A stretch of DNA of 64,000 nucleotides, taken from positions 104,211 to 168,210 of the forward strand of contig CACIAQ010000001.1 in the NCBI GenBank assembly GCA_902584635.1. The letters are read 5' to 3'. Below are positions 1 through 64,000 of this stretch, one piece after another. The DNA comes from an uncultured Alphaproteobacteria bacterium (GTDB lineage Bacteria > Pseudomonadota > Alphaproteobacteria > Rhodobacterales > Rhodobacteraceae). How positions within the stretch are numbered: the stretch's first letter is position 1; every line of letters starts with the position of its first letter. Both the position numbers and the translations under genes were made by a program. A model generated the notes under the pieces. The model was not told the origin of the DNA and made no database searches. It was given only the letters and a program-made list of their open reading frames with translations.

Positions 1-590
1 CCAATACGTTCATAATTTTTTGCTATAATCATGAGGTGGGAACCAGAGGCCACTCGTTTCTTCTTTTTTAAATATACGAGAAGATTTTCAAAGAGATCGG
101 TATACATTTGATCAATTTTGTAATCATTTTTCCATACTTTTGTAGCTAACTTAATATCTTGATTGGTATATGAATTGATAGATCGAGTAAGCTGTTTTTT
201 TACTTTTTCACCTAGCTCGAATATTTGTCTTCTTATGTCTATCTGGTATTCATCGGTTAGAAGTTGGGTGCGCTTTGCTATGTTTTTGCAAAGATCACCG
301 ACCCTTTCAAAGGCTCCAGAAATCTTGATAGCAGAAAATAAAACCCGTAAATCATCGGCAACAGGTTGTCGCAAAGCAATTGCTTTTATCACGGACTCGT
401 TGATTTCGTTTTCTAGATAATCAAGTTTCTCGTCTAAAATAACAGCCTTTTCAGCAAGTTGAACGTTATTATCCCTTATCGACAGATTCGTGTTATTCAT
501 AATCTGCTCACACAAGCCACCCATCTCCACGATTTTACTGTTAATATAAATGAGGTCTTCGTTATATGCTGATGAAATATGTAAAGTCAT
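1..590 (-). CDS. phoU: Phosphate transport system regulator PhoU (3' end truncated by window edge)
   Basis: Minus-strand reading from ATG at 590: MTLHISSAYNEDLIYINSKIVEMGGLCEQIM...ALRQPVADDLRVLFSAIKISGAFERVGDLCKNIAKR; PhoU signature, directly downstream of pstB. Confidence 0.93.
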   Translation of the reverse strand, partial: MTLHISSAYNEDLIYINSKIVEMGGLCEQIMNNTNLSIRDNNVQLAEKAVILDEKLDYLENEINESVIKAIALRQPVADDLRVLFSAIKISGAFERVGDLCKNIAKRTQLLTDEYQIDIRRQIFELGEKVKKQLTRSINSYTNQDIKLATKVWKNDYKIDQMYTDLFENLLVYLKKKKRVASGSHLMIIAKNYERI

Positions 591-602
591 TCTATTTCCT
601 TA

Positions 603-1361
603 TCATCCAAATCGCCCGGTAATGTAGTCCTGTGTTTTTTGATTCTCGGGTTGAGTAAAAATTTTATCTGTGTCGTTATATTCAATTAAGTCTCCTAAAT
701 GAAAAAAGGCCGTTTTCTTTGATACACGTGCCGCTTGCTGCATTGAATGGGTTACAATAATAATGGTATAAGACTCAGATAGTTCATTCATAAGTTCTTC
801 GATTTTTGCAGTGGCGATCGGATCAAGTGCAGAACAGGGTTCATCCATTAGAATAACTTCAGGGCTAACGGCAATGGCTCTGGCAATACATATTCTCTGT
901 TGCTGACCCCCTGAAAGCCCCGTTGCTTGATCATTTAACCGATCTTTGACTTCATCCATAAGTCCTGCTTTTTCCAAACTATTGTGGACTATATCTTTCA
1001 ACTCGCTGTCATTACTAGCCAAGCCATGAATTCTTGGGCCATAGGCAATGTTGTCAAAAATAGATTTCGGAAACGGATTTGCCTTTTGAAAAACCATTCC
1101 AACGCGTGCTCTGAGTTCGACAGGATCTATGTCTGGCCCATAAATATCTTGTTCATCAAGATGTATACTCCCTTTTATTGAGCAATTCTCTATGACATCA
1201 TTCATTCTATTTAGACAACGCAAAAAAGTTGATTTTCCACACCCAGAGGGACCAATAAGCGCCGTAATTATATTTTTTTCTATATCAAGGCTTATATCTC
1301 TTATCGCTTTTTTGTCACCGTAAGAAACCTCAACTTTTTTTGTTCTAAATTTGCTAGTCAT
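603..1361 (-). CDS. pstB: Phosphate ABC transporter ATP-binding protein PstB
   Basis: Walker [18 protein letters not shown], PstB-like [25 protein letters not shown]; in pst cluster. Confidence 0.97.
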
Positions 1362-1365
1362 TATT

Positions 1366-2631
1366 TCACCATTTCTTCTCGAATTTTTTCCTCAATACAA
1401 CGGCTAAGAGATTCATTGAGATTAAAAACGCCACTAAGAATAGTATAGCTAAAGAACTCCTTTCATAAAACGCTCTTTCTGCGCTGTCAGACCACATATA
1501 TATTTGAACTGGCATGGCTGTGGCACTAGAGGTAAAGGTTGTTGGAATATCAATTATAAAGGCCACCATCCCAATCATTAAAAGAGGTGCTGTCTCGCCC
1601 AATGCTTGAGCCATACCTATAATTGTGCCCGTTAAAATGCCAGGGGTTGCTAGGGGTAATACATGATGTAGTGCTGCCTGCATTTTTGAAGCGCCCAGCC
1701 CCAAAGCAGCCTCTCGTATAGATGGAGGAATAGAGCGTATAGATGCTCTTGAGGCTATAATTATCGTAGGTAACGTCATCAAACCTAACACAAGTCCACC
1801 GACAAGAGGTGCTGATCTAGGAAGACCAAACGTAGATAGAAAAACTGATAAACCAAGCAATCCAAATACTATAGATGGGACTGCCGCTAAGTTGTTAACA
1901 TTTACTTCAATAAAGTCTGTTATCTTTCCAGGTTTTGCAAAATACTCGAGGTATATCGCGGCCATAACAGCCAGTGGAAGTGCAAACATTATCGTGACGA
2001 AAAGGGTTAAAGCTGAACCAATAACCGATCCGAGAATTCCAGCGCTCTCAGGCTCTCTGGAGTCAGCAGATGTGAAAAATGTTTTGTTGAATTTAAGTTT
2101 TGCAATATCTCTCTCCACCAAGCTATTTACCCATGCTATTTGCTTATTATTAATCCTTCTATCTTCCTCTGGAATATCAATGCTTAATCTACCTTTTAAA
2201 TACTGATCTGCGTCATCAGATAAATGAAGCCAAACTGAAAAAGTATGAGAGCCACTACCAAGGGCTTTCTTTTTGACAAATTCCTTTAGATCATAGCCAG
2301 CATTAGCAGAGATAATTGCAAACAATTCTTTTTTTTCATCTCTCTCTTTTACCTCTGGAAAAAATTCTCTTAATGCGCTTTGCACTAAACCATCCCAGTT
2401 AAAAAGATTCATCTTATTGTTGTCAGGAGCCCCACTGTCATCAACGAACTTTTCTGTGTTTACAGATATATCTAACTTAAAGTAGGCTTGCTGAAGTGCG
2501 CTATACCCATTAAGCCCTATCGATATAAGTAGCGTTGCAAGCATAATAAGAGCAAAACAAATGGATGAAATACCATAGATCTTTAATCTGGTTTCACGGG
2601 CTCTTCTTGATTGTATACTTTTTCTAATCAT
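1366..2631 (-). CDS. pstA: Phosphate ABC transporter permease PstA (long form)
   Basis: Permease core [27 protein letters not shown]...[30 protein letters not shown]; between pstC and pstB. Confidence 0.95.
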
Positions 2632-4042
2632 ATCTTTCAGCTAACCTCCGTGATATAGAAAGAGCAAAAATATTGAGTAACAGGGTAAAGAAGAAAAGTG
2701 CTAGCCCTAGGCCAAAGGCTGACAAGGTTTTAATATCATCAAACTCTGTATCTCCAGTAAGGAGTGAAACAATTTGAACTGTGACGGTGGTTACGGACTC
2801 TAATGGATTGACTGTCAAATTTGCGCTTAATCCCGCGGCCATTACAACAATCATTGTCTCTCCGATAGCACGACTAACGGCCAAGAGAACCGCGCCGACC
2901 AAACCAGGAATAGCAGCGGGCAGTATAACGATGTAAATTGTTTCAGCTTTTGTGGCACCAAGTCCCATTGAACCGTCTCGCAAGCTTTGCGGAACAGCTC
3001 TAATAACGTCGTCGGATAAAGAGGAAATAAACGGAATAATCATTATACCCATTACAGCACCAGCTGCTATAGCTGATTCAGATGAAACATCTAAACCCAG
3101 TGAAAAACCAATTTCCCGGAAAAATGGAGCGGCAGTCAAAGCAGCAAAATATCCATACACAACAGTTGGAATACCAGCTAAAATTTCCAAAGTTGGTTTT
3201 ACGAAATCTCGAATTTTAGGCGTAGCAAACTCCGCAAGATATATTGCAGAGAGAAGGCCAATTGGGATAGCCACACACATTGCTATGAAAGAAATTAGTA
3301 ATGTACCTAATAGCACAGGTATCATGCCAAATGAACCTTCAGCAGCCACTTGATCTGTTCTTATAGCGACATTTGGAGCCCAATGAAGTCCGAATATAAA
3401 ATCAAAAAAATTATATAAATTAAAAAATCTCAACGCTTCAAAAAATAGACTCAATATAATGGCTACCGTTGTAAAAATAGCAATAACTGCTGAAGCGAAG
3501 AAAATATTAACTATAAATTTTTCAACCTGTTCCCTTGCGTTTGAGCCAGGTTTCTGTCTATAGGAAATAATCATTCCCAATAACGCAGCGCATAAAATAA
3601 CCACTAATCCACGATAAAAGTGCAGTTGCTCGAAAGCTATTTTATAGTCCTTTGCGAGCATTATTATATTCTCTTCACCAGTGGAAATTTTTCCATTTGA
3701 GACATTAATAACTTTTGCCAAGATAAGACTTACAAAAGATTCATTAAATGTGGGATTTAATTCTTGAATTTTATTATAGAAAATTTGATCTATATAGTTT
3801 GGCCCACCGATTGTTAGAACCAATAATATTAGGAAAGAGGGTATGAAAGCCCAGAGGAAGGATTGTTGTCCATAGTGAGACGGAAGTGCTTTTGTACGAT
3901 CGCTAAATAATGCAGCTTTTCTAACTATACCGCTTTTTGCGTGATAATAAAAATATACAGATAACCCCAGAAGCACAAAAAAAACGAAACTTAGAGGAAG
4001 GGTCATTGAAGTGAAAATCCTGTCTGGAGATTGACGTGCCAT
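2624..4042 (-). CDS. pstC: Phosphate ABC transporter permease PstC (long form)
   Basis: GTLLISFIAMCVAIPIGLLSAIYLAEFA...LRDGSMGLGATKAETIYIVILPAAIPGLVGAVLLAVSRAIGETMIV. Confidence 0.95.
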   Translation of the reverse strand: MARQSPDRIFTSMTLPLSFVFFVLLGLSVYFYYHAKSGIVRKAALFSDRTKALPSHYGQQSFLWAFIPSFLILLVLTIGGPNYIDQIFYNKIQELNPTFNESFVSLILAKVINVSNGKISTGEENIIMLAKDYKIAFEQLHFYRGLVVILCAALLGMIISYRQKPGSNAREQVEKFIVNIFFASAVIAIFTTVAIILSLFFEALRFFNLYNFFDFIFGLHWAPNVAIRTDQVAAEGSFGMIPVLLGTLLISFIAMCVAIPIGLLSAIYLAEFATPKIRDFVKPTLEILAGIPTVVYGYFAALTAAPFFREIGFSLGLDVSSESAIAAGAVMGIMIIPFISSLSDDVIRAVPQSLRDGSMGLGATKAETIYIVILPAAIPGLVGAVLLAVSRAIGETMIVVMAAGLSANLTVNPLESVTTVTVQIVSLLTGDTEFDDIKTLSAFGLGLALFFFTLLLNIFALSISRRLAERYD

Positions 4043-4070
4043 AAAGCCAATATGTTAATCGGCTTTATGG
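4039..4070 (-). other. Stem-loop between pstS and pstC enclosing the pstC start codon
   Basis: CCATAAAGCC (4039-4048), 12-nt loop, GGCTTTATGG (4061-4070); minus-strand pstC ATG at 4042-4040 lies in the 3' arm. Confidence 0.85.
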
Positions 4071-4091
4071 TCTAAGTAAATTGTTAAAAAA

Positions 4092-5066
4092 CTATGGCTT
4101 TGGAATAAGGCCAGCAGCTTCTAAGGGGCTACCGCTCACTGCTAAGCTCATAAAATAGTCAGAAAACTCTTGAAGTCCTGGAACTACCCCAACGTGTTCT
4201 TTTTTAACATAAAAGAATAGTGGCCGAGAAACTTTGTACGAACTATCAGCAATTGTACCCATTGATGGAGCTACACCGTTTATGACAGAACCCTGAACCT
4301 TATCTTTATTTTGGTCAAGAAATGAATATCCGAAAATACCAAATCGATCCTGATTTGCAGCAAGCTTTTCTATAATCAGGTTGTCATTTTCTCCTGCCTC
4401 GGTAACAGCACCGTCTTCTCTTAGTGCAGAACAAAGGGCCTTGTACCCGTCATCACCTTTTTTAGGCATTTTATAAACCTTCTTGCAAGTATCGTGCATG
4501 ACCAACTCTACGAAAGCATCTCGTGTGCCGGAAGATGGTGGAGGAGCCAAAACATCTATTTTAACACTCGGCAAGGACGGATTAATGTCGCTCCATCTCT
4601 TATAGCCATTGTCTACCATTTTCCCGTTAGACATTATTTTAGCTGACACAGCTTTGAAAATCTCTTCCTTAGTTAAAGAAAACTTCTGTGCTTTATTGCT
4701 GTTTGAGAAAGTTATTCCATCAAAGCCGATCATATACTCAACCGGCGTAATACCGTTTGCAGTACAAGTCTCTTTTTCGCTTGATTTCATTGCCCTACTT
4801 GCATTGGTTACGTCTGGATGATCAAGACCGATACCTGCACAAAATAGTTTCGCGCCCCCACCGGTACCCGTTGATTCTATAACTGGGGCTTTAAAGTCAG
4901 TGTTTTTCGCAAAACGCTCTGCAACGATGGTTGAAAATGGGAATACAGTTGAGGATCCAACGATCGATATTTGATCGCCTTCCCTAGCCATCAGCGAGCC
5001 AGTGCTTAAGACTGCCCCCACAACTGCAGCAGTAAAAACTTTTAAAATATTGTTCATTATTGACAA
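4092..5066 (-). CDS. pstS: Phosphate ABC transporter substrate-binding protein PstS
   Basis: Signal peptide; ISIVGSSTVFPFSTIVAERFA, STGTGGGAKLFCAG, PPPSSGTRDAFVELV; heads pstSCAB. Confidence 0.96.
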   Translation of the reverse strand: MSIMNNILKVFTAAVVGAVLSTGSLMAREGDQISIVGSSTVFPFSTIVAERFAKNTDFKAPVIESTGTGGGAKLFCAGIGLDHPDVTNASRAMKSSEKETCTANGITPVEYMIGFDGITFSNSNKAQKFSLTKEEIFKAVSAKIMSNGKMVDNGYKRWSDINPSLPSVKIDVLAPPPSSGTRDAFVELVMHDTCKKVYKMPKKGDDGYKALCSALREDGAVTEAGENDNLIIEKLAANQDRFGIFGYSFLDQNKDKVQGSVINGVAPSMGTIADSSYKVSRPLFFYVKKEHVGVVPGLQEFSDYFMSLAVSGSPLEAAGLIPKP

Positions 5067-5127
5067 CTCCTTTGTTAACTCAAAAGTCTAATTGAGTGGA
5101 ACAATGTCACTAGATCCTCACTTAAAT

Positions 5128-5156
5128 ATGTCAAAAATATTAAAATTTTATGAATA
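5128..5156 (-). promoter_or_regulatory. Weak candidate Pho box upstream of pstS
   Basis: Minus strand TATTCAT-AAAA-TTTTAAT-ATTT-TTGACAT, 11-bp phasing but poor consensus. Confidence 0.25.
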
Positions 5157-5196
5157 AATAAGATATTGAAAAAATTAATTTTTTTAAATTTTTAAT

Positions 5197-6489
5197 TCAT
5201 TTTATTTTTTTCTGTTTACCCAAATTCCCTTTTGGTAGCCAAGCAGTAAATTGACTGCCTTTGTCAAGTTTGGAGTCAATCTGGAGTTTTCCGCGGTGTC
5301 TGATTAAAATATGCTTCACTATTGCCAATCCTAAACCAGTACCCTCTTTTTCAGCTTCAGAATTTGTGTTAGCTCTATAAAATCTCTCCGTAAGTCTAGG
5401 TAAATGTTCCGCAGAAATTCCACGCCCGTTATCCTCAATCACTATTCCAACCATACCTTTGTGTTTTTCTTTGGACAGAAAAATTTTTACTTCACATTCA
5501 GATCCTGAGTATTTAATAGCATTCTCTATTAAGTTTGAGAATAGTTGTCGCAATTGATCAACCTCCCCCATTATTGGCATCATTTTTTTAGAAATATTAT
5601 TAACTAGTTTAACATTATTGTCTTGTGCGTATTGTTGTAAGCTCTGCGTTAAATCACTGATAAGTTCACTTAATGAGCAGACAGACGTAATGGGTTTAGT
5701 CTCTAGTATTTCCAATTTGGAAAGAGACATCAAATCTTTAATTAAAAGTTCCATTTTACCAGCCTGTTTGGCCATAAGATTTAAGAAAAGATCCTTTGCC
5801 TTCGGATCATTTTTTGCGGGCCCTTGCAATGTTTCGATAAAGCCTGTGATCGACGCTAATGGAGTTCTAAGCTCATGACTAGCGTTTGCAACGAAATCCG
5901 TCCGCATTTTTTCGGCTCTTATATGAGTTGAGTCATCTGTTAGTTGGATAAAAATGTCATTGAAATTGTTTGATATTTTATTTGATGATATGAAAAAAAT
6001 ATTTGCACTAAATTGACGAAATTGTGGACTTTGAACTTCAAAAGACAGCTTTACCTGCTTATCTTTTTTTATTGCATTCTCAACAGCAGCTAAAAAAATT
6101 GGCGACCTGAAAACGTTCGAAATATGGGAGCCAGCATGAAAATCAGGGACTATTCCTTTAGCCTCTGAATTTATGAATGTTATTCTACCATTTCTGTCGA
6201 TCAAAATATAGGGTGAAGGAAGAATGTTCAATAATCCTTTAATTACCCTGTAAGTGATCTTGGCATTATACGTATCTTGAATCTCTTCCTTGATAGCTTC
6301 CTGTTTCAATGCGTTAACATGGTGCTTTTCGCCTATTTGGCTAGACTTTAAATACATAAAAAATATTATCGAGCACATGAGAACAGTTGCAGGGAAAACC
6401 CAGATTGGATATCCTAAGCTCGCAAAAACCATTGTTAAACCAATTAGAATAGTAGAAAAAATGATATAATCTTTACGATTGTCTTTCAT
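5197..6489 (-). CDS. phoR: Phosphate regulon sensor histidine kinase PhoR
   Basis: N-terminal TMs, PAS-like region, FVANASHELRTPLASITGFIETLQG, GTGLGLAIVKHIL; adjacent to pst genes. Confidence 0.92.
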   Translation of the reverse strand: MKDNRKDYIIFSTILIGLTMVFASLGYPIWVFPATVLMCSIIFFMYLKSSQIGEKHHVNALKQEAIKEEIQDTYNAKITYRVIKGLLNILPSPYILIDRNGRITFINSEAKGIVPDFHAGSHISNVFRSPIFLAAVENAIKKDKQVKLSFEVQSPQFRQFSANIFFISSNKISNNFNDIFIQLTDDSTHIRAEKMRTDFVANASHELRTPLASITGFIETLQGPAKNDPKAKDLFLNLMAKQAGKMELLIKDLMSLSKLEILETKPITSVCSLSELISDLTQSLQQYAQDNNVKLVNNISKKMMPIMGEVDQLRQLFSNLIENAIKYSGSECEVKIFLSKEKHKGMVGIVIEDNGRGISAEHLPRLTERFYRANTNSEAEKEGTGLGLAIVKHILIRHRGKLQIDSKLDKGSQFTAWLPKGNLGKQKKIK

Positions 6490-6549
6490 CTTAAAACCAA
6501 CTCAGAACGTAAATTGTAGCTTACAGTGATTCATTTTTAAATCCAGTTA

Positions 6550-7803
6550 TCAAGTTTTTTTTGCCAAAATTGCAATAAAATAACTGGAACAAACTAAAAA
6601 GACCGTCGTAAAGAATAAGCAAAGGCTAAGCCCGCCCAACTGATAGCTAACTCCAGATAATAGTGTTCCAAAAAAGCGACCCACTGCGTTAGCTGAATAG
6701 TAAAAACCAACATCTTCGGATGCATTTTTTTTACTTGTTAACTTTAATATCAAATAAGAATGGATGCTTGAATTAATTGCAAAAAAACCTCCAAATATAA
6801 AAAGTAAAGTGATTATTATTACAATCAGCGTAACTGACAGAGTGTTATCAAAAACAAAAGTTAACAAAGTTAAAAATAAGGTAGGGAAAATTACAATAAT
6901 GGACCAGCGAAAAGCACTAGATTCTATATTTAAATCAGTTTTTCTTTGAATAATTGCTGGCACTTGAGATTGTACGAAGCCATAAAAAATGACCCATAGA
7001 GCCATGAAGCTACCTACCAAAAGGAAAACAACTTTACCGTTTGATCCCGTAACAAACATAGTTGAAAACACTTCCAATAAAAACAAAGGAATTCCAATTA
7101 CGAACCAAATGTCTCGTGCACCAAACAAGAAAATTCTCGACAAAGAAAGATAATTTATACTGGAAATGTCAGAAAAAAACTTTCCCTCTGATTGTACTCT
7201 ATTTGATTTTGTATTTAATTCAGGCGTTTTTAACACTGGGTTCAACGCAATCATTAGAGCTATAAACAAAATGAAGGCAAGAATATATAAAGAGATTGAG
7301 AAGGGATGAATGGTAATCAAAAAAGCACCAACAAAAAAACCTAACCCTTTAACAGTATTTTTGGATCCTGTGAGCCAACTGACGTTCCTAAAAAGCTTCC
7401 CTTTAATATTTTCATTGCTTAGAAACTTTACGGCTGTCTTACTTCCTATTTTAGTCAAATCTTTAGCGACACCACAGAGACCTTGAAAAAAGATAAGGCA
7501 AAAAATCATAAACCATTCTGGGCTATTAATCGAAAGAAGGCCAAGTGATGTTAGGCATAATACCTGCAGGCTAGTACCAGCTATCAAGAGGGTGGATAAT
7601 CCAAAGCGACGACCAAAAATGCCAGCCATAAAATTTGTAATAACACCCATAAATTCGTAGAGTAGAAATATATAAGCGAGAGTAAAAGGAGAATAGCCTT
7701 TATCATGAAAATGCATTAGCACTAACATTCGTAAAGCACCATCGGTCAGCATCAAAAACCAATAAATAATCGATACATTTAAAAATGGATTGAATATCAA
7801 CAA
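6550..7803 (-). CDS. arsJ: Organoarsenical efflux MFS transporter ArsJ-like
   Basis: N-terminal LTDGALRMLVLMHFHDKGYSPFTLAYIFLLYEFMGVITN and LTGSKNTVKGLGFFVGA resemble ArsJ; immediately follows a GAPDH gene, the known arsJ arrangement. TTG start as given in the ORF track. Confidence 0.88.
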   Translation of the reverse strand: MLIFNPFLNVSIIYWFLMLTDGALRMLVLMHFHDKGYSPFTLAYIFLLYEFMGVITNFMAGIFGRRFGLSTLLIAGTSLQVLCLTSLGLLSINSPEWFMIFCLIFFQGLCGVAKDLTKIGSKTAVKFLSNENIKGKLFRNVSWLTGSKNTVKGLGFFVGAFLITIHPFSISLYILAFILFIALMIALNPVLKTPELNTKSNRVQSEGKFFSDISSINYLSLSRIFLFGARDIWFVIGIPLFLLEVFSTMFVTGSNGKVVFLLVGSFMALWVIFYGFVQSQVPAIIQRKTDLNIESSAFRWSIIVIFPTLFLTLLTFVFDNTLSVTLIVIIITLLFIFGGFFAINSSIHSYLILKLTSKKNASEDVGFYYSANAVGRFFGTLLSGVSYQLGGLSLCLFFTTVFLVCSSYFIAILAKKT

Positions 7804-7812
7804 GAGGAAAGC

Positions 7813-8817
7813 CTAGTCTCGGATTAATTTAGATAAGATGTCAACCATTCTACAGGCGTATCCCCATTCATTATCATACCATGCATATATCTTAAGCTGG
7901 GTTTTATTTACGACCATAGTTGAAAGAGAGTCGATAATTGCTGAGTGGGGATTATTAACATAATCAGATGACACCAAGGGTTTTTCTTCATAAGATAGGA
8001 TATCTCTCAAATAGGTATTTGAAGCTTCGTTAAAAAGTTGATTAATCTTATCAACTTCTACATTCTGTTTCATCTCAAAAACACAATCAGTCAATGATGC
8101 GTTCAAGAGAGGAACTCTTACAGAATGTCCATTCAGCCTTCCTTTAAGCTCTGGATAAATTAATGAAATCGCCCTAGCTGAGCCCGTGGTCGTGGGGATT
8201 AATGAGTTAATACCGGATCTCGATCGCCTTAAATTATTTTTTGGAGCATCAACAATAGTTTGAGAGTTTGTAATGTTATGGATAGTTGTAATTGACCCAT
8301 GCTTTATTCCAATATTTTCTTCGAGAACTTTTACAATAGGCGCGAGGCAATTAGTGGTACAGCTTGCGGCTGTAAATATTTTATAAGCACTAGTGTCTAT
8401 GGACTGATGATTTATTCCATAAACAATATTCTGGACATTGGATGATTCTATAGGGGCAGAAATTAATACGTATGATGCCTTTCTTTCGAAGTATGGCTCA
8501 AGTAATTTTTCTGATTTATTCACGCCAGTGCAATCTACTACCAGAAACTTTTCAGATTTAGGAAAACTAATACTCTCTATAGACCCCTCTGTCATCACAG
8601 CTATAGAATGATCTTTGTAATTAAGACAACCATTTTCAAAACAAAGGTCATCACCCCAAGTCCCATGAACGGTGTCATATCTTAAAAAATACTCTTGGTC
8701 AGAAGCAGACCCTGCTTTCTCATTCACCATTAAAATATTTTTATGGAGGTTCTCATCGCATAGTCTTCTAAAGACAAGCTTCCCGATTCTTCCTAACCCG
8801 TTAATAATTATTTTCAT
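7813..8817 (-). CDS. Glyceraldehyde-3-phosphate dehydrogenase family protein, ArsJ-associated
   Basis: NGLGRIGKLVFRRL, FTAASCTTNCLAPIVKVLEE (catalytic Cys), WYDNEWGYACRMVD; 9 bp before arsJ. Confidence 0.93.
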   Translation of the reverse strand: MKIIINGLGRIGKLVFRRLCDENLHKNILMVNEKAGSASDQEYFLRYDTVHGTWGDDLCFENGCLNYKDHSIAVMTEGSIESISFPKSEKFLVVDCTGVNKSEKLLEPYFERKASYVLISAPIESSNVQNIVYGINHQSIDTSAYKIFTAASCTTNCLAPIVKVLEENIGIKHGSITTIHNITNSQTIVDAPKNNLRRSRSGINSLIPTTTGSARAISLIYPELKGRLNGHSVRVPLLNASLTDCVFEMKQNVEVDKINQLFNEASNTYLRDILSYEEKPLVSSDYVNNPHSAIIDSLSTMVVNKTQLKIYAWYDNEWGYACRMVDILSKLIRD

Positions 8818-8833
8818 AATAGACCTCGGATAG

Positions 8834-8867
8834 ACGTTACAAAAAAATTATGACAAAAATATGTAAG
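8834..8867 (-). promoter_or_regulatory. Candidate Pho box plus -10 upstream of GAPDH-arsJ
   Basis: Minus strand CTTACAT-ATTT-TTGTCAT, AATTTTTTTG (10 bp), TAACGT. Confidence 0.55.
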
Positions 8868-8920
8868 AAAATACAATTAATTGTCTATAGTTGAGGATAG
8901 AAAAATCACGGATTACAAAA

Positions 8921-10345
8921 ATGGAAAAGTTAAAAAAATTTTTTATTAATGGGACGTGGGTAAACCCAAGATCAGACGAAACAATGGCTGTGATAAGCCC
9001 ATCGGATTTAAGAAAAATCGGGACTGTGTCACTAGGAAATGAACAGGATGTCAATGATGCAGTTCAGTCGGCGAAAAAAGCATTTACAAGCTTTTCCAAA
9101 ACAAAAAAGAAAGAAAGAATAGATCTCTTGAAGGGTCTCAAGAGAATAACTGAGAGAAGGTTCGAAGATTTAGCCCAGGCCATGCGCGAAGAGATGGGTG
9201 CACCTATATCAATGGCACGATCTGCCCAAGCGGATGCAGCCCTAGGGCACTTGGAATCATTTATTGGTGCGCTGGCAGAGCTTAAGGAAAGAACAGTTTT
9301 GGATAGTGGGGATGTTCTTTTAAAAGAACCAGTAGGGATTTGCGGACTAATAACACCTTGGAACTGGCCTGTAAATCAAATCGCACTGAAGGTTATACCA
9401 GCTTTAGCAACTGGCTGTACCTGTATCTTGAAACCGTCAGAGTACACACCCTTATCTGCGATGGTTTATACCGAAATCATTGAAGAGGCCGGCTACCCAG
9501 CTGGTGTTTTTAATTTGGTTAACGGTGTCGGAGATACGGTGGGTAGGGCAATGTCAAAGCATCTAGAAATTGATATGATGTCTTTCACTGGATCGACAAG
9601 AGCTGGAATCATGGTAACCAAAGATTCTTCTGAGACCATTAAAAGAGTTACTTTAGAACTTGGTGGAAAATCACCTAATATTGTTTTTTCGGATGCAAAT
9701 CTAGAAAGGGATATAAAATATTCGATCAATGAGTGCATGTTCAATACGGGTCAATCTTGTGATGCACCGACGAGGCTATTAGTTGAACACTCTTGTTACG
9801 AAGAGGTTTTAAAAATAGCAAAGAAGTCAGCAGAAGAAATTTTAATCGGAGATCCAACTAAAGAGGGAGACCACATAGGGCCCTTATTTGATAAAATACA
9901 ATTCGATCGAGTTCAAAATATGATTGATTTGGGAATAAAAGAGGGAGCCTCAGTCTTAACGGGAGGTCTAGGTAAGCCTCACGGTTTAGAAAAGGGTTGG
10001 TTTGTTAAACCAACAATTTTCTATAATGTTAGAAATACTATGAGGATTGCCAGAGAAGAAATTTTCGGACCAGTTTTAGTTATAATGCCATTCAAGAATG
10101 AGCAGGAAGCGATATCTATAGCAAATGACTCGCCCTATGGCTTAGCGGCCTATGTGCAAACGTCTGACATTAAAAAGGCAGAGCGCGTGAGTTCACAATT
10201 GAGAGTCGGGGCAGTTCACATAAATGGAGGTGGATACAATTATGGAACACCTTTTGGTGGATACAAACAATCTGGCAATGGCAGAGAGGGTGGTTTAATG
10301 GGTTTGGAGGATTATTTGGAAATTAAATCGTTACATGGGCTTTGA
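8921..10345 (+). CDS. Aldehyde dehydrogenase family protein
   Basis: ITPWNWPVNQIALKVIPALATGCTCILKPSE, VTLELGGKSPNIVFSDAN, NTGQSCDAPTR, EEIFGPVL; start set at MEKLKK rather than upstream MRIEKS. Confidence 0.95.
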   Translation: MEKLKKFFINGTWVNPRSDETMAVISPSDLRKIGTVSLGNEQDVNDAVQSAKKAFTSFSKTKKKERIDLLKGLKRITERRFEDLAQAMREEMGAPISMARSAQADAALGHLESFIGALAELKERTVLDSGDVLLKEPVGICGLITPWNWPVNQIALKVIPALATGCTCILKPSEYTPLSAMVYTEIIEEAGYPAGVFNLVNGVGDTVGRAMSKHLEIDMMSFTGSTRAGIMVTKDSSETIKRVTLELGGKSPNIVFSDANLERDIKYSINECMFNTGQSCDAPTRLLVEHSCYEEVLKIAKKSAEEILIGDPTKEGDHIGPLFDKIQFDRVQNMIDLGIKEGASVLTGGLGKPHGLEKGWFVKPTIFYNVRNTMRIAREEIFGPVLVIMPFKNEQEAISIANDSPYGLAAYVQTSDIKKAERVSSQLRVGAVHINGGGYNYGTPFGGYKQSGNGREGGLMGLEDYLEIKSLHGL

Positions 10346-11257
10346 TATGTATTTTGTCGACTTGCTAAATAGTACCTCAATAAAGCCGGCTATCACAATT
10401 GCAAGTGCTCCAAGCCATTGAATTAAAGTCATTCTTTCCTCTGGAAGTAAAATACTAGCCGTAACAACAGCAACTATGATCTCTGACATAAGGAGAATAG
10501 CTACGCGTCCAGGAAACAAAGTTTGTGAGACTTTAAAGACAACCATAAAGCTTGGCATGAATATAATTGTAGACCATAGAAAAACATAAGGGAAAAAATC
10601 AATTACAGTCTTTTTCGGTATTTCAGTCTGGCCGATGAAAAAAAATACCAATGCTAATGCGCCTGCACTGGTGAATGCATAAACGAAGAACGTTAGAGGA
10701 AATATTTTTATTCTTGGCGAGCGCTTCAACAATCCCGATCCAATAGCAAAAAGAAGACCTGATAAAAAACCAAAAAAGTCACCTATCTTCAATGTAAAAT
10801 ATGAAGTATCTTTATTTGATAGAAGCAAAAAAAGCCCTAATAAAGCAAAAATAATTGCGATTGTCCGTCTGACGGTAAATCTCTCTGATAAAAAAATCGT
10901 GCCGAAAATAGTTCCCCAGATCGGGCTAAGATAAAACAAGAGGGTTGCCCTGACAACGGTAGTCTCTAAAATCGCTCCCGCGTAAAGCGTGAAAGCAAGT
11001 CCTATAGTAAGACCAGATAATAGAGTAGACCAATCAGTAAATTTAAATTGATTGATCTTGAAAAGTGCCATTGGGGATAGAACTAGAAGTGGGCAAGCAT
11101 TTATAAAAAAGATACTCCAATAGCTATCCAAACCTGCCAATGACAGTTCCCTTAATGGTATCCAATAAAGACCCCATAAGCCTCCGCTAATTAAAAGCGC
11201 TAAGCTTAAAGATGTATCTGAGTATTTTGGCTCTATAGTGATTTTTTCACGTATCAT
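10331..11257 (-). CDS. DMT superfamily (EamA) transporter
   Basis: About ten hydrophobic segments, duplicated EamA topology. Confidence 0.82.
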   Translation of the reverse strand: MIREKITIEPKYSDTSLSLALLISGGLWGLYWIPLRELSLAGLDSYWSIFFINACPLLVLSPMALFKINQFKFTDWSTLLSGLTIGLAFTLYAGAILETTVVRATLLFYLSPIWGTIFGTIFLSERFTVRRTIAIIFALLGLFLLLSNKDTSYFTLKIGDFFGFLSGLLFAIGSGLLKRSPRIKIFPLTFFVYAFTSAGALALVFFFIGQTEIPKKTVIDFFPYVFLWSTIIFMPSFMVVFKVSQTLFPGRVAILLMSEIIVAVVTASILLPEERMTLIQWLGALAIVIAGFIEVLFSKSTKYISKPM

Positions 11258-11363
11258 TAACAGCTTCTCAATGTTTTAGTGTTCCACAGCCACTTAAAAG
11301 TTTTTTACAAACCTTTCTTAAAACAATCTATTCTGTAAAAAGAAAACAGTAAATTGAGAAAAA

Positions 11364-12539
11364 ATGTTTATAGAGGATGAAAAAATTTTAACACCACAGG
11401 ATTGGGTATTCCCAATACCAATAGCTTATGGACCTGGACGCATTTGGGAGGTAGGTGATTATTGCACAAAATATGGTATTTCAAATCCTTTAATTGTCAC
11501 TGATAAAGGAAGCAAAAACCTATCATTTATAGATATTTTAAAAAAGGCTTTGAAAAAGAAAAATGTTTCTTTTGGTTTTTACAACGGTATAGCGCCTAAC
11601 CCAAATGATAAAGATTTAGAAATGGGGTGCGACCAGTTCTCAAAAGATAAACATGATGGGATAATAGCAATTGGTGGAGGTAGCGCATTGGATGGAGGTA
11701 AAGCCATTGGCTTGACTGTTAACAGCGGTAAAGATCTCTGGAGATTTGACTACGAGAAAAATCCTCCCAAAATAGACAATTTTAGTGTGTTCCCAAAGCT
11801 TATTACCATTCCGACCACAGCAGGTACTGGAGCAGAAACCGAAAGTACCGCGATGGTAACGCATTCAAAAAAACTAATGAAGTTCTGTGTTTGGCATCCG
11901 ATGTACAAGCCCTGCCAAACAATATTAGATCCAATGGTAACACTGGATCTCCCTTTTAATTTAACCGCATGGACTGGGTTGGATGCTCTTACGCATGCAA
12001 TTGAAGCGTATTTGGTTCCTGACTTTAACCCTATCTATGATGCAATGGCATTGGAATCGTTACACCTCATATGGAAATATTTGCCAAGAGCATGTGATAA
12101 TCTTAATGACTTGAACGCAAGATCGGGAATGCTTATAGGGTCGTGTATGGCCGGTGTGTCATTTTTAAAGGGCCTGGGGTTGGTTCATGCAATATCTCAC
12201 ATGATTGGCGCGGAGTTTAACACTCATCACGGCTTGACCAATGCTATTATTTTGCCAACGGTCTTAGATTTCAACTTGGTGAATATGGGTGAAAAGACAA
12301 ATAGAATAACCAAATCACTTGGTTTAAAGGAAGATACCCAGCATCATTTAATTTCATGTATTAAACAATTATTAACACAATTAGAAATCCCGAAGTCACT
12401 CTCAGAAATTGGGGTCCCTGCCAACTGTGCCAAAAGGATTGCAAAAAAAGCTATGTTTGACACAGCTACGTCAACAAATCCCGTTAAAGTGACCGTTACC
12501 GACATTGAAAAATTAATAAACGCGTCAATTATTAGTTAA
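11364..12539 (+). CDS. Iron-containing alcohol dehydrogenase
   Basis: IIAIGGGSALDGGKAIGL, TIPTTAGTGAETESTAMV, AWTGLDALTHAIEAYLVPDFNPIYDAMALE, LVHAISHMIGAEFNTHHGLTNAIILP metal-ligand motifs. Confidence 0.95.
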   Translation: MFIEDEKILTPQDWVFPIPIAYGPGRIWEVGDYCTKYGISNPLIVTDKGSKNLSFIDILKKALKKKNVSFGFYNGIAPNPNDKDLEMGCDQFSKDKHDGIIAIGGGSALDGGKAIGLTVNSGKDLWRFDYEKNPPKIDNFSVFPKLITIPTTAGTGAETESTAMVTHSKKLMKFCVWHPMYKPCQTILDPMVTLDLPFNLTAWTGLDALTHAIEAYLVPDFNPIYDAMALESLHLIWKYLPRACDNLNDLNARSGMLIGSCMAGVSFLKGLGLVHAISHMIGAEFNTHHGLTNAIILPTVLDFNLVNMGEKTNRITKSLGLKEDTQHHLISCIKQLLTQLEIPKSLSEIGVPANCAKRIAKKAMFDTATSTNPVKVTVTDIEKLINASIIS

Positions 12540-12557
12540 CAACTTCATATTTTTAAT

Positions 12558-12619
12558 CTGTTATTTTTCTTTCACAAATGTGAAATTATTCTGTCACTTT
12601 GCTGATCTATCTCTGTGTT
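12558..12619 (+). promoter_or_regulatory. Candidate Pho box region upstream of phnC
   Basis: 7-mers every 11 bp at 12558 CTGTTAT, 12569 CTTTCAC, 12580 GTGAAAT, 12591 CTGTCAC, 12602 CTGATCT, 12613 CTGTGTT. Confidence 0.6.
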
Positions 12620-12633
12620 TAGAAAGTGAAATC

Positions 12634-13440
12634 ATGCACCTACAAGTATCAAAACTTAAAAAAGAATTTGGTTCGACAGTCGCAATAAATAGCGTTTCTT
12701 TTGAATCTACTAAAAATGAGTTCATAGGTATCATCGGTCGTTCTGGCGCAGGAAAGTCAACGCTCCTCCGGGTTTTAAATAGACTGACTACTGAAACTGA
12801 AGGGAAAGTGTTTGCCGGGAGCATAAATATTCTGGAGCTCAAGGGTTCAGAGAAAAGGCAGTGGCAATCTCAATGCGCAATGATTTTCCAGCAATTTAAT
12901 TTAGTGCCTCGCTTGGACGTGATCACAAACGTCATATTGGGTCGCTTGTTCTACCAGTCTACCTTGCGGTCAACACTCAGATTTTTTACTAAAGAAGAGC
13001 GTTCGGATGCCCTTGATTTGATGAATCGTTTCGGTGTCGCTCCTACAGCTTTGCAAAGAGCAGAAACTTTATCTGGAGGTCAGCAACAGAGGGTAGCGAT
13101 CTGTAGAGCGATGATGCAAAATCCAAAAATAATTTTAGCAGATGAGCCAATTGCATCCTTGGATCCATTAAACGCACGGCTAGTAATGGAAGCACTGCAA
13201 TCAATTAATTCGAGCGAAAAAATCAAAGTGATATGTAATTTGCACACTTTAGATACAGCAAGAACATATTGCGACAGGATTATTGGAATGCGGTCTGGAG
13301 AGATAGTATTTGACGGCAAGCCAAGTGAATTGAGCGATGCGAAAGCAAGAGAAATTTACGGTGTTGAGGCTGATGAGGCATTCGAAGCGTCAGTAACCTC
13401 AACGTCCTTAAATACATCCCACATAGGGATTGCAAGTTAA
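12634..13440 (+). CDS. phnC: Phosphonate ABC transporter ATP-binding protein PhnC
   Basis: [73 protein letters not shown]; start set at MHLQVSKL. Confidence 0.95.
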   Translation: MHLQVSKLKKEFGSTVAINSVSFESTKNEFIGIIGRSGAGKSTLLRVLNRLTTETEGKVFAGSINILELKGSEKRQWQSQCAMIFQQFNLVPRLDVITNVILGRLFYQSTLRSTLRFFTKEERSDALDLMNRFGVAPTALQRAETLSGGQQQRVAICRAMMQNPKIILADEPIASLDPLNARLVMEALQSINSSEKIKVICNLHTLDTARTYCDRIIGMRSGEIVFDGKPSELSDAKAREIYGVEADEAFEASVTSTSLNTSHIGIAS

Positions 13441-13462
13441 TATTTAAAATGAGGAGTTCACG

Positions 13463-14416
13463 ATGTTAAAGAAGTTTTTTTTAGTATCTACTTTGTTTCT
13501 GTTTTTTGGAGCAACCTATGCTGAGCCTAATCCAAACTATAAGGGCCCAACATACGATCTAAGTAAAATACAACCAGAGTTTAGAATTGGCTTTTTAGGG
13601 GACGAAGCCGCACAAGATATAATTGCAAGGAACCAGTGCTTGCCACCGTACTTTGAAGCTGCGTATGGAGTTCCAGCAAAAATGTTTACGTTTACTGACT
13701 ACGCTGGAACGATGGAGTCAATGCTAGGTGGTAATATAGATTATGCATGGTTTGGTGCATCGGGCTATGCCGGAATGTACTTAGCAGATCCTGATGCTGC
13801 CGTTCCAGTGTTGACAAGAATGCAACCAACTGGAGATACAGGCTATTATTCAATAATGGTAACTAGAAAAGACTCAGGGATAAACAATCTTGATGATATG
13901 AAAGGTAAAGTGCTCGGCTTTGCAGATCCGAATTCAACCTCAGGATACCTAATCCCATCAGTTGAATTACCTGACATTTACAATATAAATATGGCTGAAT
14001 ACTTCAAAGATACCCCTTTCATGGGAGGGCACGAAAATGGAGTGCTCGGCGTGTTGAACGGTGATGTGGATGCGGCAGTAACTTGGGTGTCAGGCGTCGG
14101 TGAATGGGACGAGGGCTACTCTTCAGGTAACTTAAGAAGAATGGTTGAAAAAGGTCTGCTTAATATGGACGATATAAAGCAAATATGGTCATCAAAGCTT
14201 ATCCCGAACGGTCCAATGGTTATGCGAAAAGCTATACCAAAAGAAGCAAGAGATGTAATGGTTGGCATGAAGCAGTGGATTCACGAAAACGACCCGAAGT
14301 GTAGCGAAAATATTGCAAACGGTATAGTAAGAGCGTGGGTTCCTGTTGATCACTCCTTTTATGAGGTGGTTGTGAAGGCCAGAAAGGCTAAGCTCGAAGC
14401 TAAGAAGAAAAACTAA
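13463..14416 (+). CDS. phnD: Phosphonate ABC transporter substrate-binding protein PhnD
   Basis: Signal peptide; FRIGFLGDEAAQDIIARNQC, GGNIDYAWFGASGYAGMYL, FADPNSTSGYLIPS. Confidence 0.94.
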   Translation: MLKKFFLVSTLFLFFGATYAEPNPNYKGPTYDLSKIQPEFRIGFLGDEAAQDIIARNQCLPPYFEAAYGVPAKMFTFTDYAGTMESMLGGNIDYAWFGASGYAGMYLADPDAAVPVLTRMQPTGDTGYYSIMVTRKDSGINNLDDMKGKVLGFADPNSTSGYLIPSVELPDIYNINMAEYFKDTPFMGGHENGVLGVLNGDVDAAVTWVSGVGEWDEGYSSGNLRRMVEKGLLNMDDIKQIWSSKLIPNGPMVMRKAIPKEARDVMVGMKQWIHENDPKCSENIANGIVRAWVPVDHSFYEVVVKARKAKLEAKKKN

Positions 14417-14439
14417 GTACTTCATCGTAATTATTTTAT

Positions 14440-14466
14440 AATGTGCGCCAAAAAAAGGTGCACATT
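14440..14466 (+). other. Intercistronic stem-loop between phnD and phnE1
   Basis: AATGTGCGCC-AAAAAAA-GGTGCACATT, 10-bp stem with one G-U, then ACTCCTTTT. Confidence 0.8.
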
Positions 14467-14491
14467 ACTCCTTTTAAAAAAGAATTATTTT

Positions 14492-15346
14492 ATGTCACAA
14501 AACGCAATAACAATCGAAAGTCTTGAAGAAAATCTAAAAGTTTTAGCAAGACAAAGAGCGATTTATTCGGTCCTCTTTATCGGTGCTATAATTTTCATAG
14601 TTGTGAGTGGTGTTGGTGTTGCAAATCAATATAATGCTGGAAGTTTTACAAGAGGAGTCGAGAATTTTTTTGACTACCCGGCGGATCTTTTCAGTGATGC
14701 CTTTGAGGCTGGTTGGGGATGGTTTGGTATAGTCTTAAGTTTTATCCCTGCTTTATTTGAGACTTTTTCCGCTGCAGTGTTTTCTACCGTAGTTGGTGCT
14801 TCAATCGCATTAATCCTATGTCCCTTGGCCACCATTAACCTTTCGCCAAATCAGGTTACCGTACAGATCGTAAGAAGGACCTTTGATATTCTCAGATCTT
14901 TTCCAGAGTTAGTTTTTGCGTTAATATTATTATATCTCATGGGAAAATCGATCGTTCCCGCCATTATAGCGGTAACTCTTCATACAATTGGAGCGATGGG
15001 TAAACTTTTTTCGGAAGCTATAGAAAATATTGATATGAAACCAGTAGATGGTCTCAAATCAGTGGGAGCTCGCTGGTACCAGATTATTTGCTTTGCTGTT
15101 TATCCTCAGGTATTACCTTTGGTTCTCTCCTACTCTCTTTTAAGATTGGAGATAAATGTCAGGGCCTCTACTATTTTAGGTTTTGTAGGAGCTGGGGGAA
15201 TAGGGGCATATTTAACAGCATCACTTCAATGGAGATATGGAGATGAAGTATTAGCAATTATGTTTCTACTAGTGGCAACAATAACTGCTTTAGATTATTT
15301 TTCATCATATGTTCGACATAAGCTTATCGGGAAGATTTCAGCATGA
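14492..15346 (+). CDS. phnE: Phosphonate ABC transporter permease PhnE (copy 1)
   Basis: FDILRSFPELVFALILLYLMG, LRLEINVRASTILGFVGAGGIGAYL; start set at MSQNAITIES because the upstream ATG lies in the hairpin. Confidence 0.94.
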   Translation: MSQNAITIESLEENLKVLARQRAIYSVLFIGAIIFIVVSGVGVANQYNAGSFTRGVENFFDYPADLFSDAFEAGWGWFGIVLSFIPALFETFSAAVFSTVVGASIALILCPLATINLSPNQVTVQIVRRTFDILRSFPELVFALILLYLMGKSIVPAIIAVTLHTIGAMGKLFSEAIENIDMKPVDGLKSVGARWYQIICFAVYPQVLPLVLSYSLLRLEINVRASTILGFVGAGGIGAYLTASLQWRYGDEVLAIMFLLVATITALDYFSSYVRHKLIGKISA

Positions 15347-16725
15347 GCATAGCGGTATATGATAGAGAGGTTTCTTTTCAAGAGATCTATCAAAGCGTTG
15401 AAAAAAAAGCATACTACCAGAAGTTGATTACCCTGGTGTCCATAGGAGCGATTCTATTATATTTTGTGTTTTCGATTATTCAGTTTGATTTAGGCAGTAT
15501 ATCGAGAAAATGGAGTCCAGAGAGAGCATCGCGATTATTTTTGGATACATACGCGCACAAAGACCATGTGGTAATGAACTGGAAGGACACTTCGAAAATA
15601 TCTGTTAATTTTGAAGGAGATTATAGATATCAGTACCCTAGTTTCCCTGAGTGGTTAGAACGCATAGGAGATGGGAAAGACATCGCTATCCTTACCTTTA
15701 ACAGTGGTAGCAAGGCAATCTTTAGAGACGATAAAATAATTTTCGAACAAAGTAAAAGTGAAGATAGAAAATTTATTTTTGGAATAGGTGACAACGGAAA
15801 GCCTTACGCAGAAGCTTATGATAACGATGGAAACGAAAAAGATCTTCCTAACTGGATAAGAGTTACTGAGTCAAAGGTAGAAGTAAGACCATCACTTTAC
15901 GAGAGGATTCAAATTTATAAGAGAAAGGTGGAAGTACATAGATATGAATTCGGATGGAAGTATTTTTGGTTCGATTTTTTCAGCCCACTGAAAGATTATT
16001 CGCTTCCAGAGGCCTTATCGCTCATTTTTAGTAATGAAAGAATAGAACCTGACAAAACTAATTTTGAATTAGTTTTCTCTGAAATCAGTGATAACGAACA
16101 ATGGATGCACGGTACAGTCCTGTTCTCGATCTTGGAAACATTGCTTATGGCTGTTTTGGGCACGCTTTTGGCGTCTTTGCTCGGTTTGCCGCTCGCATTT
16201 CTGGCAGCATATAATATAACACCCTTCAAATTTGTTCGATTCTCGCTTCGTAGACTTTTTGATATGCTACGAGGAATAGACATGATCATTTGGTGCTTAA
16301 TATTTGTAAGATCATTTGGCCCTGGTCTTTTCACAGGAATATTTGCGATAGCTTTCACCGATACAGGAACGTTGGGAAAGTTGATGTCGGAAGCAATAGA
16401 AAACGCTGATAATAAACAGCAGGAGGGTGTCAAATCTACTGGAGCATCAACTATACTCCAGCATAGATTTGGTATTATTCCCCAGATAATGCCTGTTTTT
16501 ATATCTCAGTCACTGTACTATCTGGAATCCAACACAAGAGGAGCGGTTATATTGGGTGCTATGGGCGCTGGAGGTATAGGCCTTCAACTTCTTGGGGCTA
16601 TAAGAACGGGTAATGATTTTGAAAACGTTGGTTATATGGCAGTGTTAATTGTGCTACTGGTAACAGTCATGGATCAAATGTCAGCATTTTTGAGACGTTT
16701 TTTAATTGGAATAGAAAAAAATTAA
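15343..16725 (+). CDS. phnE: Phosphonate ABC transporter permease PhnE (copy 2, large extracytoplasmic insert)
   Basis: FDMLRGIDMIIWCLIFVRSFGPG, SNTRGAVILGAMGAGGIGLQLLGAI; overlaps phnE1 stop. Confidence 0.93.
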   Translation: MSIAVYDREVSFQEIYQSVEKKAYYQKLITLVSIGAILLYFVFSIIQFDLGSISRKWSPERASRLFLDTYAHKDHVVMNWKDTSKISVNFEGDYRYQYPSFPEWLERIGDGKDIAILTFNSGSKAIFRDDKIIFEQSKSEDRKFIFGIGDNGKPYAEAYDNDGNEKDLPNWIRVTESKVEVRPSLYERIQIYKRKVEVHRYEFGWKYFWFDFFSPLKDYSLPEALSLIFSNERIEPDKTNFELVFSEISDNEQWMHGTVLFSILETLLMAVLGTLLASLLGLPLAFLAAYNITPFKFVRFSLRRLFDMLRGIDMIIWCLIFVRSFGPGLFTGIFAIAFTDTGTLGKLMSEAIENADNKQQEGVKSTGASTILQHRFGIIPQIMPVFISQSLYYLESNTRGAVILGAMGAGGIGLQLLGAIRTGNDFENVGYMAVLIVLLVTVMDQMSAFLRRFLIGIEKN

Positions 16726-16737
16726 AAGGAGGTTTGG

Positions 16738-17160
16738 ATGAAGGTTTTACTGACATTTTTTGTGTTATTTTGTAGTGTCGCTCTCGGTTTCGGTCAGGAA
16801 CAGAAGGCTGGCAATGAGGCCAGTAGAAATACAGAGGAAACGTTTCAAAAGATAATAGACCAATGTGATAATACAGAGATTTTAGTTCTTAGAGCAAAAA
16901 TTAGACTTGAAATCAGTAGAGCTACTGAATCCGCTGGGAAAGACGCAATGGGAATGTTAGAAAGTGCATACGAAGTTTGTAGTGAAGGACAAGTTGAAAA
17001 AGCTGTTGAAATGGCAAAAAATGCTTATGAAATTGCTCGACAAGGAGTTACGGATAAATTTGGTCAGGTGGGAGATAATGCGGTGACTGAAGTTCAAAAA
17101 AACAGTGAGGATAAAAAAGTTAATAAGGAAGAACAAAAACCTTGGTGGAAGTTTTGGTGA
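16738..17160 (+). CDS. Hypothetical secreted small protein
   Basis: Signal-peptide-like N-terminus MKVLLTFFVLFCSVALGFGQ, helical middle, C-terminus EQKPWWKFW; AGGAGG RBS; 12 bp after phnE2. Confidence 0.75.
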   Translation: MKVLLTFFVLFCSVALGFGQEQKAGNEASRNTEETFQKIIDQCDNTEILVLRAKIRLEISRATESAGKDAMGMLESAYEVCSEGQVEKAVEMAKNAYEIARQGVTDKFGQVGDNAVTEVQKNSEDKKVNKEEQKPWWKFW

Positions 17161-17182
17161 ATTAGAATTTCAAGACCAAAGC

Positions 17183-17800
17183 ATGACCCAAAATCTCTCA
17201 ATCGAAAAACCGCTTATACACCAAGAGTGCAGCATAAAGAATAGCAACTTTGGACGCTTTGTAGAGATTGGAATGGGTACGCATCTTCTAAATGCTTTTG
17301 TCGGTGATTACTCTTACTGTGCAAGATATTGTGATTTTGCGAATGTTGAGATAGGGAAATTCTCTAATATAGCAAGCTTCGTTAGGATCGGTCCAACAGA
17401 CCATCCTATGGATAAAGCATCTTTGCACCATTTTCTTTACCGCTCTAATGATTACTGGAAGGACCAGAAAGAGGATCACGAATTTTTTGCTGCCCGAGAA
17501 GCAAGATTGGCTAATGTTGGCCATGACACCTGGTTAGGCCATGGCTCAATTATTAAACCAGAAGTAATTATTGGACATGGCTCAATTATTGGAGCAGGAA
17601 GTGTTGTTACAAAAAATATTAAACCATATTCAATAGTGGCAGGAAATCCTGCAAGGCTTATAAGAATGCGATTTAACGATAAAGTTGTTGATCAACTTAT
17701 GGAAATGTCTTGGTGGGATTGGGATCATGATACGATAGGTCAACGGTTAAAGGATTTTAGAGAACTTTCAGTAGAGAGCTTCATAGAGAAGTTTTCTTAA
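17183..17800 (+). CDS. Hexapeptide-repeat acetyltransferase, phosphonate-metabolism type
   Basis: Left-handed beta-helix repeats; VGHDTWLGHGSIIKPEVIIGHGSIIGAGSVVTKNIKPYSIVAGNPARLIRMRF; in phn cluster. Start set at MTQNLSIEK. Confidence 0.85.
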   Translation: MTQNLSIEKPLIHQECSIKNSNFGRFVEIGMGTHLLNAFVGDYSYCARYCDFANVEIGKFSNIASFVRIGPTDHPMDKASLHHFLYRSNDYWKDQKEDHEFFAAREARLANVGHDTWLGHGSIIKPEVIIGHGSIIGAGSVVTKNIKPYSIVAGNPARLIRMRFNDKVVDQLMEMSWWDWDHDTIGQRLKDFRELSVESFIEKFS

Positions 17801-18954
17801 GCAGCGCTTAAACTACCCACGAGCTCATCAGACACAAAAAAAGGAATTCCCCTACAGAAGACAGCGACAATTTTTCTATTATCGGGGTTTAATATCAGTA
17901 AGTCAGCTTGGGCATTATCTACTAACTCTCCTCTATCAGCTAAATTTAAAAGCCTAGCTGGATTAGTCGAGATCATCTTATACGAGTTCTCAAATGACCT
18001 AACCTTCATATCAGCCATTTTCCATACCGACTCTAAGAGCGCTGGGTAGTAGTAATCAGAAACCAAGCAGTCAACTAGATCACTTTTAACTAATTTTATT
18101 GCATCTATGTTTCCAGCTTGTGATCCTCCTCTCATGATATTTGGTGCTCCCATTATGACACCGTTGTTATTTTTCTTTGCTGCCTCAGCCGCTTGCAAAG
18201 TTGTTGGAAATTCGCAGATGTAAGCCCCGAGTGAATTATAATACTCTCTGTCTGAAGGGCTATCGTCATCATGTGATCCAAGGGTAATGTTTCTTCTTTT
18301 CAGTTCTCCTGAGAGTTCTTCAAGAAACCCCTTAACTCTCACATTATTCTTCAAGTAACCCTTTACAATGTTTATATGTTGCTCGCCAGTTCTACCTGTT
18401 TGACCAGCCCAAGCCTCGATCCTCGGTTTATCGTTTTCCCACTTTTTAATTGCCTCAGGCAAATGGTTGTTAAAGACTAAGTAGTCAATATTAAATTGAT
18501 CTATAAGATCAATAAGATATTTTTTCTCGTCAATCAGGTGTGTTTCAAATCTTATTTGAAGCCGTAGATCGGGCAAAAAGTCATTTTTTAGTATTTTTAA
18601 AGACGTTAGCAATTCAGTAGTAAACTCAGGACTTCTGTATCCACCTTCCCAAGAATAGCATTGAGCTAAATAGGCAGTGGTAATTCCATTATATATTAAT
18701 TCGTTACTTAAATTTTTGAGGGCTATTGTATGTTTTACCGGAGCGGAAGGTCTTGGGAATAAGTGGCGTTCGAAGCCATCCCCATGAAGATCTATTATTC
18801 CGGGAAGAACGTAGAAATTCCCCATGTTATAATGCCTATATGGGCTACTTTCCCTATCTAATTGAATTTTACCTTGTTCAATGGTTAAGCTTTCCTTTTG
18901 AAGTTTGCCATCAATTAAAACGTTAGAGCTAGAGAAAGAAAAATCTGAAAACAT
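17797..18954 (-). CDS. phnM: Alpha-D-ribose 1-methylphosphonate 5-triphosphate diphosphatase PhnM (copy 1)
   Basis: YVLPGIIDLHGDGFERHLFPRPSA, HDDDSPSDREYYNSLG, MGAPNIMRGGSQAGNIDA, LVSDYYYPALL; track ORF starts at 18969 but the promoter position favours the ATG at 18954. Confidence 0.94.
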   Translation of the reverse strand: MFSDFSFSSSNVLIDGKLQKESLTIEQGKIQLDRESSPYRHYNMGNFYVLPGIIDLHGDGFERHLFPRPSAPVKHTIALKNLSNELIYNGITTAYLAQCYSWEGGYRSPEFTTELLTSLKILKNDFLPDLRLQIRFETHLIDEKKYLIDLIDQFNIDYLVFNNHLPEAIKKWENDKPRIEAWAGQTGRTGEQHINIVKGYLKNNVRVKGFLEELSGELKRRNITLGSHDDDSPSDREYYNSLGAYICEFPTTLQAAEAAKKNNNGVIMGAPNIMRGGSQAGNIDAIKLVKSDLVDCLVSDYYYPALLESVWKMADMKVRSFENSYKMISTNPARLLNLADRGELVDNAQADLLILNPDNRKIVAVFCRGIPFFVSDELVGSLSAA

Positions 18955-18960
18955 AGTGTC

Positions 18961-19005
18961 GGTATACATCTAAATTATGACAAGAATGTTACAAAAAGTT
19001 TACAA
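18961..19005 (-). promoter_or_regulatory. Pho box plus -10 for phnM copy 1
   Basis: Minus strand TTGTAAA-CTTT-TTGTAAC-ATTC-TTGTCAT (three 11-bp repeats), AATTTAGATG, then TATACC. Confidence 0.75.
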
Positions 19006-19058
19006 AAATTTCTCAATTTTTAAGGTTACTTTCCTAATACTACTGATATCGTCATAGG

Positions 19059-20279
19059 ATGACTTTGTGGAAGATTTTCATTACATTTCTTTCTTTAGGC
19101 TTTACATCCTTTGGAGGACCTACCGCCCATATAGGTTTTTTTAGAGAAAAGTTTGTAGAGCGGATGAAGATTATCGATGATATGAGATTCACGCATTTAC
19201 TATCGATAACACAAGCATTGCCAGGACCAACTTCGAGTCAATTAGCATTAGCTATTGGGTTGCAGCAAGGAGGGATTATTAGTGGTCACCTAGCCTTATT
19301 AGCATTCAGCCTACCATCAACTTTTATAATGATTGCTTTTGCTCTATTTATATCCAACGATTTGGTGGTTTTAAGTTCCTTAACTATTGTTGGATTATCG
19401 TCCATCTCTATTCCTATCGTGGGGAAGGCGGTCTATTCAATGTTTAAGATGTTTTGTAATGATAACTTGGACAAAATAGGGTTTATAATTTTTTCCGGTA
19501 TTTTAATTTTTACTAACTTATTACTATACCCTATCGCGATTCTTCTTGTTGGCTGGATATATGGTGTGCTTTCAACCAATGACACTGTTAAAGGACCAAA
19601 TTTTTCTAACCAGTTGAAAATAGGGAACAGTATACATTCTATTCTCTGTCTTTTTATTCTTGTGATTTTATTAATTTTTTCGAATGTTATCAGTTTAGAA
19701 GGCGTTCCTGCAATATGCCGGGACTTTTTCAATATGAGTTTTTTGGTTTTTGGAGGTGGTCACGTTGTGCTCCCGTTGTTAGAGGGTGTAGTTGTCCAGA
19801 ATGGCTTTATATCTTCGGAAGATTTTATGCTTGGCTATGGAATGGCCCAAGCTATTCCTGGACCACTATTTTCTTTTGCTGCGTATCTTGGTGCTCTATT
19901 AGGCGACGTGTCAGATCAGAAAAAGCTCTTGTACTCATTAATTCTACTAATTTCTCTTTATGGCTCCACCTTACTTCTCGTAGCTCCTGCAATAAACTTT
20001 TGGAATGTTCTTCAAAGACATAGAATTTTTCTGCGGGGAATAAGGGGAGTAAATGTAGCTGTAACCTCAATTCTATTTGTAAGTTTTTTGGCTTTTGTTA
20101 TACCATCGATAGCAACATCAGAAACATCGATTATTTTAATTCTAATTTCCTTCATCCTGATTTTTTATCTACGGATGTCACCTTGGCTATCTCTTATTTT
20201 TTTAGGCCTTATGGGCGCTTGCTTCACTCAACTTAAACATTACGGATTGGATTTAAATACATTGACGAATATTATTTAA
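19059..20279 (+). CDS. chrA: Chromate transporter ChrA family (two-domain)
   Basis: FLSLGFTSFGGPTAHIGFFREKFVERMK, SITQALPGPTSSQLALAIG; second half MSFLVFGGGHVVLPLLE...MAQAIPGPLFSFAAYLGALLG. Confidence 0.93.
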   Translation: MTLWKIFITFLSLGFTSFGGPTAHIGFFREKFVERMKIIDDMRFTHLLSITQALPGPTSSQLALAIGLQQGGIISGHLALLAFSLPSTFIMIAFALFISNDLVVLSSLTIVGLSSISIPIVGKAVYSMFKMFCNDNLDKIGFIIFSGILIFTNLLLYPIAILLVGWIYGVLSTNDTVKGPNFSNQLKIGNSIHSILCLFILVILLIFSNVISLEGVPAICRDFFNMSFLVFGGGHVVLPLLEGVVVQNGFISSEDFMLGYGMAQAIPGPLFSFAAYLGALLGDVSDQKKLLYSLILLISLYGSTLLLVAPAINFWNVLQRHRIFLRGIRGVNVAVTSILFVSFLAFVIPSIATSETSIILILISFILIFYLRMSPWLSLIFLGLMGACFTQLKHYGLDLNTLTNII

Positions 20280-20430
20280 ACCCAGATCTATTGACGTGAA
20301 CCGTGTTAGATATAAGAAGGCCTTGCCTGATTTTCTCGGCCTTTTTTACTTTTCCTAAAGCGTAAGCTTTCAATAGCTTAGTTTGCTTTTTTCTGAAAAA
20401 ATTCTCTGATTTTACTGTTCGAAACCTCAT
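20272..20430 (-). CDS. Putative small basic protein (52 aa)
   Basis: Minus ATG at 20430: MRFRTVKSENFFRKKQTKLLKAYALGKVKKAEKIRQGLLISNTVHVNRSGFK; preceded by GAGGGGAAAA; not in supplied ORF track. Confidence 0.35.
   Translation of the reverse strand: MRFRTVKSENFFRKKQTKLLKAYALGKVKKAEKIRQGLLISNTVHVNRSGFK
20320..20350 (+). terminator. Candidate intrinsic terminator downstream of chrA
   Basis: AAGGCC ... GGCCTTTTTT, 6-bp stem followed by T-run; overlaps putative antisense-strand smORF. Confidence 0.55.
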
Positions 20431-20508
20431 TTTTCCCCTCAATCTGACTTTTTTTACAAATTATGATACATATAAATATAAAAAAATCAACAATAATAAT
20501 GCTTTACT

Positions 20509-20537
20509 TAGTCATATTTCTGTCATATAAATGTCAT
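20509..20537 (+). promoter_or_regulatory. Pho box abutting the Sel1-repeat gene
   Basis: TAGTCAT (20509), CTGTCAT (20520), ATGTCAT (20531): three 11-bp repeats. Confidence 0.75.
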
Positions 20538-20541
20538 CATA

Positions 20542-21309
20542 ATGTATTATTCAAAAAAATACGCTAAGAAATTCCCATACATTTTAGTATTCATAGCATT
20601 TGTCTCGCTTTTAGTGATCGATTTAACTGGTAAAAAAAAAGAGAAAGATGATATTAGTTTCACGGAGCTCAGCTTCAATAAGGTAATGGCCTATTCGGGC
20701 CATCCGGAATATCAATACAAATTAGGAAGGGCGTATGATAAAGGGCTGTTGGTGTTACAAAATAATGAAGTGGCTATAAAATGGTATAAAAAAGCAGCAA
20801 AAAAAAAGCACCCTAAAGCTATGACTAACTTAGCATATTTTTATGATCAGGGATTAGTGCTAGAAAAAAACAAAGGTAGAGCTCTTGACCTTTATTTGGA
20901 TGCTGCAAGGTTAGGTAATTCGGTGGCTCAATACAATGTGGCTCTCATGTACGAGAGTGGAGAAGGCTCTCCAGTAAATATTACAAGAGCAAAATATTGG
21001 TACCTTTTGGCTGCCGAGGGTGGAGATTATCATGCACAATATAACTTGGCGCTATTACTTGAAAAAGGTAAATGCATCAAGCAAGACCTCAAGAGAGCTC
21101 TTTATTGGTATGAAAAAGCTGCCTCATCAGGCTTAGTAGAGGCACAATTTAATTTAGGCTACATGCATCATATGGGAATCGGCACGAAGCAAAGCTTTTC
21201 CGAGGCAATGAAGTGGTATTTGTCAGCTGCTGATAATGGTGATAATGATGCAAAGTTCAATTTGGAGCAAATAAGGATTTTTCTTAAAGAAAAAGCTCAT
21301 AGAACTTAA
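20542..21309 (+). CDS. Sel1-repeat (TPR-like) protein with N-terminal TM segment
   Basis: Repeats such as AQYNVALMYESGEGSPVNITRAKYWYLLAAEGG and AQFNLGYMHHMGIGTKQSFSEAMKWYLSAADNG; exact start uncertain. Confidence 0.85.
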   Translation: MYYSKKYAKKFPYILVFIAFVSLLVIDLTGKKKEKDDISFTELSFNKVMAYSGHPEYQYKLGRAYDKGLLVLQNNEVAIKWYKKAAKKKHPKAMTNLAYFYDQGLVLEKNKGRALDLYLDAARLGNSVAQYNVALMYESGEGSPVNITRAKYWYLLAAEGGDYHAQYNLALLLEKGKCIKQDLKRALYWYEKAASSGLVEAQFNLGYMHHMGIGTKQSFSEAMKWYLSAADNGDNDAKFNLEQIRIFLKEKAHRT

Positions 21310-21310
21310 T

Positions 21311-21344
21311 CTGTCATGTTCTTGTCATAATTTTCAAATAGACA
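21311..21344 (+). promoter_or_regulatory. Pho box plus -10 upstream of phnGHIJKLN
   Basis: CTGTCAT-GTTC-TTGTCAT, AATTTTCAAA (10 bp), then TAGACA. Confidence 0.8.
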
Positions 21345-21397
21345 GCAAACTATAGGTTAGTCTGAAACCGATTTAATTATGAACCGTATGGGTAAGC

Positions 21398-21844
21398 ATG
21401 TCACTAGTCAGGTCTAAATGGTTGAGCTATTTAGCAAAATCATCTGAATCCGATCTCGTTGGGTTGTATGAGTCTACTGGGTTAGATCCGAGCTATACTT
21501 ATCTGAGAAAACCGGAAATAGGCACAATTATGGCGACAGCGAGGATTGGAAACACTGGGCAAAAATTTAATGCAGGCGAAATTTCCGTTACGCGATGCTC
21601 TATTCAATTAGAAGACGGTAAGTTAGTTGGTCATGGATATGTGCAAGGTAGAAGTAAAAAGAAGTCGACAGTTGCTGCGCTATGTGACGCTTTAATGCAA
21701 AGCGATAAAAGGACCTTAATTGAAAGTAAAATAGTAATAAAACTAAAAGAAATTGAGAAAAAAAGACATGACTTAATTAAAAGAAAGGCAGAAAAAACAA
21801 AGGTGGACTTTTTTACTCTTGTGCGTGGAGAAGACGAAAAATGA
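21398..21844 (+). CDS. phnG: C-P lyase subunit PhnG
   Basis: VRSKWLSYLAKSS...LRKPEIGTIMATARIGNTGQKFNAGEISVTRCSIQL, GHGYVQGRSKKKSTVAALCDALMQ. Confidence 0.96.
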   Translation: MSLVRSKWLSYLAKSSESDLVGLYESTGLDPSYTYLRKPEIGTIMATARIGNTGQKFNAGEISVTRCSIQLEDGKLVGHGYVQGRSKKKSTVAALCDALMQSDKRTLIESKIVIKLKEIEKKRHDLIKRKAEKTKVDFFTLVRGEDEK

Positions 21845-22404
21845 CAAATCTGCTTCCCTTCTTCCAAGACCAGTCCAAGGATGCTGCTAGAGCTTTTAGG
21901 ATAGCGTTGAAAGCGATGGCAATGCCAGGAAAAATTCAGAATTTTCAGGTCATTGATGGACTTCCCACACCTCTATCTATCGCTGGTGCAACGCTTATAT
22001 TAGTTTTTTGTGATTTTAATACTAAGATTTTTTTAGGAGAGACCTTTCGAAATAAAAATGTCGAGGATTGGATAAATTTTTATACCGGTGCAAAAATTTC
22101 TGGCGATAAAAATGTTGATTTCGCAGTGGGGCATATAGAGGAACTACTACCTTTTCACGAATTTCCCATTGGTACGGACGAGTATCCCGACAGGTCGGCC
22201 AATATTGTGATTGAAAATGCAAGCAAAGATGTAAAAAGTTTTTCTCTAAATGGACCAGGGATTAAAGAGACGCTTCATGTAGAGCTCCCGGAAAAGATTA
22301 TTGAAAGAGAAAGTGCTATCAGTTTTCCTTTAGGAGTTGATATTTTTTTGGCAAAAGAAAATTTGGTTATGGGACTGCCTAGAACAACAATGGTAGAGAC
22401 ATAA
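21841..22404 (+). CDS. phnH: C-P lyase subunit PhnH
   Basis: FRIALKAMAMPGKIQNF...GTDEYPDRSANIVIE...LNGPGIKETLHVELP; between phnG and phnI. Confidence 0.95.
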   Translation: MTNLLPFFQDQSKDAARAFRIALKAMAMPGKIQNFQVIDGLPTPLSIAGATLILVFCDFNTKIFLGETFRNKNVEDWINFYTGAKISGDKNVDFAVGHIEELLPFHEFPIGTDEYPDRSANIVIENASKDVKSFSLNGPGIKETLHVELPEKIIERESAISFPLGVDIFLAKENLVMGLPRTTMVET

Positions 22405-22405
22405 T

Positions 22406-23488
22406 ATGTATGTAGCGGTAAAAGGAGGCGAAAGAGCGATTGATAATGCACATAGGTGGCTGGAGGATGAACGTCGAGGAGACAGAAAAGTCACAGATCT
22501 GAGTGTCGATCAAATAAAGACTCAATTATCTTTATCAATAGCAAAAGTGATGGCTGAAGGTTCGCTATTTGATCCTGAGCTTGCTTCTTTAGCAATAAAG
22601 CAAGCTAGAGGAGATTTAATCGAAGCGATTTTTTTAATAAGAGCATACCGAACAACCTTACCGAGATTTGGAGTTGGGCAGCCTATAAATACGGACAAAA
22701 TGATTGCTAAAAGAAGAATATCCGCGACGTTTAAGGACATTCCAGGAGGCCAGCTTCTTGGACCGACTTTTGATTACACTCATCGACTTTTAGATTTCAA
22801 ACTATTAGCAGATGGCAGCATCGATGAATTTGAGCCTGGAAAAGATACTGAACAAATGTTCCAACACGTCACTCAGTTCCTTAATAATGAAGGAATTATT
22901 GAGACAGAAGAGACATCATCTAGTGAAGCGGAGTCGCCTGATCTCACTCGACAGCCTTTGGAAATTCCTGCTAATAGAGCATTGCGGCTACAGGCTCTTA
23001 CTCGAAGCGATGAAGGGTTTTTATTAGGTATGGCATACTCAACCCAAAGGGGGTTCGGAAGAAATCATCCATTCGTTGGTGAGCTAAGAATAGGACTTAT
23101 ATCTGTTGAATTTGAAATCCCAGAGATAGGGTTTAATATAGAGATAGCTGAGATAGAGATTTCAGAATGCGAGACGGTTAATCAATTTCTGGGCTCAAAG
23201 ACCCACCCCCCTAAATTTACTAGAGGCTATGGTTTTGTTTTTGGTCAATCGGAGAGGAAAGCGATATCGATGGCTTTAGTTGATCGCGCTCTACGTTGGA
23301 AAGAATTGGGAGAGGTTAGCGATGGTGCTCCCGCTCAAGATGAAGAGTTTGTTCTGTACCATGGAGATAATATTCAAGCGACTGGTTTTGTAGAGCATAT
23401 TAAGCTTCCTCATTATGTCGATTTTCAGGCAGAACTGGAGCTAATTAGAAAGATAAGAAAAACAGCTTTTGAGGCAAAAAAAGGATGA
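22406..23488 (+). CDS. phnI: C-P lyase core subunit PhnI
   Basis: MYVAVKGGERAIDNAHRWLEDERRGD, QIKTQLSLSIAKVMAEGSLFDPELASLAIKQARGDLIEAIFLIRAYRTTLPRFG. Confidence 0.97.
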   Translation: MYVAVKGGERAIDNAHRWLEDERRGDRKVTDLSVDQIKTQLSLSIAKVMAEGSLFDPELASLAIKQARGDLIEAIFLIRAYRTTLPRFGVGQPINTDKMIAKRRISATFKDIPGGQLLGPTFDYTHRLLDFKLLADGSIDEFEPGKDTEQMFQHVTQFLNNEGIIETEETSSSEAESPDLTRQPLEIPANRALRLQALTRSDEGFLLGMAYSTQRGFGRNHPFVGELRIGLISVEFEIPEIGFNIEIAEIEISECETVNQFLGSKTHPPKFTRGYGFVFGQSERKAISMALVDRALRWKELGEVSDGAPAQDEEFVLYHGDNIQATGFVEHIKLPHYVDFQAELELIRKIRKTAFEAKKG

Positions 23489-24321
23489 GTAACTCCGAAG
23501 AGGATTTCAATTTTGCTTACCTTGATGAGCAAACCAAGAGAATGATAAGAAGGGCTCTAATAAAAGCGTTATGCATTCCAGGATATCAGGTTCCCTTTGC
23601 AAGTAGGGAAATGCCAATGCCTTATGGTTGGGGTACTGGCGGCGTTCAGGTCACAGCAGCATGCTTGCAAGAAACGGATGTATTGAAGGTTATAGATCAG
23701 GGTTCAGATGACACAACCAACGCAGTCTCTATAAGAAAATTTTTTGAAAGGGTAGCTGGTGTAAAAACTACTGAAAACACTGGAAAAGCATCTGTAATTC
23801 AAACCAGACACCGCATTCCCGAACAAGTTTTATCAGAAGATCAAATACTCGTTTATCAAGTCCCAATACCAGAGCCCTTAAGATTTTTAGAGCCTAGAGA
23901 GACCGAAACAAGGGTTATGCACGCATTAGAAGAATATGGCTTGATGCATGTTAAATTATATGAAGACATATCTATTAACGGGGAGATTTCCACAGCATAC
24001 GCTTATCCAGTAAAAGTTAACGATCGTTATATAATGGATCCATCACCTACACCAAAATTTGATAACCCAAAAATGAATTTTTGCCCGGCAATTCAGCTTT
24101 TTGGAGCTGGGAGAGAACAAAGGATTTACGCAGTTCCTCCATATACTAAGGTTATAAGTCTTGATTTTGAAGATTATCCATTTGAAGCCTCAAGAGCCGA
24201 GAAGACTTGTGAAATATGTGGTGCCACCAATACATATCTCGATGAAGTGGTTATTGATGATAAGGGAACTAGAATGTTTTCATGTTCAGATAGTGATTAC
24301 TGCAATAGTCAAAAAAGTTAA
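23485..24321 (+). CDS. phnJ: C-P lyase radical SAM subunit PhnJ
   Basis: MPMPYGWGTGGVQVTAACLQETDVLKVIDQGSDDTTNAVSIRKFF; C-terminal Cys cluster CEICGATNTYLDE. Confidence 0.98.
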   Translation: MSNSEEDFNFAYLDEQTKRMIRRALIKALCIPGYQVPFASREMPMPYGWGTGGVQVTAACLQETDVLKVIDQGSDDTTNAVSIRKFFERVAGVKTTENTGKASVIQTRHRIPEQVLSEDQILVYQVPIPEPLRFLEPRETETRVMHALEEYGLMHVKLYEDISINGEISTAYAYPVKVNDRYIMDPSPTPKFDNPKMNFCPAIQLFGAGREQRIYAVPPYTKVISLDFEDYPFEASRAEKTCEICGATNTYLDEVVIDDKGTRMFSCSDSDYCNSQKS

Positions 24322-24324
24322 ACA

Positions 24325-25095
24325 ATGGAACAGATTTTAAAAGCGAAGGCTATAAATAAGAAATTTGGCGATGTGTATGCCTGCAACAACTTAAGTATAG
24401 AGCTTTACACTGGTGAGGTCGTTGGAATTGTTGGAGAGTCTGGCTCTGGCAAATCAACTCTTCTAAATTGCTTGTCTGGAAGCTTGGTACCAGATGGTGG
24501 TAATATAACATATTTGGATAGAGATAATAATTGGTTGGATCTATTGTCTTTGCCGGAACCCAGAAAAAGAAACCTACTGAGAACCGAGTGGGCCTTTGTC
24601 CATCAAAATCCTCGAGATGGTCTTAGAATGGCAGTGAGTGCTGGAGGGAACATTGGCGAAAGACTAATGGCAATAGGGTATAGAAATTACTCTCAAATTA
24701 GGGCTGAAGCCACCGAATGGATCGAAAAGGTTGAAATAGATGCAATCAGACTGGATGACAAACCGAGTATTTTTTCTGGTGGAATGCAACAAAGACTTCA
24801 GATTGCTAAAAACCTTATAACGAAACCTAGGCTAATATTTATGGATGAACCTACTGGTGGTCTTGATGTATCTGTCCAAGCAAGATTACTTGATCTCATA
24901 AGATCTTTGGTTAGAGAATTAGGATTGTCAGTAATAATCGTAACGCATGATCTCGCAGTTGCGAGGTTCATGGCGAATAGATTGATTGTTATGAAAAATG
25001 GCAAAATTGTTGAAACTGGATTAACCGACCAAGTTTTGGATGATCCACAGCATTCCTACACGCAATTACTAGTCTCCTCAATACTAAAGGTGTAA
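24325..25095 (+). CDS. phnK: Phosphonate C-P lyase ATP-binding protein PhnK
   Basis: GESGSGKSTLLNCLSG, VHQNPRDGLRMAVSAGGNIGERLM, FSGGMQQRLQIAKNLITKPRLIFMDEPTGGLDVSVQARLLD. Confidence 0.96.
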   Translation: MEQILKAKAINKKFGDVYACNNLSIELYTGEVVGIVGESGSGKSTLLNCLSGSLVPDGGNITYLDRDNNWLDLLSLPEPRKRNLLRTEWAFVHQNPRDGLRMAVSAGGNIGERLMAIGYRNYSQIRAEATEWIEKVEIDAIRLDDKPSIFSGGMQQRLQIAKNLITKPRLIFMDEPTGGLDVSVQARLLDLIRSLVRELGLSVIIVTHDLAVARFMANRLIVMKNGKIVETGLTDQVLDDPQHSYTQLLVSSILKV

Positions 25096-25097
25096 AA

Positions 25098-25772
25098 ATG
25101 TTGGAAGTAAAAAATGTTGCAAAATCCTTCAATCTAAAGAACTTAGACAAAGGGAAATTTTCAGTTATTAGAGATGCTTGCTTTAATGTTAATTCGGGGG
25201 AATGTGTTGCATTGATAGGTAACTCTGGTTGTGGCAAATCAACTTTAATGAGAATGATTTACGGTAATTATGTATGTGCAGAAGGAGAGATTTATATAGA
25301 TAAGGAAAATATCCTTGATTTAAAAGCCATTGAAATGTCGATATTAAGAAAACAAAAAATGGGGTATGTAAGTCAATTTTTAAGAGTTTTACCGAGAGTA
25401 AGCACCATAGATTTGGTTATGGAACCTCTTCTTGATCAATTTGAAAGTCGCGCCAGAGCTAAGGATATAGCTGAGACATTATTGTCTAGGCTAAATTTAA
25501 GCTCTCAGTTATGGCACCTCTCCCCACTGACTTTTTCAGGAGGGGAACAACAAAGGGTAAATATCGCTATTGGCTTTTCTAAAGACTACAAGTTGCTTCT
25601 TTTGGATGAGCCGACGGCGAGCCTCGATCGTGAAAACAAAAAAATTGTCATGGATATGATTTCAGAAAAAAAAGAAAAAGGGTCAGCAATACTTGGTATC
25701 TTTCATGACAAAGAAGTAAGGGATAAAGTGTGTGATCGAGAAATAGATGTAAGCAACTTTTCAGCAAGCTGA
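25098..25772 (+). CDS. phnL: Phosphonate C-P lyase ATP-binding protein PhnL
   Basis: GNSGCGKSTLMRMIYGNY, GYVSQFLRVLPRVSTIDLVMEPLL, FSGGEQQRVNIAIGF. Confidence 0.95.
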   Translation: MLEVKNVAKSFNLKNLDKGKFSVIRDACFNVNSGECVALIGNSGCGKSTLMRMIYGNYVCAEGEIYIDKENILDLKAIEMSILRKQKMGYVSQFLRVLPRVSTIDLVMEPLLDQFESRARAKDIAETLLSRLNLSSQLWHLSPLTFSGGEQQRVNIAIGFSKDYKLLLLDEPTASLDRENKKIVMDMISEKKEKGSAILGIFHDKEVRDKVCDREIDVSNFSAS

Positions 25773-25784
25773 GAAAAATCTATT

Positions 25785-26309
25785 ATGCGTAAAGGAACAT
25801 TATTTACAGTGGTAGGCCCTTCTGGAGTGGGGAAAGATTCAATTCTTAATGCTGCTAAGAATAAAGTCGATGCATATTTCCCTAAAAGGTATATTTCTAG
25901 AAGTGCTGAGGTCGACAACGAAGACTTTATTAAAGTGGATCAGTCTCAAATAGATATTTTATTAAAAGAAAAAAGAGTAGCTATTCATTGGTATGCGCAT
26001 AATAACTTTTATGGGATACCTATTGATATTATATATCACCTTAATAAGGGAACAAACGTAATTTTCAATGGATCTAGACATGCTATTAAGGAATATAAGC
26101 AGCAATTTCCAGAGTTAAAAATAATTTACATTGATGCTAAAGAAGAAATCGTTCTCGAAAGATTGAAAAAAAGAGCTAGAGAAAATGCAAAGGATATTCA
26201 ACTAAGGTTAAAAAGGGCGAAATTTGATATTCCAACGGGCTCAATTATTATCAACAATGAGGATGATCTAGATAAAGCAGTTATTCAATTATTATCTGTA
26301 ATGCATTAA
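25785..26309 (+). CDS. phnN: Ribose 1,5-bisphosphokinase PhnN
   Basis: GPSGVGKDSILNAA, AIHWYAHNNFYGIP, VIFNGSRHAIKEY; guanylate-kinase-like fold downstream of phnL. Confidence 0.94.
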   Translation: MRKGTLFTVVGPSGVGKDSILNAAKNKVDAYFPKRYISRSAEVDNEDFIKVDQSQIDILLKEKRVAIHWYAHNNFYGIPIDIIYHLNKGTNVIFNGSRHAIKEYKQQFPELKIIYIDAKEEIVLERLKKRARENAKDIQLRLKRAKFDIPTGSIIINNEDDLDKAVIQLLSVMH

Positions 26310-26998
26310 AGCAGCGAAAATCTTTTCAGTTCACAAAAATACCTATCATCCCTTTGCCCAAAAAGACAGATATCTAAAAAAGGTAAGGGATATCCGATAA
26401 CTTCTTGAAAATTTAATTCTATTGTGTCTCGAATATTTTTCTCTTCACCCAATCTTATTTCTCCAGTTAATGTAATATGAAATTTATATCTATTAAAGAC
26501 ATATGGATAACCCCACTTCTTTAAGTTTTCTTCCTCTTCAAAGTCAAGTCCACTAGCTCTTCTTTTTTCTAGTTCTGTGGATGTGGGAGGTTCTCTAAAC
26601 TTATCTAGAGTTGAAACGCAATCATCTGCTAAAGATTTTAGTGCCTTAGGGCTTCTTTCAGGGACTAAAGCATAAAATCGGCCAAGCTTTTTCAAGACTG
26701 GATTTTGGATTATAAACCTACTATGTCGCTTTGAAATTAATTCCACATCGCTAATGAGATCATTGTATGAATACTTATCATTTAGGACAAATGGTGCTTT
26801 GAGCGTGCCATGCAAGCCATATATCCTTGCTTTTTCCGTGATAGACTTTAAGTCAACAAATTTTGGGTTTTTTATTTTCTTGTGATTGGTAATCTTACCT
26901 TTCTTTGGATTCCAGCCTAACCATTGAGACCCAACTTTATCGAGAAATGTATCTGGATAGGGAGAAAAATAAATTGCGTATCTGGAATAATTTGTCAT
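26306..26998 (-). CDS. DUF1045 family phosphonate metabolism protein
   Basis: RYAIYFSPYPDTFLDKVGSQWLGWNP, LHGTLKAPFVL, FHITLTGEI; two H-x-T motifs (2H fold), typical phn neighbour. Confidence 0.88.
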   Translation of the reverse strand: MTNYSRYAIYFSPYPDTFLDKVGSQWLGWNPKKGKITNHKKIKNPKFVDLKSITEKARIYGLHGTLKAPFVLNDKYSYNDLISDVELISKRHSRFIIQNPVLKKLGRFYALVPERSPKALKSLADDCVSTLDKFREPPTSTELEKRRASGLDFEEEENLKKWGYPYVFNRYKFHITLTGEIRLGEEKNIRDTIELNFQEVIGYPLPFLDICLFGQRDDRYFCELKRFSLL

Positions 26999-27025
26999 AA
27001 AAATGTCCTAATAACAGAGTACAAA
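26992..27025 (+). promoter_or_regulatory. Pho box plus -10 upstream of phnM copy 2
   Basis: TTGTCAT-AAAA-ATGTCCT, AATAACAGAG (10 bp), TACAAA. Confidence 0.65.
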
Positions 27026-27074
27026 AAATTTGGAATATTTATATGAAACTTTTAAGTCAAGAGTATGAATTTAT

Positions 27075-28241
27075 ATGCATGAATTTATTTTAAGCAATGC
27101 ACGTCTCGTTCTGGAGAACGAAGTAGTAAACGGAAGCATCAGGGTAGCGGATGGGGTCATTAAAGAGGTTAACTCTGGAAAAGGATTTATACGTGGTTCT
27201 TTCGATTGTAATGAAAATTATTTATCACCAGGCCTGATTGAACTACACACAGACAATTTGGAAAGACATATGCAACCAAGAGCAAATGTTAAATGGCCAA
27301 TAAAGGCTGCGATTTTATCACATGATAGAGAACTAGAAAGTGCTGGTATTACGACTGTTTTTGACGCATTGCGAGTTGGTTCGATAGTGTCAGATAAAAG
27401 GGGTAACTATCTTAAATATGCTAGGCAAGTTACGGACACCATTAAGGAGCTGAGAGCAGAGAAAAGCCTGAAAATAAGTCATTTTACGCATCTTAGAGCA
27501 GAAGTTTGTTCTGAAACTTTGGAAATCGAATTGGAAGAGTTTACCCCAGAAGACCGAGTTGGAATAGTTAGTTTAATGGATCATACTCCGGGCCAAAAGC
27601 AATTTAGAGACTTAGATAAAATGGCAGAGTATTTAAAGGGAAAATACTCTATGAGTCCAAAAGATTTGGAAGATCATTTTGAACGTCTTTATAAAATAAA
27701 AAAGGCTTGGGGAGATAGAAACCATGCCGCAACTTTAAGTGCGAATAAAAGACTTGGCGCTATTCTCGCAAGTCATGACGACACGACAGAGAATGATGCA
27801 ATTACATCAATTGAAAATGGATGTAAAATCGCCGAGTTTCCAACAACTGTTGAAGCTTCAAAGGTATTAAATCGATCATCAATTAATATTATCATGGGAG
27901 GACCAAACATTCTGAGAGGGGAGTCCCACTCCGGAAACGTCGCCGCTAAGGACCTTGTTTCCATGGGTTGCTGTAACATTCTTTCATCGGATTATATGCC
28001 TTCTTCACTGCTAATGGGAGCGGTAAAACTTGGAGATATTTTGGGAGATTTTGCAAAGGGAATAAAGGCGGTTACTGAGACACCAGCAAAAGCAGCTAAT
28101 CTAAATGATCGTGGTTTGATTAAGATTGGTATGCGAGCTGATTTACTTCTTTTTGATGTAAAAAATAATTTTCCTATAATTCAAAGGGTGTGGACTCCTA
28201 ATTCTACTCAAAGCCCACATATCTTTCATGAACGCCAGTGA
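27075..28241 (+). CDS. phnM: Alpha-D-ribose 1-methylphosphonate 5-triphosphate diphosphatase PhnM (copy 2)
   Basis: YLSPGLIELHTDNLERHMQPRANVKWP, SLMDHTPGQKQFRDL, MGGPNILRGESHSGNVAA, SSDYMPSSLLMGAV. Confidence 0.96.
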   Translation: MHEFILSNARLVLENEVVNGSIRVADGVIKEVNSGKGFIRGSFDCNENYLSPGLIELHTDNLERHMQPRANVKWPIKAAILSHDRELESAGITTVFDALRVGSIVSDKRGNYLKYARQVTDTIKELRAEKSLKISHFTHLRAEVCSETLEIELEEFTPEDRVGIVSLMDHTPGQKQFRDLDKMAEYLKGKYSMSPKDLEDHFERLYKIKKAWGDRNHAATLSANKRLGAILASHDDTTENDAITSIENGCKIAEFPTTVEASKVLNRSSINIIMGGPNILRGESHSGNVAAKDLVSMGCCNILSSDYMPSSLLMGAVKLGDILGDFAKGIKAVTETPAKAANLNDRGLIKIGMRADLLLFDVKNNFPIIQRVWTPNSTQSPHIFHERQ

Positions 28242-28519
28242 AAAGGGATTTTAGTATCAGCGATATAACATAGGTTATTTTCGGTATTATATTTGGTCAC
28301 ATATTCGAATTATATTACTACCGGGTTTCATTTGACAGTAGATATCATTAATACAATTTTCCAACTTCTTCAAAAGGGCCTAGACAATAACTTTAAGCTG
28401 CAGACTAAATCGTAGACCAATGAATCTATCTTTTGTAACATGCAACTTTAGAAGAGCTATAGAGTCACGCCTTGGGGTGGGACGGACATTTAGACCAATA
28501 AATTTTTCGAGAGCTAAAA

Positions 28520-29293
28520 ATGAAAAAAATCATAGTCTTTTCAGATATTCACTTAAACTCTGCTGATGAACCAAGTTTAAAAAAATCATCTCAAAAACTT
28601 GAGAAAGCTATACTGCACTTGCAAGGCAATCATAATGATTTTGATACGCTAGTCTTTACAGGCGACTTAGCGGATAGTGGTAAAATTGAAGAATATAGTG
28701 CCTTAAGAAATTTGGTCTCGGTAATAAATAGACCCATAAAATTTATGCTTGGAAATCACGATAACCGAAAGAACTTCCTCGATGTATTTCCATACTACCA
28801 ACCAGATCATAATGGATTCTTACAGAGTAGTGAGGCTTATGAAAATCTTGATTTTATATTCTTAGATACGCTTAAAGATCCTCACGATGACATACCCAAA
28901 AGCTGTGGTTACTTATGTAAAAAAAGACTCGACTGGTTGAGTCAAAAACTTAAAGAAGCGGATCATAAAAAAGTAATTTTGTTTATGCACCATCCCGCTT
29001 TTACAACGGGAATGCAGGCTATGGACAAACTAAAACTAAAAAATTCCCACGATTTTTTTTCAACTATAAAAAATTTCAATAATGTAAACCATCTAATATC
29101 TGGTCACATACATAGAAGTATATGTGGTCTTTACGAAGGATATAATTTCTCCACGTTCAAAAGCATAAATCAGCAAATGGTCTTAAAGTTCAAAGCCGAT
29201 AGAGTAGAATATGCCAAAGGTGAGAATTCGGGATATGGCATTATCCTACTGGATGGTGAGAATTATACTATCCATAACGAAGAGGTAAATTAA
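28520..29293 (+). CDS. Calcineurin-like metallophosphoesterase (GpdQ/CpdA type)
   Basis: FSDIHLN, TGDLADSGKIEEY, MLGNHDNRKNF, FMHHPAF, LISGHIHRS: full motif set. Confidence 0.9.
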   Translation: MKKIIVFSDIHLNSADEPSLKKSSQKLEKAILHLQGNHNDFDTLVFTGDLADSGKIEEYSALRNLVSVINRPIKFMLGNHDNRKNFLDVFPYYQPDHNGFLQSSEAYENLDFIFLDTLKDPHDDIPKSCGYLCKKRLDWLSQKLKEADHKKVILFMHHPAFTTGMQAMDKLKLKNSHDFFSTIKNFNNVNHLISGHIHRSICGLYEGYNFSTFKSINQQMVLKFKADRVEYAKGENSGYGIILLDGENYTIHNEEVN

Positions 29294-29355
29294 TCCTTTT
29301 AAAAATCTTTTTTGCGATACTAATTCTATTTTTTTAAAAATAGCAATAGGAGTAT

Positions 29356-29778
29356 TTATCTTGAAAGAAGCAGATACAAGTCGGGATTGTCTATCAACAG
29401 CATGGCAACTGCAGTACCACATATCGCGGATCCAATCATTAGTGCTCTGTCGCTCCATTGCATGCCGACATATATCCATCCGATGGCACTAAAGAAATAA
29501 CACAATTGCCCCAAAATATACATTTTTCCTGATGTAAGAAATACTCCTAATACACACAATATCATGGCTCCCCATTTAACATACCAATCTCTTGTACCAG
29601 TAGGCGTAAGAGGTTTAATGTCATCGTACTCGCCTTGTAATTCCTCTAGCTCTTGAGCAAGCCTCTTTTTTTCAGACGCTAACTCCATTGCTAGTCTTCC
29701 TGCTTTAGTAGTTATATTATGTAATTTGCCGTCTTCGCCTAATTCAGTGATGGTATCAGCGTCTTTTTCCTTCGACAT
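29356..29778 (-). CDS. Hypothetical membrane protein
   Basis: Polar N-terminus MSKEKDADTITELGEDGKLHNITTK, coiled-coil-like EKKRLAQELEELQGEYDDI, then 2-3 hydrophobic segments. Confidence 0.75.
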   Translation of the reverse strand: MSKEKDADTITELGEDGKLHNITTKAGRLAMELASEKKRLAQELEELQGEYDDIKPLTPTGTRDWYVKWGAMILCVLGVFLTSGKMYILGQLCYFFSAIGWIYVGMQWSDRALMIGSAICGTAVAMLLIDNPDLYLLLSR

Positions 29779-29922
29779 TTTACTTCCTTTTGAAGATTTA
29801 AATTTAATCGCGCCAAAATTTAGCAATAAAAATTATTCAGTCAAATAAAAATTAAAAATAGTCTTACAATACGCTTCTAAAGTCCAATTTTAGAAATTGA
29901 CTAGCTGCTACATCAATGTATC

Positions 29923-29955
29923 AAAAAGAAAAGGGCCGCCTACTTACAACGGCCC
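29923..29955 (-). terminator. Intrinsic terminator of candidate sRNA A
   Basis: GGGCCG (29950-29955 reversed) and CGGCCC (29933-29938 reversed), 11-nt loop, followed on minus by TTTTCTTTTT. Confidence 0.75.
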
Positions 29956-29984
29956 AGTTGGGAGGGAAATACATACGTGTATTT
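29923..29984 (-). ncRNA. Candidate Pho-regulated small RNA A (about 62 nt)
   Basis: Minus strand: AAATACACGTATGTATTT hairpin, CCCTCCCAACT, GGGCCG-TTGTAAGTAGG-CGGCCC stem, TTTTCTTTTT; Pho-like repeats and TAGATG upstream. Confidence 0.55.
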
Positions 29985-29990
29985 GAACAT

Positions 29991-30035
29991 CATCTATCTT
30001 TTAAATGTTAAAGATTGATGACAATTTGATGAAAA
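29991..30035 (-). promoter_or_regulatory. Candidate Pho box plus -10 for sRNA A
   Basis: Minus strand TTTTCAT-CAAA-TTGTCAT-CAAT-CTTTAAC (11-bp repeats), ATTTAAAAGA, TAGATG. Confidence 0.6.
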
Positions 30036-30126
30036 TTTTTAAACCATCATTTAAGTTAATAATTATATTGTTCAATCTAATTTGATTGAAAAAGTACAAT
30101 CAAAACTTGAGAACTTACTCACGTGG

Positions 30127-30182
30127 ATGTTATTAATTTTTCATAAATTCATTAATTATTTGTTACATCATTTAACTATCCC
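30127..30182 (+). promoter_or_regulatory. Candidate Pho box region for the acyltransferase gene
   Basis: ATGTTAT (30127), TTTTCAT (30138), TCATTAA (30149), TTGTTAC (30160), TTTAACT (30171); TATCCC 10 bp after TTGTTAC. Confidence 0.45.
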
Positions 30183-30198
30183 TGAGGCAGGAGTTTAG

Positions 30199-31032
30199 AT
30201 GTTGCAAAATAGAAGTCAGACACACCCTGTGTTTTCATTCGCCGATGGAGAAATGGGTGTAATTTCCAATAAAATAATCCGCTACTTAGAAAAATTAACG
30301 GGTCAACCGCGTATAGAAAAACTATATTTTGACTATGTAAATGATAATCTAAATCCAGAATATTTTTGGTCAGATGCGCTTGACCGACTGCGTATCGAAC
30401 TAGACATCCGTCGAGAAGTTTCAAATGGAATAATGGCATCCATACCGTCTACTGGACGGGTCGTGACCATCGCTAATCATCCATATGGAGTCATAGATGG
30501 ACTTGCCTTATGCTCAATTATGGCCGAAGTGCGGCAGGACTATAAAATCATTACCCACAGGGTATTGAGACAGGCGCCAGCGGTAATGGACAAAATCCTG
30601 CCAATAGATTTTGCAGAGACGAAAATTGCGCTTAAAACAAATATGGAGTCTCGCCGTGGAGCTTTGGAACACCTCAGAAATGGTGATGCACTTATAATCT
30701 TCCCAGCAGGCGCCATATCATTAGCGCCAAATATATTTGGAACTGCAAGTGATGCGCCGTGGAAAACATTTGTTGCGAAATTAGCGTTGCAGCCTGACAC
30801 AACTACTATTCCGTTCTACTTTGAGGGACGTAATTCAGCGTTATTTCAAATTGTGAGAAAAATAAGCTTTACGCTTGGTTATTCACTTATGTTTAGGGAA
30901 ATTTGTAGAAGAATGGGGACAAATTTAACTGTCACGATGCGTCCTTCTATACACAGTTCCAAACTAGCTGAAATGGAAAACCGGAATGTGATCACAGAAT
31001 ATCTCAGGCGCCAAACCTATGATTGGTCTTAG
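30199..31032 (+). CDS. PlsC-like lysophospholipid acyltransferase
   Basis: VVTIANHPYGVIDGLAL (NHxxxxD), NGDALIIFPAGAIS; GGAG RBS. Confidence 0.85.
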   Translation: MLQNRSQTHPVFSFADGEMGVISNKIIRYLEKLTGQPRIEKLYFDYVNDNLNPEYFWSDALDRLRIELDIRREVSNGIMASIPSTGRVVTIANHPYGVIDGLALCSIMAEVRQDYKIITHRVLRQAPAVMDKILPIDFAETKIALKTNMESRRGALEHLRNGDALIIFPAGAISLAPNIFGTASDAPWKTFVAKLALQPDTTTIPFYFEGRNSALFQIVRKISFTLGYSLMFREICRRMGTNLTVTMRPSIHSSKLAEMENRNVITEYLRRQTYDWS

Positions 31033-31232
31033 GCTATAAATCAGAGCTGGGTCAATACAGCGCCAAACAATCAGTAGGTTACCAACATTAGCTAAAGAAA
31101 ACGAAACTAAAAGGTAGATTTATCTAACCCGAATTAGAGATGGTTATTTTCTCCTTTGGCCTTTTCCCAATAAAACCAAGCGCTCTGAGAAACTTGGACT
31201 TTAGACTGAATGAGAAAATTGATCACTAAAAA

Positions 31233-31278
31233 AATTCATAATAATGTTATCTTTTTGTATTATTTATCTGAATACAAT
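31233..31278 (+). promoter_or_regulatory. Candidate Pho box plus -10 for sRNA B
   Basis: AATTCAT (31233), ATGTTAT (31244), TTGTATT (31255), ATCTGAA (31266), 11-bp phasing; TACAAT 31273-31278, 11 bp after TTGTATT. Confidence 0.55.
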
Positions 31279-31283
31279 TAGAT

Positions 31284-31335
31284 CTCTTTTCCCTCAAAGG
31301 GAGAATCTAGTGCCTGTAGAGTTCTCCCTTTTTTT
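31284..31335 (+). ncRNA. Candidate Pho-regulated small RNA B (about 50 nt)
   Basis: After the -10: CTCTTTTCCCTC, then 10-bp terminator hairpin; no ORF; next gene has its own separate Pho box. Confidence 0.5.
31296..31335 (+). terminator. Strong intrinsic terminator
   Basis: AAAGGGAGAA (31296-31305), 16-nt loop, TTCTCCCTTT (31322-31331) followed by more T: perfect 10-bp stem. Confidence 0.88.
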
Positions 31336-31379
31336 CTGAAAAAGAAATAATATCGTGGATATCTTATGAGGGTATAAAA

Positions 31380-31408
31380 TTGTCAAAAATTTATTAGGTT
31401 TCTGTCAC
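31380..31408 (+). promoter_or_regulatory. Candidate Pho box upstream of phnD copy 2
   Basis: TTGTCAA (31380) and CTGTCAC (31402), 22 bp apart (2 x 11). Confidence 0.55.
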
Positions 31409-31457
31409 AAAAGCGTTAATGAACTCTTTCATGGTAAGGAAAAGCAAGGAGTTAATT

Positions 31458-32336
31458 ATGAAATCTGTTATTAAAACTATATTGTTAATATGCTTATCCC
31501 TAGGGATAGGCTCAGTAGTTTCAGCGAAAAATTACAAAATGGCTGTTACTGATATTGAAGGAATGGATGCTCTTATCTCTGAGTGGGGACCATTTAAGGA
31601 AGCTTTAGAAAAAGCCACTGGTGATACTTTTGAATTTTTTGCCGTAAGCAATCAAACTGCAACAGCAGAGGCTTTGAGAGGAAAGAAATTAGATTTTGCA
31701 ATAACAGGTCCTGCGGAGTATGTGGCAATTAACAAGCTTACAAATTCTCAAGCAATGATTGCGATTGCGAGACCAGATTATTACTGCGGTATTGTCGTTA
31801 AGACAGGAGTAGGAATAATGAAGATGGAAGATTTAAAAGGTAAAGCAGTCTCTTTTGCTAAGCCTGGGTCGACATCTGGACATTTTTGTCCGATGCAAGT
31901 AATGATGGACCATGGAGTAGACCCAATGAAAGACATCAAAGTAATCCATACAAAGAAGGCATTGCAACATGCTGGGCTAGAGAGAGGTGATACAGCGGCA
32001 ATTGGTGTTCGAATTAGCTCTTGGATCAAATATAATAGAACACCCGAAAATCAAGGTCAGTTCAAGGTGTTAGCTAGGTCGGGTGATCTGCCCTACGATA
32101 TGATGATGGGTGGAGGTCATTTGACGCAGGCTGAAATAGATAAAGTAACCAAGGCAATGAAAGATAATGAAGATTCGCTGATTGCTGGAATTTTAGCTGG
32201 GCTTGATGATAAAGGTAAGCCAGCCAATGATAAATATATTGGCACAAGATTGCTGGAAGTTAATGATTCGGACTATGATGTAGTAAGAGCCATGTACAGG
32301 ACAGCTGGATTGCCCGAATTTGATATTCAAGACTAA
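31458..32336 (+). CDS. PhnD-family phosphonate/phosphite-type ABC transporter substrate-binding protein (copy 2)
   Basis: Signal peptide; LRGKKLDFAITGPAEYVAI, AVSFAKPGSTSGHFCPMQVM; AAGGAG RBS; start at MKSVIK. Confidence 0.92.
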   Translation: MKSVIKTILLICLSLGIGSVVSAKNYKMAVTDIEGMDALISEWGPFKEALEKATGDTFEFFAVSNQTATAEALRGKKLDFAITGPAEYVAINKLTNSQAMIAIARPDYYCGIVVKTGVGIMKMEDLKGKAVSFAKPGSTSGHFCPMQVMMDHGVDPMKDIKVIHTKKALQHAGLERGDTAAIGVRISSWIKYNRTPENQGQFKVLARSGDLPYDMMMGGGHLTQAEIDKVTKAMKDNEDSLIAGILAGLDDKGKPANDKYIGTRLLEVNDSDYDVVRAMYRTAGLPEFDIQD

Positions 32337-32353
32337 TCCATAGATGCATGGAG

Positions 32354-32379
32354 AGCGCTCTATGCTACTATAGGGCGCT
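32354..32379 (+). other. Intercistronic stem-loop between phnD2 and phnC2
   Basis: AGCGCTCTAT-GCTACT-ATAGGGCGCT, 10-bp stem with one G-U. Confidence 0.75.
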
Positions 32380-32385
32380 TGATAT

Positions 32386-33153
32386 ATGATTGATTTAGAA
32401 ATAAAAGATTTAAAAAAAAGCTTCGGTAGCGAATCTGTTTTAAAAGGTCTTTCTTTTAGCGTTAATTCGCAAAGTTTATTAGCGATAATTGGTTCTAATG
32501 GAGCAGGTAAATCTACCTTGCTGAGATGTTGCAGCCGCTTAATTGAGCCATCGAGTGGAAGTATCAAAGTTTTTGACAAGGAAATAACAAATTTAAATAG
32601 CCATCGGCTACGACAAATACGAAGAGATGTAGGGTTTATTTTTCAACGGCATAATCTAGTTCCTCGACTGAGTGTGTTGTCTAATGTTATTCATGGAGAT
32701 TTTGGAAATATCACTAGCGGTTTAAAGCGAGTAACACGATGGTTTCATTTTCTGGCACCCCAAGCTTCTAGGTCAAGGGCAATGGATTGCCTACGGAAGG
32801 TGAATTTAACTCACCTTGCGATGAAACGAGTTGACACCCTTTCAGGAGGACAATCTCAAAGAGTTGCAATAGCAAGAGTTCTGATGCAAAAACCCAAATT
32901 ATTACTTGCTGATGAGCCAGTCGCTAGCCTTGACCCAGTAGCTGCAAAAACAGTTATGGAGCTTCTCACAGAACTATGTAAAAAAGAAAAGATGACAGTC
33001 ATATTTACCTCCCACAATGTTGAAGATGCAGTAAAATATTCTGACAAAGTTTTAGCTTTAAAAGACGGTGAAATAAGTTTCTTCAAAGCAAGTAAAACGA
33101 TAGATCCAAAAAAATTAATTGCACAATACGACAGCTCTGTAAGATTCGTTTAA
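32386..33153 (+). CDS. PhnC-family ABC transporter ATP-binding protein (copy 2)
   Basis: GSNGAGKSTLLRCCSRLIEP, FIFQRHNLVPRLSVLSNVIHGDFG, LSGGQSQRVAIARVLMQKP. Confidence 0.93.
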   Translation: MIDLEIKDLKKSFGSESVLKGLSFSVNSQSLLAIIGSNGAGKSTLLRCCSRLIEPSSGSIKVFDKEITNLNSHRLRQIRRDVGFIFQRHNLVPRLSVLSNVIHGDFGNITSGLKRVTRWFHFLAPQASRSRAMDCLRKVNLTHLAMKRVDTLSGGQSQRVAIARVLMQKPKLLLADEPVASLDPVAAKTVMELLTELCKKEKMTVIFTSHNVEDAVKYSDKVLALKDGEISFFKASKTIDPKKLIAQYDSSVRFV

Positions 33154-33169
33154 TTGATAGAAACAGAAA

Positions 33170-34003
33170 ATGAAAACCCCAAAAAGATTTGAACAAATCT
33201 CATCCTTTCAATATATATCCATTATTGTTTTCTTTTTGATTATGGTGTGGGCTCTTGATGGCTCCGGTTTTTCCTTTAGCAAATTATTTGGAAGCAGTGA
33301 GTACATTGGTAGGTTTCTCAGTGAAGCCTTTCCTCCTATTAGCGAGCATAGATTAAGCTGGAATGATTTTAACAGGTATATTTTGCTCTTAATTGAGACG
33401 GCTCAAATGGCAATTTTTGGTACGTTTTTAGGAATAATTGTAGGTTTTTTATTTGCGCTGATGGCCTCAAGAGGCTTATTCGGAAATAGCATCCCGGCAA
33501 GAATGCTTCAAGTAGTTGCAAAGTTTCTAATAACATTCATGCGAACAATACCTGATTTAGTATGGGCAATAATATTTGTAATGGTTGTAGGGCTTGGAGC
33601 TTTTGCAGGCACATTAACGATTGCGATAGACACAATAGGATTTGTAGGTAGATTTTTTGCTGAAGAGATGGAGGATGTTGAAAGGAGTGCAGCTGAAGGT
33701 ATAGAGAGTAGTGGAGCGTCAAAGCTAGACAGTACTTTTTCAGCAATCATTCCTGCCGCCATGCCTGGCTTTATAACGACATCGCTTTTCGCCTTAGAAA
33801 AGTCTGTAAGAGGATCAGTAGTGTTAGGTCTAGTTGGTGCTGGTGGAATCGGAATGGAATTAAACAGTCTTTTTAATTGGATGGCTTACGATAGAGCTGT
33901 TATTGTAATAGGCTTAATGTTTGTGTTAATATTGTTCGTAGAACAAATTAGTAGTTATGCTCGCTTAAAGATACTTGATGGATCTGTTAAGAGCGGGAAA
34001 TAA
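33170..34003 (+). CDS. PhnE-family ABC transporter permease (copy 3)
   Basis: LITFMRTIPDLVWAIIFVMVVG, EKSVRGSVVLGLVGAGGIGMELNSLFNWM. Confidence 0.93.
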   Translation: MKTPKRFEQISSFQYISIIVFFLIMVWALDGSGFSFSKLFGSSEYIGRFLSEAFPPISEHRLSWNDFNRYILLLIETAQMAIFGTFLGIIVGFLFALMASRGLFGNSIPARMLQVVAKFLITFMRTIPDLVWAIIFVMVVGLGAFAGTLTIAIDTIGFVGRFFAEEMEDVERSAAEGIESSGASKLDSTFSAIIPAAMPGFITTSLFALEKSVRGSVVLGLVGAGGIGMELNSLFNWMAYDRAVIVIGLMFVLILFVEQISSYARLKILDGSVKSGK

Positions 34004-34029
34004 CGCATTTGGAAAAGAAAGATAGAAAA

Positions 34030-34695
34030 ATGTCAAAAACAGATACGGCGTATCAGTATTGGAATACTGAATGGGATAATAAAATTGTTACTGAGAAATG
34101 GACTGTAGCTGAGCCAGAGGTGCTCGCAACTTTCGAAAATATCGGGCCATCTAAAAAGGTTTTAGATCTCGGTGCCGGGGTAGGCCGGCATAGCCTTCCT
34201 TTTGCGGAAAACGGTTGTGAGGTTACTGCTTTTGATGCAGCAGAAAGTGGACTTGCTTCTATTGAGCAGTTAGGAAAGGAAAAAAGTATTTCTATAAAAA
34301 CAGTACTTGGAAAAATGGATCAATTACCCTTTGCTAATGATTACTTCGATCACGTGTTATCGTGGAATGTGATTTACCATGGTAATCACAATATTTTAAT
34401 CGATACTGTAAATGAGATAAAAAGAGTACTGAAACCTGGAGGCACGTTTCATGGAACCATGCTCCCTAAGAAAAGAATTGACCTTTTAAAAAGTGAATTC
34501 GATTGCAAAGAGATTTCCACAAACACTTGGATTGTCAATTCAGACTCTGAAAGCGATAAGGCTCATCCTCATTATTATTGTACTGCCAACGAATTAACGT
34601 CGATATTTAAGGATTTTGAATTTAATCGGCTTACTATGCAAGAACATGATAAACCAAACTCATGGCATTGGCATCTGATGGTCGAAAAGCTGTAG
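34030..34695 (+). CDS. Class I SAM-dependent methyltransferase
   Basis: VLDLGAGVGRHSLPFAENGCEVTAFDAAESGL, LPFANDYFDHVLSWNVIYH, IKRVLKPGGTFHGTML; start at MSKTD. Confidence 0.9.
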   Translation: MSKTDTAYQYWNTEWDNKIVTEKWTVAEPEVLATFENIGPSKKVLDLGAGVGRHSLPFAENGCEVTAFDAAESGLASIEQLGKEKSISIKTVLGKMDQLPFANDYFDHVLSWNVIYHGNHNILIDTVNEIKRVLKPGGTFHGTMLPKKRIDLLKSEFDCKEISTNTWIVNSDSESDKAHPHYYCTANELTSIFKDFEFNRLTMQEHDKPNSWHWHLMVEKL

Positions 34696-34769
34696 CTTAA
34701 ATGAGTAAATTAGGGCGCCTTTTTATAGTATACAAACATAAGAGGTCCGCCTAATTCAACCGCATAACA

Positions 34770-35426
34770 TCATTTCCTACCATTTTCAATTAGGTTACAA
34801 ACAGTAAGTGCAGAAACTCCACCTAATACTTGAAATAATATAAAAAAGGGAAGATCAGAGAAATTAATGCCTGAAAATGTATCCGTCAAGGTCCTAGCGA
34901 ATGTTACTGCTGGGTTAGCAAAACTGGTAGAAGAGGTGAACCAATAAGCACCTGTTATATATAAGCCTACTAATGCGGGTACCTTTCTGGGACTATATCT
35001 TGATCCTAGCAATATAGTAAAAATTAGGCCAAAAGTCGCAACGAACTCGGCAATATAAATTGGTGAGCCCGTTCTTATCTTTGACGAAAATTGTATGATA
35101 CTTACATCAAACATAAAATGAGCAACCCAGGTTCCAAAAACTGATCCCGCTATTTGGGAAAGTAAGTATGTAGAAAGCTCAACATTATTAAGATTCCCTC
35201 TTAAACGCATAACTAGTGATACTGCTGGATTGAAGTGAGCGCCCGAAACTGGAGCTAGAATTGTGATCATAACAAATAAAATCGCCCCTGTAGCTATGGT
35301 ATTTCCTAATAAAGCCAAAGACTCAATTCCTGCTGAAAGCCTTTCACTCATTATGCCTGAGCCGACTATCGTCCCTAATAAAAAAGAGGTACCTATAAAC
35401 TCTGCTATGTTTTTTTTATATGTCAT
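34770..35426 (-). CDS. MIP/aquaporin family channel
   Basis: Two NPA motifs: GAHFNPAVSLVMRLRG and SFANPAVTFARTLTDTFSGI; six hydrophobic segments. Confidence 0.9.
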   Translation of the reverse strand: MTYKKNIAEFIGTSFLLGTIVGSGIMSERLSAGIESLALLGNTIATGAILFVMITILAPVSGAHFNPAVSLVMRLRGNLNNVELSTYLLSQIAGSVFGTWVAHFMFDVSIIQFSSKIRTGSPIYIAEFVATFGLIFTILLGSRYSPRKVPALVGLYITGAYWFTSSTSFANPAVTFARTLTDTFSGINFSDLPFFILFQVLGGVSALTVCNLIENGRK

Positions 35427-35547
35427 TCAATTTTTTCTCTTTTGCTTTTCTAGTCTTTTAACATTGTATCCGATTATTGAAGTTTATCTTTTTTGCTTAC
35501 TAATAAGTAAATTTTATTTTAAAAAAGCGACATAAATAATTAGAAAT

Positions 35548-35576
35548 TTTTGATAAAATTTTCATTTTTTTGTAAT
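35548..35576 (+). promoter_or_regulatory. Possible Pho box upstream of TIM-barrel gene
   Basis: TTTTGAT (35548), TTTTCAT (35559), TTGTAAT (35570), 11-bp phasing in a very AT-rich stretch. Confidence 0.3.
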
Positions 35577-35613
35577 AAAACTGGAAAATGCTGACCTTAA
35601 AAGGAGATCTCAG

Positions 35614-36441
35614 ATGAAACCATTTAAAATTGGGGCGGCAATGCCAATAAGTGAAGTTGAAAATCATAAACCTTGGTTATTCGATGATGAAAGAGATTTA
35701 GAACTTCAAGATTTCGTCAGCAATGAAATTTACATAAACGAAGATTGGAAAAATATTGCTCAAACTGCTAAAAAGAAACTGAAAGGGTTTAATGGAAGAC
35801 TGGGGGTGCATGGCCCATTTTGGGGTTTAGACTTTTCTTGCTTTGACTCTGAGGTTGCAAAAGTAATCTCTAAAAGACTTTGTCAAGGGGTAGAAGCAGC
35901 AGCAGAAACCGGTGCGATACAAATGGTTATGCACTCACCATTTGATAACTGGCACGAATTTAATAGATTCAATATCTACAATGGTAAGCGAGCATTGGAA
36001 CAAGTCTTTGACGTAGTAGCAAGAATTATTTCTCCAGCTCTAAAGATTGCAGAAAATGAAGGAGTCGAGTTGGTTATGGAAAATATTAAGGATATCAATC
36101 CACAGACTAGAAGGCAGCTAGTTGAGAGCATTGAATCTAATTCTCTAAAGCTTTCGATAGATACTGGGCATGCACATATAGCAGGGCTTGCTTCTAAAGC
36201 CCCACCCGTCGATATTTTTGTTGAAGACGCAGGCAATCTATTGAAGCATGTTCATATTCAAGATGGTGATGGTTATGCAGACCGACACCAAGCACCCGGC
36301 AATGGAACAATTAATTGGCATTCTGTTTTCCAATCCCTAAGTTTCTTAGAGAGCAACCCACATTTAATCCTAGAACTCAAAAACTATGGAGAAATACCAA
36401 TAGCATTTTCTTATCTCAGCGAAAGAGGGCTGGCTTTTTAA
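35614..36441 (+). CDS. Sugar phosphate isomerase/epimerase family (TIM barrel)
   Basis: LGVHGPFWGLDF, VELVMENIKDINP, SIDTGHAHIAG, HVHIQDGDGYADRHQAPGNGTINW; AGGAG RBS. Confidence 0.85.
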   Translation: MKPFKIGAAMPISEVENHKPWLFDDERDLELQDFVSNEIYINEDWKNIAQTAKKKLKGFNGRLGVHGPFWGLDFSCFDSEVAKVISKRLCQGVEAAAETGAIQMVMHSPFDNWHEFNRFNIYNGKRALEQVFDVVARIISPALKIAENEGVELVMENIKDINPQTRRQLVESIESNSLKLSIDTGHAHIAGLASKAPPVDIFVEDAGNLLKHVHIQDGDGYADRHQAPGNGTINWHSVFQSLSFLESNPHLILELKNYGEIPIAFSYLSERGLAF

Positions 36442-36624
36442 GACAACGGAATGTAACTTAAGGCAAGAACAAGCAAAACATCGTCCTTATTTTTTACCTA
36501 TTTGTATGGGTACAAACTATGCTTATAGATTAAACAATTAGCATTTAATTCTTTTGTTGTTTGTCAAATGAACTAAGATGCCCTTGTCTCTCTTCAATAA
36601 TAAGGCGAAAAAGCTTACAGAAAT

Positions 36625-37680
36625 CTATTTAGTTAACGCTTTAGAAGTTTCCCTATCAAAAAAATGCAAGGCTTTATTATTTGTAGATATGTGTATGGTG
36701 TCTCCTACCTCCACGCTAGCACGTGATTGAGTACTTACGCAAAGTTGATTTTCCTTCATATCAACACAGTATATGACGGTACTCGAACCAAGTTTTTCAA
36801 TAAGCTCCACCTTACATTTGACACCGGTTGTAGCTTTAGTGATTGATATATCTTCAGGCCTCACTCCTAGGATAACATCATCTTTATCTTCATATCTAGC
36901 TGGTACAGCGAAACTCGAAGCTTTAAAGGTCTTATCTTTTATACTGCCTGTGATGAAATTCATGCTAGGAGTGCCGATAAATTCTGCTACAAATTTAGTT
37001 TTGGGGTGATAATAAATTTCCATTGGAGTACCCACTTGCTCCATCACTCCTTTATTCATAACAACTAATCGATCACCCAGGGTCATTGCTTCAGTTTGAT
37101 CATGAGTAACGAAAATACTAGTCGTTCCCATTTTTCTTTGTAATTTTTTTATTTCCAGTCGCACCTGGACCCGTAGTTTTGCGTCTAAATTTGAAAGTGG
37201 TTCATCGAATAAAAATACTTTTGGATCACGAGCTATTGCTCTCCCCATGGCAACGCGTTGTCTTTGTCCTCCTGATAGTTGACCTGGTTTTTTACTCAAT
37301 AGATCGCCAATTTGAAGTAATTCTGAAACATTTGTAACCTGTGCTTCTATTTCCAGTTTTTTTATTCCTCTACTTCTTAGGCCATAAGCGATATTATTAT
37401 AGACTGACATATGGGGGTATAAGGCATAATTCTGGAAAACCATTGCTATATCCCTCTCAGAGGGGTCTATTTCATTAATTCTGTTTCCATCTAGGTCTAT
37501 TTCTCCCTCCGTTACGTCTTCTAACCCAGCTATCATTCTAAGTAATGTTGACTTTCCACAACCGCTGGGCCCAACAAAGACAACTAATTCACCCTTCTCA
37601 ATCGATAAAGAAGAGTTGAAAATAGCCTGGGTTCCATCTGGATATACTTTTACAACGTTCTTAAGGTTTATAAAACTCAT
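36625..37680 (-). CDS. ugpC: Glycerol-3-phosphate-type ABC transporter ATP-binding protein UgpC
   Basis: [61 protein letters not shown]-terminal TOBE region; ugp order. Confidence 0.9.
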   Translation of the reverse strand: MSFINLKNVVKVYPDGTQAIFNSSLSIEKGELVVFVGPSGCGKSTLLRMIAGLEDVTEGEIDLDGNRINEIDPSERDIAMVFQNYALYPHMSVYNNIAYGLRSRGIKKLEIEAQVTNVSELLQIGDLLSKKPGQLSGGQRQRVAMGRAIARDPKVFLFDEPLSNLDAKLRVQVRLEIKKLQRKMGTTSIFVTHDQTEAMTLGDRLVVMNKGVMEQVGTPMEIYYHPKTKFVAEFIGTPSMNFITGSIKDKTFKASSFAVPARYEDKDDVILGVRPEDISITKATTGVKCKVELIEKLGSSTVIYCVDMKENQLCVSTQSRASVEVGDTIHISTNNKALHFFDRETSKALTK

Positions 37681-38535
37681 TCACTTCTCCGTTTGTATAA
37701 GACCCTTAATAAACCAACGTTGCAACAAAACAACAATGAGAACGGGCGGTATTATTGATAGTATAATATACGCAAACCTTTGCCCCACTCTAGGTAAAGA
37801 CACACCTTCGTATAATTCGACATAGATTAATTTCATCCCCATTACAACTGTCCAGTACTTCTCATCAGTAGTCATTAAAAGAGGCCATAAGTATTGGCTG
37901 TATCCAAAAACAAACATAAAAATAAACATCGCTGCAATCATCGTTTTTGAAAGGGGCACTAAAAAGTCAATAAAAAATCTCCAGCTATTAGCTCCATCAA
38001 GCTTGGCTGACTCAAGAAGTTCATCAGGAACTGACTTATAAAATTGTCTAAAGAAAAAAACTGCAGTTGCCGAGGCAACTAATGGGAGTACGAGGCCAGT
38101 ATAGCTGTTTGTCAAGCCCATATCAGATACAATTTTGTAGCTGGGAAATATTCTGACCTCTAAGGGAACTAACAAAGTTATGAAGATAAACCAGAAAATG
38201 GGTGTGGCTAAGCTAAATCGGAAATAAACGAGTGAATAAGCAGCCATCATCGAAATAATAACCTTAAGTGTGGCGATCCCTAGCCCCATTATAAAACTAT
38301 TTATCAGCATGCCAGTAGCTGTTATTTCTTCTGAAAACCCCCCTTTTTCGTTCAACACCTCGTCATAATTTTCGATAAATAGAGGTCCTGGGTACCACTG
38401 CATCCCTTCTGTTATTAGGGTCACATTATCATGGGTTGAGCTTGTAAAGGCTAGCCAAATAGGAATTACCATAAGTAAAACTCCCAATAGTAATATAAAG
38501 TGTGCAAACATTTGAGTAAGACGATTGATAATCAA
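37681..38535 (-). CDS. ugpE: Glycerol-3-phosphate-type ABC transporter permease UgpE
   Basis: MalG-type permease; KLDGANSWRFFIDFLVPLSKTMIAAMFIFMFVFGYSQYLWPLLMT. Confidence 0.9.
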   Translation of the reverse strand: MIINRLTQMFAHFILLLGVLLMVIPIWLAFTSSTHDNVTLITEGMQWYPGPLFIENYDEVLNEKGGFSEEITATGMLINSFIMGLGIATLKVIISMMAAYSLVYFRFSLATPIFWFIFITLLVPLEVRIFPSYKIVSDMGLTNSYTGLVLPLVASATAVFFFRQFYKSVPDELLESAKLDGANSWRFFIDFLVPLSKTMIAAMFIFMFVFGYSQYLWPLLMTTDEKYWTVVMGMKLIYVELYEGVSLPRVGQRFAYIILSIIPPVLIVVLLQRWFIKGLIQTEK

Positions 38536-39410
38536 TTGTAGTGAATCCTCCTTTCTATGTAACGAAACTGAATTATTGTTATGGTGAGTACTAATAGCAT
38601 CATAATTATTGACTGAGCACCCGCAGCTCCCAAATCTAATCCTCGAAAACCGTCTATATATGCTTTATATACTAAAGTTTTAGTTTCCCCTGAAGGCGCT
38701 CCAATCGTCGTAGTATCAATAATCCCGAAGGTGTCGAAAAAACCATAAGTGATATTGATAATCACGAGAAAGAACGTTGTTGGCATTAGTAGGGGGAAAG
38801 TGATTGTCCAGAACCGACGCAGACTGCTTCTGCAATCAATTAAAGAAGCTTCGATAACTGATTTTTGTATCGTTTGCAACCCGGCAAGAAAAAAAATAAA
38901 GTTCGCGCTGATTTGTTTCCAAGATCCCGCTATGAATAAGTAGATATAGGCATCAAAAATATTTGCGGTCCAGTCAAACCCCCATAGAGAATTAAATAGA
39001 GCATATAGGATACCAAACCTTTCGCTAAAAAAATATTGAGCAGTTACCCCAACAACTGCAGGAGCTATAGCATACGGCCAAATCAAAAGGGTCTTGTAAG
39101 CGCTTTTTCCATGTATAACTTTATTGGCCTGAACCGCCAATAACAGCCCTAAAGAGCAAGAGATAACAGTTATGACAAATATGTAAATAAAAGTGAATTT
39201 AAGTGCTACAAGATATGAGGGATCTGATAGCACAAATTTAAAGTTGTCCCATCCTGCAAAAAACCTACCGAAGCCGAACGCATCTTGCGTCGTGAATGCA
39301 TCTCTAAACGTTTGCACTATAGGAAGATAAAGAAAAATTGATATAATTATCAGCGTTGGAGCTAAAAAAATATATTGGGTATATTTGGATTTAAATTGTA
39401 CTTTTTTCAT
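38532..39410 (-). CDS. ugpA: Glycerol-3-phosphate-type ABC transporter permease UgpA
   Basis: MalF-type permease; LIWPYAIAPAVVGVTAQYFF, FWTITFPLLMPTTFFLVIINITYGFFDTF; start at ATG 39410. Confidence 0.9.
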   Translation of the reverse strand: MKKVQFKSKYTQYIFLAPTLIIISIFLYLPIVQTFRDAFTTQDAFGFGRFFAGWDNFKFVLSDPSYLVALKFTFIYIFVITVISCSLGLLLAVQANKVIHGKSAYKTLLIWPYAIAPAVVGVTAQYFFSERFGILYALFNSLWGFDWTANIFDAYIYLFIAGSWKQISANFIFFLAGLQTIQKSVIEASLIDCRSSLRRFWTITFPLLMPTTFFLVIINITYGFFDTFGIIDTTTIGAPSGETKTLVYKAYIDGFRGLDLGAAGAQSIIMMLLVLTITIIQFRYIERRIHYN

Positions 39411-39419
39411 TAGCAAAAG

Positions 39420-39443
39420 GGAGGGAGGAAAACCCCTCCCTCC
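39420..39443 (-). other. Intercistronic stem-loop between ugpB and ugpA
   Basis: Minus strand GGAGGGAGG-GGTTTT-CCTCCCTCC then CTTTTGCTAATG (ugpA start); 9-bp GC-rich stem. Confidence 0.85.
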
Positions 39444-39461
39444 ATATTATTTTTGATTGGC

Positions 39462-40769
39462 TTACAAAGTCTTAGCAAACTGAGCAAGCAATTTTGATGC
39501 TCCTTCATCGGTTCTTTTCATAGCTTCTTCTACTGAAAGCTCACCAGTCAAGATTTTTGGGAAATTCTCATAAATAACCTCCCTTATTTGTGGCCAATTT
39601 CCTGCCCTATATCCACCAGGAATAGTTGCGCCTTCCAGATTTAACTGTTCTGGAGCGGTTTTATGATACGGTGAAGTTCTGTAAAAATTTATTGTTTCTG
39701 CAAGCTGTCCACCACCTTTGGTCACGACTGTATAACCAGTAGTATTATGATAATAAAGGTCCATTTCGGGTGAGCCCATAAACTTGATGAACTTTGCTAG
39801 CGCAGCGTATTCCTCTTCAGTATGGCCATTTAAGATCCAGTTTGCCGCGCCACCAATAAAAGTGGGATATGCCTTGCCGCCTGTAATTGAGCTCCAGTAA
39901 GGAATTTGATTGGTAGTAAAATTAATTGGTAAATCCTTTATTCCACCAAAAGAACCAGAAGAGCCAAACCAAAAAGCCGCTTCACCTGCGTTAAACGGAG
40001 CTTGGTTATCACCCCATCCTCTTCCCTTGTAGGCATACCAACCTTTATCATGCCATTCTTTTACCTTTGTCCAATGAGTTATAAACTCCGGAGTTTCAGA
40101 GAACAAAGTTTTGGTTGGAACGTCATCAAATCCATTGTTTCCATCTGTCATTAATAAATTGTGCCTTGAAAAAAAGTTTTCAGTCCAAATCCAGGGATCA
40201 TGACTTTGAACGAGCGGAATGTATCCTGCGTCTTTAATCTTTTGAGCTATTTCTTCAAATTCCTCATAAGTCGTCGGTACGTCAACTCCAACTTTTTTCA
40301 GTATATCCATGTTTGCATACATGATACATGTTGAACTATTAAAGGGTACTCCAATCATTTTGCCATCAGCATCGGCATAAAAGTTTTTTACTTGGGGAAT
40401 GTAGTTGTCTGCATTTACGTCTATGCCGTATTTTTCCCCCATTTCTTCAAAACCAATTACCACTCCATTTTTCACTTGAGCAACCATGATAGCGGCGCCT
40501 GCATCGTAGACTTGTGTATAGTGTGGATGGTCTCCAGCTCTGTAAGCTGCAATTGTAGCCGATAAGTTATCTTCATAACTTCCTTTGCCAGTAGGAATAA
40601 CTACGATATCGTCTTGAGACTCATTAAATCTTTTCGCTATTTCTATAATTACGTCTCCCAAGAACCCACTATTTCCATACCACCAATGAATCTCTGTTTT
40701 GGCGAAGGATGGCGATATCGAGAAAAAGAGCAAGAAAAGTGCGACTGCTTTAGTCCTTATAAATTTCAT
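39462..40769 (-). CDS. ugpB: Glycerol-3-phosphate-type ABC transporter substrate-binding protein UgpB
   Basis: Signal peptide; TEIHWWYGNSGFLGDVIIEIAKRFNESQDDIVVIPTGKGSYEDNLSATIAAYRAG; GGAANWILNGHTEEEY; followed by ugpA-ugpE-ugpC. Confidence 0.92.
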   Translation of the reverse strand: MKFIRTKAVALFLLFFSISPSFAKTEIHWWYGNSGFLGDVIIEIAKRFNESQDDIVVIPTGKGSYEDNLSATIAAYRAGDHPHYTQVYDAGAAIMVAQVKNGVVIGFEEMGEKYGIDVNADNYIPQVKNFYADADGKMIGVPFNSSTCIMYANMDILKKVGVDVPTTYEEFEEIAQKIKDAGYIPLVQSHDPWIWTENFFSRHNLLMTDGNNGFDDVPTKTLFSETPEFITHWTKVKEWHDKGWYAYKGRGWGDNQAPFNAGEAAFWFGSSGSFGGIKDLPINFTTNQIPYWSSITGGKAYPTFIGGAANWILNGHTEEEYAALAKFIKFMGSPEMDLYYHNTTGYTVVTKGGGQLAETINFYRTSPYHKTAPEQLNLEGATIPGGYRAGNWPQIREVIYENFPKILTGELSVEEAMKRTDEGASKLLAQFAKTL

Positions 40770-40820
40770 TCTATATATCCTTTCAAAAGCTCAAGGTTGC
40801 TGAAGGATTTTTAAGAAATT

Positions 40821-40849
40821 TTGTCAGAAATATGAAATTTTTATGTAAA
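40821..40849 (-). promoter_or_regulatory. Possible Pho box upstream of ugpB
   Basis: Minus strand TTTACAT-AAAA-ATTTCAT-ATTT-CTGACAA, 11-bp phasing; weak consensus. Confidence 0.35.
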
Positions 40850-41056
40850 CAAATTTATATATCAATTGTTAATAAATGTATGAAATCCCCCTTTAAGTTA
40901 AGGCGTTTTTTAAGTGCTTTGTCATTTTTCTACCAGATGGGTCATCCACACAAATGAGAAGATTAAGTACACGTATGAATTTTTTTTATGATAAGTATTT
41001 CGCAATTTAATAAAGTTAATTATTAAATTGTTAGAAGTCGGACATAAGTAGCATCA

Positions 41057-41908
41057 ATGGATTTAGAAAATATAGTTGTATCACTGGCAAAAAATAAAAG
41101 TGAAGATGTCCAAGAAAATTTAATAAAGATGGTTGGTGGCCACTCTAATCATGTTTGGAGGTATAAAGGAGCGCAGGAGATTGTGTTGAAAAAATACCTC
41201 AAGGTTCCTCCAGGATCTTTATTTGAGAATTCTTTACAGGAAGAAGAAAAGGCACTTAAAACTGTGAAACAGATAAATATTGCACCTAAATTTGTGAAAT
41301 CATGGCCTGATCTTTCTATTATTGCCTACAGATATGTTGAGGGTATTCCTTGGCAAAATGACATCAAGGCAGTGGCAGAGCTTATTTTGGAAAAAGAGAG
41401 GATCAATCCAGAAAAATTTAAGGAGGTCAGTTGTGAACCAGAGGAACTTTTGAAACAGGGAGATGTGTTTCTGGCAAAGTGCCAAAAATTGCCTAAAGTG
41501 AAAAGACCGCACCCGGAGCAGATCCCACCACTTAAAAAATTTTCACTCTTACATAGAGATATAAGGCAGAATTTGATAAGTGAATTTAGAGGAGGCATAA
41601 AGTTAATTGATTGGCAAACACCAGCAAAAGGGGACATCTGTGAGGATATATTTTCATTTATTTCACCAGGTTTCCAGATACTCGCTAACGGAACACCTTT
41701 CTCCGCAAAAGACTTTAATAGTTTTTGGAAATTTGTTGAACGGCCTGATTTATATGAGCGTTATAGAAAAATTAGGGCAGCTTTTGCATGGAGACATGGG
41801 TCATATTGTTGGTGGAAGTCGACAATTGTTGAAAGTAAATATTTAAGAACCAAGTATAGGTCAGCTTCCCTTGCAGAATTTGATTACTCTACCTCGAATA
41901 GTTTGTAA
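41057..41908 (+). CDS. Aminoglycoside/choline-kinase-like phosphotransferase family protein
   Basis: VGGHSNHVWRY, IVLKKYLK, LLHRDIRQNLISEFRGGIKLIDWQTPAKGDICEDIF kinase-like catalytic motifs. Confidence 0.8.
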   Translation: MDLENIVVSLAKNKSEDVQENLIKMVGGHSNHVWRYKGAQEIVLKKYLKVPPGSLFENSLQEEEKALKTVKQINIAPKFVKSWPDLSIIAYRYVEGIPWQNDIKAVAELILEKERINPEKFKEVSCEPEELLKQGDVFLAKCQKLPKVKRPHPEQIPPLKKFSLLHRDIRQNLISEFRGGIKLIDWQTPAKGDICEDIFSFISPGFQILANGTPFSAKDFNSFWKFVERPDLYERYRKIRAAFAWRHGSYCWWKSTIVESKYLRTKYRSASLAEFDYSTSNSL

Positions 41909-42029
41909 TTGTCGAAATTATTAGTTAAAGCTCGACTTGGAACCTTAATGTTTTACACTTGTCGGAATTATTGCTACTTGGAAAAATTTCAATTGGTTTA
42001 AGAAATTAATAAAAGAAATTGATAAAAAA

Positions 42030-42542
42030 ATGAAATCTCTATCCTTTATACGTCATGCTAAATCAGACTGGACCTCTCCGTTGGTGTCTGATCATGACCG
42101 TAGATTGGCAGATAGAGGGCAAAGAGCATCAACAATTATGAAAGATTTCTTTGAAACCGCGAATAAGAATTTTGATAGTGTATTCTCATCAACCGCCTTA
42201 AGAGCAGTGGAGACAATTGAAATCATAAAACCCTCCCTTAAGGATACAGAGATAATGTATAAAAAAGATCTCTATACTTTTGACGATCATATGATGTTGG
42301 AGTTCATATCTAAAATAAAAGATGACATATCATCAGTACTTATTGTGGGACATAATCCAGCCATACAAGAGACAGTTCTGCGTCTCTCAGACACCGAGCA
42401 AAACTCGAATTTACTGAATAGAGTTGAACACAAATATCCTACTGCCGCTTTTTGTACTCTTACATCCACGATAGAAAAGTGGGCACACGCTGGCGATACG
42501 ATGTTCAAGATTCAAGAATTCATTTGCCCGAAGGAGCTATAA
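42030..42542 (+). CDS. SixA-like histidine phosphatase
   Basis: SFIRHAKSDWTSPLVSDHDRRLADRG, VFSSTALRAVETIEI, VLIVGHNPAIQE. Confidence 0.9.
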   Translation: MKSLSFIRHAKSDWTSPLVSDHDRRLADRGQRASTIMKDFFETANKNFDSVFSSTALRAVETIEIIKPSLKDTEIMYKKDLYTFDDHMMLEFISKIKDDISSVLIVGHNPAIQETVLRLSDTEQNSNLLNRVEHKYPTAAFCTLTSTIEKWAHAGDTMFKIQEFICPKEL

Positions 42543-42552
42543 AATAGCAGTA

Positions 42553-43245
42553 TTAGATCTCTATTGGGCTCATAACTTCGGGCTCAACAACTATATTTGA
42601 GCCCAGTTCTTCTGTTAGAACATCTGCATTTTGTTCGAGCAGAGGAAATGTTTTGTAGTGACAGGGAATTAGTTTCTTAAAGTTAAAATATTTTTTTGCT
42701 GCATAGGCTGCCCTTTTCATATCCATAGTGAAGTGTCCACCACAGGATAGAATGCCAATATTTGGTTTGTGAAGGTCGTTAATTATTTCCATGTCAGCCA
42801 TGACGTCGGTATCCCCAGAAAAATAAATTGTGTTATTTTCACCCTCAATTACAAAGCCAGCTTCAGCACCAGTGTACATTATCTGGCCATTTTTCATCAT
42901 AGATGAGCTGTGAACAGCATTTACCATAGTAACTTTAACGTTTCCAAGATTAACAGTTCCACCTTTATTAAATCCAGTTGTAGTAACTCCTTCACTCTCT
43001 TCCCAATACGACATTAGATCTGCTATTCCATAAATGGGGGTATTCGTTTCTTTAGCTATTTCTATAGTATCATTCGTATGGTCAAAGTGTCCGTGAGAGA
43101 TAAGAATATCAGTTATGCCGTGTAATGCTTCTTGTCTTTTTTCCGCGGGGAATAACGGGTTGCCATTCAACCAAGGATCTATAAGCATAACCCGATCTTC
43201 AATTTCTATTCTAAAGCTTCCATGCCCTAGCCAAATAATTTTCAT
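42553..43245 (-). CDS. Metal-dependent hydrolase (MBL fold, UPF0173/UlaG-like)
   Basis: MKIIWLGHGSFRIEIEDRVMLIDPWLNGNP, ISHGHFDHTND, YFSGDTDVMADM, IPCHYKTFPLL. Confidence 0.9.
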   Translation of the reverse strand: MKIIWLGHGSFRIEIEDRVMLIDPWLNGNPLFPAEKRQEALHGITDILISHGHFDHTNDTIEIAKETNTPIYGIADLMSYWEESEGVTTTGFNKGGTVNLGNVKVTMVNAVHSSSMMKNGQIMYTGAEAGFVIEGENNTIYFSGDTDVMADMEIINDLHKPNIGILSCGGHFTMDMKRAAYAAKKYFNFKKLIPCHYKTFPLLEQNADVLTEELGSNIVVEPEVMSPIEI

Positions 43246-43254
43246 ATTAATCTC

Positions 43255-44868
43255 CTAATAACTTCGAGCTTTCAATAGATCCGTAAGCCAATCTGGATCC
43301 ATTTCGGGCACGGAGGAAAGTAGCAATTCTGTATATTCTGGATGTGGTGGTGAAAATATTTCACTTTTTAAACCCTGTTCAACAACTTCTCCTTCATTCA
43401 TAACGACAACCTCGTCTGATATTGCCTTAACTGTAGCGATGTCATGCGTTATGAAAATATAGGAGAGATTCAAGTCTTTCTGCAATCGTCCTAAAAGCTT
43501 AAGAATTCCCTCTTGGACGATCTGATCCAATGCTGAAGTCACCTCATCGCATATTACTACCTCTGGATTAGCAGCTAAAGCCCTTGCTATACAAATGCGT
43601 TGTTTTTGCCCCCCAGATAGTTCACTCGGATATCTGTCTATAAAACTTTCATCCAGATCTATTTGCTCTAAGAGTTCAATTACTCTTTTTCGTAAATTAG
43701 CACCCGTTAAGCCAGCAAAAAAGCTAGCAGGCCGACTGATAATATCATAAACGGTCTGCTTAGGGTTCATTGCAACATCAGCCATCTGATAGATCATTTG
43801 AACTTTTTGAAGTTGGTCTTTAGTTCTTCCCTTCAGAGATGGAGGCAATTCACGATTTTTAAATTTTACAGAACCTATTTTTGGCTCCAGTAATCCAGTA
43901 ATCACGCGGGCCACCGTTGATTTCCCTGACCCACTTTCACCGACCAATGCCACCGTCCGGCCCAAGGGCAATTTTATATTAATATTTTTCAATACATGAA
44001 AACTTCCATAGAACGCATCTACATTTTTAACCTCTAAAATAATGTCTTTACTTTTTTTCTCAGGCTTTTGAATAGATCGAACAGACCAAAGGCTTTTCGT
44101 ATAATCTTCTTTTGGAGACTTTAACATTTTTCGTGTCACTGCTTCCTCAACTTCTTCACCGTATCTCAAAACCTTAATTCTATCCGCCATTTGCGCAACG
44201 ACGGAAAGGTCATGTGTTATATATATTGCTGCTGTGCCATATGTTTTCACGATGTCACGCATTGCGGCAAGGACCTCAACTTGGGTAGTTACATCTAGTG
44301 CAGTGGTAGGCTCATCAAACACAATTAAATCAGGATTAGGTGACATAGCCATAGCCGTCATTATTCGCTGAAGTTGCCCACCCGAGACTTGGTGTGGATA
44401 TCTTTCACCAATAGTTTCTGGATTGGGCAGATTAAGAGCATCATAAAGAGCGCGTGCCTCATCAAATGCCTCACTTTGCTTTTTCAGGCCAGCCCTGATG
44501 GTTGACTCAGTAGTTTGATTAATTAAACGATGAGCTGGATTGAATGAAGCGGCAGCTGATTGAGCTACGTACGTCATTCTATTGCCCCAATACTTTCTTT
44601 TTTCCGAGTCAGTACGCTTTGAAAGGTCAACACCGTCAAAATTAATTTGACCTCCTGTAATACGACATCCAGGTTGTGTATAGCCCATGGCTGCAAGACC
44701 CAGCGTGGACTTTCCAGCTCCAGACTCACCAATCAGTCCGAGCACCTCTCCTCTTTTAAGCTGTAAATTCACTCCCTTAATGATTTTATGCCATCTTTCA
44801 TCGGAGAAACCTTCAATCTTTAAGTCTTTGATTTGGAGAAGAGTAGTATTGTCTTTTTTATTTTTCAT
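43255..44868 (-). CDS. Peptide/nickel-type ABC transporter, fused tandem ATP-binding protein
   Basis: Two Walker A sites (GESGAGKSTLG, GESGSGKSTVA) and two signature motifs (VSGGQLQRI, LSGGQKQRI); start at MKNKKDN. Confidence 0.93.
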   Translation of the reverse strand: MKNKKDNTTLLQIKDLKIEGFSDERWHKIIKGVNLQLKRGEVLGLIGESGAGKSTLGLAAMGYTQPGCRITGGQINFDGVDLSKRTDSEKRKYWGNRMTYVAQSAAASFNPAHRLINQTTESTIRAGLKKQSEAFDEARALYDALNLPNPETIGERYPHQVSGGQLQRIMTAMAMSPNPDLIVFDEPTTALDVTTQVEVLAAMRDIVKTYGTAAIYITHDLSVVAQMADRIKVLRYGEEVEEAVTRKMLKSPKEDYTKSLWSVRSIQKPEKKSKDIILEVKNVDAFYGSFHVLKNINIKLPLGRTVALVGESGSGKSTVARVITGLLEPKIGSVKFKNRELPPSLKGRTKDQLQKVQMIYQMADVAMNPKQTVYDIISRPASFFAGLTGANLRKRVIELLEQIDLDESFIDRYPSELSGGQKQRICIARALAANPEVVICDEVTSALDQIVQEGILKLLGRLQKDLNLSYIFITHDIATVKAISDEVVVMNEGEVVEQGLKSEIFSPPHPEYTELLLSSVPEMDPDWLTDLLKARSY

Positions 44869-45778
44869 CTTTAATTCCACTGGTTTTATGTAAAAACCAA
44901 TCAACCACAAAATTGACGGCTACTGTAAGTAGAGCAATTGCTGCCGCGGGTAAAAGTGGTGTCATAGCTGCCTTTAAATCATATTGGGCAAACTGTATGA
45001 GAGATGCATTTTCTCTAACCATGGAACCCCAATCCGCAGTTGGCGGTTGAATGCCAACCCCTAAAAAAGAGAGCGCAGCAATTGATAGGAATACAAAGCA
45101 AAAACGAAGACCAAACTCCGCTATCAAAGGCGGAAGAATGTTTGGTAAAATTTCCTTTCGCATCACCCAGCTTATATTTTCTCCACGCAATTTAGCAACC
45201 TCTACATAATCCATAACGACAACATTAAGAGAAACTGCTCTCGTAAGGCGAAAGACGCGCGTAGAATCCAACACCGCGATTATTATGATAAGGTTTATAA
45301 CGGTTGAGCCGAAGATGGACAACAAAACCAATGCAAAAATGAGCTGAGGGATAGCCATTAAAACATCTACTGTTCTACTTAAAAAAAGATCCAGATAAGA
45401 CCTATTAATAGCAGCAGCCAACCCTAATGCGCCTCCTATTAAAAAAGCAAGAATTGTTGTAGCAAAAGCAACTCCAACTGTATTTCGGGCCCCAAATATC
45501 AATCTTGAAAATATATCACGACCGATCTGGTCGGTTCCAAATATATGATTTGCACTCCAAGGTGCATAAGGCTCAGGAAAGACTTCAGCCTCACCATAAG
45601 GCGCTATAAGGGGAGCAAAAATAGCTAACCCAACAAAAACAATTATTATAAAAATGCCAAATTTTGCGGTAAGTGGTGCCTTATTAAGTTCAATCTTTAG
45701 TCTTGTGAAAGTTGATCGGCTCTCTAAAACAGAGCCCACTTCGCCAGCAGCGGAATATGTGTTGGTATCTTTATTCAT
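44858..45778 (-). CDS. Peptide-type ABC transporter permease (DppC-like)
   Basis: APLIAPYGEAEVFPEPYAPWSANHIFGTDQIGRDIFSRLIFGARNTVGVAF. Confidence 0.93.
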   Translation of the reverse strand: MNKDTNTYSAAGEVGSVLESRSTFTRLKIELNKAPLTAKFGIFIIIVFVGLAIFAPLIAPYGEAEVFPEPYAPWSANHIFGTDQIGRDIFSRLIFGARNTVGVAFATTILAFLIGGALGLAAAINRSYLDLFLSRTVDVLMAIPQLIFALVLLSIFGSTVINLIIIIAVLDSTRVFRLTRAVSLNVVVMDYVEVAKLRGENISWVMRKEILPNILPPLIAEFGLRFCFVFLSIAALSFLGVGIQPPTADWGSMVRENASLIQFAQYDLKAAMTPLLPAAAIALLTVAVNFVVDWFLHKTSGIKDEK

Positions 45779-46755
45779 TTAGGATGCAGTAATCTTGGGT
45801 TAGTAACAATACCAATTATATCTGCGATAAGATTTAATAGAATGTACGTAACAGCGAAGATAAGAGCACATCCCTGTACAACAGGTATGTCACGTGTCCT
45901 AACCGCATCTACCATCAATTGACCAACGCCAGGGTATACAAAAACGACCTCTACGACCACCACGCCTACAACAAGATACGCTAAATTGAAGGCTATAACA
46001 GTTGCGATAGGAGCCCAAGCATTGGGTAACGCATGTTTAAGAATAATTTCTGTTTGAGAGGCCCCTGATAGTTTGGCCATCTGTATGTAAGGGCTAGCAA
46101 GTAGATTTATAATTGCTGCTCGTGTCATTCTCATCATATGAGCAACGATCACTAATGTTAACGTGAAAGCAGGAAGTGCTGTGCGGTAAATTCTTTCACC
46201 AAAATTTGTATCAGGGTCGACGTTGGCCAGAGATGGAAATATCTGATTAAGCGAGGCAAAAAATAAAATCAAGATATAAGCAACAAAGAATTCAGGAAAT
46301 GAAATTGTTGTCAAGGTGGCTGTGTTTACAGATCTGTCAAAAAACGAGTTACGATAGAGGGCCGTTAATATCCCTAATATTAAAGATAGAGGAACGGCAA
46401 TAAGAGCTGCCATTGAAGCCAGAAACAGTGTATTCCATAGTCTTGGAGCGATTTTATCTACCACTTCAGCGGATCTGTCGGCGCCTGAAGCATTACGTCC
46501 AGAAAAAGATGTTCCAAGATCCCCTTGTATTGCACCTAGTGCCCAGTCGAAGTATCGAATATATGCAGGTTTATCAAGCCCTAATTCCTGTCGGAAAGCA
46601 GCCACTGTTTCTGGTAATGCTGCTTGTCCAAGTATTGCTTGTCCGAAGTCTCCGGGCAGCATTTCAATTGCTGAGAAAATGATTATAGAAACGAAGAAAA
46701 GGGTGGCCAAGCCCAACCCCAAACGCTCAAGAACTGTTTTAATTACAGGATGCAA
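45775..46755 (-). CDS. Peptide-type ABC transporter permease (DppB-like)
   Basis: LPGDFGQAILGQAALPETVAAFRQELGLDKPAYIRYFDW; VVVEVVFVYPGVGQLMVDAVRTRDIPVVQG. Confidence 0.93.
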   Translation of the reverse strand: MHPVIKTVLERLGLGLATLFFVSIIIFSAIEMLPGDFGQAILGQAALPETVAAFRQELGLDKPAYIRYFDWALGAIQGDLGTSFSGRNASGADRSAEVVDKIAPRLWNTLFLASMAALIAVPLSLILGILTALYRNSFFDRSVNTATLTTISFPEFFVAYILILFFASLNQIFPSLANVDPDTNFGERIYRTALPAFTLTLVIVAHMMRMTRAAIINLLASPYIQMAKLSGASQTEIILKHALPNAWAPIATVIAFNLAYLVVGVVVVEVVFVYPGVGQLMVDAVRTRDIPVVQGCALIFAVTYILLNLIADIIGIVTNPRLLHPK

Positions 46756-46775
46756 AGAAATATCTATTTTTTTTA

Positions 46776-46799
46776 GAAGGGCAGATAATTCTGCCCTTC
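46776..46799 (-). other. Intercistronic stem-loop between peptide SBP gene and permease
   Basis: GAAGGGCAGA-TAAT-TCTGCCCTTC, perfect 10-bp stem (symmetrical on both strands); no T-run on minus side. Confidence 0.85.
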
Positions 46800-46822
46800 C
46801 TATTTAAATTAACCTCTAAATA

Positions 46823-48415
46823 TTATGCAAACCACCAACGCTCAACACACTTGGCGCCATCGCTATCCCAGTTAGCTGCTATTTTGCCATGGGCAATCTT
46901 CTTGCTGTTTGCACTCACGTAACTGTTAAAGAGAGGGCAAAGCAATCCACCATCATCATAAATTAAACGCTGGCATTCATAAAGAATATCCCGCTTCTTG
47001 CTCTCGTTGAGTTCTTTCCTAGCGTCTTTAACAAGTTTATTAAACTTAACAGCTGAGTCGGTTGTTTTCCACATAGTGTCATTCCATTTTGACTCGGCGA
47101 CATAAGCGGCTGAGAACATCATAGTCTCAGCGGGTCGTCCACCCCAGTAGCATGCACACCAGCCTTTTGCGTCATTATTCCACACATTAGACCAATATCC
47201 GTCGTTCGGTTCACGGATTACTTCGATGTCAATTCCAGCTTTTTTTGCAGAGTTTGCCATCAATTGGGCAGCATCAACTGCACCAGCGAATGCGGCATCA
47301 GCGGCTGATAATTGTATTTTTCCGGAGTGACCCGATTTTTTGTAGTGAAAAGCGGCTTTATCAGCATCAAATTCTCTTTGAGGTAGGTCCGAGTTATGGA
47401 AATAATTAGCAGTACCGATTGGAATATCGTTACCTACTGCTCCATAACCAAGAAGAATTTTGTCAACAAGCTCTTGACGATCCACTGCCCACTTCAAGGC
47501 CATCCTCAAGTCGTAATCACCAAAAGGATCAACATTTAGTCTCATTGGAAAGGTATAGTGAGCTGTTCCTGTTGCCTGCATAATGTTTATATTTGGGTTA
47601 CGCTTCATTAAATTGATAGTTTTTAGATCAACTCTATCCATTGCATCAATTTCGCCACTTATCAAAGCAGTTTGTCTAGCATTTGGGTCAACGATTGATA
47701 GTAATTCTACCTCATCAAAATGTGCTGCACCCTCTTTCCAGTAATTTGGATTTCTCTTTAAAACAGACTTTACACCTGGTTCAAAGGATTGAACGATGTA
47801 TCCACCAGTACCAACTCCTGAGGTCATATCACCAGCCGGCCTAATAGAGATGTGATAGTCACTTACAATGTAAGGGAAGTCGGTATCAGGGCTGTCTAGT
47901 TCCATGATCACTTTGTATTTACCATCAGCCTTTATACTCTTTACAGGTGAAAGTGATCCCTTTGCAGCAGAAGTTGACTTTTCGCCCATATGATGCTCGT
48001 AAGACGCTAGAACATCTTCTGATGTCATCGTTTTTCCGTTGTGAAACTCAACACCCTTTCTTAAGTTAAACACCCAAGTTTTACCATCATCCGACTCAAA
48101 AGTTTCAGCTAGTTCACCTACAAGCTTTCCATCGCTGTTGATTTCGGTTAGATGGTTTCCAAAGGTGTACCCATTGACGAGAGTAAAATGGTTTTCCGAT
48201 GTCCCTGAGTCGAGCGTATCCGTAGTCGAGCCGTGCCCTAAACCCATTCTAAATTTGCCGCCTTTCTTTGGTGTTGCCGCAATTGCATCACTAGCCAATG
48301 ACAAGGCTGTGGGTATTGCAATACCCGCAGCGATTGCCGATGTCATAAACTGTCGTCGATCAATTGCTCCTAGCGTCAATTTCTCTTGTTGAGCTTTTAT
48401 GAATTTATCTTTCAC
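46823..48415 (-). CDS. Peptide-type ABC transporter substrate-binding protein, Tat-like signal
   Basis: IDRRQFMTSAIAAGIAIPTALSLAS; KGVEFHNGKTMTSEDVLASYEHH; GTG start at 48415 preceded by GGGGAG. Confidence 0.9.
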   Translation of the reverse strand: MKDKFIKAQQEKLTLGAIDRRQFMTSAIAAGIAIPTALSLASDAIAATPKKGGKFRMGLGHGSTTDTLDSGTSENHFTLVNGYTFGNHLTEINSDGKLVGELAETFESDDGKTWVFNLRKGVEFHNGKTMTSEDVLASYEHHMGEKSTSAAKGSLSPVKSIKADGKYKVIMELDSPDTDFPYIVSDYHISIRPAGDMTSGVGTGGYIVQSFEPGVKSVLKRNPNYWKEGAAHFDEVELLSIVDPNARQTALISGEIDAMDRVDLKTINLMKRNPNINIMQATGTAHYTFPMRLNVDPFGDYDLRMALKWAVDRQELVDKILLGYGAVGNDIPIGTANYFHNSDLPQREFDADKAAFHYKKSGHSGKIQLSAADAAFAGAVDAAQLMANSAKKAGIDIEVIREPNDGYWSNVWNNDAKGWCACYWGGRPAETMMFSAAYVAESKWNDTMWKTTDSAVKFNKLVKDARKELNESKKRDILYECQRLIYDDGGLLCPLFNSYVSANSKKIAHGKIAANWDSDGAKCVERWWFA

Positions 48416-48575
48416 TTTAATTTCTCCCCTAAATTTTTGAGTAAATCGTTCCGTTATGGAAAGATTTTTTTCATTTATTGTATAGATTTGATTAAATGTT
48501 AAGTAACAATTCAAACTATGACAAGAGAAAACATTAATATTTCAATTGTTGACCTTACGTAAATAAAGATCGAAC

Positions 48576-49484
48576 ATGATCCCAAAGTATGAAAAAATTT
48601 TCGACGACGAAATAAAGAAATTTATACGAATTTCTGAGACTTTCCCAAAAAAATATGTGGGGAATTCAATAGAAGACATACGGAAAAGCTACAATGAAAT
48701 GGTGAAATATTTTAAACAAGCTAGACCTCCAAACGTACTGGTTGAAGATAAAAAAGTCTCATTCAAAGAAAGATCTTTAAACTATAGACAGTATTCTACC
48801 GGTGCTGACAATAAGTCTGATCTGATTTATTTTCATGGAGGAGGATTTGTTCTCGGTGGTCTTGAAAGTCATGATGATATATGTGCCGAAATTTGCGAAG
48901 GCACTGGAGTTAATGTTTTCTTGTTGGACTATTCACTGGCTCCAGAAGTCAAGTACCCTGAGTTTTTTATAGATGCCATTCGCTTTTACTATTATATAAA
49001 AAATCCTGAAAGAAGGCTAGTTCTGGTTGGTGATAGTGCGGGAGGCACTTTAGCGGGTTTTGTTTCGAATAAGGTTAGAAATGTTACAATTCGTCCAGAG
49101 GCTCAAATTCTCATCTATCCTGACTTGGCTGGCCACATTAGTGGGTCTAATAAGAGACAGTTTTCTGATGCACCATTATTAACTCAAGATGATGTAGATT
49201 TTTATCATAAGTGTGCAGGCCTTCCCGAAAAGAGGGGCCTTCATGATCTTACTAGAAATTTTGATAATGATAATATGCCCAAGACACTACTTGTCAGTGC
49301 TGAAATAGATCCCTTAGCACAAGATTATCCGGGTTATTTTGAAAGCCTTGAGCAACATGGGTGTGATATAACGTTTTTGGAAGGAAAAGGGTTACCCCAT
49401 GGATTTTTAAGAGCGCGTCATCTATCTAAAAAAGCCAGATCCGTCTTCGATGAGATAACAAAATTTATATCTCAAACGATATAG
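48576..49484 (+). CDS. Alpha/beta hydrolase (HSL-like esterase)
   Basis: YFHGGGFVLGGLESHD, LVGDSAGGTLAGF, ISAEIDPL-type Asp region (LLVSAEIDPLAQDY), LPHGFLRA. Confidence 0.9.
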   Translation: MIPKYEKIFDDEIKKFIRISETFPKKYVGNSIEDIRKSYNEMVKYFKQARPPNVLVEDKKVSFKERSLNYRQYSTGADNKSDLIYFHGGGFVLGGLESHDDICAEICEGTGVNVFLLDYSLAPEVKYPEFFIDAIRFYYYIKNPERRLVLVGDSAGGTLAGFVSNKVRNVTIRPEAQILIYPDLAGHISGSNKRQFSDAPLLTQDDVDFYHKCAGLPEKRGLHDLTRNFDNDNMPKTLLVSAEIDPLAQDYPGYFESLEQHGCDITFLEGKGLPHGFLRARHLSKKARSVFDEITKFISQTI

Positions 49485-49492
49485 GACAACGG

Positions 49493-50413
49493 TCAGTAAT
49501 CATAGAATGGATTGGTCCAAGCCCTATTACCCTTTTTATCAATTATAGTGATTCTTAACCATTTTTTTTGCGGAAGTAAGTTTAAATTAAAAATTGCAGA
49601 CTCCATATTGGTTTTATCCCGGTAAGTACTTGCTGACCCGTATCCATTAACAATAATTTTTTCAATGGGTGTACACTCTACTTCTAGTCGTCCATTTTGG
49701 AGTCGGATATTTTTGAATTCAGGGCCTTGGGAAGAATAGTAGTGACCGCTTCTAAGAGCTTCAAGTATAGCCTCTTTACTATTACTTTCAGACTTCACCA
49801 TAACCCAACCACCAAAGGCATCATTGATGTAAAAATGGGAGTCGTCTGTTGCTATAATATTGATCTCTTTGCCATGATTGAGTATTTGATCCAACACGGC
49901 AACCCCTGATCCTCTATCACACTCAATGGCACAGCTGTGATTATATATTTCTATAGCATGTACTTTCTTGACCTTAAGCGTATCCGGAAGTGCCATTCCG
50001 TTCCATTCAGGGTGAGTAAGTGACACGAAAGCACCAGACTCGAAAAGACGTGAGCTCAAGCTCTCAATGTTTTCTGATTTACTGTTTATAAGGAAGTTAG
50101 GCTGGTTAGGCGGTGTAAGTTTGTCATTTAAACCTAAAGCAAGAATGTGCCAAAGTTCACCATTTCCCATTTTGCTAGTATGTAGCTCAGCACCAGGTAT
50201 GACTGTAAAATTTTGTATTTCTAATTCAGGTAATGTTATAGGGTAATTAAACATTTCCAGAAAGTGGTCTGTAATTGATATAAAGTTATATCCCTTTTCG
50301 ATGTAAGCATTGCAAACTTCTTCTGGTGAAAGTTTTCCATCGGAATGATTACTGTGGCCATGCAAGTTACCTTTAAAAAATTTTCCACTGTTATTAAAAA
50401 ACTCAAAAGACAT
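49493..50413 (-). CDS. PHP domain protein
   Basis: GNLHGHSNHSDGKLSPEEVCNAYIEKGYNFISITDH; LTHPEWNG; TDDSHF. Confidence 0.88.
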   Translation of the reverse strand: MSFEFFNNSGKFFKGNLHGHSNHSDGKLSPEEVCNAYIEKGYNFISITDHFLEMFNYPITLPELEIQNFTVIPGAELHTSKMGNGELWHILALGLNDKLTPPNQPNFLINSKSENIESLSSRLFESGAFVSLTHPEWNGMALPDTLKVKKVHAIEIYNHSCAIECDRGSGVAVLDQILNHGKEINIIATDDSHFYINDAFGGWVMVKSESNSKEAILEALRSGHYYSSQGPEFKNIRLQNGRLEVECTPIEKIIVNGYGSASTYRDKTNMESAIFNLNLLPQKKWLRITIIDKKGNRAWTNPFYDY

Positions 50414-50588
50414 AAACCTTAACCCTTTTTTCCTTATCGGTTATTTCTTTCATAACCATTTAAAAATTCATTTTTCTAAACATTTGCACATTAAAAACAA
50501 AAAAATTATTAATGCAATTTGTATTATTGAAAAGGTCTAAATTCTATTAGTGCTTGCATTTCCATTAGAATCTTTGTGTTATGATTTT

Positions 50589-51881
50589 ATGATTGATATA
50601 GCTTCCAGAGTATATAACCATAATTGGAAAATTGATCCAATAGTCCGTTCACTATTGGACATAGACTTTTACAAATTATTGATGGCTCAATTTGTCTTAA
50701 GAAACGCTCCCGATGTAAAAGTAAAATTTTCCGTTTTAAACAGATCTAGAAAAGTACTTCTTGCCGATATAATAGACGAACAAGAATTACGAGAACAATT
50801 GAACCACATAAGAGATTTATCTTTAAGTAAGGGTGAGTCAACTTGGTTAAGGGGAAATTTATTTTATGGTAAGCGTGCTATATTTAGACCATCTTTCATA
50901 GATTGGTTAGAGAAACTCAAGTTACCAGAGTACCAGCTCAAAAAAAAAGACGGGCAGTTTGAAATAAGTTTTGAGGGTAAATGGGCCGAGGTTATGTTTT
51001 GGGAGGTTCCAGTTTTATCCGTATTGACAGAGTTGAGATCGAAGTCTGTTTTAAAAAATATGGGGCGTTTCGAGTTACAGGTTTTGTATGCAAGAGCTAT
51101 GACAAAGTTATGGGAAAAAATAGAAAAGCTCAAATCTTTTGAAAACATAAGAATAGCTGATTTTGGAACTAGAAGGCGCCATAGTTTTCTTTGGCAGGAT
51201 TGGTGCGTGCAGGCAATGTGCGAAGGCATGGGGTCAAAATTTATTGGTACATCAAATTGTCTAATTGCTATGAGGCGTGAGCTTGAAGCGATAGGAACAA
51301 ATGCCCATGAGCTTCCCATGATCTTTTCGGCCTTGGCAAAAACCGAGGAGGAATTAAAACAAGCTCCCTATAAGGTCTTAGAAGACTGGCATGAAGAGCA
51401 TGATGGGAATTTAAGGGTTATATTACCTGACACATACGGTACTAGAAATTTTTTAAATAATGCACCCGACTGGCTTGCTTCTTGGACAGGAGTAAGAATT
51501 GACTCTGGTGATCCTGAAATAGGAGCTCAGCATGCAATTGACTGGTGGCAAAATAAAGGTGAAGACACCAAAGAGAAATTGATAATTTTTTCAGATGGTT
51601 TGGATACAGAAAAGATTATCGAGCTATATCAGAAATTTAACCAAAAAGTCCAAATAGGGTTTGGCTGGGGAACCTTATTAACCAATGATTTTAGAGAATT
51701 GATTGGCAATGGTGAGTTGGACCCTTTTTCATTAGTATGTAAGGCTGTTTCCGCTAATGGGTGTCCGACCGTCAAATTATCAGACAATTCTAACAAGGCG
51801 ATGGGCCCAGAAAATAAAATAGGACAATATAAAAAGGTCTTTGGGCTATCCACACAAAGTAAAGAAACTTTAATTGTCTGA
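50589..51881 (+). CDS. pncB: Nicotinate phosphoribosyltransferase
   Basis: DIDFYKLLMAQFVLRN, ADFGTRRRHSFLWQDWCVQAM, FIGTSNCLIAMR, RIDSGDPEIGAQHAIDWW. Confidence 0.94.
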   Translation: MIDIASRVYNHNWKIDPIVRSLLDIDFYKLLMAQFVLRNAPDVKVKFSVLNRSRKVLLADIIDEQELREQLNHIRDLSLSKGESTWLRGNLFYGKRAIFRPSFIDWLEKLKLPEYQLKKKDGQFEISFEGKWAEVMFWEVPVLSVLTELRSKSVLKNMGRFELQVLYARAMTKLWEKIEKLKSFENIRIADFGTRRRHSFLWQDWCVQAMCEGMGSKFIGTSNCLIAMRRELEAIGTNAHELPMIFSALAKTEEELKQAPYKVLEDWHEEHDGNLRVILPDTYGTRNFLNNAPDWLASWTGVRIDSGDPEIGAQHAIDWWQNKGEDTKEKLIIFSDGLDTEKIIELYQKFNQKVQIGFGWGTLLTNDFRELIGNGELDPFSLVCKAVSANGCPTVKLSDNSNKAMGPENKIGQYKKVFGLSTQSKETLIV

Positions 51882-52680
51882 TTTACTTGATTATTATAAC
51901 AGTGATTTTACGAATAATTTAATTTTTTTAACGGCTATTGTTTTTTTAATTGCTGGAATAGTAAAGGGTAGTATAGGGATGGGGTTGCCTCTTGTCTCAA
52001 TATCACTGCTGAGCCTTTATACTTCACCTAGACTAGCTATGATGCTCATAATTGTACCGACGTTGGTAACAAATTTCCTACAGTTTTATAGGTCAGCTCG
52101 TAAAGCAGAAATGGTTTTATCAAATAAATTTTTATTGGGATCTCTTTTTGTTTGCACCATCATGTTCAGTTTTTTTTCATTTTTATTAGAGCAGAAAACA
52201 CTTTCTTTTTTGCTAGGCACAACCATCTTCATTTTTATTACTTACCGTTGGTCAGGCTTTTTTTCATCCCGTAAAATAGTTTTCGATAAAAGTTCCCAAA
52301 TTATATCGGGAGCCATCATAGGTATAGCTGCAGGATTTACCCATGTTTGGGCACCAACAATAGCTATACTGCTTATGTTAAGGAAAGCAAACAAAGAGCA
52401 ATTCGTTAGCCTTACGGGCCTTTACATATTCGTTGGTTCTTTGGGACTTTTTTCTACTCATTATTTCTATGATTTATTAGATAGCCAAATCTTTCTATTC
52501 TCCACTATTATGATATTTCCTTCGATTTTTGGATTTTTTATAGGAGAAAAGATAAGATCATTTATATCTGAGCAGTTTTTTGAAACTCTTCTTTTAATTT
52601 TTTTGCTTTTTGCTTCTATTAATCTTTTGTACAAGTCAGACTTTATTACTTATTTTATCAAAACGTTTGGCAAGTCTTGA
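51874..52680 (+). CDS. TauE/SafE family permease
   Basis: VFLIAGIVKGSIGMGLPLVSISLLSL...RLAMMLIIVPTLVTNFLQ; TTG start overlaps previous gene. Confidence 0.87.
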   Translation: MSDLLDYYNSDFTNNLIFLTAIVFLIAGIVKGSIGMGLPLVSISLLSLYTSPRLAMMLIIVPTLVTNFLQFYRSARKAEMVLSNKFLLGSLFVCTIMFSFFSFLLEQKTLSFLLGTTIFIFITYRWSGFFSSRKIVFDKSSQIISGAIIGIAAGFTHVWAPTIAILLMLRKANKEQFVSLTGLYIFVGSLGLFSTHYFYDLLDSQIFLFSTIMIFPSIFGFFIGEKIRSFISEQFFETLLLIFLLFASINLLYKSDFITYFIKTFGKS

Positions 52681-53684
52681 CTGCCATTTTTAAACCAACC
52701 CGGTATGGGTAAATTTTTTTCTTTCAGAAACTCAATATTAAAAAGTTTGGATTTATATCTTTGGCTATGATCACATAGTATAGTAATAATGTTGTGACCA
52801 GGCCCAAGATCTTTTGCCATTTTTATCGCTCCGCATATATTTATCCCAGATGAGGTGCCAAGGCTTAAACCTTCTTCAATTATAAGCGAGTAGAGAATGT
52901 TGAGAGCTTCTTCATCTTTTATATTATAGCTGAAGTCCGGTCTTAAGCCCTCCAAATTCTTTGTAATTCGTCCTTGACCAATACCTTCGGTAATCGAAGA
53001 GCCATTTGATTTTAGGATGCCATTATTATAATAATTGAAGAGAGCTGATCCATCAGGGTCAGCTAATCCAATTTTTATTTGAGAATTTTTCTCTTTTAGA
53101 CCAATACTAACACCTGCTAAGGTACCTCCTGTTCCAACAGAACAAATAAAACCATCAATTTTGCCATCTATCTGATCCCAAATCTCCTGACTTGTGTTTT
53201 CTATGTGAGCTCGCCTATTATTCAAATTATCAAATTGATTTGCCCAAAAAGCGCCTGTTTTCGAAACCTTATTCAATTCAGAGGCTAGTCTTTCCGAGTA
53301 TCTTATATAGTTGTTAGGATCACTGTATGGTTTTGCAGGCACTTCCACCAATTTGGCACCTAGCATTCTTAAGGCTTCTTTCTTTTCTTCTGTTTGAGTT
53401 TCTGGGATGACTATTACTGACTTAAAGCCATAGAAACTAGCTACGAGAGAAAGGCCGATCCCAGTGTTGCCCGCTGTTCCTTCAACTATTGAGCCACCAG
53501 GACTAATTTCCTTGGAGACAATTGCTTTTTTTATTATCTCCAAGGCAGCCCTGTCTTTAACCGATTGCCCTGGATTTAAAAACTCCGCTTTTCCAAAAAT
53601 ATTACATCCCGTCTCGTCCGAGGCCCTTTTCAGTTTTATGAGAGGTGTATTACCAATAAGGTCTATAACTTGTGTTGTCATCAA
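52650..53684 (-). CDS. Cysteine synthase family PLP-dependent enzyme
   Basis: IGNTPLIKLKRAS, NPGQSVKDRAALEII, EGTAGNTGIGLSLVA, CSVGTGGTLAGVSIGL. Confidence 0.92.
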   Translation of the reverse strand: MMTTQVIDLIGNTPLIKLKRASDETGCNIFGKAEFLNPGQSVKDRAALEIIKKAIVSKEISPGGSIVEGTAGNTGIGLSLVASFYGFKSVIVIPETQTEEKKEALRMLGAKLVEVPAKPYSDPNNYIRYSERLASELNKVSKTGAFWANQFDNLNNRRAHIENTSQEIWDQIDGKIDGFICSVGTGGTLAGVSIGLKEKNSQIKIGLADPDGSALFNYYNNGILKSNGSSITEGIGQGRITKNLEGLRPDFSYNIKDEEALNILYSLIIEEGLSLGTSSGINICGAIKMAKDLGPGHNIITILCDHSQRYKSKLFNIEFLKEKNLPIPGWFKNGSQDLPNVLIK

Positions 53685-53785
53685 ACTTAAACTCCATATT
53701 TTAAAAAAATTAGCTACTGAGGATATAGTATTTTTACACAGTTGTTAGTGACTTTTTTGCTATATCAAGTTATAATAAGCCATAA

Positions 53786-57084
<3,299 letters not shown>

Positions 57085-57111
57085 CTAAATTATTTTTAGA
57101 CAGATTAGGTT

Positions 57112-57402
57112 TTAAGAGTTAATTACGTCTTTCAGAGCTTTTGCAATCGTAACTTTAACCACTCTATCGGCAGGTTTTTTCATTTGCTCGCCTGTGGCAG
57201 GATTTCTGACCATTCGTTCAGGTCTCGCTCTGCAAAAAAACTTTCCCACGTTCGGAACTGTTACAGCGCCTCCTGCAGCTACTTCCTTAGTAATAATACC
57301 TGATAATGCGTCTAACATTCGGTTTGAAGAGGCCTTATCGGAACCTGTTGCGTCTGCTAACGCCGATACAAGCTGTGCCTTTGTCATCGGTTTTTGTGTC
57401 AT
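57112..57402 (-). CDS. HU family DNA-binding protein
   Basis: MTKAQLVSALADATGSDKASSNRMLDALSGIITKEVAAGGAVTVPNVGKFFCRARPERMVRNPATGE. Confidence 0.93.
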   Translation of the reverse strand: MTQKPMTKAQLVSALADATGSDKASSNRMLDALSGIITKEVAAGGAVTVPNVGKFFCRARPERMVRNPATGEQMKKPADRVVKVTIAKALKDVINS

Positions 57403-57476
57403 GTTGATCCCTTAAAATTATAGTTGTATTTCAGAATCAAACCATTTTTTTTACTAAAAATCAAACAATATAAAAA

Positions 57477-57507
57477 AAAACCCACTCATGTAAAATGAGT
57501 GGGTTTT
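57477..57507 (-). terminator. Intrinsic terminator of glnK-amtB (bidirectional structure)
   Basis: AAAACCCACTCAT...ATGAGTGGGTTTT perfect stem, long T-run on minus strand. Confidence 0.93.
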
Positions 57508-57530
57508 GGAGGAGAAATTTCCTAAAGTAT

Positions 57531-58847
57531 CTATTTTGAAAAATCTGGATAAGCTTCGATACCAAGCTCGGTTTTATCTAGCCCATCAATTTCACTTTCT
57601 TCGCTCACTCGCGCACCCATCAACATGTCTAAAATCAACCATGCAATGTAAGAAACTATGAAGGTAAATAGACATATGGATACCGTGCCAAGTAACTGCG
57701 TCCCAAAAGAGGCATCAGAATTTGAAAGTACTACGGCGAGCGTTCCCCAAATCCCAGCAATTCCGTGCACTGAAATTGCGCCCACAACATCATCGATTTT
57801 TAACTTGTCCAGTATAGGAACGGAGAACACAATAATTATGCCACCAATAGCGCCAATAATAGTTGCTAATCCAAGTGATGGCATGAGTGGCTCAGCAGTT
57901 ATAGACACTAGACCAGCAAGGGCACCATTCAACACCATGGTTAAGTCTGCTTTGCCATACATAATCTGCGTTAATATCAAAGCCGCCACTGCACCACCAG
58001 CAGCAGCTGTATTGGTGTTTGCGAATATCCGAGAGACATCAGCAACGTCTCCTATAGTGCCCATGGCAAGTTGCGATCCTCCGTTGAAACCAAACCAACC
58101 CAACCAAAGAATGAACATTCCCAAGGTTGCTAGTGGTAGATTAGAACCGGGCATAGGTATGACAGATCCATCATCCTTGTACCTTCCGTGCCTTGCTCCA
58201 ATAACTAATGCTCCAGCTAATGCAGCAGCAGCTCCAGTTGCATGTACTACAGTTGATCCGGCAAAGTCTGAGAAACCTGCCTCAGAAAGCCAACCCCCAC
58301 CCCATTGCCAAGAAGCGCTGATAGGGTAAAATATCCCTGTTAGTACGACTGTGAAAATCAAAAATGGCCATAATTTTACACGTTCGGCCACCGTACCGGA
58401 TACAATAGAGGCGGTAGCGGCGCAGAACATTAGCTGGAAGAAAAAGTCAGATCCAACAGAGGCGTATGTTAGGTCAACGCCATCAGATCCAACGCCGGCT
58501 GGCTCTAGGCCAGTTAGCGAGAAACCACCCATCCAGCCATTAATAATCCAACCGTCTCCAGGATACATCAAATTGAATCCCACGATAAAATACGCGATCG
58601 AAGCTAATGAGAATAGTGCGACATTCTTTATTAATTGCGTCGACGCATTTTTTGATCTAACAAGTCCAGTTTCTAACATTGCGAAACCTGCAGCCATCCA
58701 CATGACCAAGAAACCGCCTATCAGGAATAACAATGTGTTGAATATAAAATACCCAGACTCACTGTAATCCTGGGTGTGCCCATCTGCGAACGCTATTGTT
58801 GAAGACAGGCCAAGCACAGCAGTGCATAAAAATAATAATTTAGACAT
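57531..58847 (-). CDS. amtB: Ammonium transporter
   Basis: MWMAAGFAMLETGLVRSKN, GSTVVHATGAAAALAGALVIGARHGRY, WLGWFGFNGGSQLAM, DDVVGAISVHGIAGIWG; start at MSKLLFLC. Confidence 0.97.
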   Translation of the reverse strand: MSKLLFLCTAVLGLSSTIAFADGHTQDYSESGYFIFNTLLFLIGGFLVMWMAAGFAMLETGLVRSKNASTQLIKNVALFSLASIAYFIVGFNLMYPGDGWIINGWMGGFSLTGLEPAGVGSDGVDLTYASVGSDFFFQLMFCAATASIVSGTVAERVKLWPFLIFTVVLTGIFYPISASWQWGGGWLSEAGFSDFAGSTVVHATGAAAALAGALVIGARHGRYKDDGSVIPMPGSNLPLATLGMFILWLGWFGFNGGSQLAMGTIGDVADVSRIFANTNTAAAGGAVAALILTQIMYGKADLTMVLNGALAGLVSITAEPLMPSLGLATIIGAIGGIIIVFSVPILDKLKIDDVVGAISVHGIAGIWGTLAVVLSNSDASFGTQLLGTVSICLFTFIVSYIAWLILDMLMGARVSEESEIDGLDKTELGIEAYPDFSK

Positions 58848-58875
58848 TATTTTCTCTTTCTTTTTAAACATAAGG

Positions 58876-59214
58876 TTAAATTGCATCATCATTTTTTTCG
58901 TCTGTCCTAATCCTTAGAGCAGACTCTACAGGTGTAACAAATATTTTACCATCACCAATCTTGCCTGTTTTAGCGACCTCACTAATTGTCTCGACAGTTT
59001 TGGATGCATCTTTGTCTGCTACAACTATCTCTAATTTTAATTTTGGAACAAAGCTAACGGTATATTCTGCTCCTCTGTAAACTTCGGAGTGGCCATCTTG
59101 CCTTCCATAACCCTTCACTTCAGAGACCATCAGTCCTTGTATGCCTATGTCTTTTAAAGCATCGCGAACTTCCTCAAGTTTGAAAGGTTTAATAACTGCA
59201 ATTATAAGTTTCAT
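58876..59214 (-). CDS. glnK: PII nitrogen regulatory protein (GlnB/GlnK)
   Basis: MKLIIAVIKPFKLEEVRDALKDIGIQGLMVSEVKGYGRQDGHSEVYRGAEYTV...KIGDGKIFVTPVESALRIRT; linked to amtB. Confidence 0.97.
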   Translation of the reverse strand: MKLIIAVIKPFKLEEVRDALKDIGIQGLMVSEVKGYGRQDGHSEVYRGAEYTVSFVPKLKLEIVVADKDASKTVETISEVAKTGKIGDGKIFVTPVESALRIRTDEKNDDAI

Positions 59215-59385
59215 AAAGTCTCCTTTCGATAATAAAAGTCGTTGCGACAGGAATATTTAATTGATGAAGAAATATAAAAGGCATTTTTCAAAATTATTTA
59301 ATATTTTACTAAAAATCCCAAATATTGACTAAAATATAGGCAAAAAAGTAACTATGGTTAATATTTAGGCAAAAAGCACTTTTTA

Positions 59386-61473
59386 TTGACCACGCTCCTG
59401 GGTTTACAAAGATTCTATCACAGGTTAATTGTTTTAGGGCGCAACTTTAATTTAGTCATGCATATAATTTTGAGAAAAACGTTAAAATATTTGCTTTGGT
59501 TGTCAGTAAATGTGGCTGTGATAGTTTCTGTGATTATTCTTATAGCCGTGGTAAATTATACAAATAAATTACCGCCAATAGAAGAGCTTTTGGATGATAG
59601 AAAGAGAGGATCGGTTACACTTCTCGACAAAAATAATGAAGTGTTTGCTTGGCGAGGAAACCAATTTGGTGGTATTTTAAAATCTAATGTTTTAAATCGT
59701 GTTCTGCATGACGCAATAATATCGGTAGAGGATAGAACTTTCTATTCTCACTATGGTGTATCAGTTAGAGGTATTCTGGGCGCAATCCGGATAAATTTGA
59801 GAGAGGGTAGAGGACCTTTTTCTGGTCACGGTGGTTCAACTATTACCCAACAGGTAGCGAAAATACTTTGCCTATTACAAGGAGATATCAACAGTCAAAA
59901 GCATTGTAGGAGATCGACTATTTCTAGAAAGTTGCTTGAGATCCCTTTTGCTTTAGCTTTAGAATATAAGTACTCAAAAGAAGACATCCTTTCCATCTAT
60001 ATAAACAGAGTGTATTTAGGTTCTGGAGCATATGGCTTTGAGGCCGCGTCAGAACGTTACTTCAGCAAAAGTTCGTCTGAACTCGCAATTGAAGAAGCCG
60101 CACTCTTAGCTGGCTTACTGAAAGCGCCGACAAGGTATTCCCCTGTAAATAATAAGGATCTTTCACAGGCTAGGGCGCTCACTGTACTAAAAATAATGAG
60201 AGACCAAAAATTGATTTCGATTACAGATTTCGATAAAGCCGTAAAATCACTTCCCGTAAATCAAGAAAATAATATTAATGAGATAGGTTCTTATTATGCT
60301 GATTGGGTAATGCAGGACGCACCTCAAGAAATGACAAAACAAAGCAAAGAAGATATTATCATAAGAACATATTTTGACCCCAAAATACAGAAAGCAGTTG
60401 ATGATACAATATTTTCTTTTTTAGAAACAGAGATCATGTCAGAATCTAAAGCACAGATTGCTGTTGTGGTTTTGTCTGCAGATGGTCAAGTAAGAGCTAT
60501 GAGTGGCGGAAGACCTTCAGAAAAAATACCGGGACAATTCAATAGAGCATATCAGGCAAAACGCCAACCAGGATCAGCTTTTAAGCCTTTCGTATATGGA
60601 GCTGCGCTTGACATTGGTATCTCGCCAAACACAGTTCTAACAGATGAACCAGTAACGATCATGTTTGGTAAAAACAAATATAAGGAATACTCCCCAAAAA
60701 ATTATGATAATAAGTATCTTGGCCCAGTAACTATTGAACAAGCCTTTTCAAAATCTCTAAACACAGTAGCGGTGAAAGTAGGGACTCAAATTGGCATAAA
60801 TAGAGTTAAGACTTTAGCTAGGGAGTTAGGCATAGAAACAGCTATACCTAGTGAACCATCTATCGCGTTGGGATCCTCCGAGGTAAGCCTTTTAGAGCTT
60901 ACTACTGCATATGCTGGTATATTGAATAATGGGACGAAAGTTAACTCTAAGGGTTGGAGAGACTTAAGCGTGAAAAAAAATGACGAGATAATCATCAGAG
61001 AGGGGTCTGAGCAGGGGATCAGAGTTTTTTCCAAACTTGCTGCACAAACGCTTAAATATCTGATGTTTTCAAGTGTAGAAACTGGAACAGGTAAAAATGC
61101 ATCTGTGCAAGACTTGCAAATAGCAGGAAAAACGGGTACCAGTCAGTCTTTCAAAGATGCATGGTTTGTCGGTTTTTCAAGTAATTATGTTATTGGCGTC
61201 TGGATGGGCAATGATGATAATAGACCATTACAAAACGTCAGTGGGGGTGGATTGCCGGCAAAGATATTTTCTAAAATAATGACAAAAATTAGCGCCGATT
61301 TAGCTCCAAAAAAGCAAATAGCAATGGTTTCGCCTGATCAGTTTGATGCCTTAAGTATTTATGAAGACCCAGCAACGAAATTTGAGTTTCAGTCTCAAGA
61401 TAAGGTAAATAGAGAACAAAAAAATTCTTCTTTGATTGGAGGCTTGATACGGGCTCTTCTGTGGGGTGACTAA
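59386..61473 (+). CDS. Bifunctional penicillin-binding protein (PBP1A family)
   Basis: Glycosyltransferase ISVEDRTFYSHYGVS, GGSTITQQVAK; transpeptidase RQPGSAFKPFVYGAAL, GKTGTSQSFKDAWFVGFS; true start may be 59458. Confidence 0.95.
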   Translation: MTTLLGLQRFYHRLIVLGRNFNLVMHIILRKTLKYLLWLSVNVAVIVSVIILIAVVNYTNKLPPIEELLDDRKRGSVTLLDKNNEVFAWRGNQFGGILKSNVLNRVLHDAIISVEDRTFYSHYGVSVRGILGAIRINLREGRGPFSGHGGSTITQQVAKILCLLQGDINSQKHCRRSTISRKLLEIPFALALEYKYSKEDILSIYINRVYLGSGAYGFEAASERYFSKSSSELAIEEAALLAGLLKAPTRYSPVNNKDLSQARALTVLKIMRDQKLISITDFDKAVKSLPVNQENNINEIGSYYADWVMQDAPQEMTKQSKEDIIIRTYFDPKIQKAVDDTIFSFLETEIMSESKAQIAVVVLSADGQVRAMSGGRPSEKIPGQFNRAYQAKRQPGSAFKPFVYGAALDIGISPNTVLTDEPVTIMFGKNKYKEYSPKNYDNKYLGPVTIEQAFSKSLNTVAVKVGTQIGINRVKTLARELGIETAIPSEPSIALGSSEVSLLELTTAYAGILNNGTKVNSKGWRDLSVKKNDEIIIREGSEQGIRVFSKLAAQTLKYLMFSSVETGTGKNASVQDLQIAGKTGTSQSFKDAWFVGFSSNYVIGVWMGNDDNRPLQNVSGGGLPAKIFSKIMTKISADLAPKKQIAMVSPDQFDALSIYEDPATKFEFQSQDKVNREQKNSSLIGGLIRALLWGD

Positions 61474-61476
61474 TAG

Positions 61477-62106
61477 CTATTTATGTGAAATAGCTAGAAT
61501 TAAATCATCTATAGACCCATTAAATTTCTTTAATTTTGATCTGAATTCTTGCCTTTCAGTGGAAAGCATAGAAATCCCTTCTACTCTCAAGTCAATTAAT
61601 TTTAAAGAACCACTTCCATCCGACACCTGCCATACTACCCTCAAAGGAGTAATGCCTGGCACAACAACTTCTGTCGAAACAAGTACACCTGCTTTCGTCA
61701 GAGTATCGCGACTCTTCACTATTTCGAGTTTACTACCTTTAAATTCCGAAAACTGCTTTCCATATTTATTAGAAACGTAAGTTTTAAATGCATAAATGAA
61801 GCGCTTTCTTTGATCAGGATTAGCCTCACGCCAGCTTTTTCCTAAAACTGCTCTCGCTATAATAGCAACGTCAACATACTTTTGAAATAGCTTTCTAAGT
61901 TCTGCCTTTTGCTGATCAATTGTCAACTCTTTCAATGATGTAGCAACTAATTCACTATACAAATTTTCGACTAATTGCTGAGAGCCAACCACTCTGTCAG
62001 CATATAATTTTTGTAAACTTAATAGGTTCAATAAAACAAAAAAACAGACGAAGAATACCTTCTTAGAAATTCGCACGGTTTTAAATTGGATTGGAGACGG
62101 GTTCAT
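61477..62106 (-). CDS. MlaC/Ttg2D family phospholipid-binding protein
   Basis: LRKLFQKYVDVAIIARAVLGKSWREANPDQRKRFIYAFKTYVSNKYGKQFSEF. Confidence 0.88.
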   Translation of the reverse strand: MNPSPIQFKTVRISKKVFFVCFFVLLNLLSLQKLYADRVVGSQQLVENLYSELVATSLKELTIDQQKAELRKLFQKYVDVAIIARAVLGKSWREANPDQRKRFIYAFKTYVSNKYGKQFSEFKGSKLEIVKSRDTLTKAGVLVSTEVVVPGITPLRVVWQVSDGSGSLKLIDLRVEGISMLSTERQEFRSKLKKFNGSIDDLILAISHK

Positions 62107-62984
62107 TACTTTTCTTTAAACTTCACTGGAACCTTAAGGTATGAAACGCCATTACGCTCTGGTGGGGGCATTTCCCCAGCGCGCATGTTAACTTGTATCG
62201 ATGGCACTATAAGTTTGGGTGCTCCAAGAAGCGAGTCTTTTTCTTCTCTAATTTTTACAAATTCATCCTCATCTATTCCATCCTTCGCATGAGGGTTAAG
62301 CTTTCTCTGTTTTTCTACTGTAGATTTCCATTGATAATTCTTTCGCTCATCAGTCAGATAGTCATGACACATCCAAAGGTTTGTATCTTCAGGATAGTTT
62401 AAAATTCTCCTTATAGATTTGTAAAGATCACGGGCATTGCCTCCCGGAAAATCGCATCTCGCGGTACCGAAATCATGCATAAACAACGTATCACCGACAA
62501 AAATGTTATTTTCAATTTTATATGAACCACACGCTGGTGTATGGCCTGGAGTAAAAATATATTCACAATCCAAATTTCCAATGCTAAATTGCTCGCCATC
62601 TTCAAATAAGTGATCAAATTGAGAACCGTCTTTCCTAAAACCTCGTTCAGTATTGTAAATAACTCCGAAAGTATGCTGTACCTTGGTTATATTCTTACCA
62701 ATAGCAACCGGAGCATCGAACTTTTCCTTAAAGTAGGGAGCCGCAGATAAATGGTCAGCATGTACATGTGTTTCAAGGATCCAAACTAGTTTTAAACTTT
62801 TGGTTTTAAGATAGTCTATTACGGTATCGGCATGCTCTGTGTCTAAACTGCCGTCTGCGTGATCATAGTCCAAACAACTATCAATTACAGCGGCATATTT
62901 AGTCTTTTTGTCACTTACGACGTAGCAAAGGGTATTTGTAGATTCATGGAAAAAAGATTTTATTTCGGGTGTTGTATCTTTCAT
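62106..62984 (-). CDS. MBL fold metallo-hydrolase (persulfide dioxygenase/Blh-like)
   Basis: ETHVHADHLSAAPYFKEK, TPGHTPACGSYKIENNIFVGDTLFMHDFGTARCDFPGG. Confidence 0.9.
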   Translation of the reverse strand: MKDTTPEIKSFFHESTNTLCYVVSDKKTKYAAVIDSCLDYDHADGSLDTEHADTVIDYLKTKSLKLVWILETHVHADHLSAAPYFKEKFDAPVAIGKNITKVQHTFGVIYNTERGFRKDGSQFDHLFEDGEQFSIGNLDCEYIFTPGHTPACGSYKIENNIFVGDTLFMHDFGTARCDFPGGNARDLYKSIRRILNYPEDTNLWMCHDYLTDERKNYQWKSTVEKQRKLNPHAKDGIDEDEFVKIREEKDSLLGAPKLIVPSIQVNMRAGEMPPPERNGVSYLKVPVKFKEK

Positions 62985-63061
62985 GGAATACCTTTTTGTT
63001 TATAAAGAGAAAGGAATTATGTATAAATAAGATAAACTAGCATACTCTAAAATTTGCTTCT

Positions 63062-63535
63062 TTGAAAGGATTGAAAATGGACATTAATTCAAAACTTATC
63101 GATATGGGTATAGTATTAGCTGAAGCTCCACCACCAGCAGCAAACTACATACCTTACGTAAAAATAGATAAGCTAATCTTTATATCTGGCCAAGTGTCAC
63201 AAAATGAGAACGGATTCATCAAAGGGGTATTAGGTGCAGACCTAAATGTCGAGGCGGGATATGATGCAGCAAGACACTGCGCCATCTCGTTACTAGCGCA
63301 ACTGAAAAATGCGGTAAATGGAGACTTAAACAAGGTAGCTAAAGTTGTAAAGCTTGGCGGTTTCGTAAATAGTTCACAAGATTTCACAGAGCAACCGAGT
63401 GTGATTAATGGGGCCTCTGACCTTTTTGTCGAACTTTTTGGTGAAAAAGGAAGGCATGCGCGGACTGCAGTTGGCGCAAATTTACCACTTGGGGTTGCTG
63501 TAGAAATTGATGGAATATTTGAAGTAGAATCCTAG
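63062..63535 (+). CDS. RidA family protein
   Basis: GIVLAEAPPPAANYIPYVKIDKLIFISGQVSQNENG, GRHARTAVGANLPLGVAVEIDGIFEV. Confidence 0.93.
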   Translation: MKGLKMDINSKLIDMGIVLAEAPPPAANYIPYVKIDKLIFISGQVSQNENGFIKGVLGADLNVEAGYDAARHCAISLLAQLKNAVNGDLNKVAKVVKLGGFVNSSQDFTEQPSVINGASDLFVELFGEKGRHARTAVGANLPLGVAVEIDGIFEVES

Positions 63536-63537
63536 AA

Positions 63538-64000
63538 TTGGAGAAAAACTACAGTTTTTTGACTGAAAGACCTTTTGCGCACCGTGGCTACCACTCAAGG
63601 TCTTTGAATTACTCTGGAGAAATTCCTGAGAATTCTTTGGAAGCTTTTAAGCTTGCAATAAAGAAAAACTATTCAATTGAAATGGATATACATCTTACTA
63701 AGGATTTAGAGCTTATAGTTTTCCATGATTTTTTCCTTGGTCGACTTACGACAAAAACAGGCTTTGTCTCTAACAAAAACTTAAATTACATTGCACAAGC
63801 TAAGCTTTCTAATAACGAACCTGTTCCTACAATAGAAGATACTCTTAATTTAATTAACGGACGCGTACCCGTGCTTGTGGAAATAAAATACTCTAAACTC
63901 ATAAAAAAAAACATAGCAATATTTGTAAGGGTCTTAGCAGAAAAGCTGGAGAATTACAAAGGGCCTCTGGCTTTAATGTCGTTCAGCTTGGAACTGATAA
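63538..64000 (+). CDS. Glycerophosphodiester phosphodiesterase (partial, runs off window)
   Basis: LEKNYSFLTERPFAHRGYHS...IPENSLEAFKLAIKKNYSIEMDIHLTKDLELIVFHDFFLGRLT: GDPD signature; TTG start. Confidence 0.9.
   Translation, partial: MEKNYSFLTERPFAHRGYHSRSLNYSGEIPENSLEAFKLAIKKNYSIEMDIHLTKDLELIVFHDFFLGRLTTKTGFVSNKNLNYIAQAKLSNNEPVPTIEDTLNLINGRVPVLVEIKYSKLIKKNIAIFVRVLAEKLENYKGPLALMSFSLELI

Follow-up and report, generated by a model that had tools for sequence, protein, structure and literature searches.

A candidate PhoB-controlled small RNA gene, a diverged relative of the αr8 family, in the phosphorus island of a marine alphaproteobacterium

Introduction

A short gap within the window, by which we mean the whole stretch of 64,000 nucleotides analysed here, raises the question of whether a segment read on the minus strand from 30035 to 29923 is a small RNA (sRNA) gene under phosphate control, and to which known RNAs it is related. 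A first-pass annotation had proposed a Pho-driven, terminator-ended sRNA with an anti-Shine-Dalgarno-like (anti-SD-like) segment at this locus, here called copy A. The promoter geometry against which the locus was read is that general to PhoB promoters and that given in PMC3616915. In Pho regulon promoters, direct repeats at 11-bp steps replace the -35 element, and copy A is built alike. In the αr8 RNAs, with which we compared copy A, a weak hairpin precedes a single-stranded UUUCCUCCCU, which is followed by a Rho-independent terminator; these RNAs have siblings with unrelated promoters, for which distinct expression is reported in Caulobacter (PMC12559287).

Results

Judged by its ORFs, the window forms a phosphorus island for phosphate and phosphonate acquisition. 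The pst genes lie together with a phoR-like kinase at 0.6-6.5 kb, the phn clusters occupy 12.5-34 kb, and a ugp-like transporter is encoded at 36.6-40.8 kb. The phoB gene lies just beyond the window (C1:103426-104103; 311 bits, above the cut-off), and an Hfq gene was found in the same genome. Copy A occupies the gap between a divergent PlsC-type acyltransferase gene on the plus strand (30199-31032; Pfam PF19576 and PF01553) and a DUF6552 membrane protein gene on the minus strand (29356-29778; Pfam PF20189, E = 7.6e-10). The DUF6552 ORF has a good SD sequence and an ATG about 145 nt past the copy A terminator, with a weak promoter-like site between the two (29844-29817), and is probably a gene separate from the copy A unit, which no ORF of at least 60 aa overlaps. 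Elsewhere in the window (6550-8817), an MFS-type transporter ORF stands beside a GAPDH-like ORF, an arrangement that, as far as the ORFs go, recalls an arsenate-handling pair.

Direct reading of the minus strand gave three PhoB-type half-sites, TTTTCAT (30035-30029), TTGTCAT (30024-30018) and CTTTAAC (30013-30007), which follow one another at steps of exactly 11 bp and form a Pho box (30007-30035) that a weight matrix also recognised. A 10-bp spacer separates the third half-site from a putative -10-like hexamer, TAGATG (29996-29991), just as the first-pass annotation had described; placed by sequence and alignment, the hexamer is a weak -10 match and differs between copies. The predicted sRNA, delimited by covariance model and fold, spans about 62 nt from a putative start (29923-29984, minus strand). 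It opens with a weak predicted 5' hairpin, AAAUAC/GUAUUU (29967-29984), continues with the C-rich anti-SD-like stretch UUUCCCUCCC (29960-29969), which was identified from the sequence and by comparison with canonical copies, and closes with an intrinsic terminator stem-loop (29933-29955; eight pairs, six of them G-C) and a T-rich tail (29932-29923). Terminator scan and predicted fold both backed the terminator proposed earlier for the end of the ~62-nt unit. The proposed 5' hairpin was likewise recovered, and CCCUCCC is free as had been claimed; the UUU of UUUCCCUCCC, however, is not unpaired, since the 3' arm of the hairpin absorbs it, so that in the predicted fold only CCCUCCC and the part following it are exposed. 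The z-score of the fold was -2.35, with -2.0 and -3.4 for orthologues.

We assessed family membership with a covariance model, R1, for which 35 canonical αr8 RNAs of the genus and of other families were aligned; copies A, B and C (B and C are described below) were left out to avoid circularity. R1 matched copy A at 29918-29987 with 28.1 bits (28.0 bits with filters off) and an E-value of 6.5e-06, which is rough, the calibration having been shortened. This was the only strong R1 match in the window (next best, 14.1 bits), and the C copies scored 22.7-31.0 bits. Against Rfam RF00519 (suhB/MmgR), copy A reached 19.3 bits and two C copies 23.8 and 23.6 bits, short of the curated cut-off of 41, and copy A is therefore termed a diverged αr8 relative and not an RF00519 member; Rfam at its gathering threshold gave no match within the window. 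Elsewhere in the same genome, RF00519 matched C51:673-744 (42.1 bits, above the cut-off) and the canonical C68:216-286 (36.3 bits, below it).

Copy A has in common with the αr8 RNAs (MmgR of Sinorhizobium meliloti, SisA-D of Caulobacter crescentus; RF00519) the weak 5' hairpin, a C-rich anti-SD core predicted to be single-stranded, a similar length and a Rho-independent terminator of ACUGGGCC type, which directly follows the core. It differs from them in a seed with one C more (UUUCCCUCCC, not UUUCCUCCCU; the C copies carry UUCCCUU-type stretches), in its Pho box and in the lack of an N-formylglutamate amidohydrolase neighbour. The AbcR1/AbcR2 RNAs of rhizobia and Brucella also carry a short anti-SD-type motif, and PMC5461406 and PMC8844928 give transporter mRNAs as their known targets; the Rfam searches, however, gave no AbcR-type match, and the covariance match of copy A is to αr8. 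The terminator pattern was unmatched in viral contigs. These comparisons support, from sequence, a Pho-box-driven, terminator-ended, anti-SD-like sRNA as the best reading of copy A; conservation and the αr8 match thus strengthen what the first-pass annotation had suggested, whereas the family had escaped it.

Copy A was intact in eight genomes, seven of them further members of the same genus with 91-99% identity, and synteny with the downstream gene was the same at all A loci. The assemblies compared were incomplete, single-cell or metagenome assemblies. Copy A was present in 8 of the 12 phnJ-positive genomes of the genus and in none of the 10 phnJ-negative ones (Fisher P = 0.002, a value that ignores relatedness and incompleteness). 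The conservation profile over the orthologous A loci was flat; these loci are too similar for constraint on the unit to be separated from that on its flanks, so the conservation evidence rests on copy C.

Copy C was found at a different locus in four genomes (G000, on contig C68, G004, G019 and G020). Its neighbours differ from those of A, with bioY in three genomes and, on the C-copy strand of L002, no downstream ORF of at least 70 aa. Although its flanks have diverged, copy C retains the order Pho repeats, C-rich stretch, terminator. The hairpin is re-formed with a changed sequence (AAAUAC..GUAUUU in A, AAUACG(UUU)CGUAUU in the C copy of G004), and a weak hairpin before the core is predicted in A, its orthologues and the C copies of G000 and G004, and a weaker one in that of G019. 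Two doubts raised at the outset can thus be answered: terminator and repeats, which might have proved unconserved in relatives, are kept in the A and C copies, and the unit, which might have been an ordinary 5' UTR of the 29778-29356 ORF, recurs at a second locus with other downstream genes and is therefore not simply that. Four genomes carry copy B some 1.25 kb downstream of A, and G016, where the contig ends nearby, has it too. The terminator of B is without its 3' arm, the Pho box is largely gone, and shuffled sequences fold at least as well; B accordingly looks decayed. An element of about 40 bp, CCATCTGCTGCACACTCCAAGAACATA, lies 3' of B and C, is near-inverted in L002 (17-62 and 540-560) and is absent from the window.

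A weight matrix based on the general consensus for PhoB sites gave the copy A Pho box 15.9 bits and fourth place in the 64-kb window, behind three sites, two of them overlapping, at the phn cluster (20509-20537 and 21311). The other window sites adjoin phn genes; unlike the transport or enzyme genes of the Pho regulon, copy A has a predicted non-coding RNA as its product. The best sites of 60 shuffled windows averaged 13.8 bits, and one of the 60 reached 17.7 bits, so the copy A score taken alone is good yet not decisive against chance. What lifts copy A clearly above chance is conservation, recurrence and the αr8 match. Upstream of the C copies the matrix gave 10.7, 10.7 and 6.0 bits, upstream of B 4.7 bits, and in the 24 other αr8-type sibling regions at most 4.8 bits. 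Among the αr8-type siblings scored, the Pho box is thus restricted to the A/C class: every A copy retains it, and it can still be recognised in the C copies. A strict pattern of Pho box plus αr8-like seed matched only the copy A genome among 387 genomes drawn from the class, so that, at this strictness, the Pho wiring looks confined to the genus. Three loci of one genome of the same class (L013, L018 and L020 of G065) have AATTGTCATCAAATTGTCATCAA in common, with two Pho-box-like half-sites at 11 bp; it is the sole part of the query that matched in that genome, and these are probably Pho boxes of other genes.

Across 22 genomes of the genus, R1 detected one to six αr8-type loci per genome, five of them in the genome of copy A; several siblings with unrelated promoters per genome are also the habit of the αr8 family. 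By sequence, at least five classes of these RNAs can be told apart, with different upstream regions (22 genomes; L189-L208). Two canonical αr8 classes have in common the upstream motif TTACGTTAACGTCACGTTATxCTTG, about 60-70 nt before the core, which is palindromic at ACGTTAACGT and likely a regulator's operator. The motif occurs at L002:216-286, L055, L058-L070 and L073, and further at L189, L190, L196, L197, L199, L201, L202, L207 and L208; it is absent from the window at up to three mismatches. Just past a canonical copy, L002:343-400 (plus strand) holds another TTTTCCTCCCCAACTGG stretch without a good terminator, possibly an αr8 relic.

The copy A seed had 27 exact complements before ATG and its reversed pattern had 23, which is no enrichment; for the canonical αr8 seed the counts were 19 and 7. 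Among the canonical-seed matches whose start codon is plausible are those of a Peripla_BP_6 solute-binding protein, a DctP protein and an ABC ATPase. These matches would fit transporter control, a reading that is suggestive only, because SD sequences themselves resemble the seed pattern. A perfect 10-mer target of copy A in contig C57 was rejected, as it lies antisense within a ubiE-like gene.

Discussion

We consider it probable that copy A is a PhoB-promoted gene for a trans-acting sRNA, a diverged αr8 sibling located in a phosphate and phosphonate island; transcription, phosphate induction, Hfq binding and repression by copy A are what this identity predicts. At low phosphate, PhoB would bind the triple repeat upstream of copy A, and the promoter so occupied would yield an RNA of about 62 nt ending at its own terminator. 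Assisted by Hfq, the exposed C-rich stretch would then pair with SD-like, G-rich sites of selected mRNAs, and their translation would fall. By analogy, Hfq-aided SD pairing with reduced translation, as for SisA, is the most likely mode of action: in Caulobacter, pairing of the C-rich core of SisA with SD-like sites reduces translation (PMC12559287).

Other readings of the unit must be weighed against this one. It might be the 5' leader of the DUF6552 gene, with hairpin and terminator serving as an attenuator or leaky stop of a PhoB-started mRNA, and the same-strand ORF with its ATG so close past the terminator, together with the synteny kept at all A loci, agrees with such a leader. However, the genes downstream of copy C are different ones (or, on that strand of L002, none of 70 aa or more), the covariance match likens the unit to stand-alone αr8 RNAs, and a promoter-like site, weak as it is, intervenes before the ATG; we regard a leader as unlikely. 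Slightly lower still do we place an sRNA that, under phosphate starvation, serves chiefly to compete with or titrate its αr8 siblings, for Hfq or shared targets, more than to repress mRNAs itself. The presence of five αr8-type loci in a single genome would suit it, as would a seed that departs from the canonical core and is unenriched before start codons where the canonical seed is enriched. Caulobacter, moreover, has a known sponge of αr8 RNAs, albeit a G/A-rich one that base-pairs with them. The C-rich stretch of copy A, by contrast, is unable to pair with the C-rich core of the siblings, and according to computed duplex energies it still pairs with SD-like sites.

Highly improbable, finally, is a non-functional remnant whose Pho box serves another gene, such as the divergent acyltransferase, and whose RNA part is decaying as copy B has. 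The losses in B show such decay nearby, and the A orthologues are too alike to tell constraint on A from that on its flanks; but A is intact in all eight genomes that carry it, and C keeps the same order of parts between flanks that have diverged.

As a PhoB-promoted sRNA gene, copy A apparently represents αr8 wiring redirected to a phosphate-starvation switch in an ocean bacterium. The literature searched, which included only a minority of subscription journals, yielded no report of an αr8 RNA under PhoB control. Through its recognisable PhoB site and its co-occurrence with the C-P lyase island, one αr8 sibling becomes linked to a named signal, in a form that can be tested. More speculatively, αr8 may have multiplied in this marine genus into classes that share an anti-SD core but differ in promoter, and the PhoB-dependent class may have an altered seed and targets of its own, so that one architecture might relay separate nutrient signals, phosphate included, to transport and metabolism mRNAs. 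If copy A acts as proposed, a small-genome ocean bacterium would add post-transcriptional control to its phosphate response.

Follow-up and report, generated by a model that had tools for sequence, protein, structure and literature searches.

CcsR (the cuckoo RNAs) and AbcR are anti-Shine-Dalgarno small RNAs (sRNAs) of Alphaproteobacteria. The unit described here lies on the plus strand at 31233-31335 of the window, i.e. the whole 64 kb stretch of DNA that was analysed. Like CcsR and AbcR, it combines a C/U-rich segment that could base-pair with ribosome-binding sites and an intrinsic terminator, and the family related to it at genus level is multicopy as well. It differs from them in its arrangement and in lacking an Rfam match, and its target and Hfq binding are putative. 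With PhoB-regulated Pho-box promoters it shares half-sites repeated every 11 bp ahead of a possible -10, but its own array is marginal and the clear array belongs to the following gene, phnD2. With leader-terminator attenuators it shares mutually exclusive hairpins before a gene, but it contains neither a leader peptide nor a ligand domain, and a separate promoter lies between terminator and gene. No Rfam family was matched at or above its gathering threshold anywhere in the window, and our literature searches returned no report of such a unit. We tentatively propose, at slightly less than an even chance, that the unit encodes a short self-contained plus-strand RNA of about 50-84 nt, which would be of antisense type.

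The intrinsic terminator occupies 31296-31335 on the plus strand, with a 14-pair stem (31296-31309/31317-31331), one bulge (G31321), a loop GTGCCTG, seven T and a stability of -16.6 kcal/mol. The leader word CTCTTTTCCCTC (31284-31295) precedes the stem, which reads AAAGGGAGAA-TCTA / TAGA-(G)-TTCTCCCTTT (AAAGGGAGAA at 31296-31305, TTCTCCCTTT at 31322-31331) and is followed by the seven-base T-run (31329-31335). The strings quoted in the preliminary description are all present where it placed them. The ten pairs of its “perfect 10-bp terminator” are real, but the stem is longer, with TCTA/TAGA added across the one-base bulge. A 55-nt RNA including the terminator folds at -16.6 kcal/mol (z of -3.05 against chance). 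The two strands of the window contain 72 hairpin-plus-T sites, of which this one is the third strongest, and the first three stand well above the others. A simple terminator scan missed the hairpin, probably because of the bulge and the long inner loop. The hairpin is stable and G+C-rich, the T-run follows it directly on the plus strand, and the opposite strand has no T-run. Also in agreement with the first reading, the unit contains no conserved ORF: a small ORF was considered and rejected, since a short frame, from ATG 31244, shifts between genomes at the T-run.

In this genome the upstream neighbour of the unit is a plsC-like acyltransferase gene (30199-31032, plus strand; PF19576; NF052615 below its cut-off), which resembles OlsF/GlsA. 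It is the next upstream plus-strand gene, 264 nt away, and the terminator could in principle end its transcript. This is highly improbable: genomes with an empty site keep plsC without the unit, and in three relatives (L043, L044 and L049) two minus-strand genes, for a PlcP-like metallophosphoesterase and a glycosyltransferase, stand between plsC and the unit. These genes are listed as ORFs for L044, and L043 and L049 have a gap of equal length by BLAST. The unit of the three relatives is thus in a gap between divergent genes, and because the opposite-strand genes separate it from plsC, the terminated transcript must start within that gap. The preliminary description had named a terminator serving the plsC transcript only as the outcome that would overturn its reading, and in these three loci, with plsC cut off, this outcome does not apply. 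Its idea of a self-contained short unit gains from the same arrangement, as well as from the strong terminator and from the match of the 3' half to an sRNA-like family (see below).

A PlcP-like gene is found at the matching place in the genomes G004, G003 and G007. The extra plcP-like and glycosyltransferase pair (2470-4439 of L044, minus strand) stands beside the cassette in four genus genomes and is absent there in the window. A second PlcP-like gene, 61-65% identical, is present in most genus genomes. The copy of this genome (G000:C1:101633-102400, outside the window) has one in-frame TAG, which may be a sequencing error or mean that the gene is broken. According to two published reports, PlcP and its partner glycosyltransferase carry out lipid remodelling in marine bacteria under phosphorus limitation (PMC4796936, PMC8231724), and by analogy the L044-type pair may remodel lipids here.

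A plus-strand block at 31220-34690, made up of the unit-bearing leader, phnD2, phnC2, phnE2 and a methyltransferase gene, has the unit at its 5' edge. In two genomes of the same genus (G006 and G011) the block is missing together with the unit, while the flanks match at 99% and 95% identity up to 31220 and again from 34690. Besides, similar AATGAG(A/T)AAATT words stand on both sides. This comparison indicates that 31220-34690 is a recent, horizontally acquired cassette. Its gene phnD2 (31458-32336, plus strand) encodes a phosphonate/phosphite-type substrate-binding protein (Pfam PF12974, E 2.2e-35). The stretch from phnD2 to the methyltransferase gene (31440-34700) has 89% DNA identity in four single-cell genomes (L045, L046, L047 and L052; three labelled Pelagibacteraceae, one Alphaproteobacteria). 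The match breaks off sharply in the phnD2 start region and where the methyltransferase gene ends. These SAR11-labelled copies of the operon have other leaders, without the unit. The sharing of the operon with SAR11-labelled single-cell genomes is a sign of transfer between lineages, and in a SAR116-labelled genome (L050) the phnD protein is 73% identical. The unit was found in 6 of 22 genus genomes, and because every one of the six carries phnD2, we regard it as linked to the cassette; the genus has a seventh phnD2 copy (G005), which a contig end truncates.

The same facts bear on the main rival explanation, in which the terminator marking the 5' cassette edge is a relic of whatever gene stood before phnD2 in a donor genome, or an insulator that protects phnD2 against leakage from upstream or from a divergent promoter, and no discrete RNA has a function. 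We consider this possible, with rather low confidence. The position at the cassette boundary, the strict linkage to the cassette and the different leaders of the SAR11-labelled copies fit it well, as does the strong Pho promoter that phnD2 possesses downstream. Conservation points the same way: in five genomes 10 of 120 sites of the unit vary, which is not below the variation at the cassette's third codon positions, and with no excess over these positions conservation adds no support for selection on the unit. On the other hand, no donor gene end is recognisable, and only about 76 bp separate the boundary from the stem. A search of 385 sampled genomes of Alphaproteobacteria for a donor of the leader gave nothing more than short AT-rich matches, and no relative of the leader, the hairpin or phnD2 turned up in phage records or viral contigs. 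Finally, the 3' module is like that of small stand-alone RNA units.

These stand-alone units came to light in a search with the leader DNA, which found a second locus of the genus (G019:C6) with 84% identity over 50 nt of linker and terminator. From this locus a multicopy sRNA-like family was recovered, with about a dozen copies in types I-III (for example G019:C6:38342-38436 and G000:C81:30-130). Its loci (L104, L105, L106, L107, L108, L109, L110, L111, L115, L116, L117 and L120) are confined to one genus among the genomes sampled. The members carry UGUCGUU near the 5' end, an AAUAUGA...UCAUAUU hairpin in types I and II, the linker UUUUUUCC(U)UUC(A)ACAGGGAG and a terminator. When types I and II were aligned, with N placed by hand in gaps (a procedure that favours the structure), four terminator pairs showed changes in both partners, and sliding the structure along the alignment gave far worse results. 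The family thus appears to be structured, with covariation supporting its terminator. Against Rfam at E <= 1 its loci matched nothing but tRNA and, in a single case below threshold, tmRNA. When the family covariance model R1 was run with stricter filters on samples of 298 and 385 genomes, none from outside the genus reached E <= 0.05.

The unit matches R1 at 31255-31334 (plus strand) with 28.8 bits, which equals the score of clear but divergent members, and it was re-found under the same filters. The similarity is in the 3' half. When this half was shuffled, 0 of 400 sequences reached the real score, so the signal of the unit comes entirely from there; for the 5' half, which gives 2.5 bits alone, 232 of 400 shuffles scored as high. 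Like the type I members to which the 84% identity over 50 nt refers, the unit has a pyrimidine-rich linker, UUUUCC(U)UUC, followed by a GGGAG... terminator. It differs from the family in lacking the 5' UGUCGUU motif, the upstream conserved block and the AAUAUGA/UCAUAUU hairpin, its 5' half being unrelated. Its location differs too: the unit belongs to a phosphonate cassette, while tRNA-Tyr is found upstream of several family copies and some have resolvase genes nearby. Full membership was rejected, as the 5' half is no better than shuffles; the comparison indicates instead that the unit shares the 3' module of the family. Terminator palindromes raise the apparent similarity between the two. 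In the 22 genus genomes GGGAGA..TCTCCCTTTT hairpins occur only at the unit and at one sRNA-like locus.

The pyrimidine-rich linker UUUUCCCU (31287-31294, within the region 31287-31305, plus strand) can pair with AGGGAGAA (31298-31305) in the 5' arm of the terminator. The preliminary description noted a competing hairpin of this kind, TCCCT-caa-AGGGA, which is real and extends further than noted, to 8 pairs (-8.3 kcal/mol). In folding of partial transcripts it forms, and the complete terminator displaces it. A conditional attenuator can be built on this, in which a promoter at 31240-31285 drives the phnD2 leader and some factor sets read-through by the balance between UUUUCCCU/AGGGAGAA and the terminator. 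The early formation of the alternative hairpin speaks in its favour, and so does the minimum-energy fold, where pairing of the linker with the ribosome-binding region of phnD2 is also possible. We nevertheless hold such an attenuator to be quite unlikely. The terminator is twice as stable (-16.6 versus -8.3), neither a peptide gene nor a known riboswitch is present in the leader, and the whole-leader fold is not better than shuffles (z of -0.78). Moreover, the matching pairing of linker and terminator arm is possible across the genus sRNA-like family, whose units are, as far as seen, not leaders of a nearby gene. Because the pairing recurs in a stand-alone family, the alternative hairpin alone is no argument for attenuation, and that role is not needed to account for it. 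Conditional read-through is therefore possible but unnecessary, since a far better Pho array of phnD2 lies beyond the terminator.

In a duplex-energy target search over 13 local genes the best candidate was a sugar-phosphate isomerase gene at 35614 (-12.7 kcal/mol), whose ribosome-binding region (window 35600-35614) offers 11 contiguous possible pairs with AGAUCUCUUUU of the unit. This candidate was set aside, as in most other genomes the linker reads CTCGTTTCC and part of this pairing is lost. A Pho-like array is also seen upstream of the isomerase gene.

We then consider the promoter. The unit has a weak Pho-like array in 11-bp steps at 31233-31272 (plus strand), consisting of AATTCAT (31233-31239), ATGTTAT (31244-31250), TTGTATT (31255-31261) and ATCTGAA (31266-31272). 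The candidate -10 TACAAT (31273-31278; TATTAT in L043) follows 11 bp after the half-site TTGTATT. The spacing of the half-sites before this -10 fits a Pho promoter, but the score is marginal: as a three-repeat array it reaches 5.6 and ranks 61 of 127,942, with a shuffle p of 0.02-0.03. The weights of the half-sites were approximated from the general CTGTCAT consensus, so that ranks are more reliable than scores. The array TTGTCAA/TTATTAG/CTGTCAC/GCGTTAA of phnD2 (31380-31419, plus strand), downstream of the terminator, ranks 7 of about 127,900 with both 3 and 4 repeats, and 0 of 2000 shuffles were as good (p < 0.0005). The separate repeats that the preliminary description gave to phnD2 are thus strong, while those of the unit are weaker than it presented them, and Pho control of the unit is only weakly supported.

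The start site it placed near 31284 is also less clear. An inverted repeat TTGTATT/AATACAA (31255-31277), missed at first reading, has TTGTATT as its left arm (31255-31261), and TACAAT overlaps its right arm (31271-31277). It is predicted to form a stem, which could be a 5' hairpin of the RNA or part of the promoter region. A start near 31285 would give an RNA of about 50 nt whose first 12 nt are single-stranded, and the Pho-like array would then be correctly spaced. A start near 31250, which comparison with the related RNAs makes possible, would use TAATAAT (31239-31245) as -10 and give about 84 nt with a 5' hairpin, linker and terminator as in the relatives. In that case the array would overlap the promoter or start and could not work as a normal Pho box, so the two starts are mutually exclusive readings. 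In either case the promoter is weak and AT-rich. We also tried the substitutions in L043 as a guide, where TACAAT becomes TATTAT; this keeps a -10, but the inverted repeat re-forms as a different hairpin, and the choice is not decided by it.

A neighbouring minus-strand unit (30035-29932) has the same layout with better support. It combines a strong Pho array at 30007-30035 (rank 6), the word UUUCCCUCCC and a terminator stronger than any other in the window, with UUUCCCUC between array and terminator, and it is conserved in six related loci. In L043, L044 and L049 a second, partial copy lies about 1.2 kb away (e.g. L044:137-253), in which a UUUCCCUYCC block is well kept. By analogy, this unit makes short Pho-linked RNAs in the region more plausible, without proving the plus-strand case.

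In conclusion, the earlier interpretation is partly supported. We still favour a short RNA because of the strong terminator, the start within the gap in three relatives and the 3' match to a structured family. Transcription would start in the gap and end at 31335; a start near 31285 would yield about 50 nt, one near 31250 about 84 nt including the TTGTATT/AATACAA hairpin. The 3' module, i.e. the UUUUCCCUC linker and the GGGAGAA...TTCTCCC terminator, may have arrived or been assembled together with the phnD2 cassette. The product would be a small antisense-type RNA acting by its pyrimidine-rich, anti-Shine-Dalgarno-like linker, probably with Hfq, and as a side effect phnD2 would be insulated from upstream transcription. 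The gene hfq is present in this genome and in 15 of the 22 genus genomes, most of which are incomplete. More specifically, an acquired phosphonate cassette might carry its own sRNA, in which the 3' module of a resident family was joined to a new promoter to give a post-transcriptional regulator under phosphate limitation; we regard this fuller version as unlikely. Phosphonate uptake by marine Alphaproteobacteria has a bearing on phosphorus cycling and methane release. The comparison exposes an uncatalogued, structured and multicopy sRNA-like family in one marine genus, which is directly testable, and if it is true that acquired transporter cassettes bring a small RNA with them, regulation would move along with the genes.
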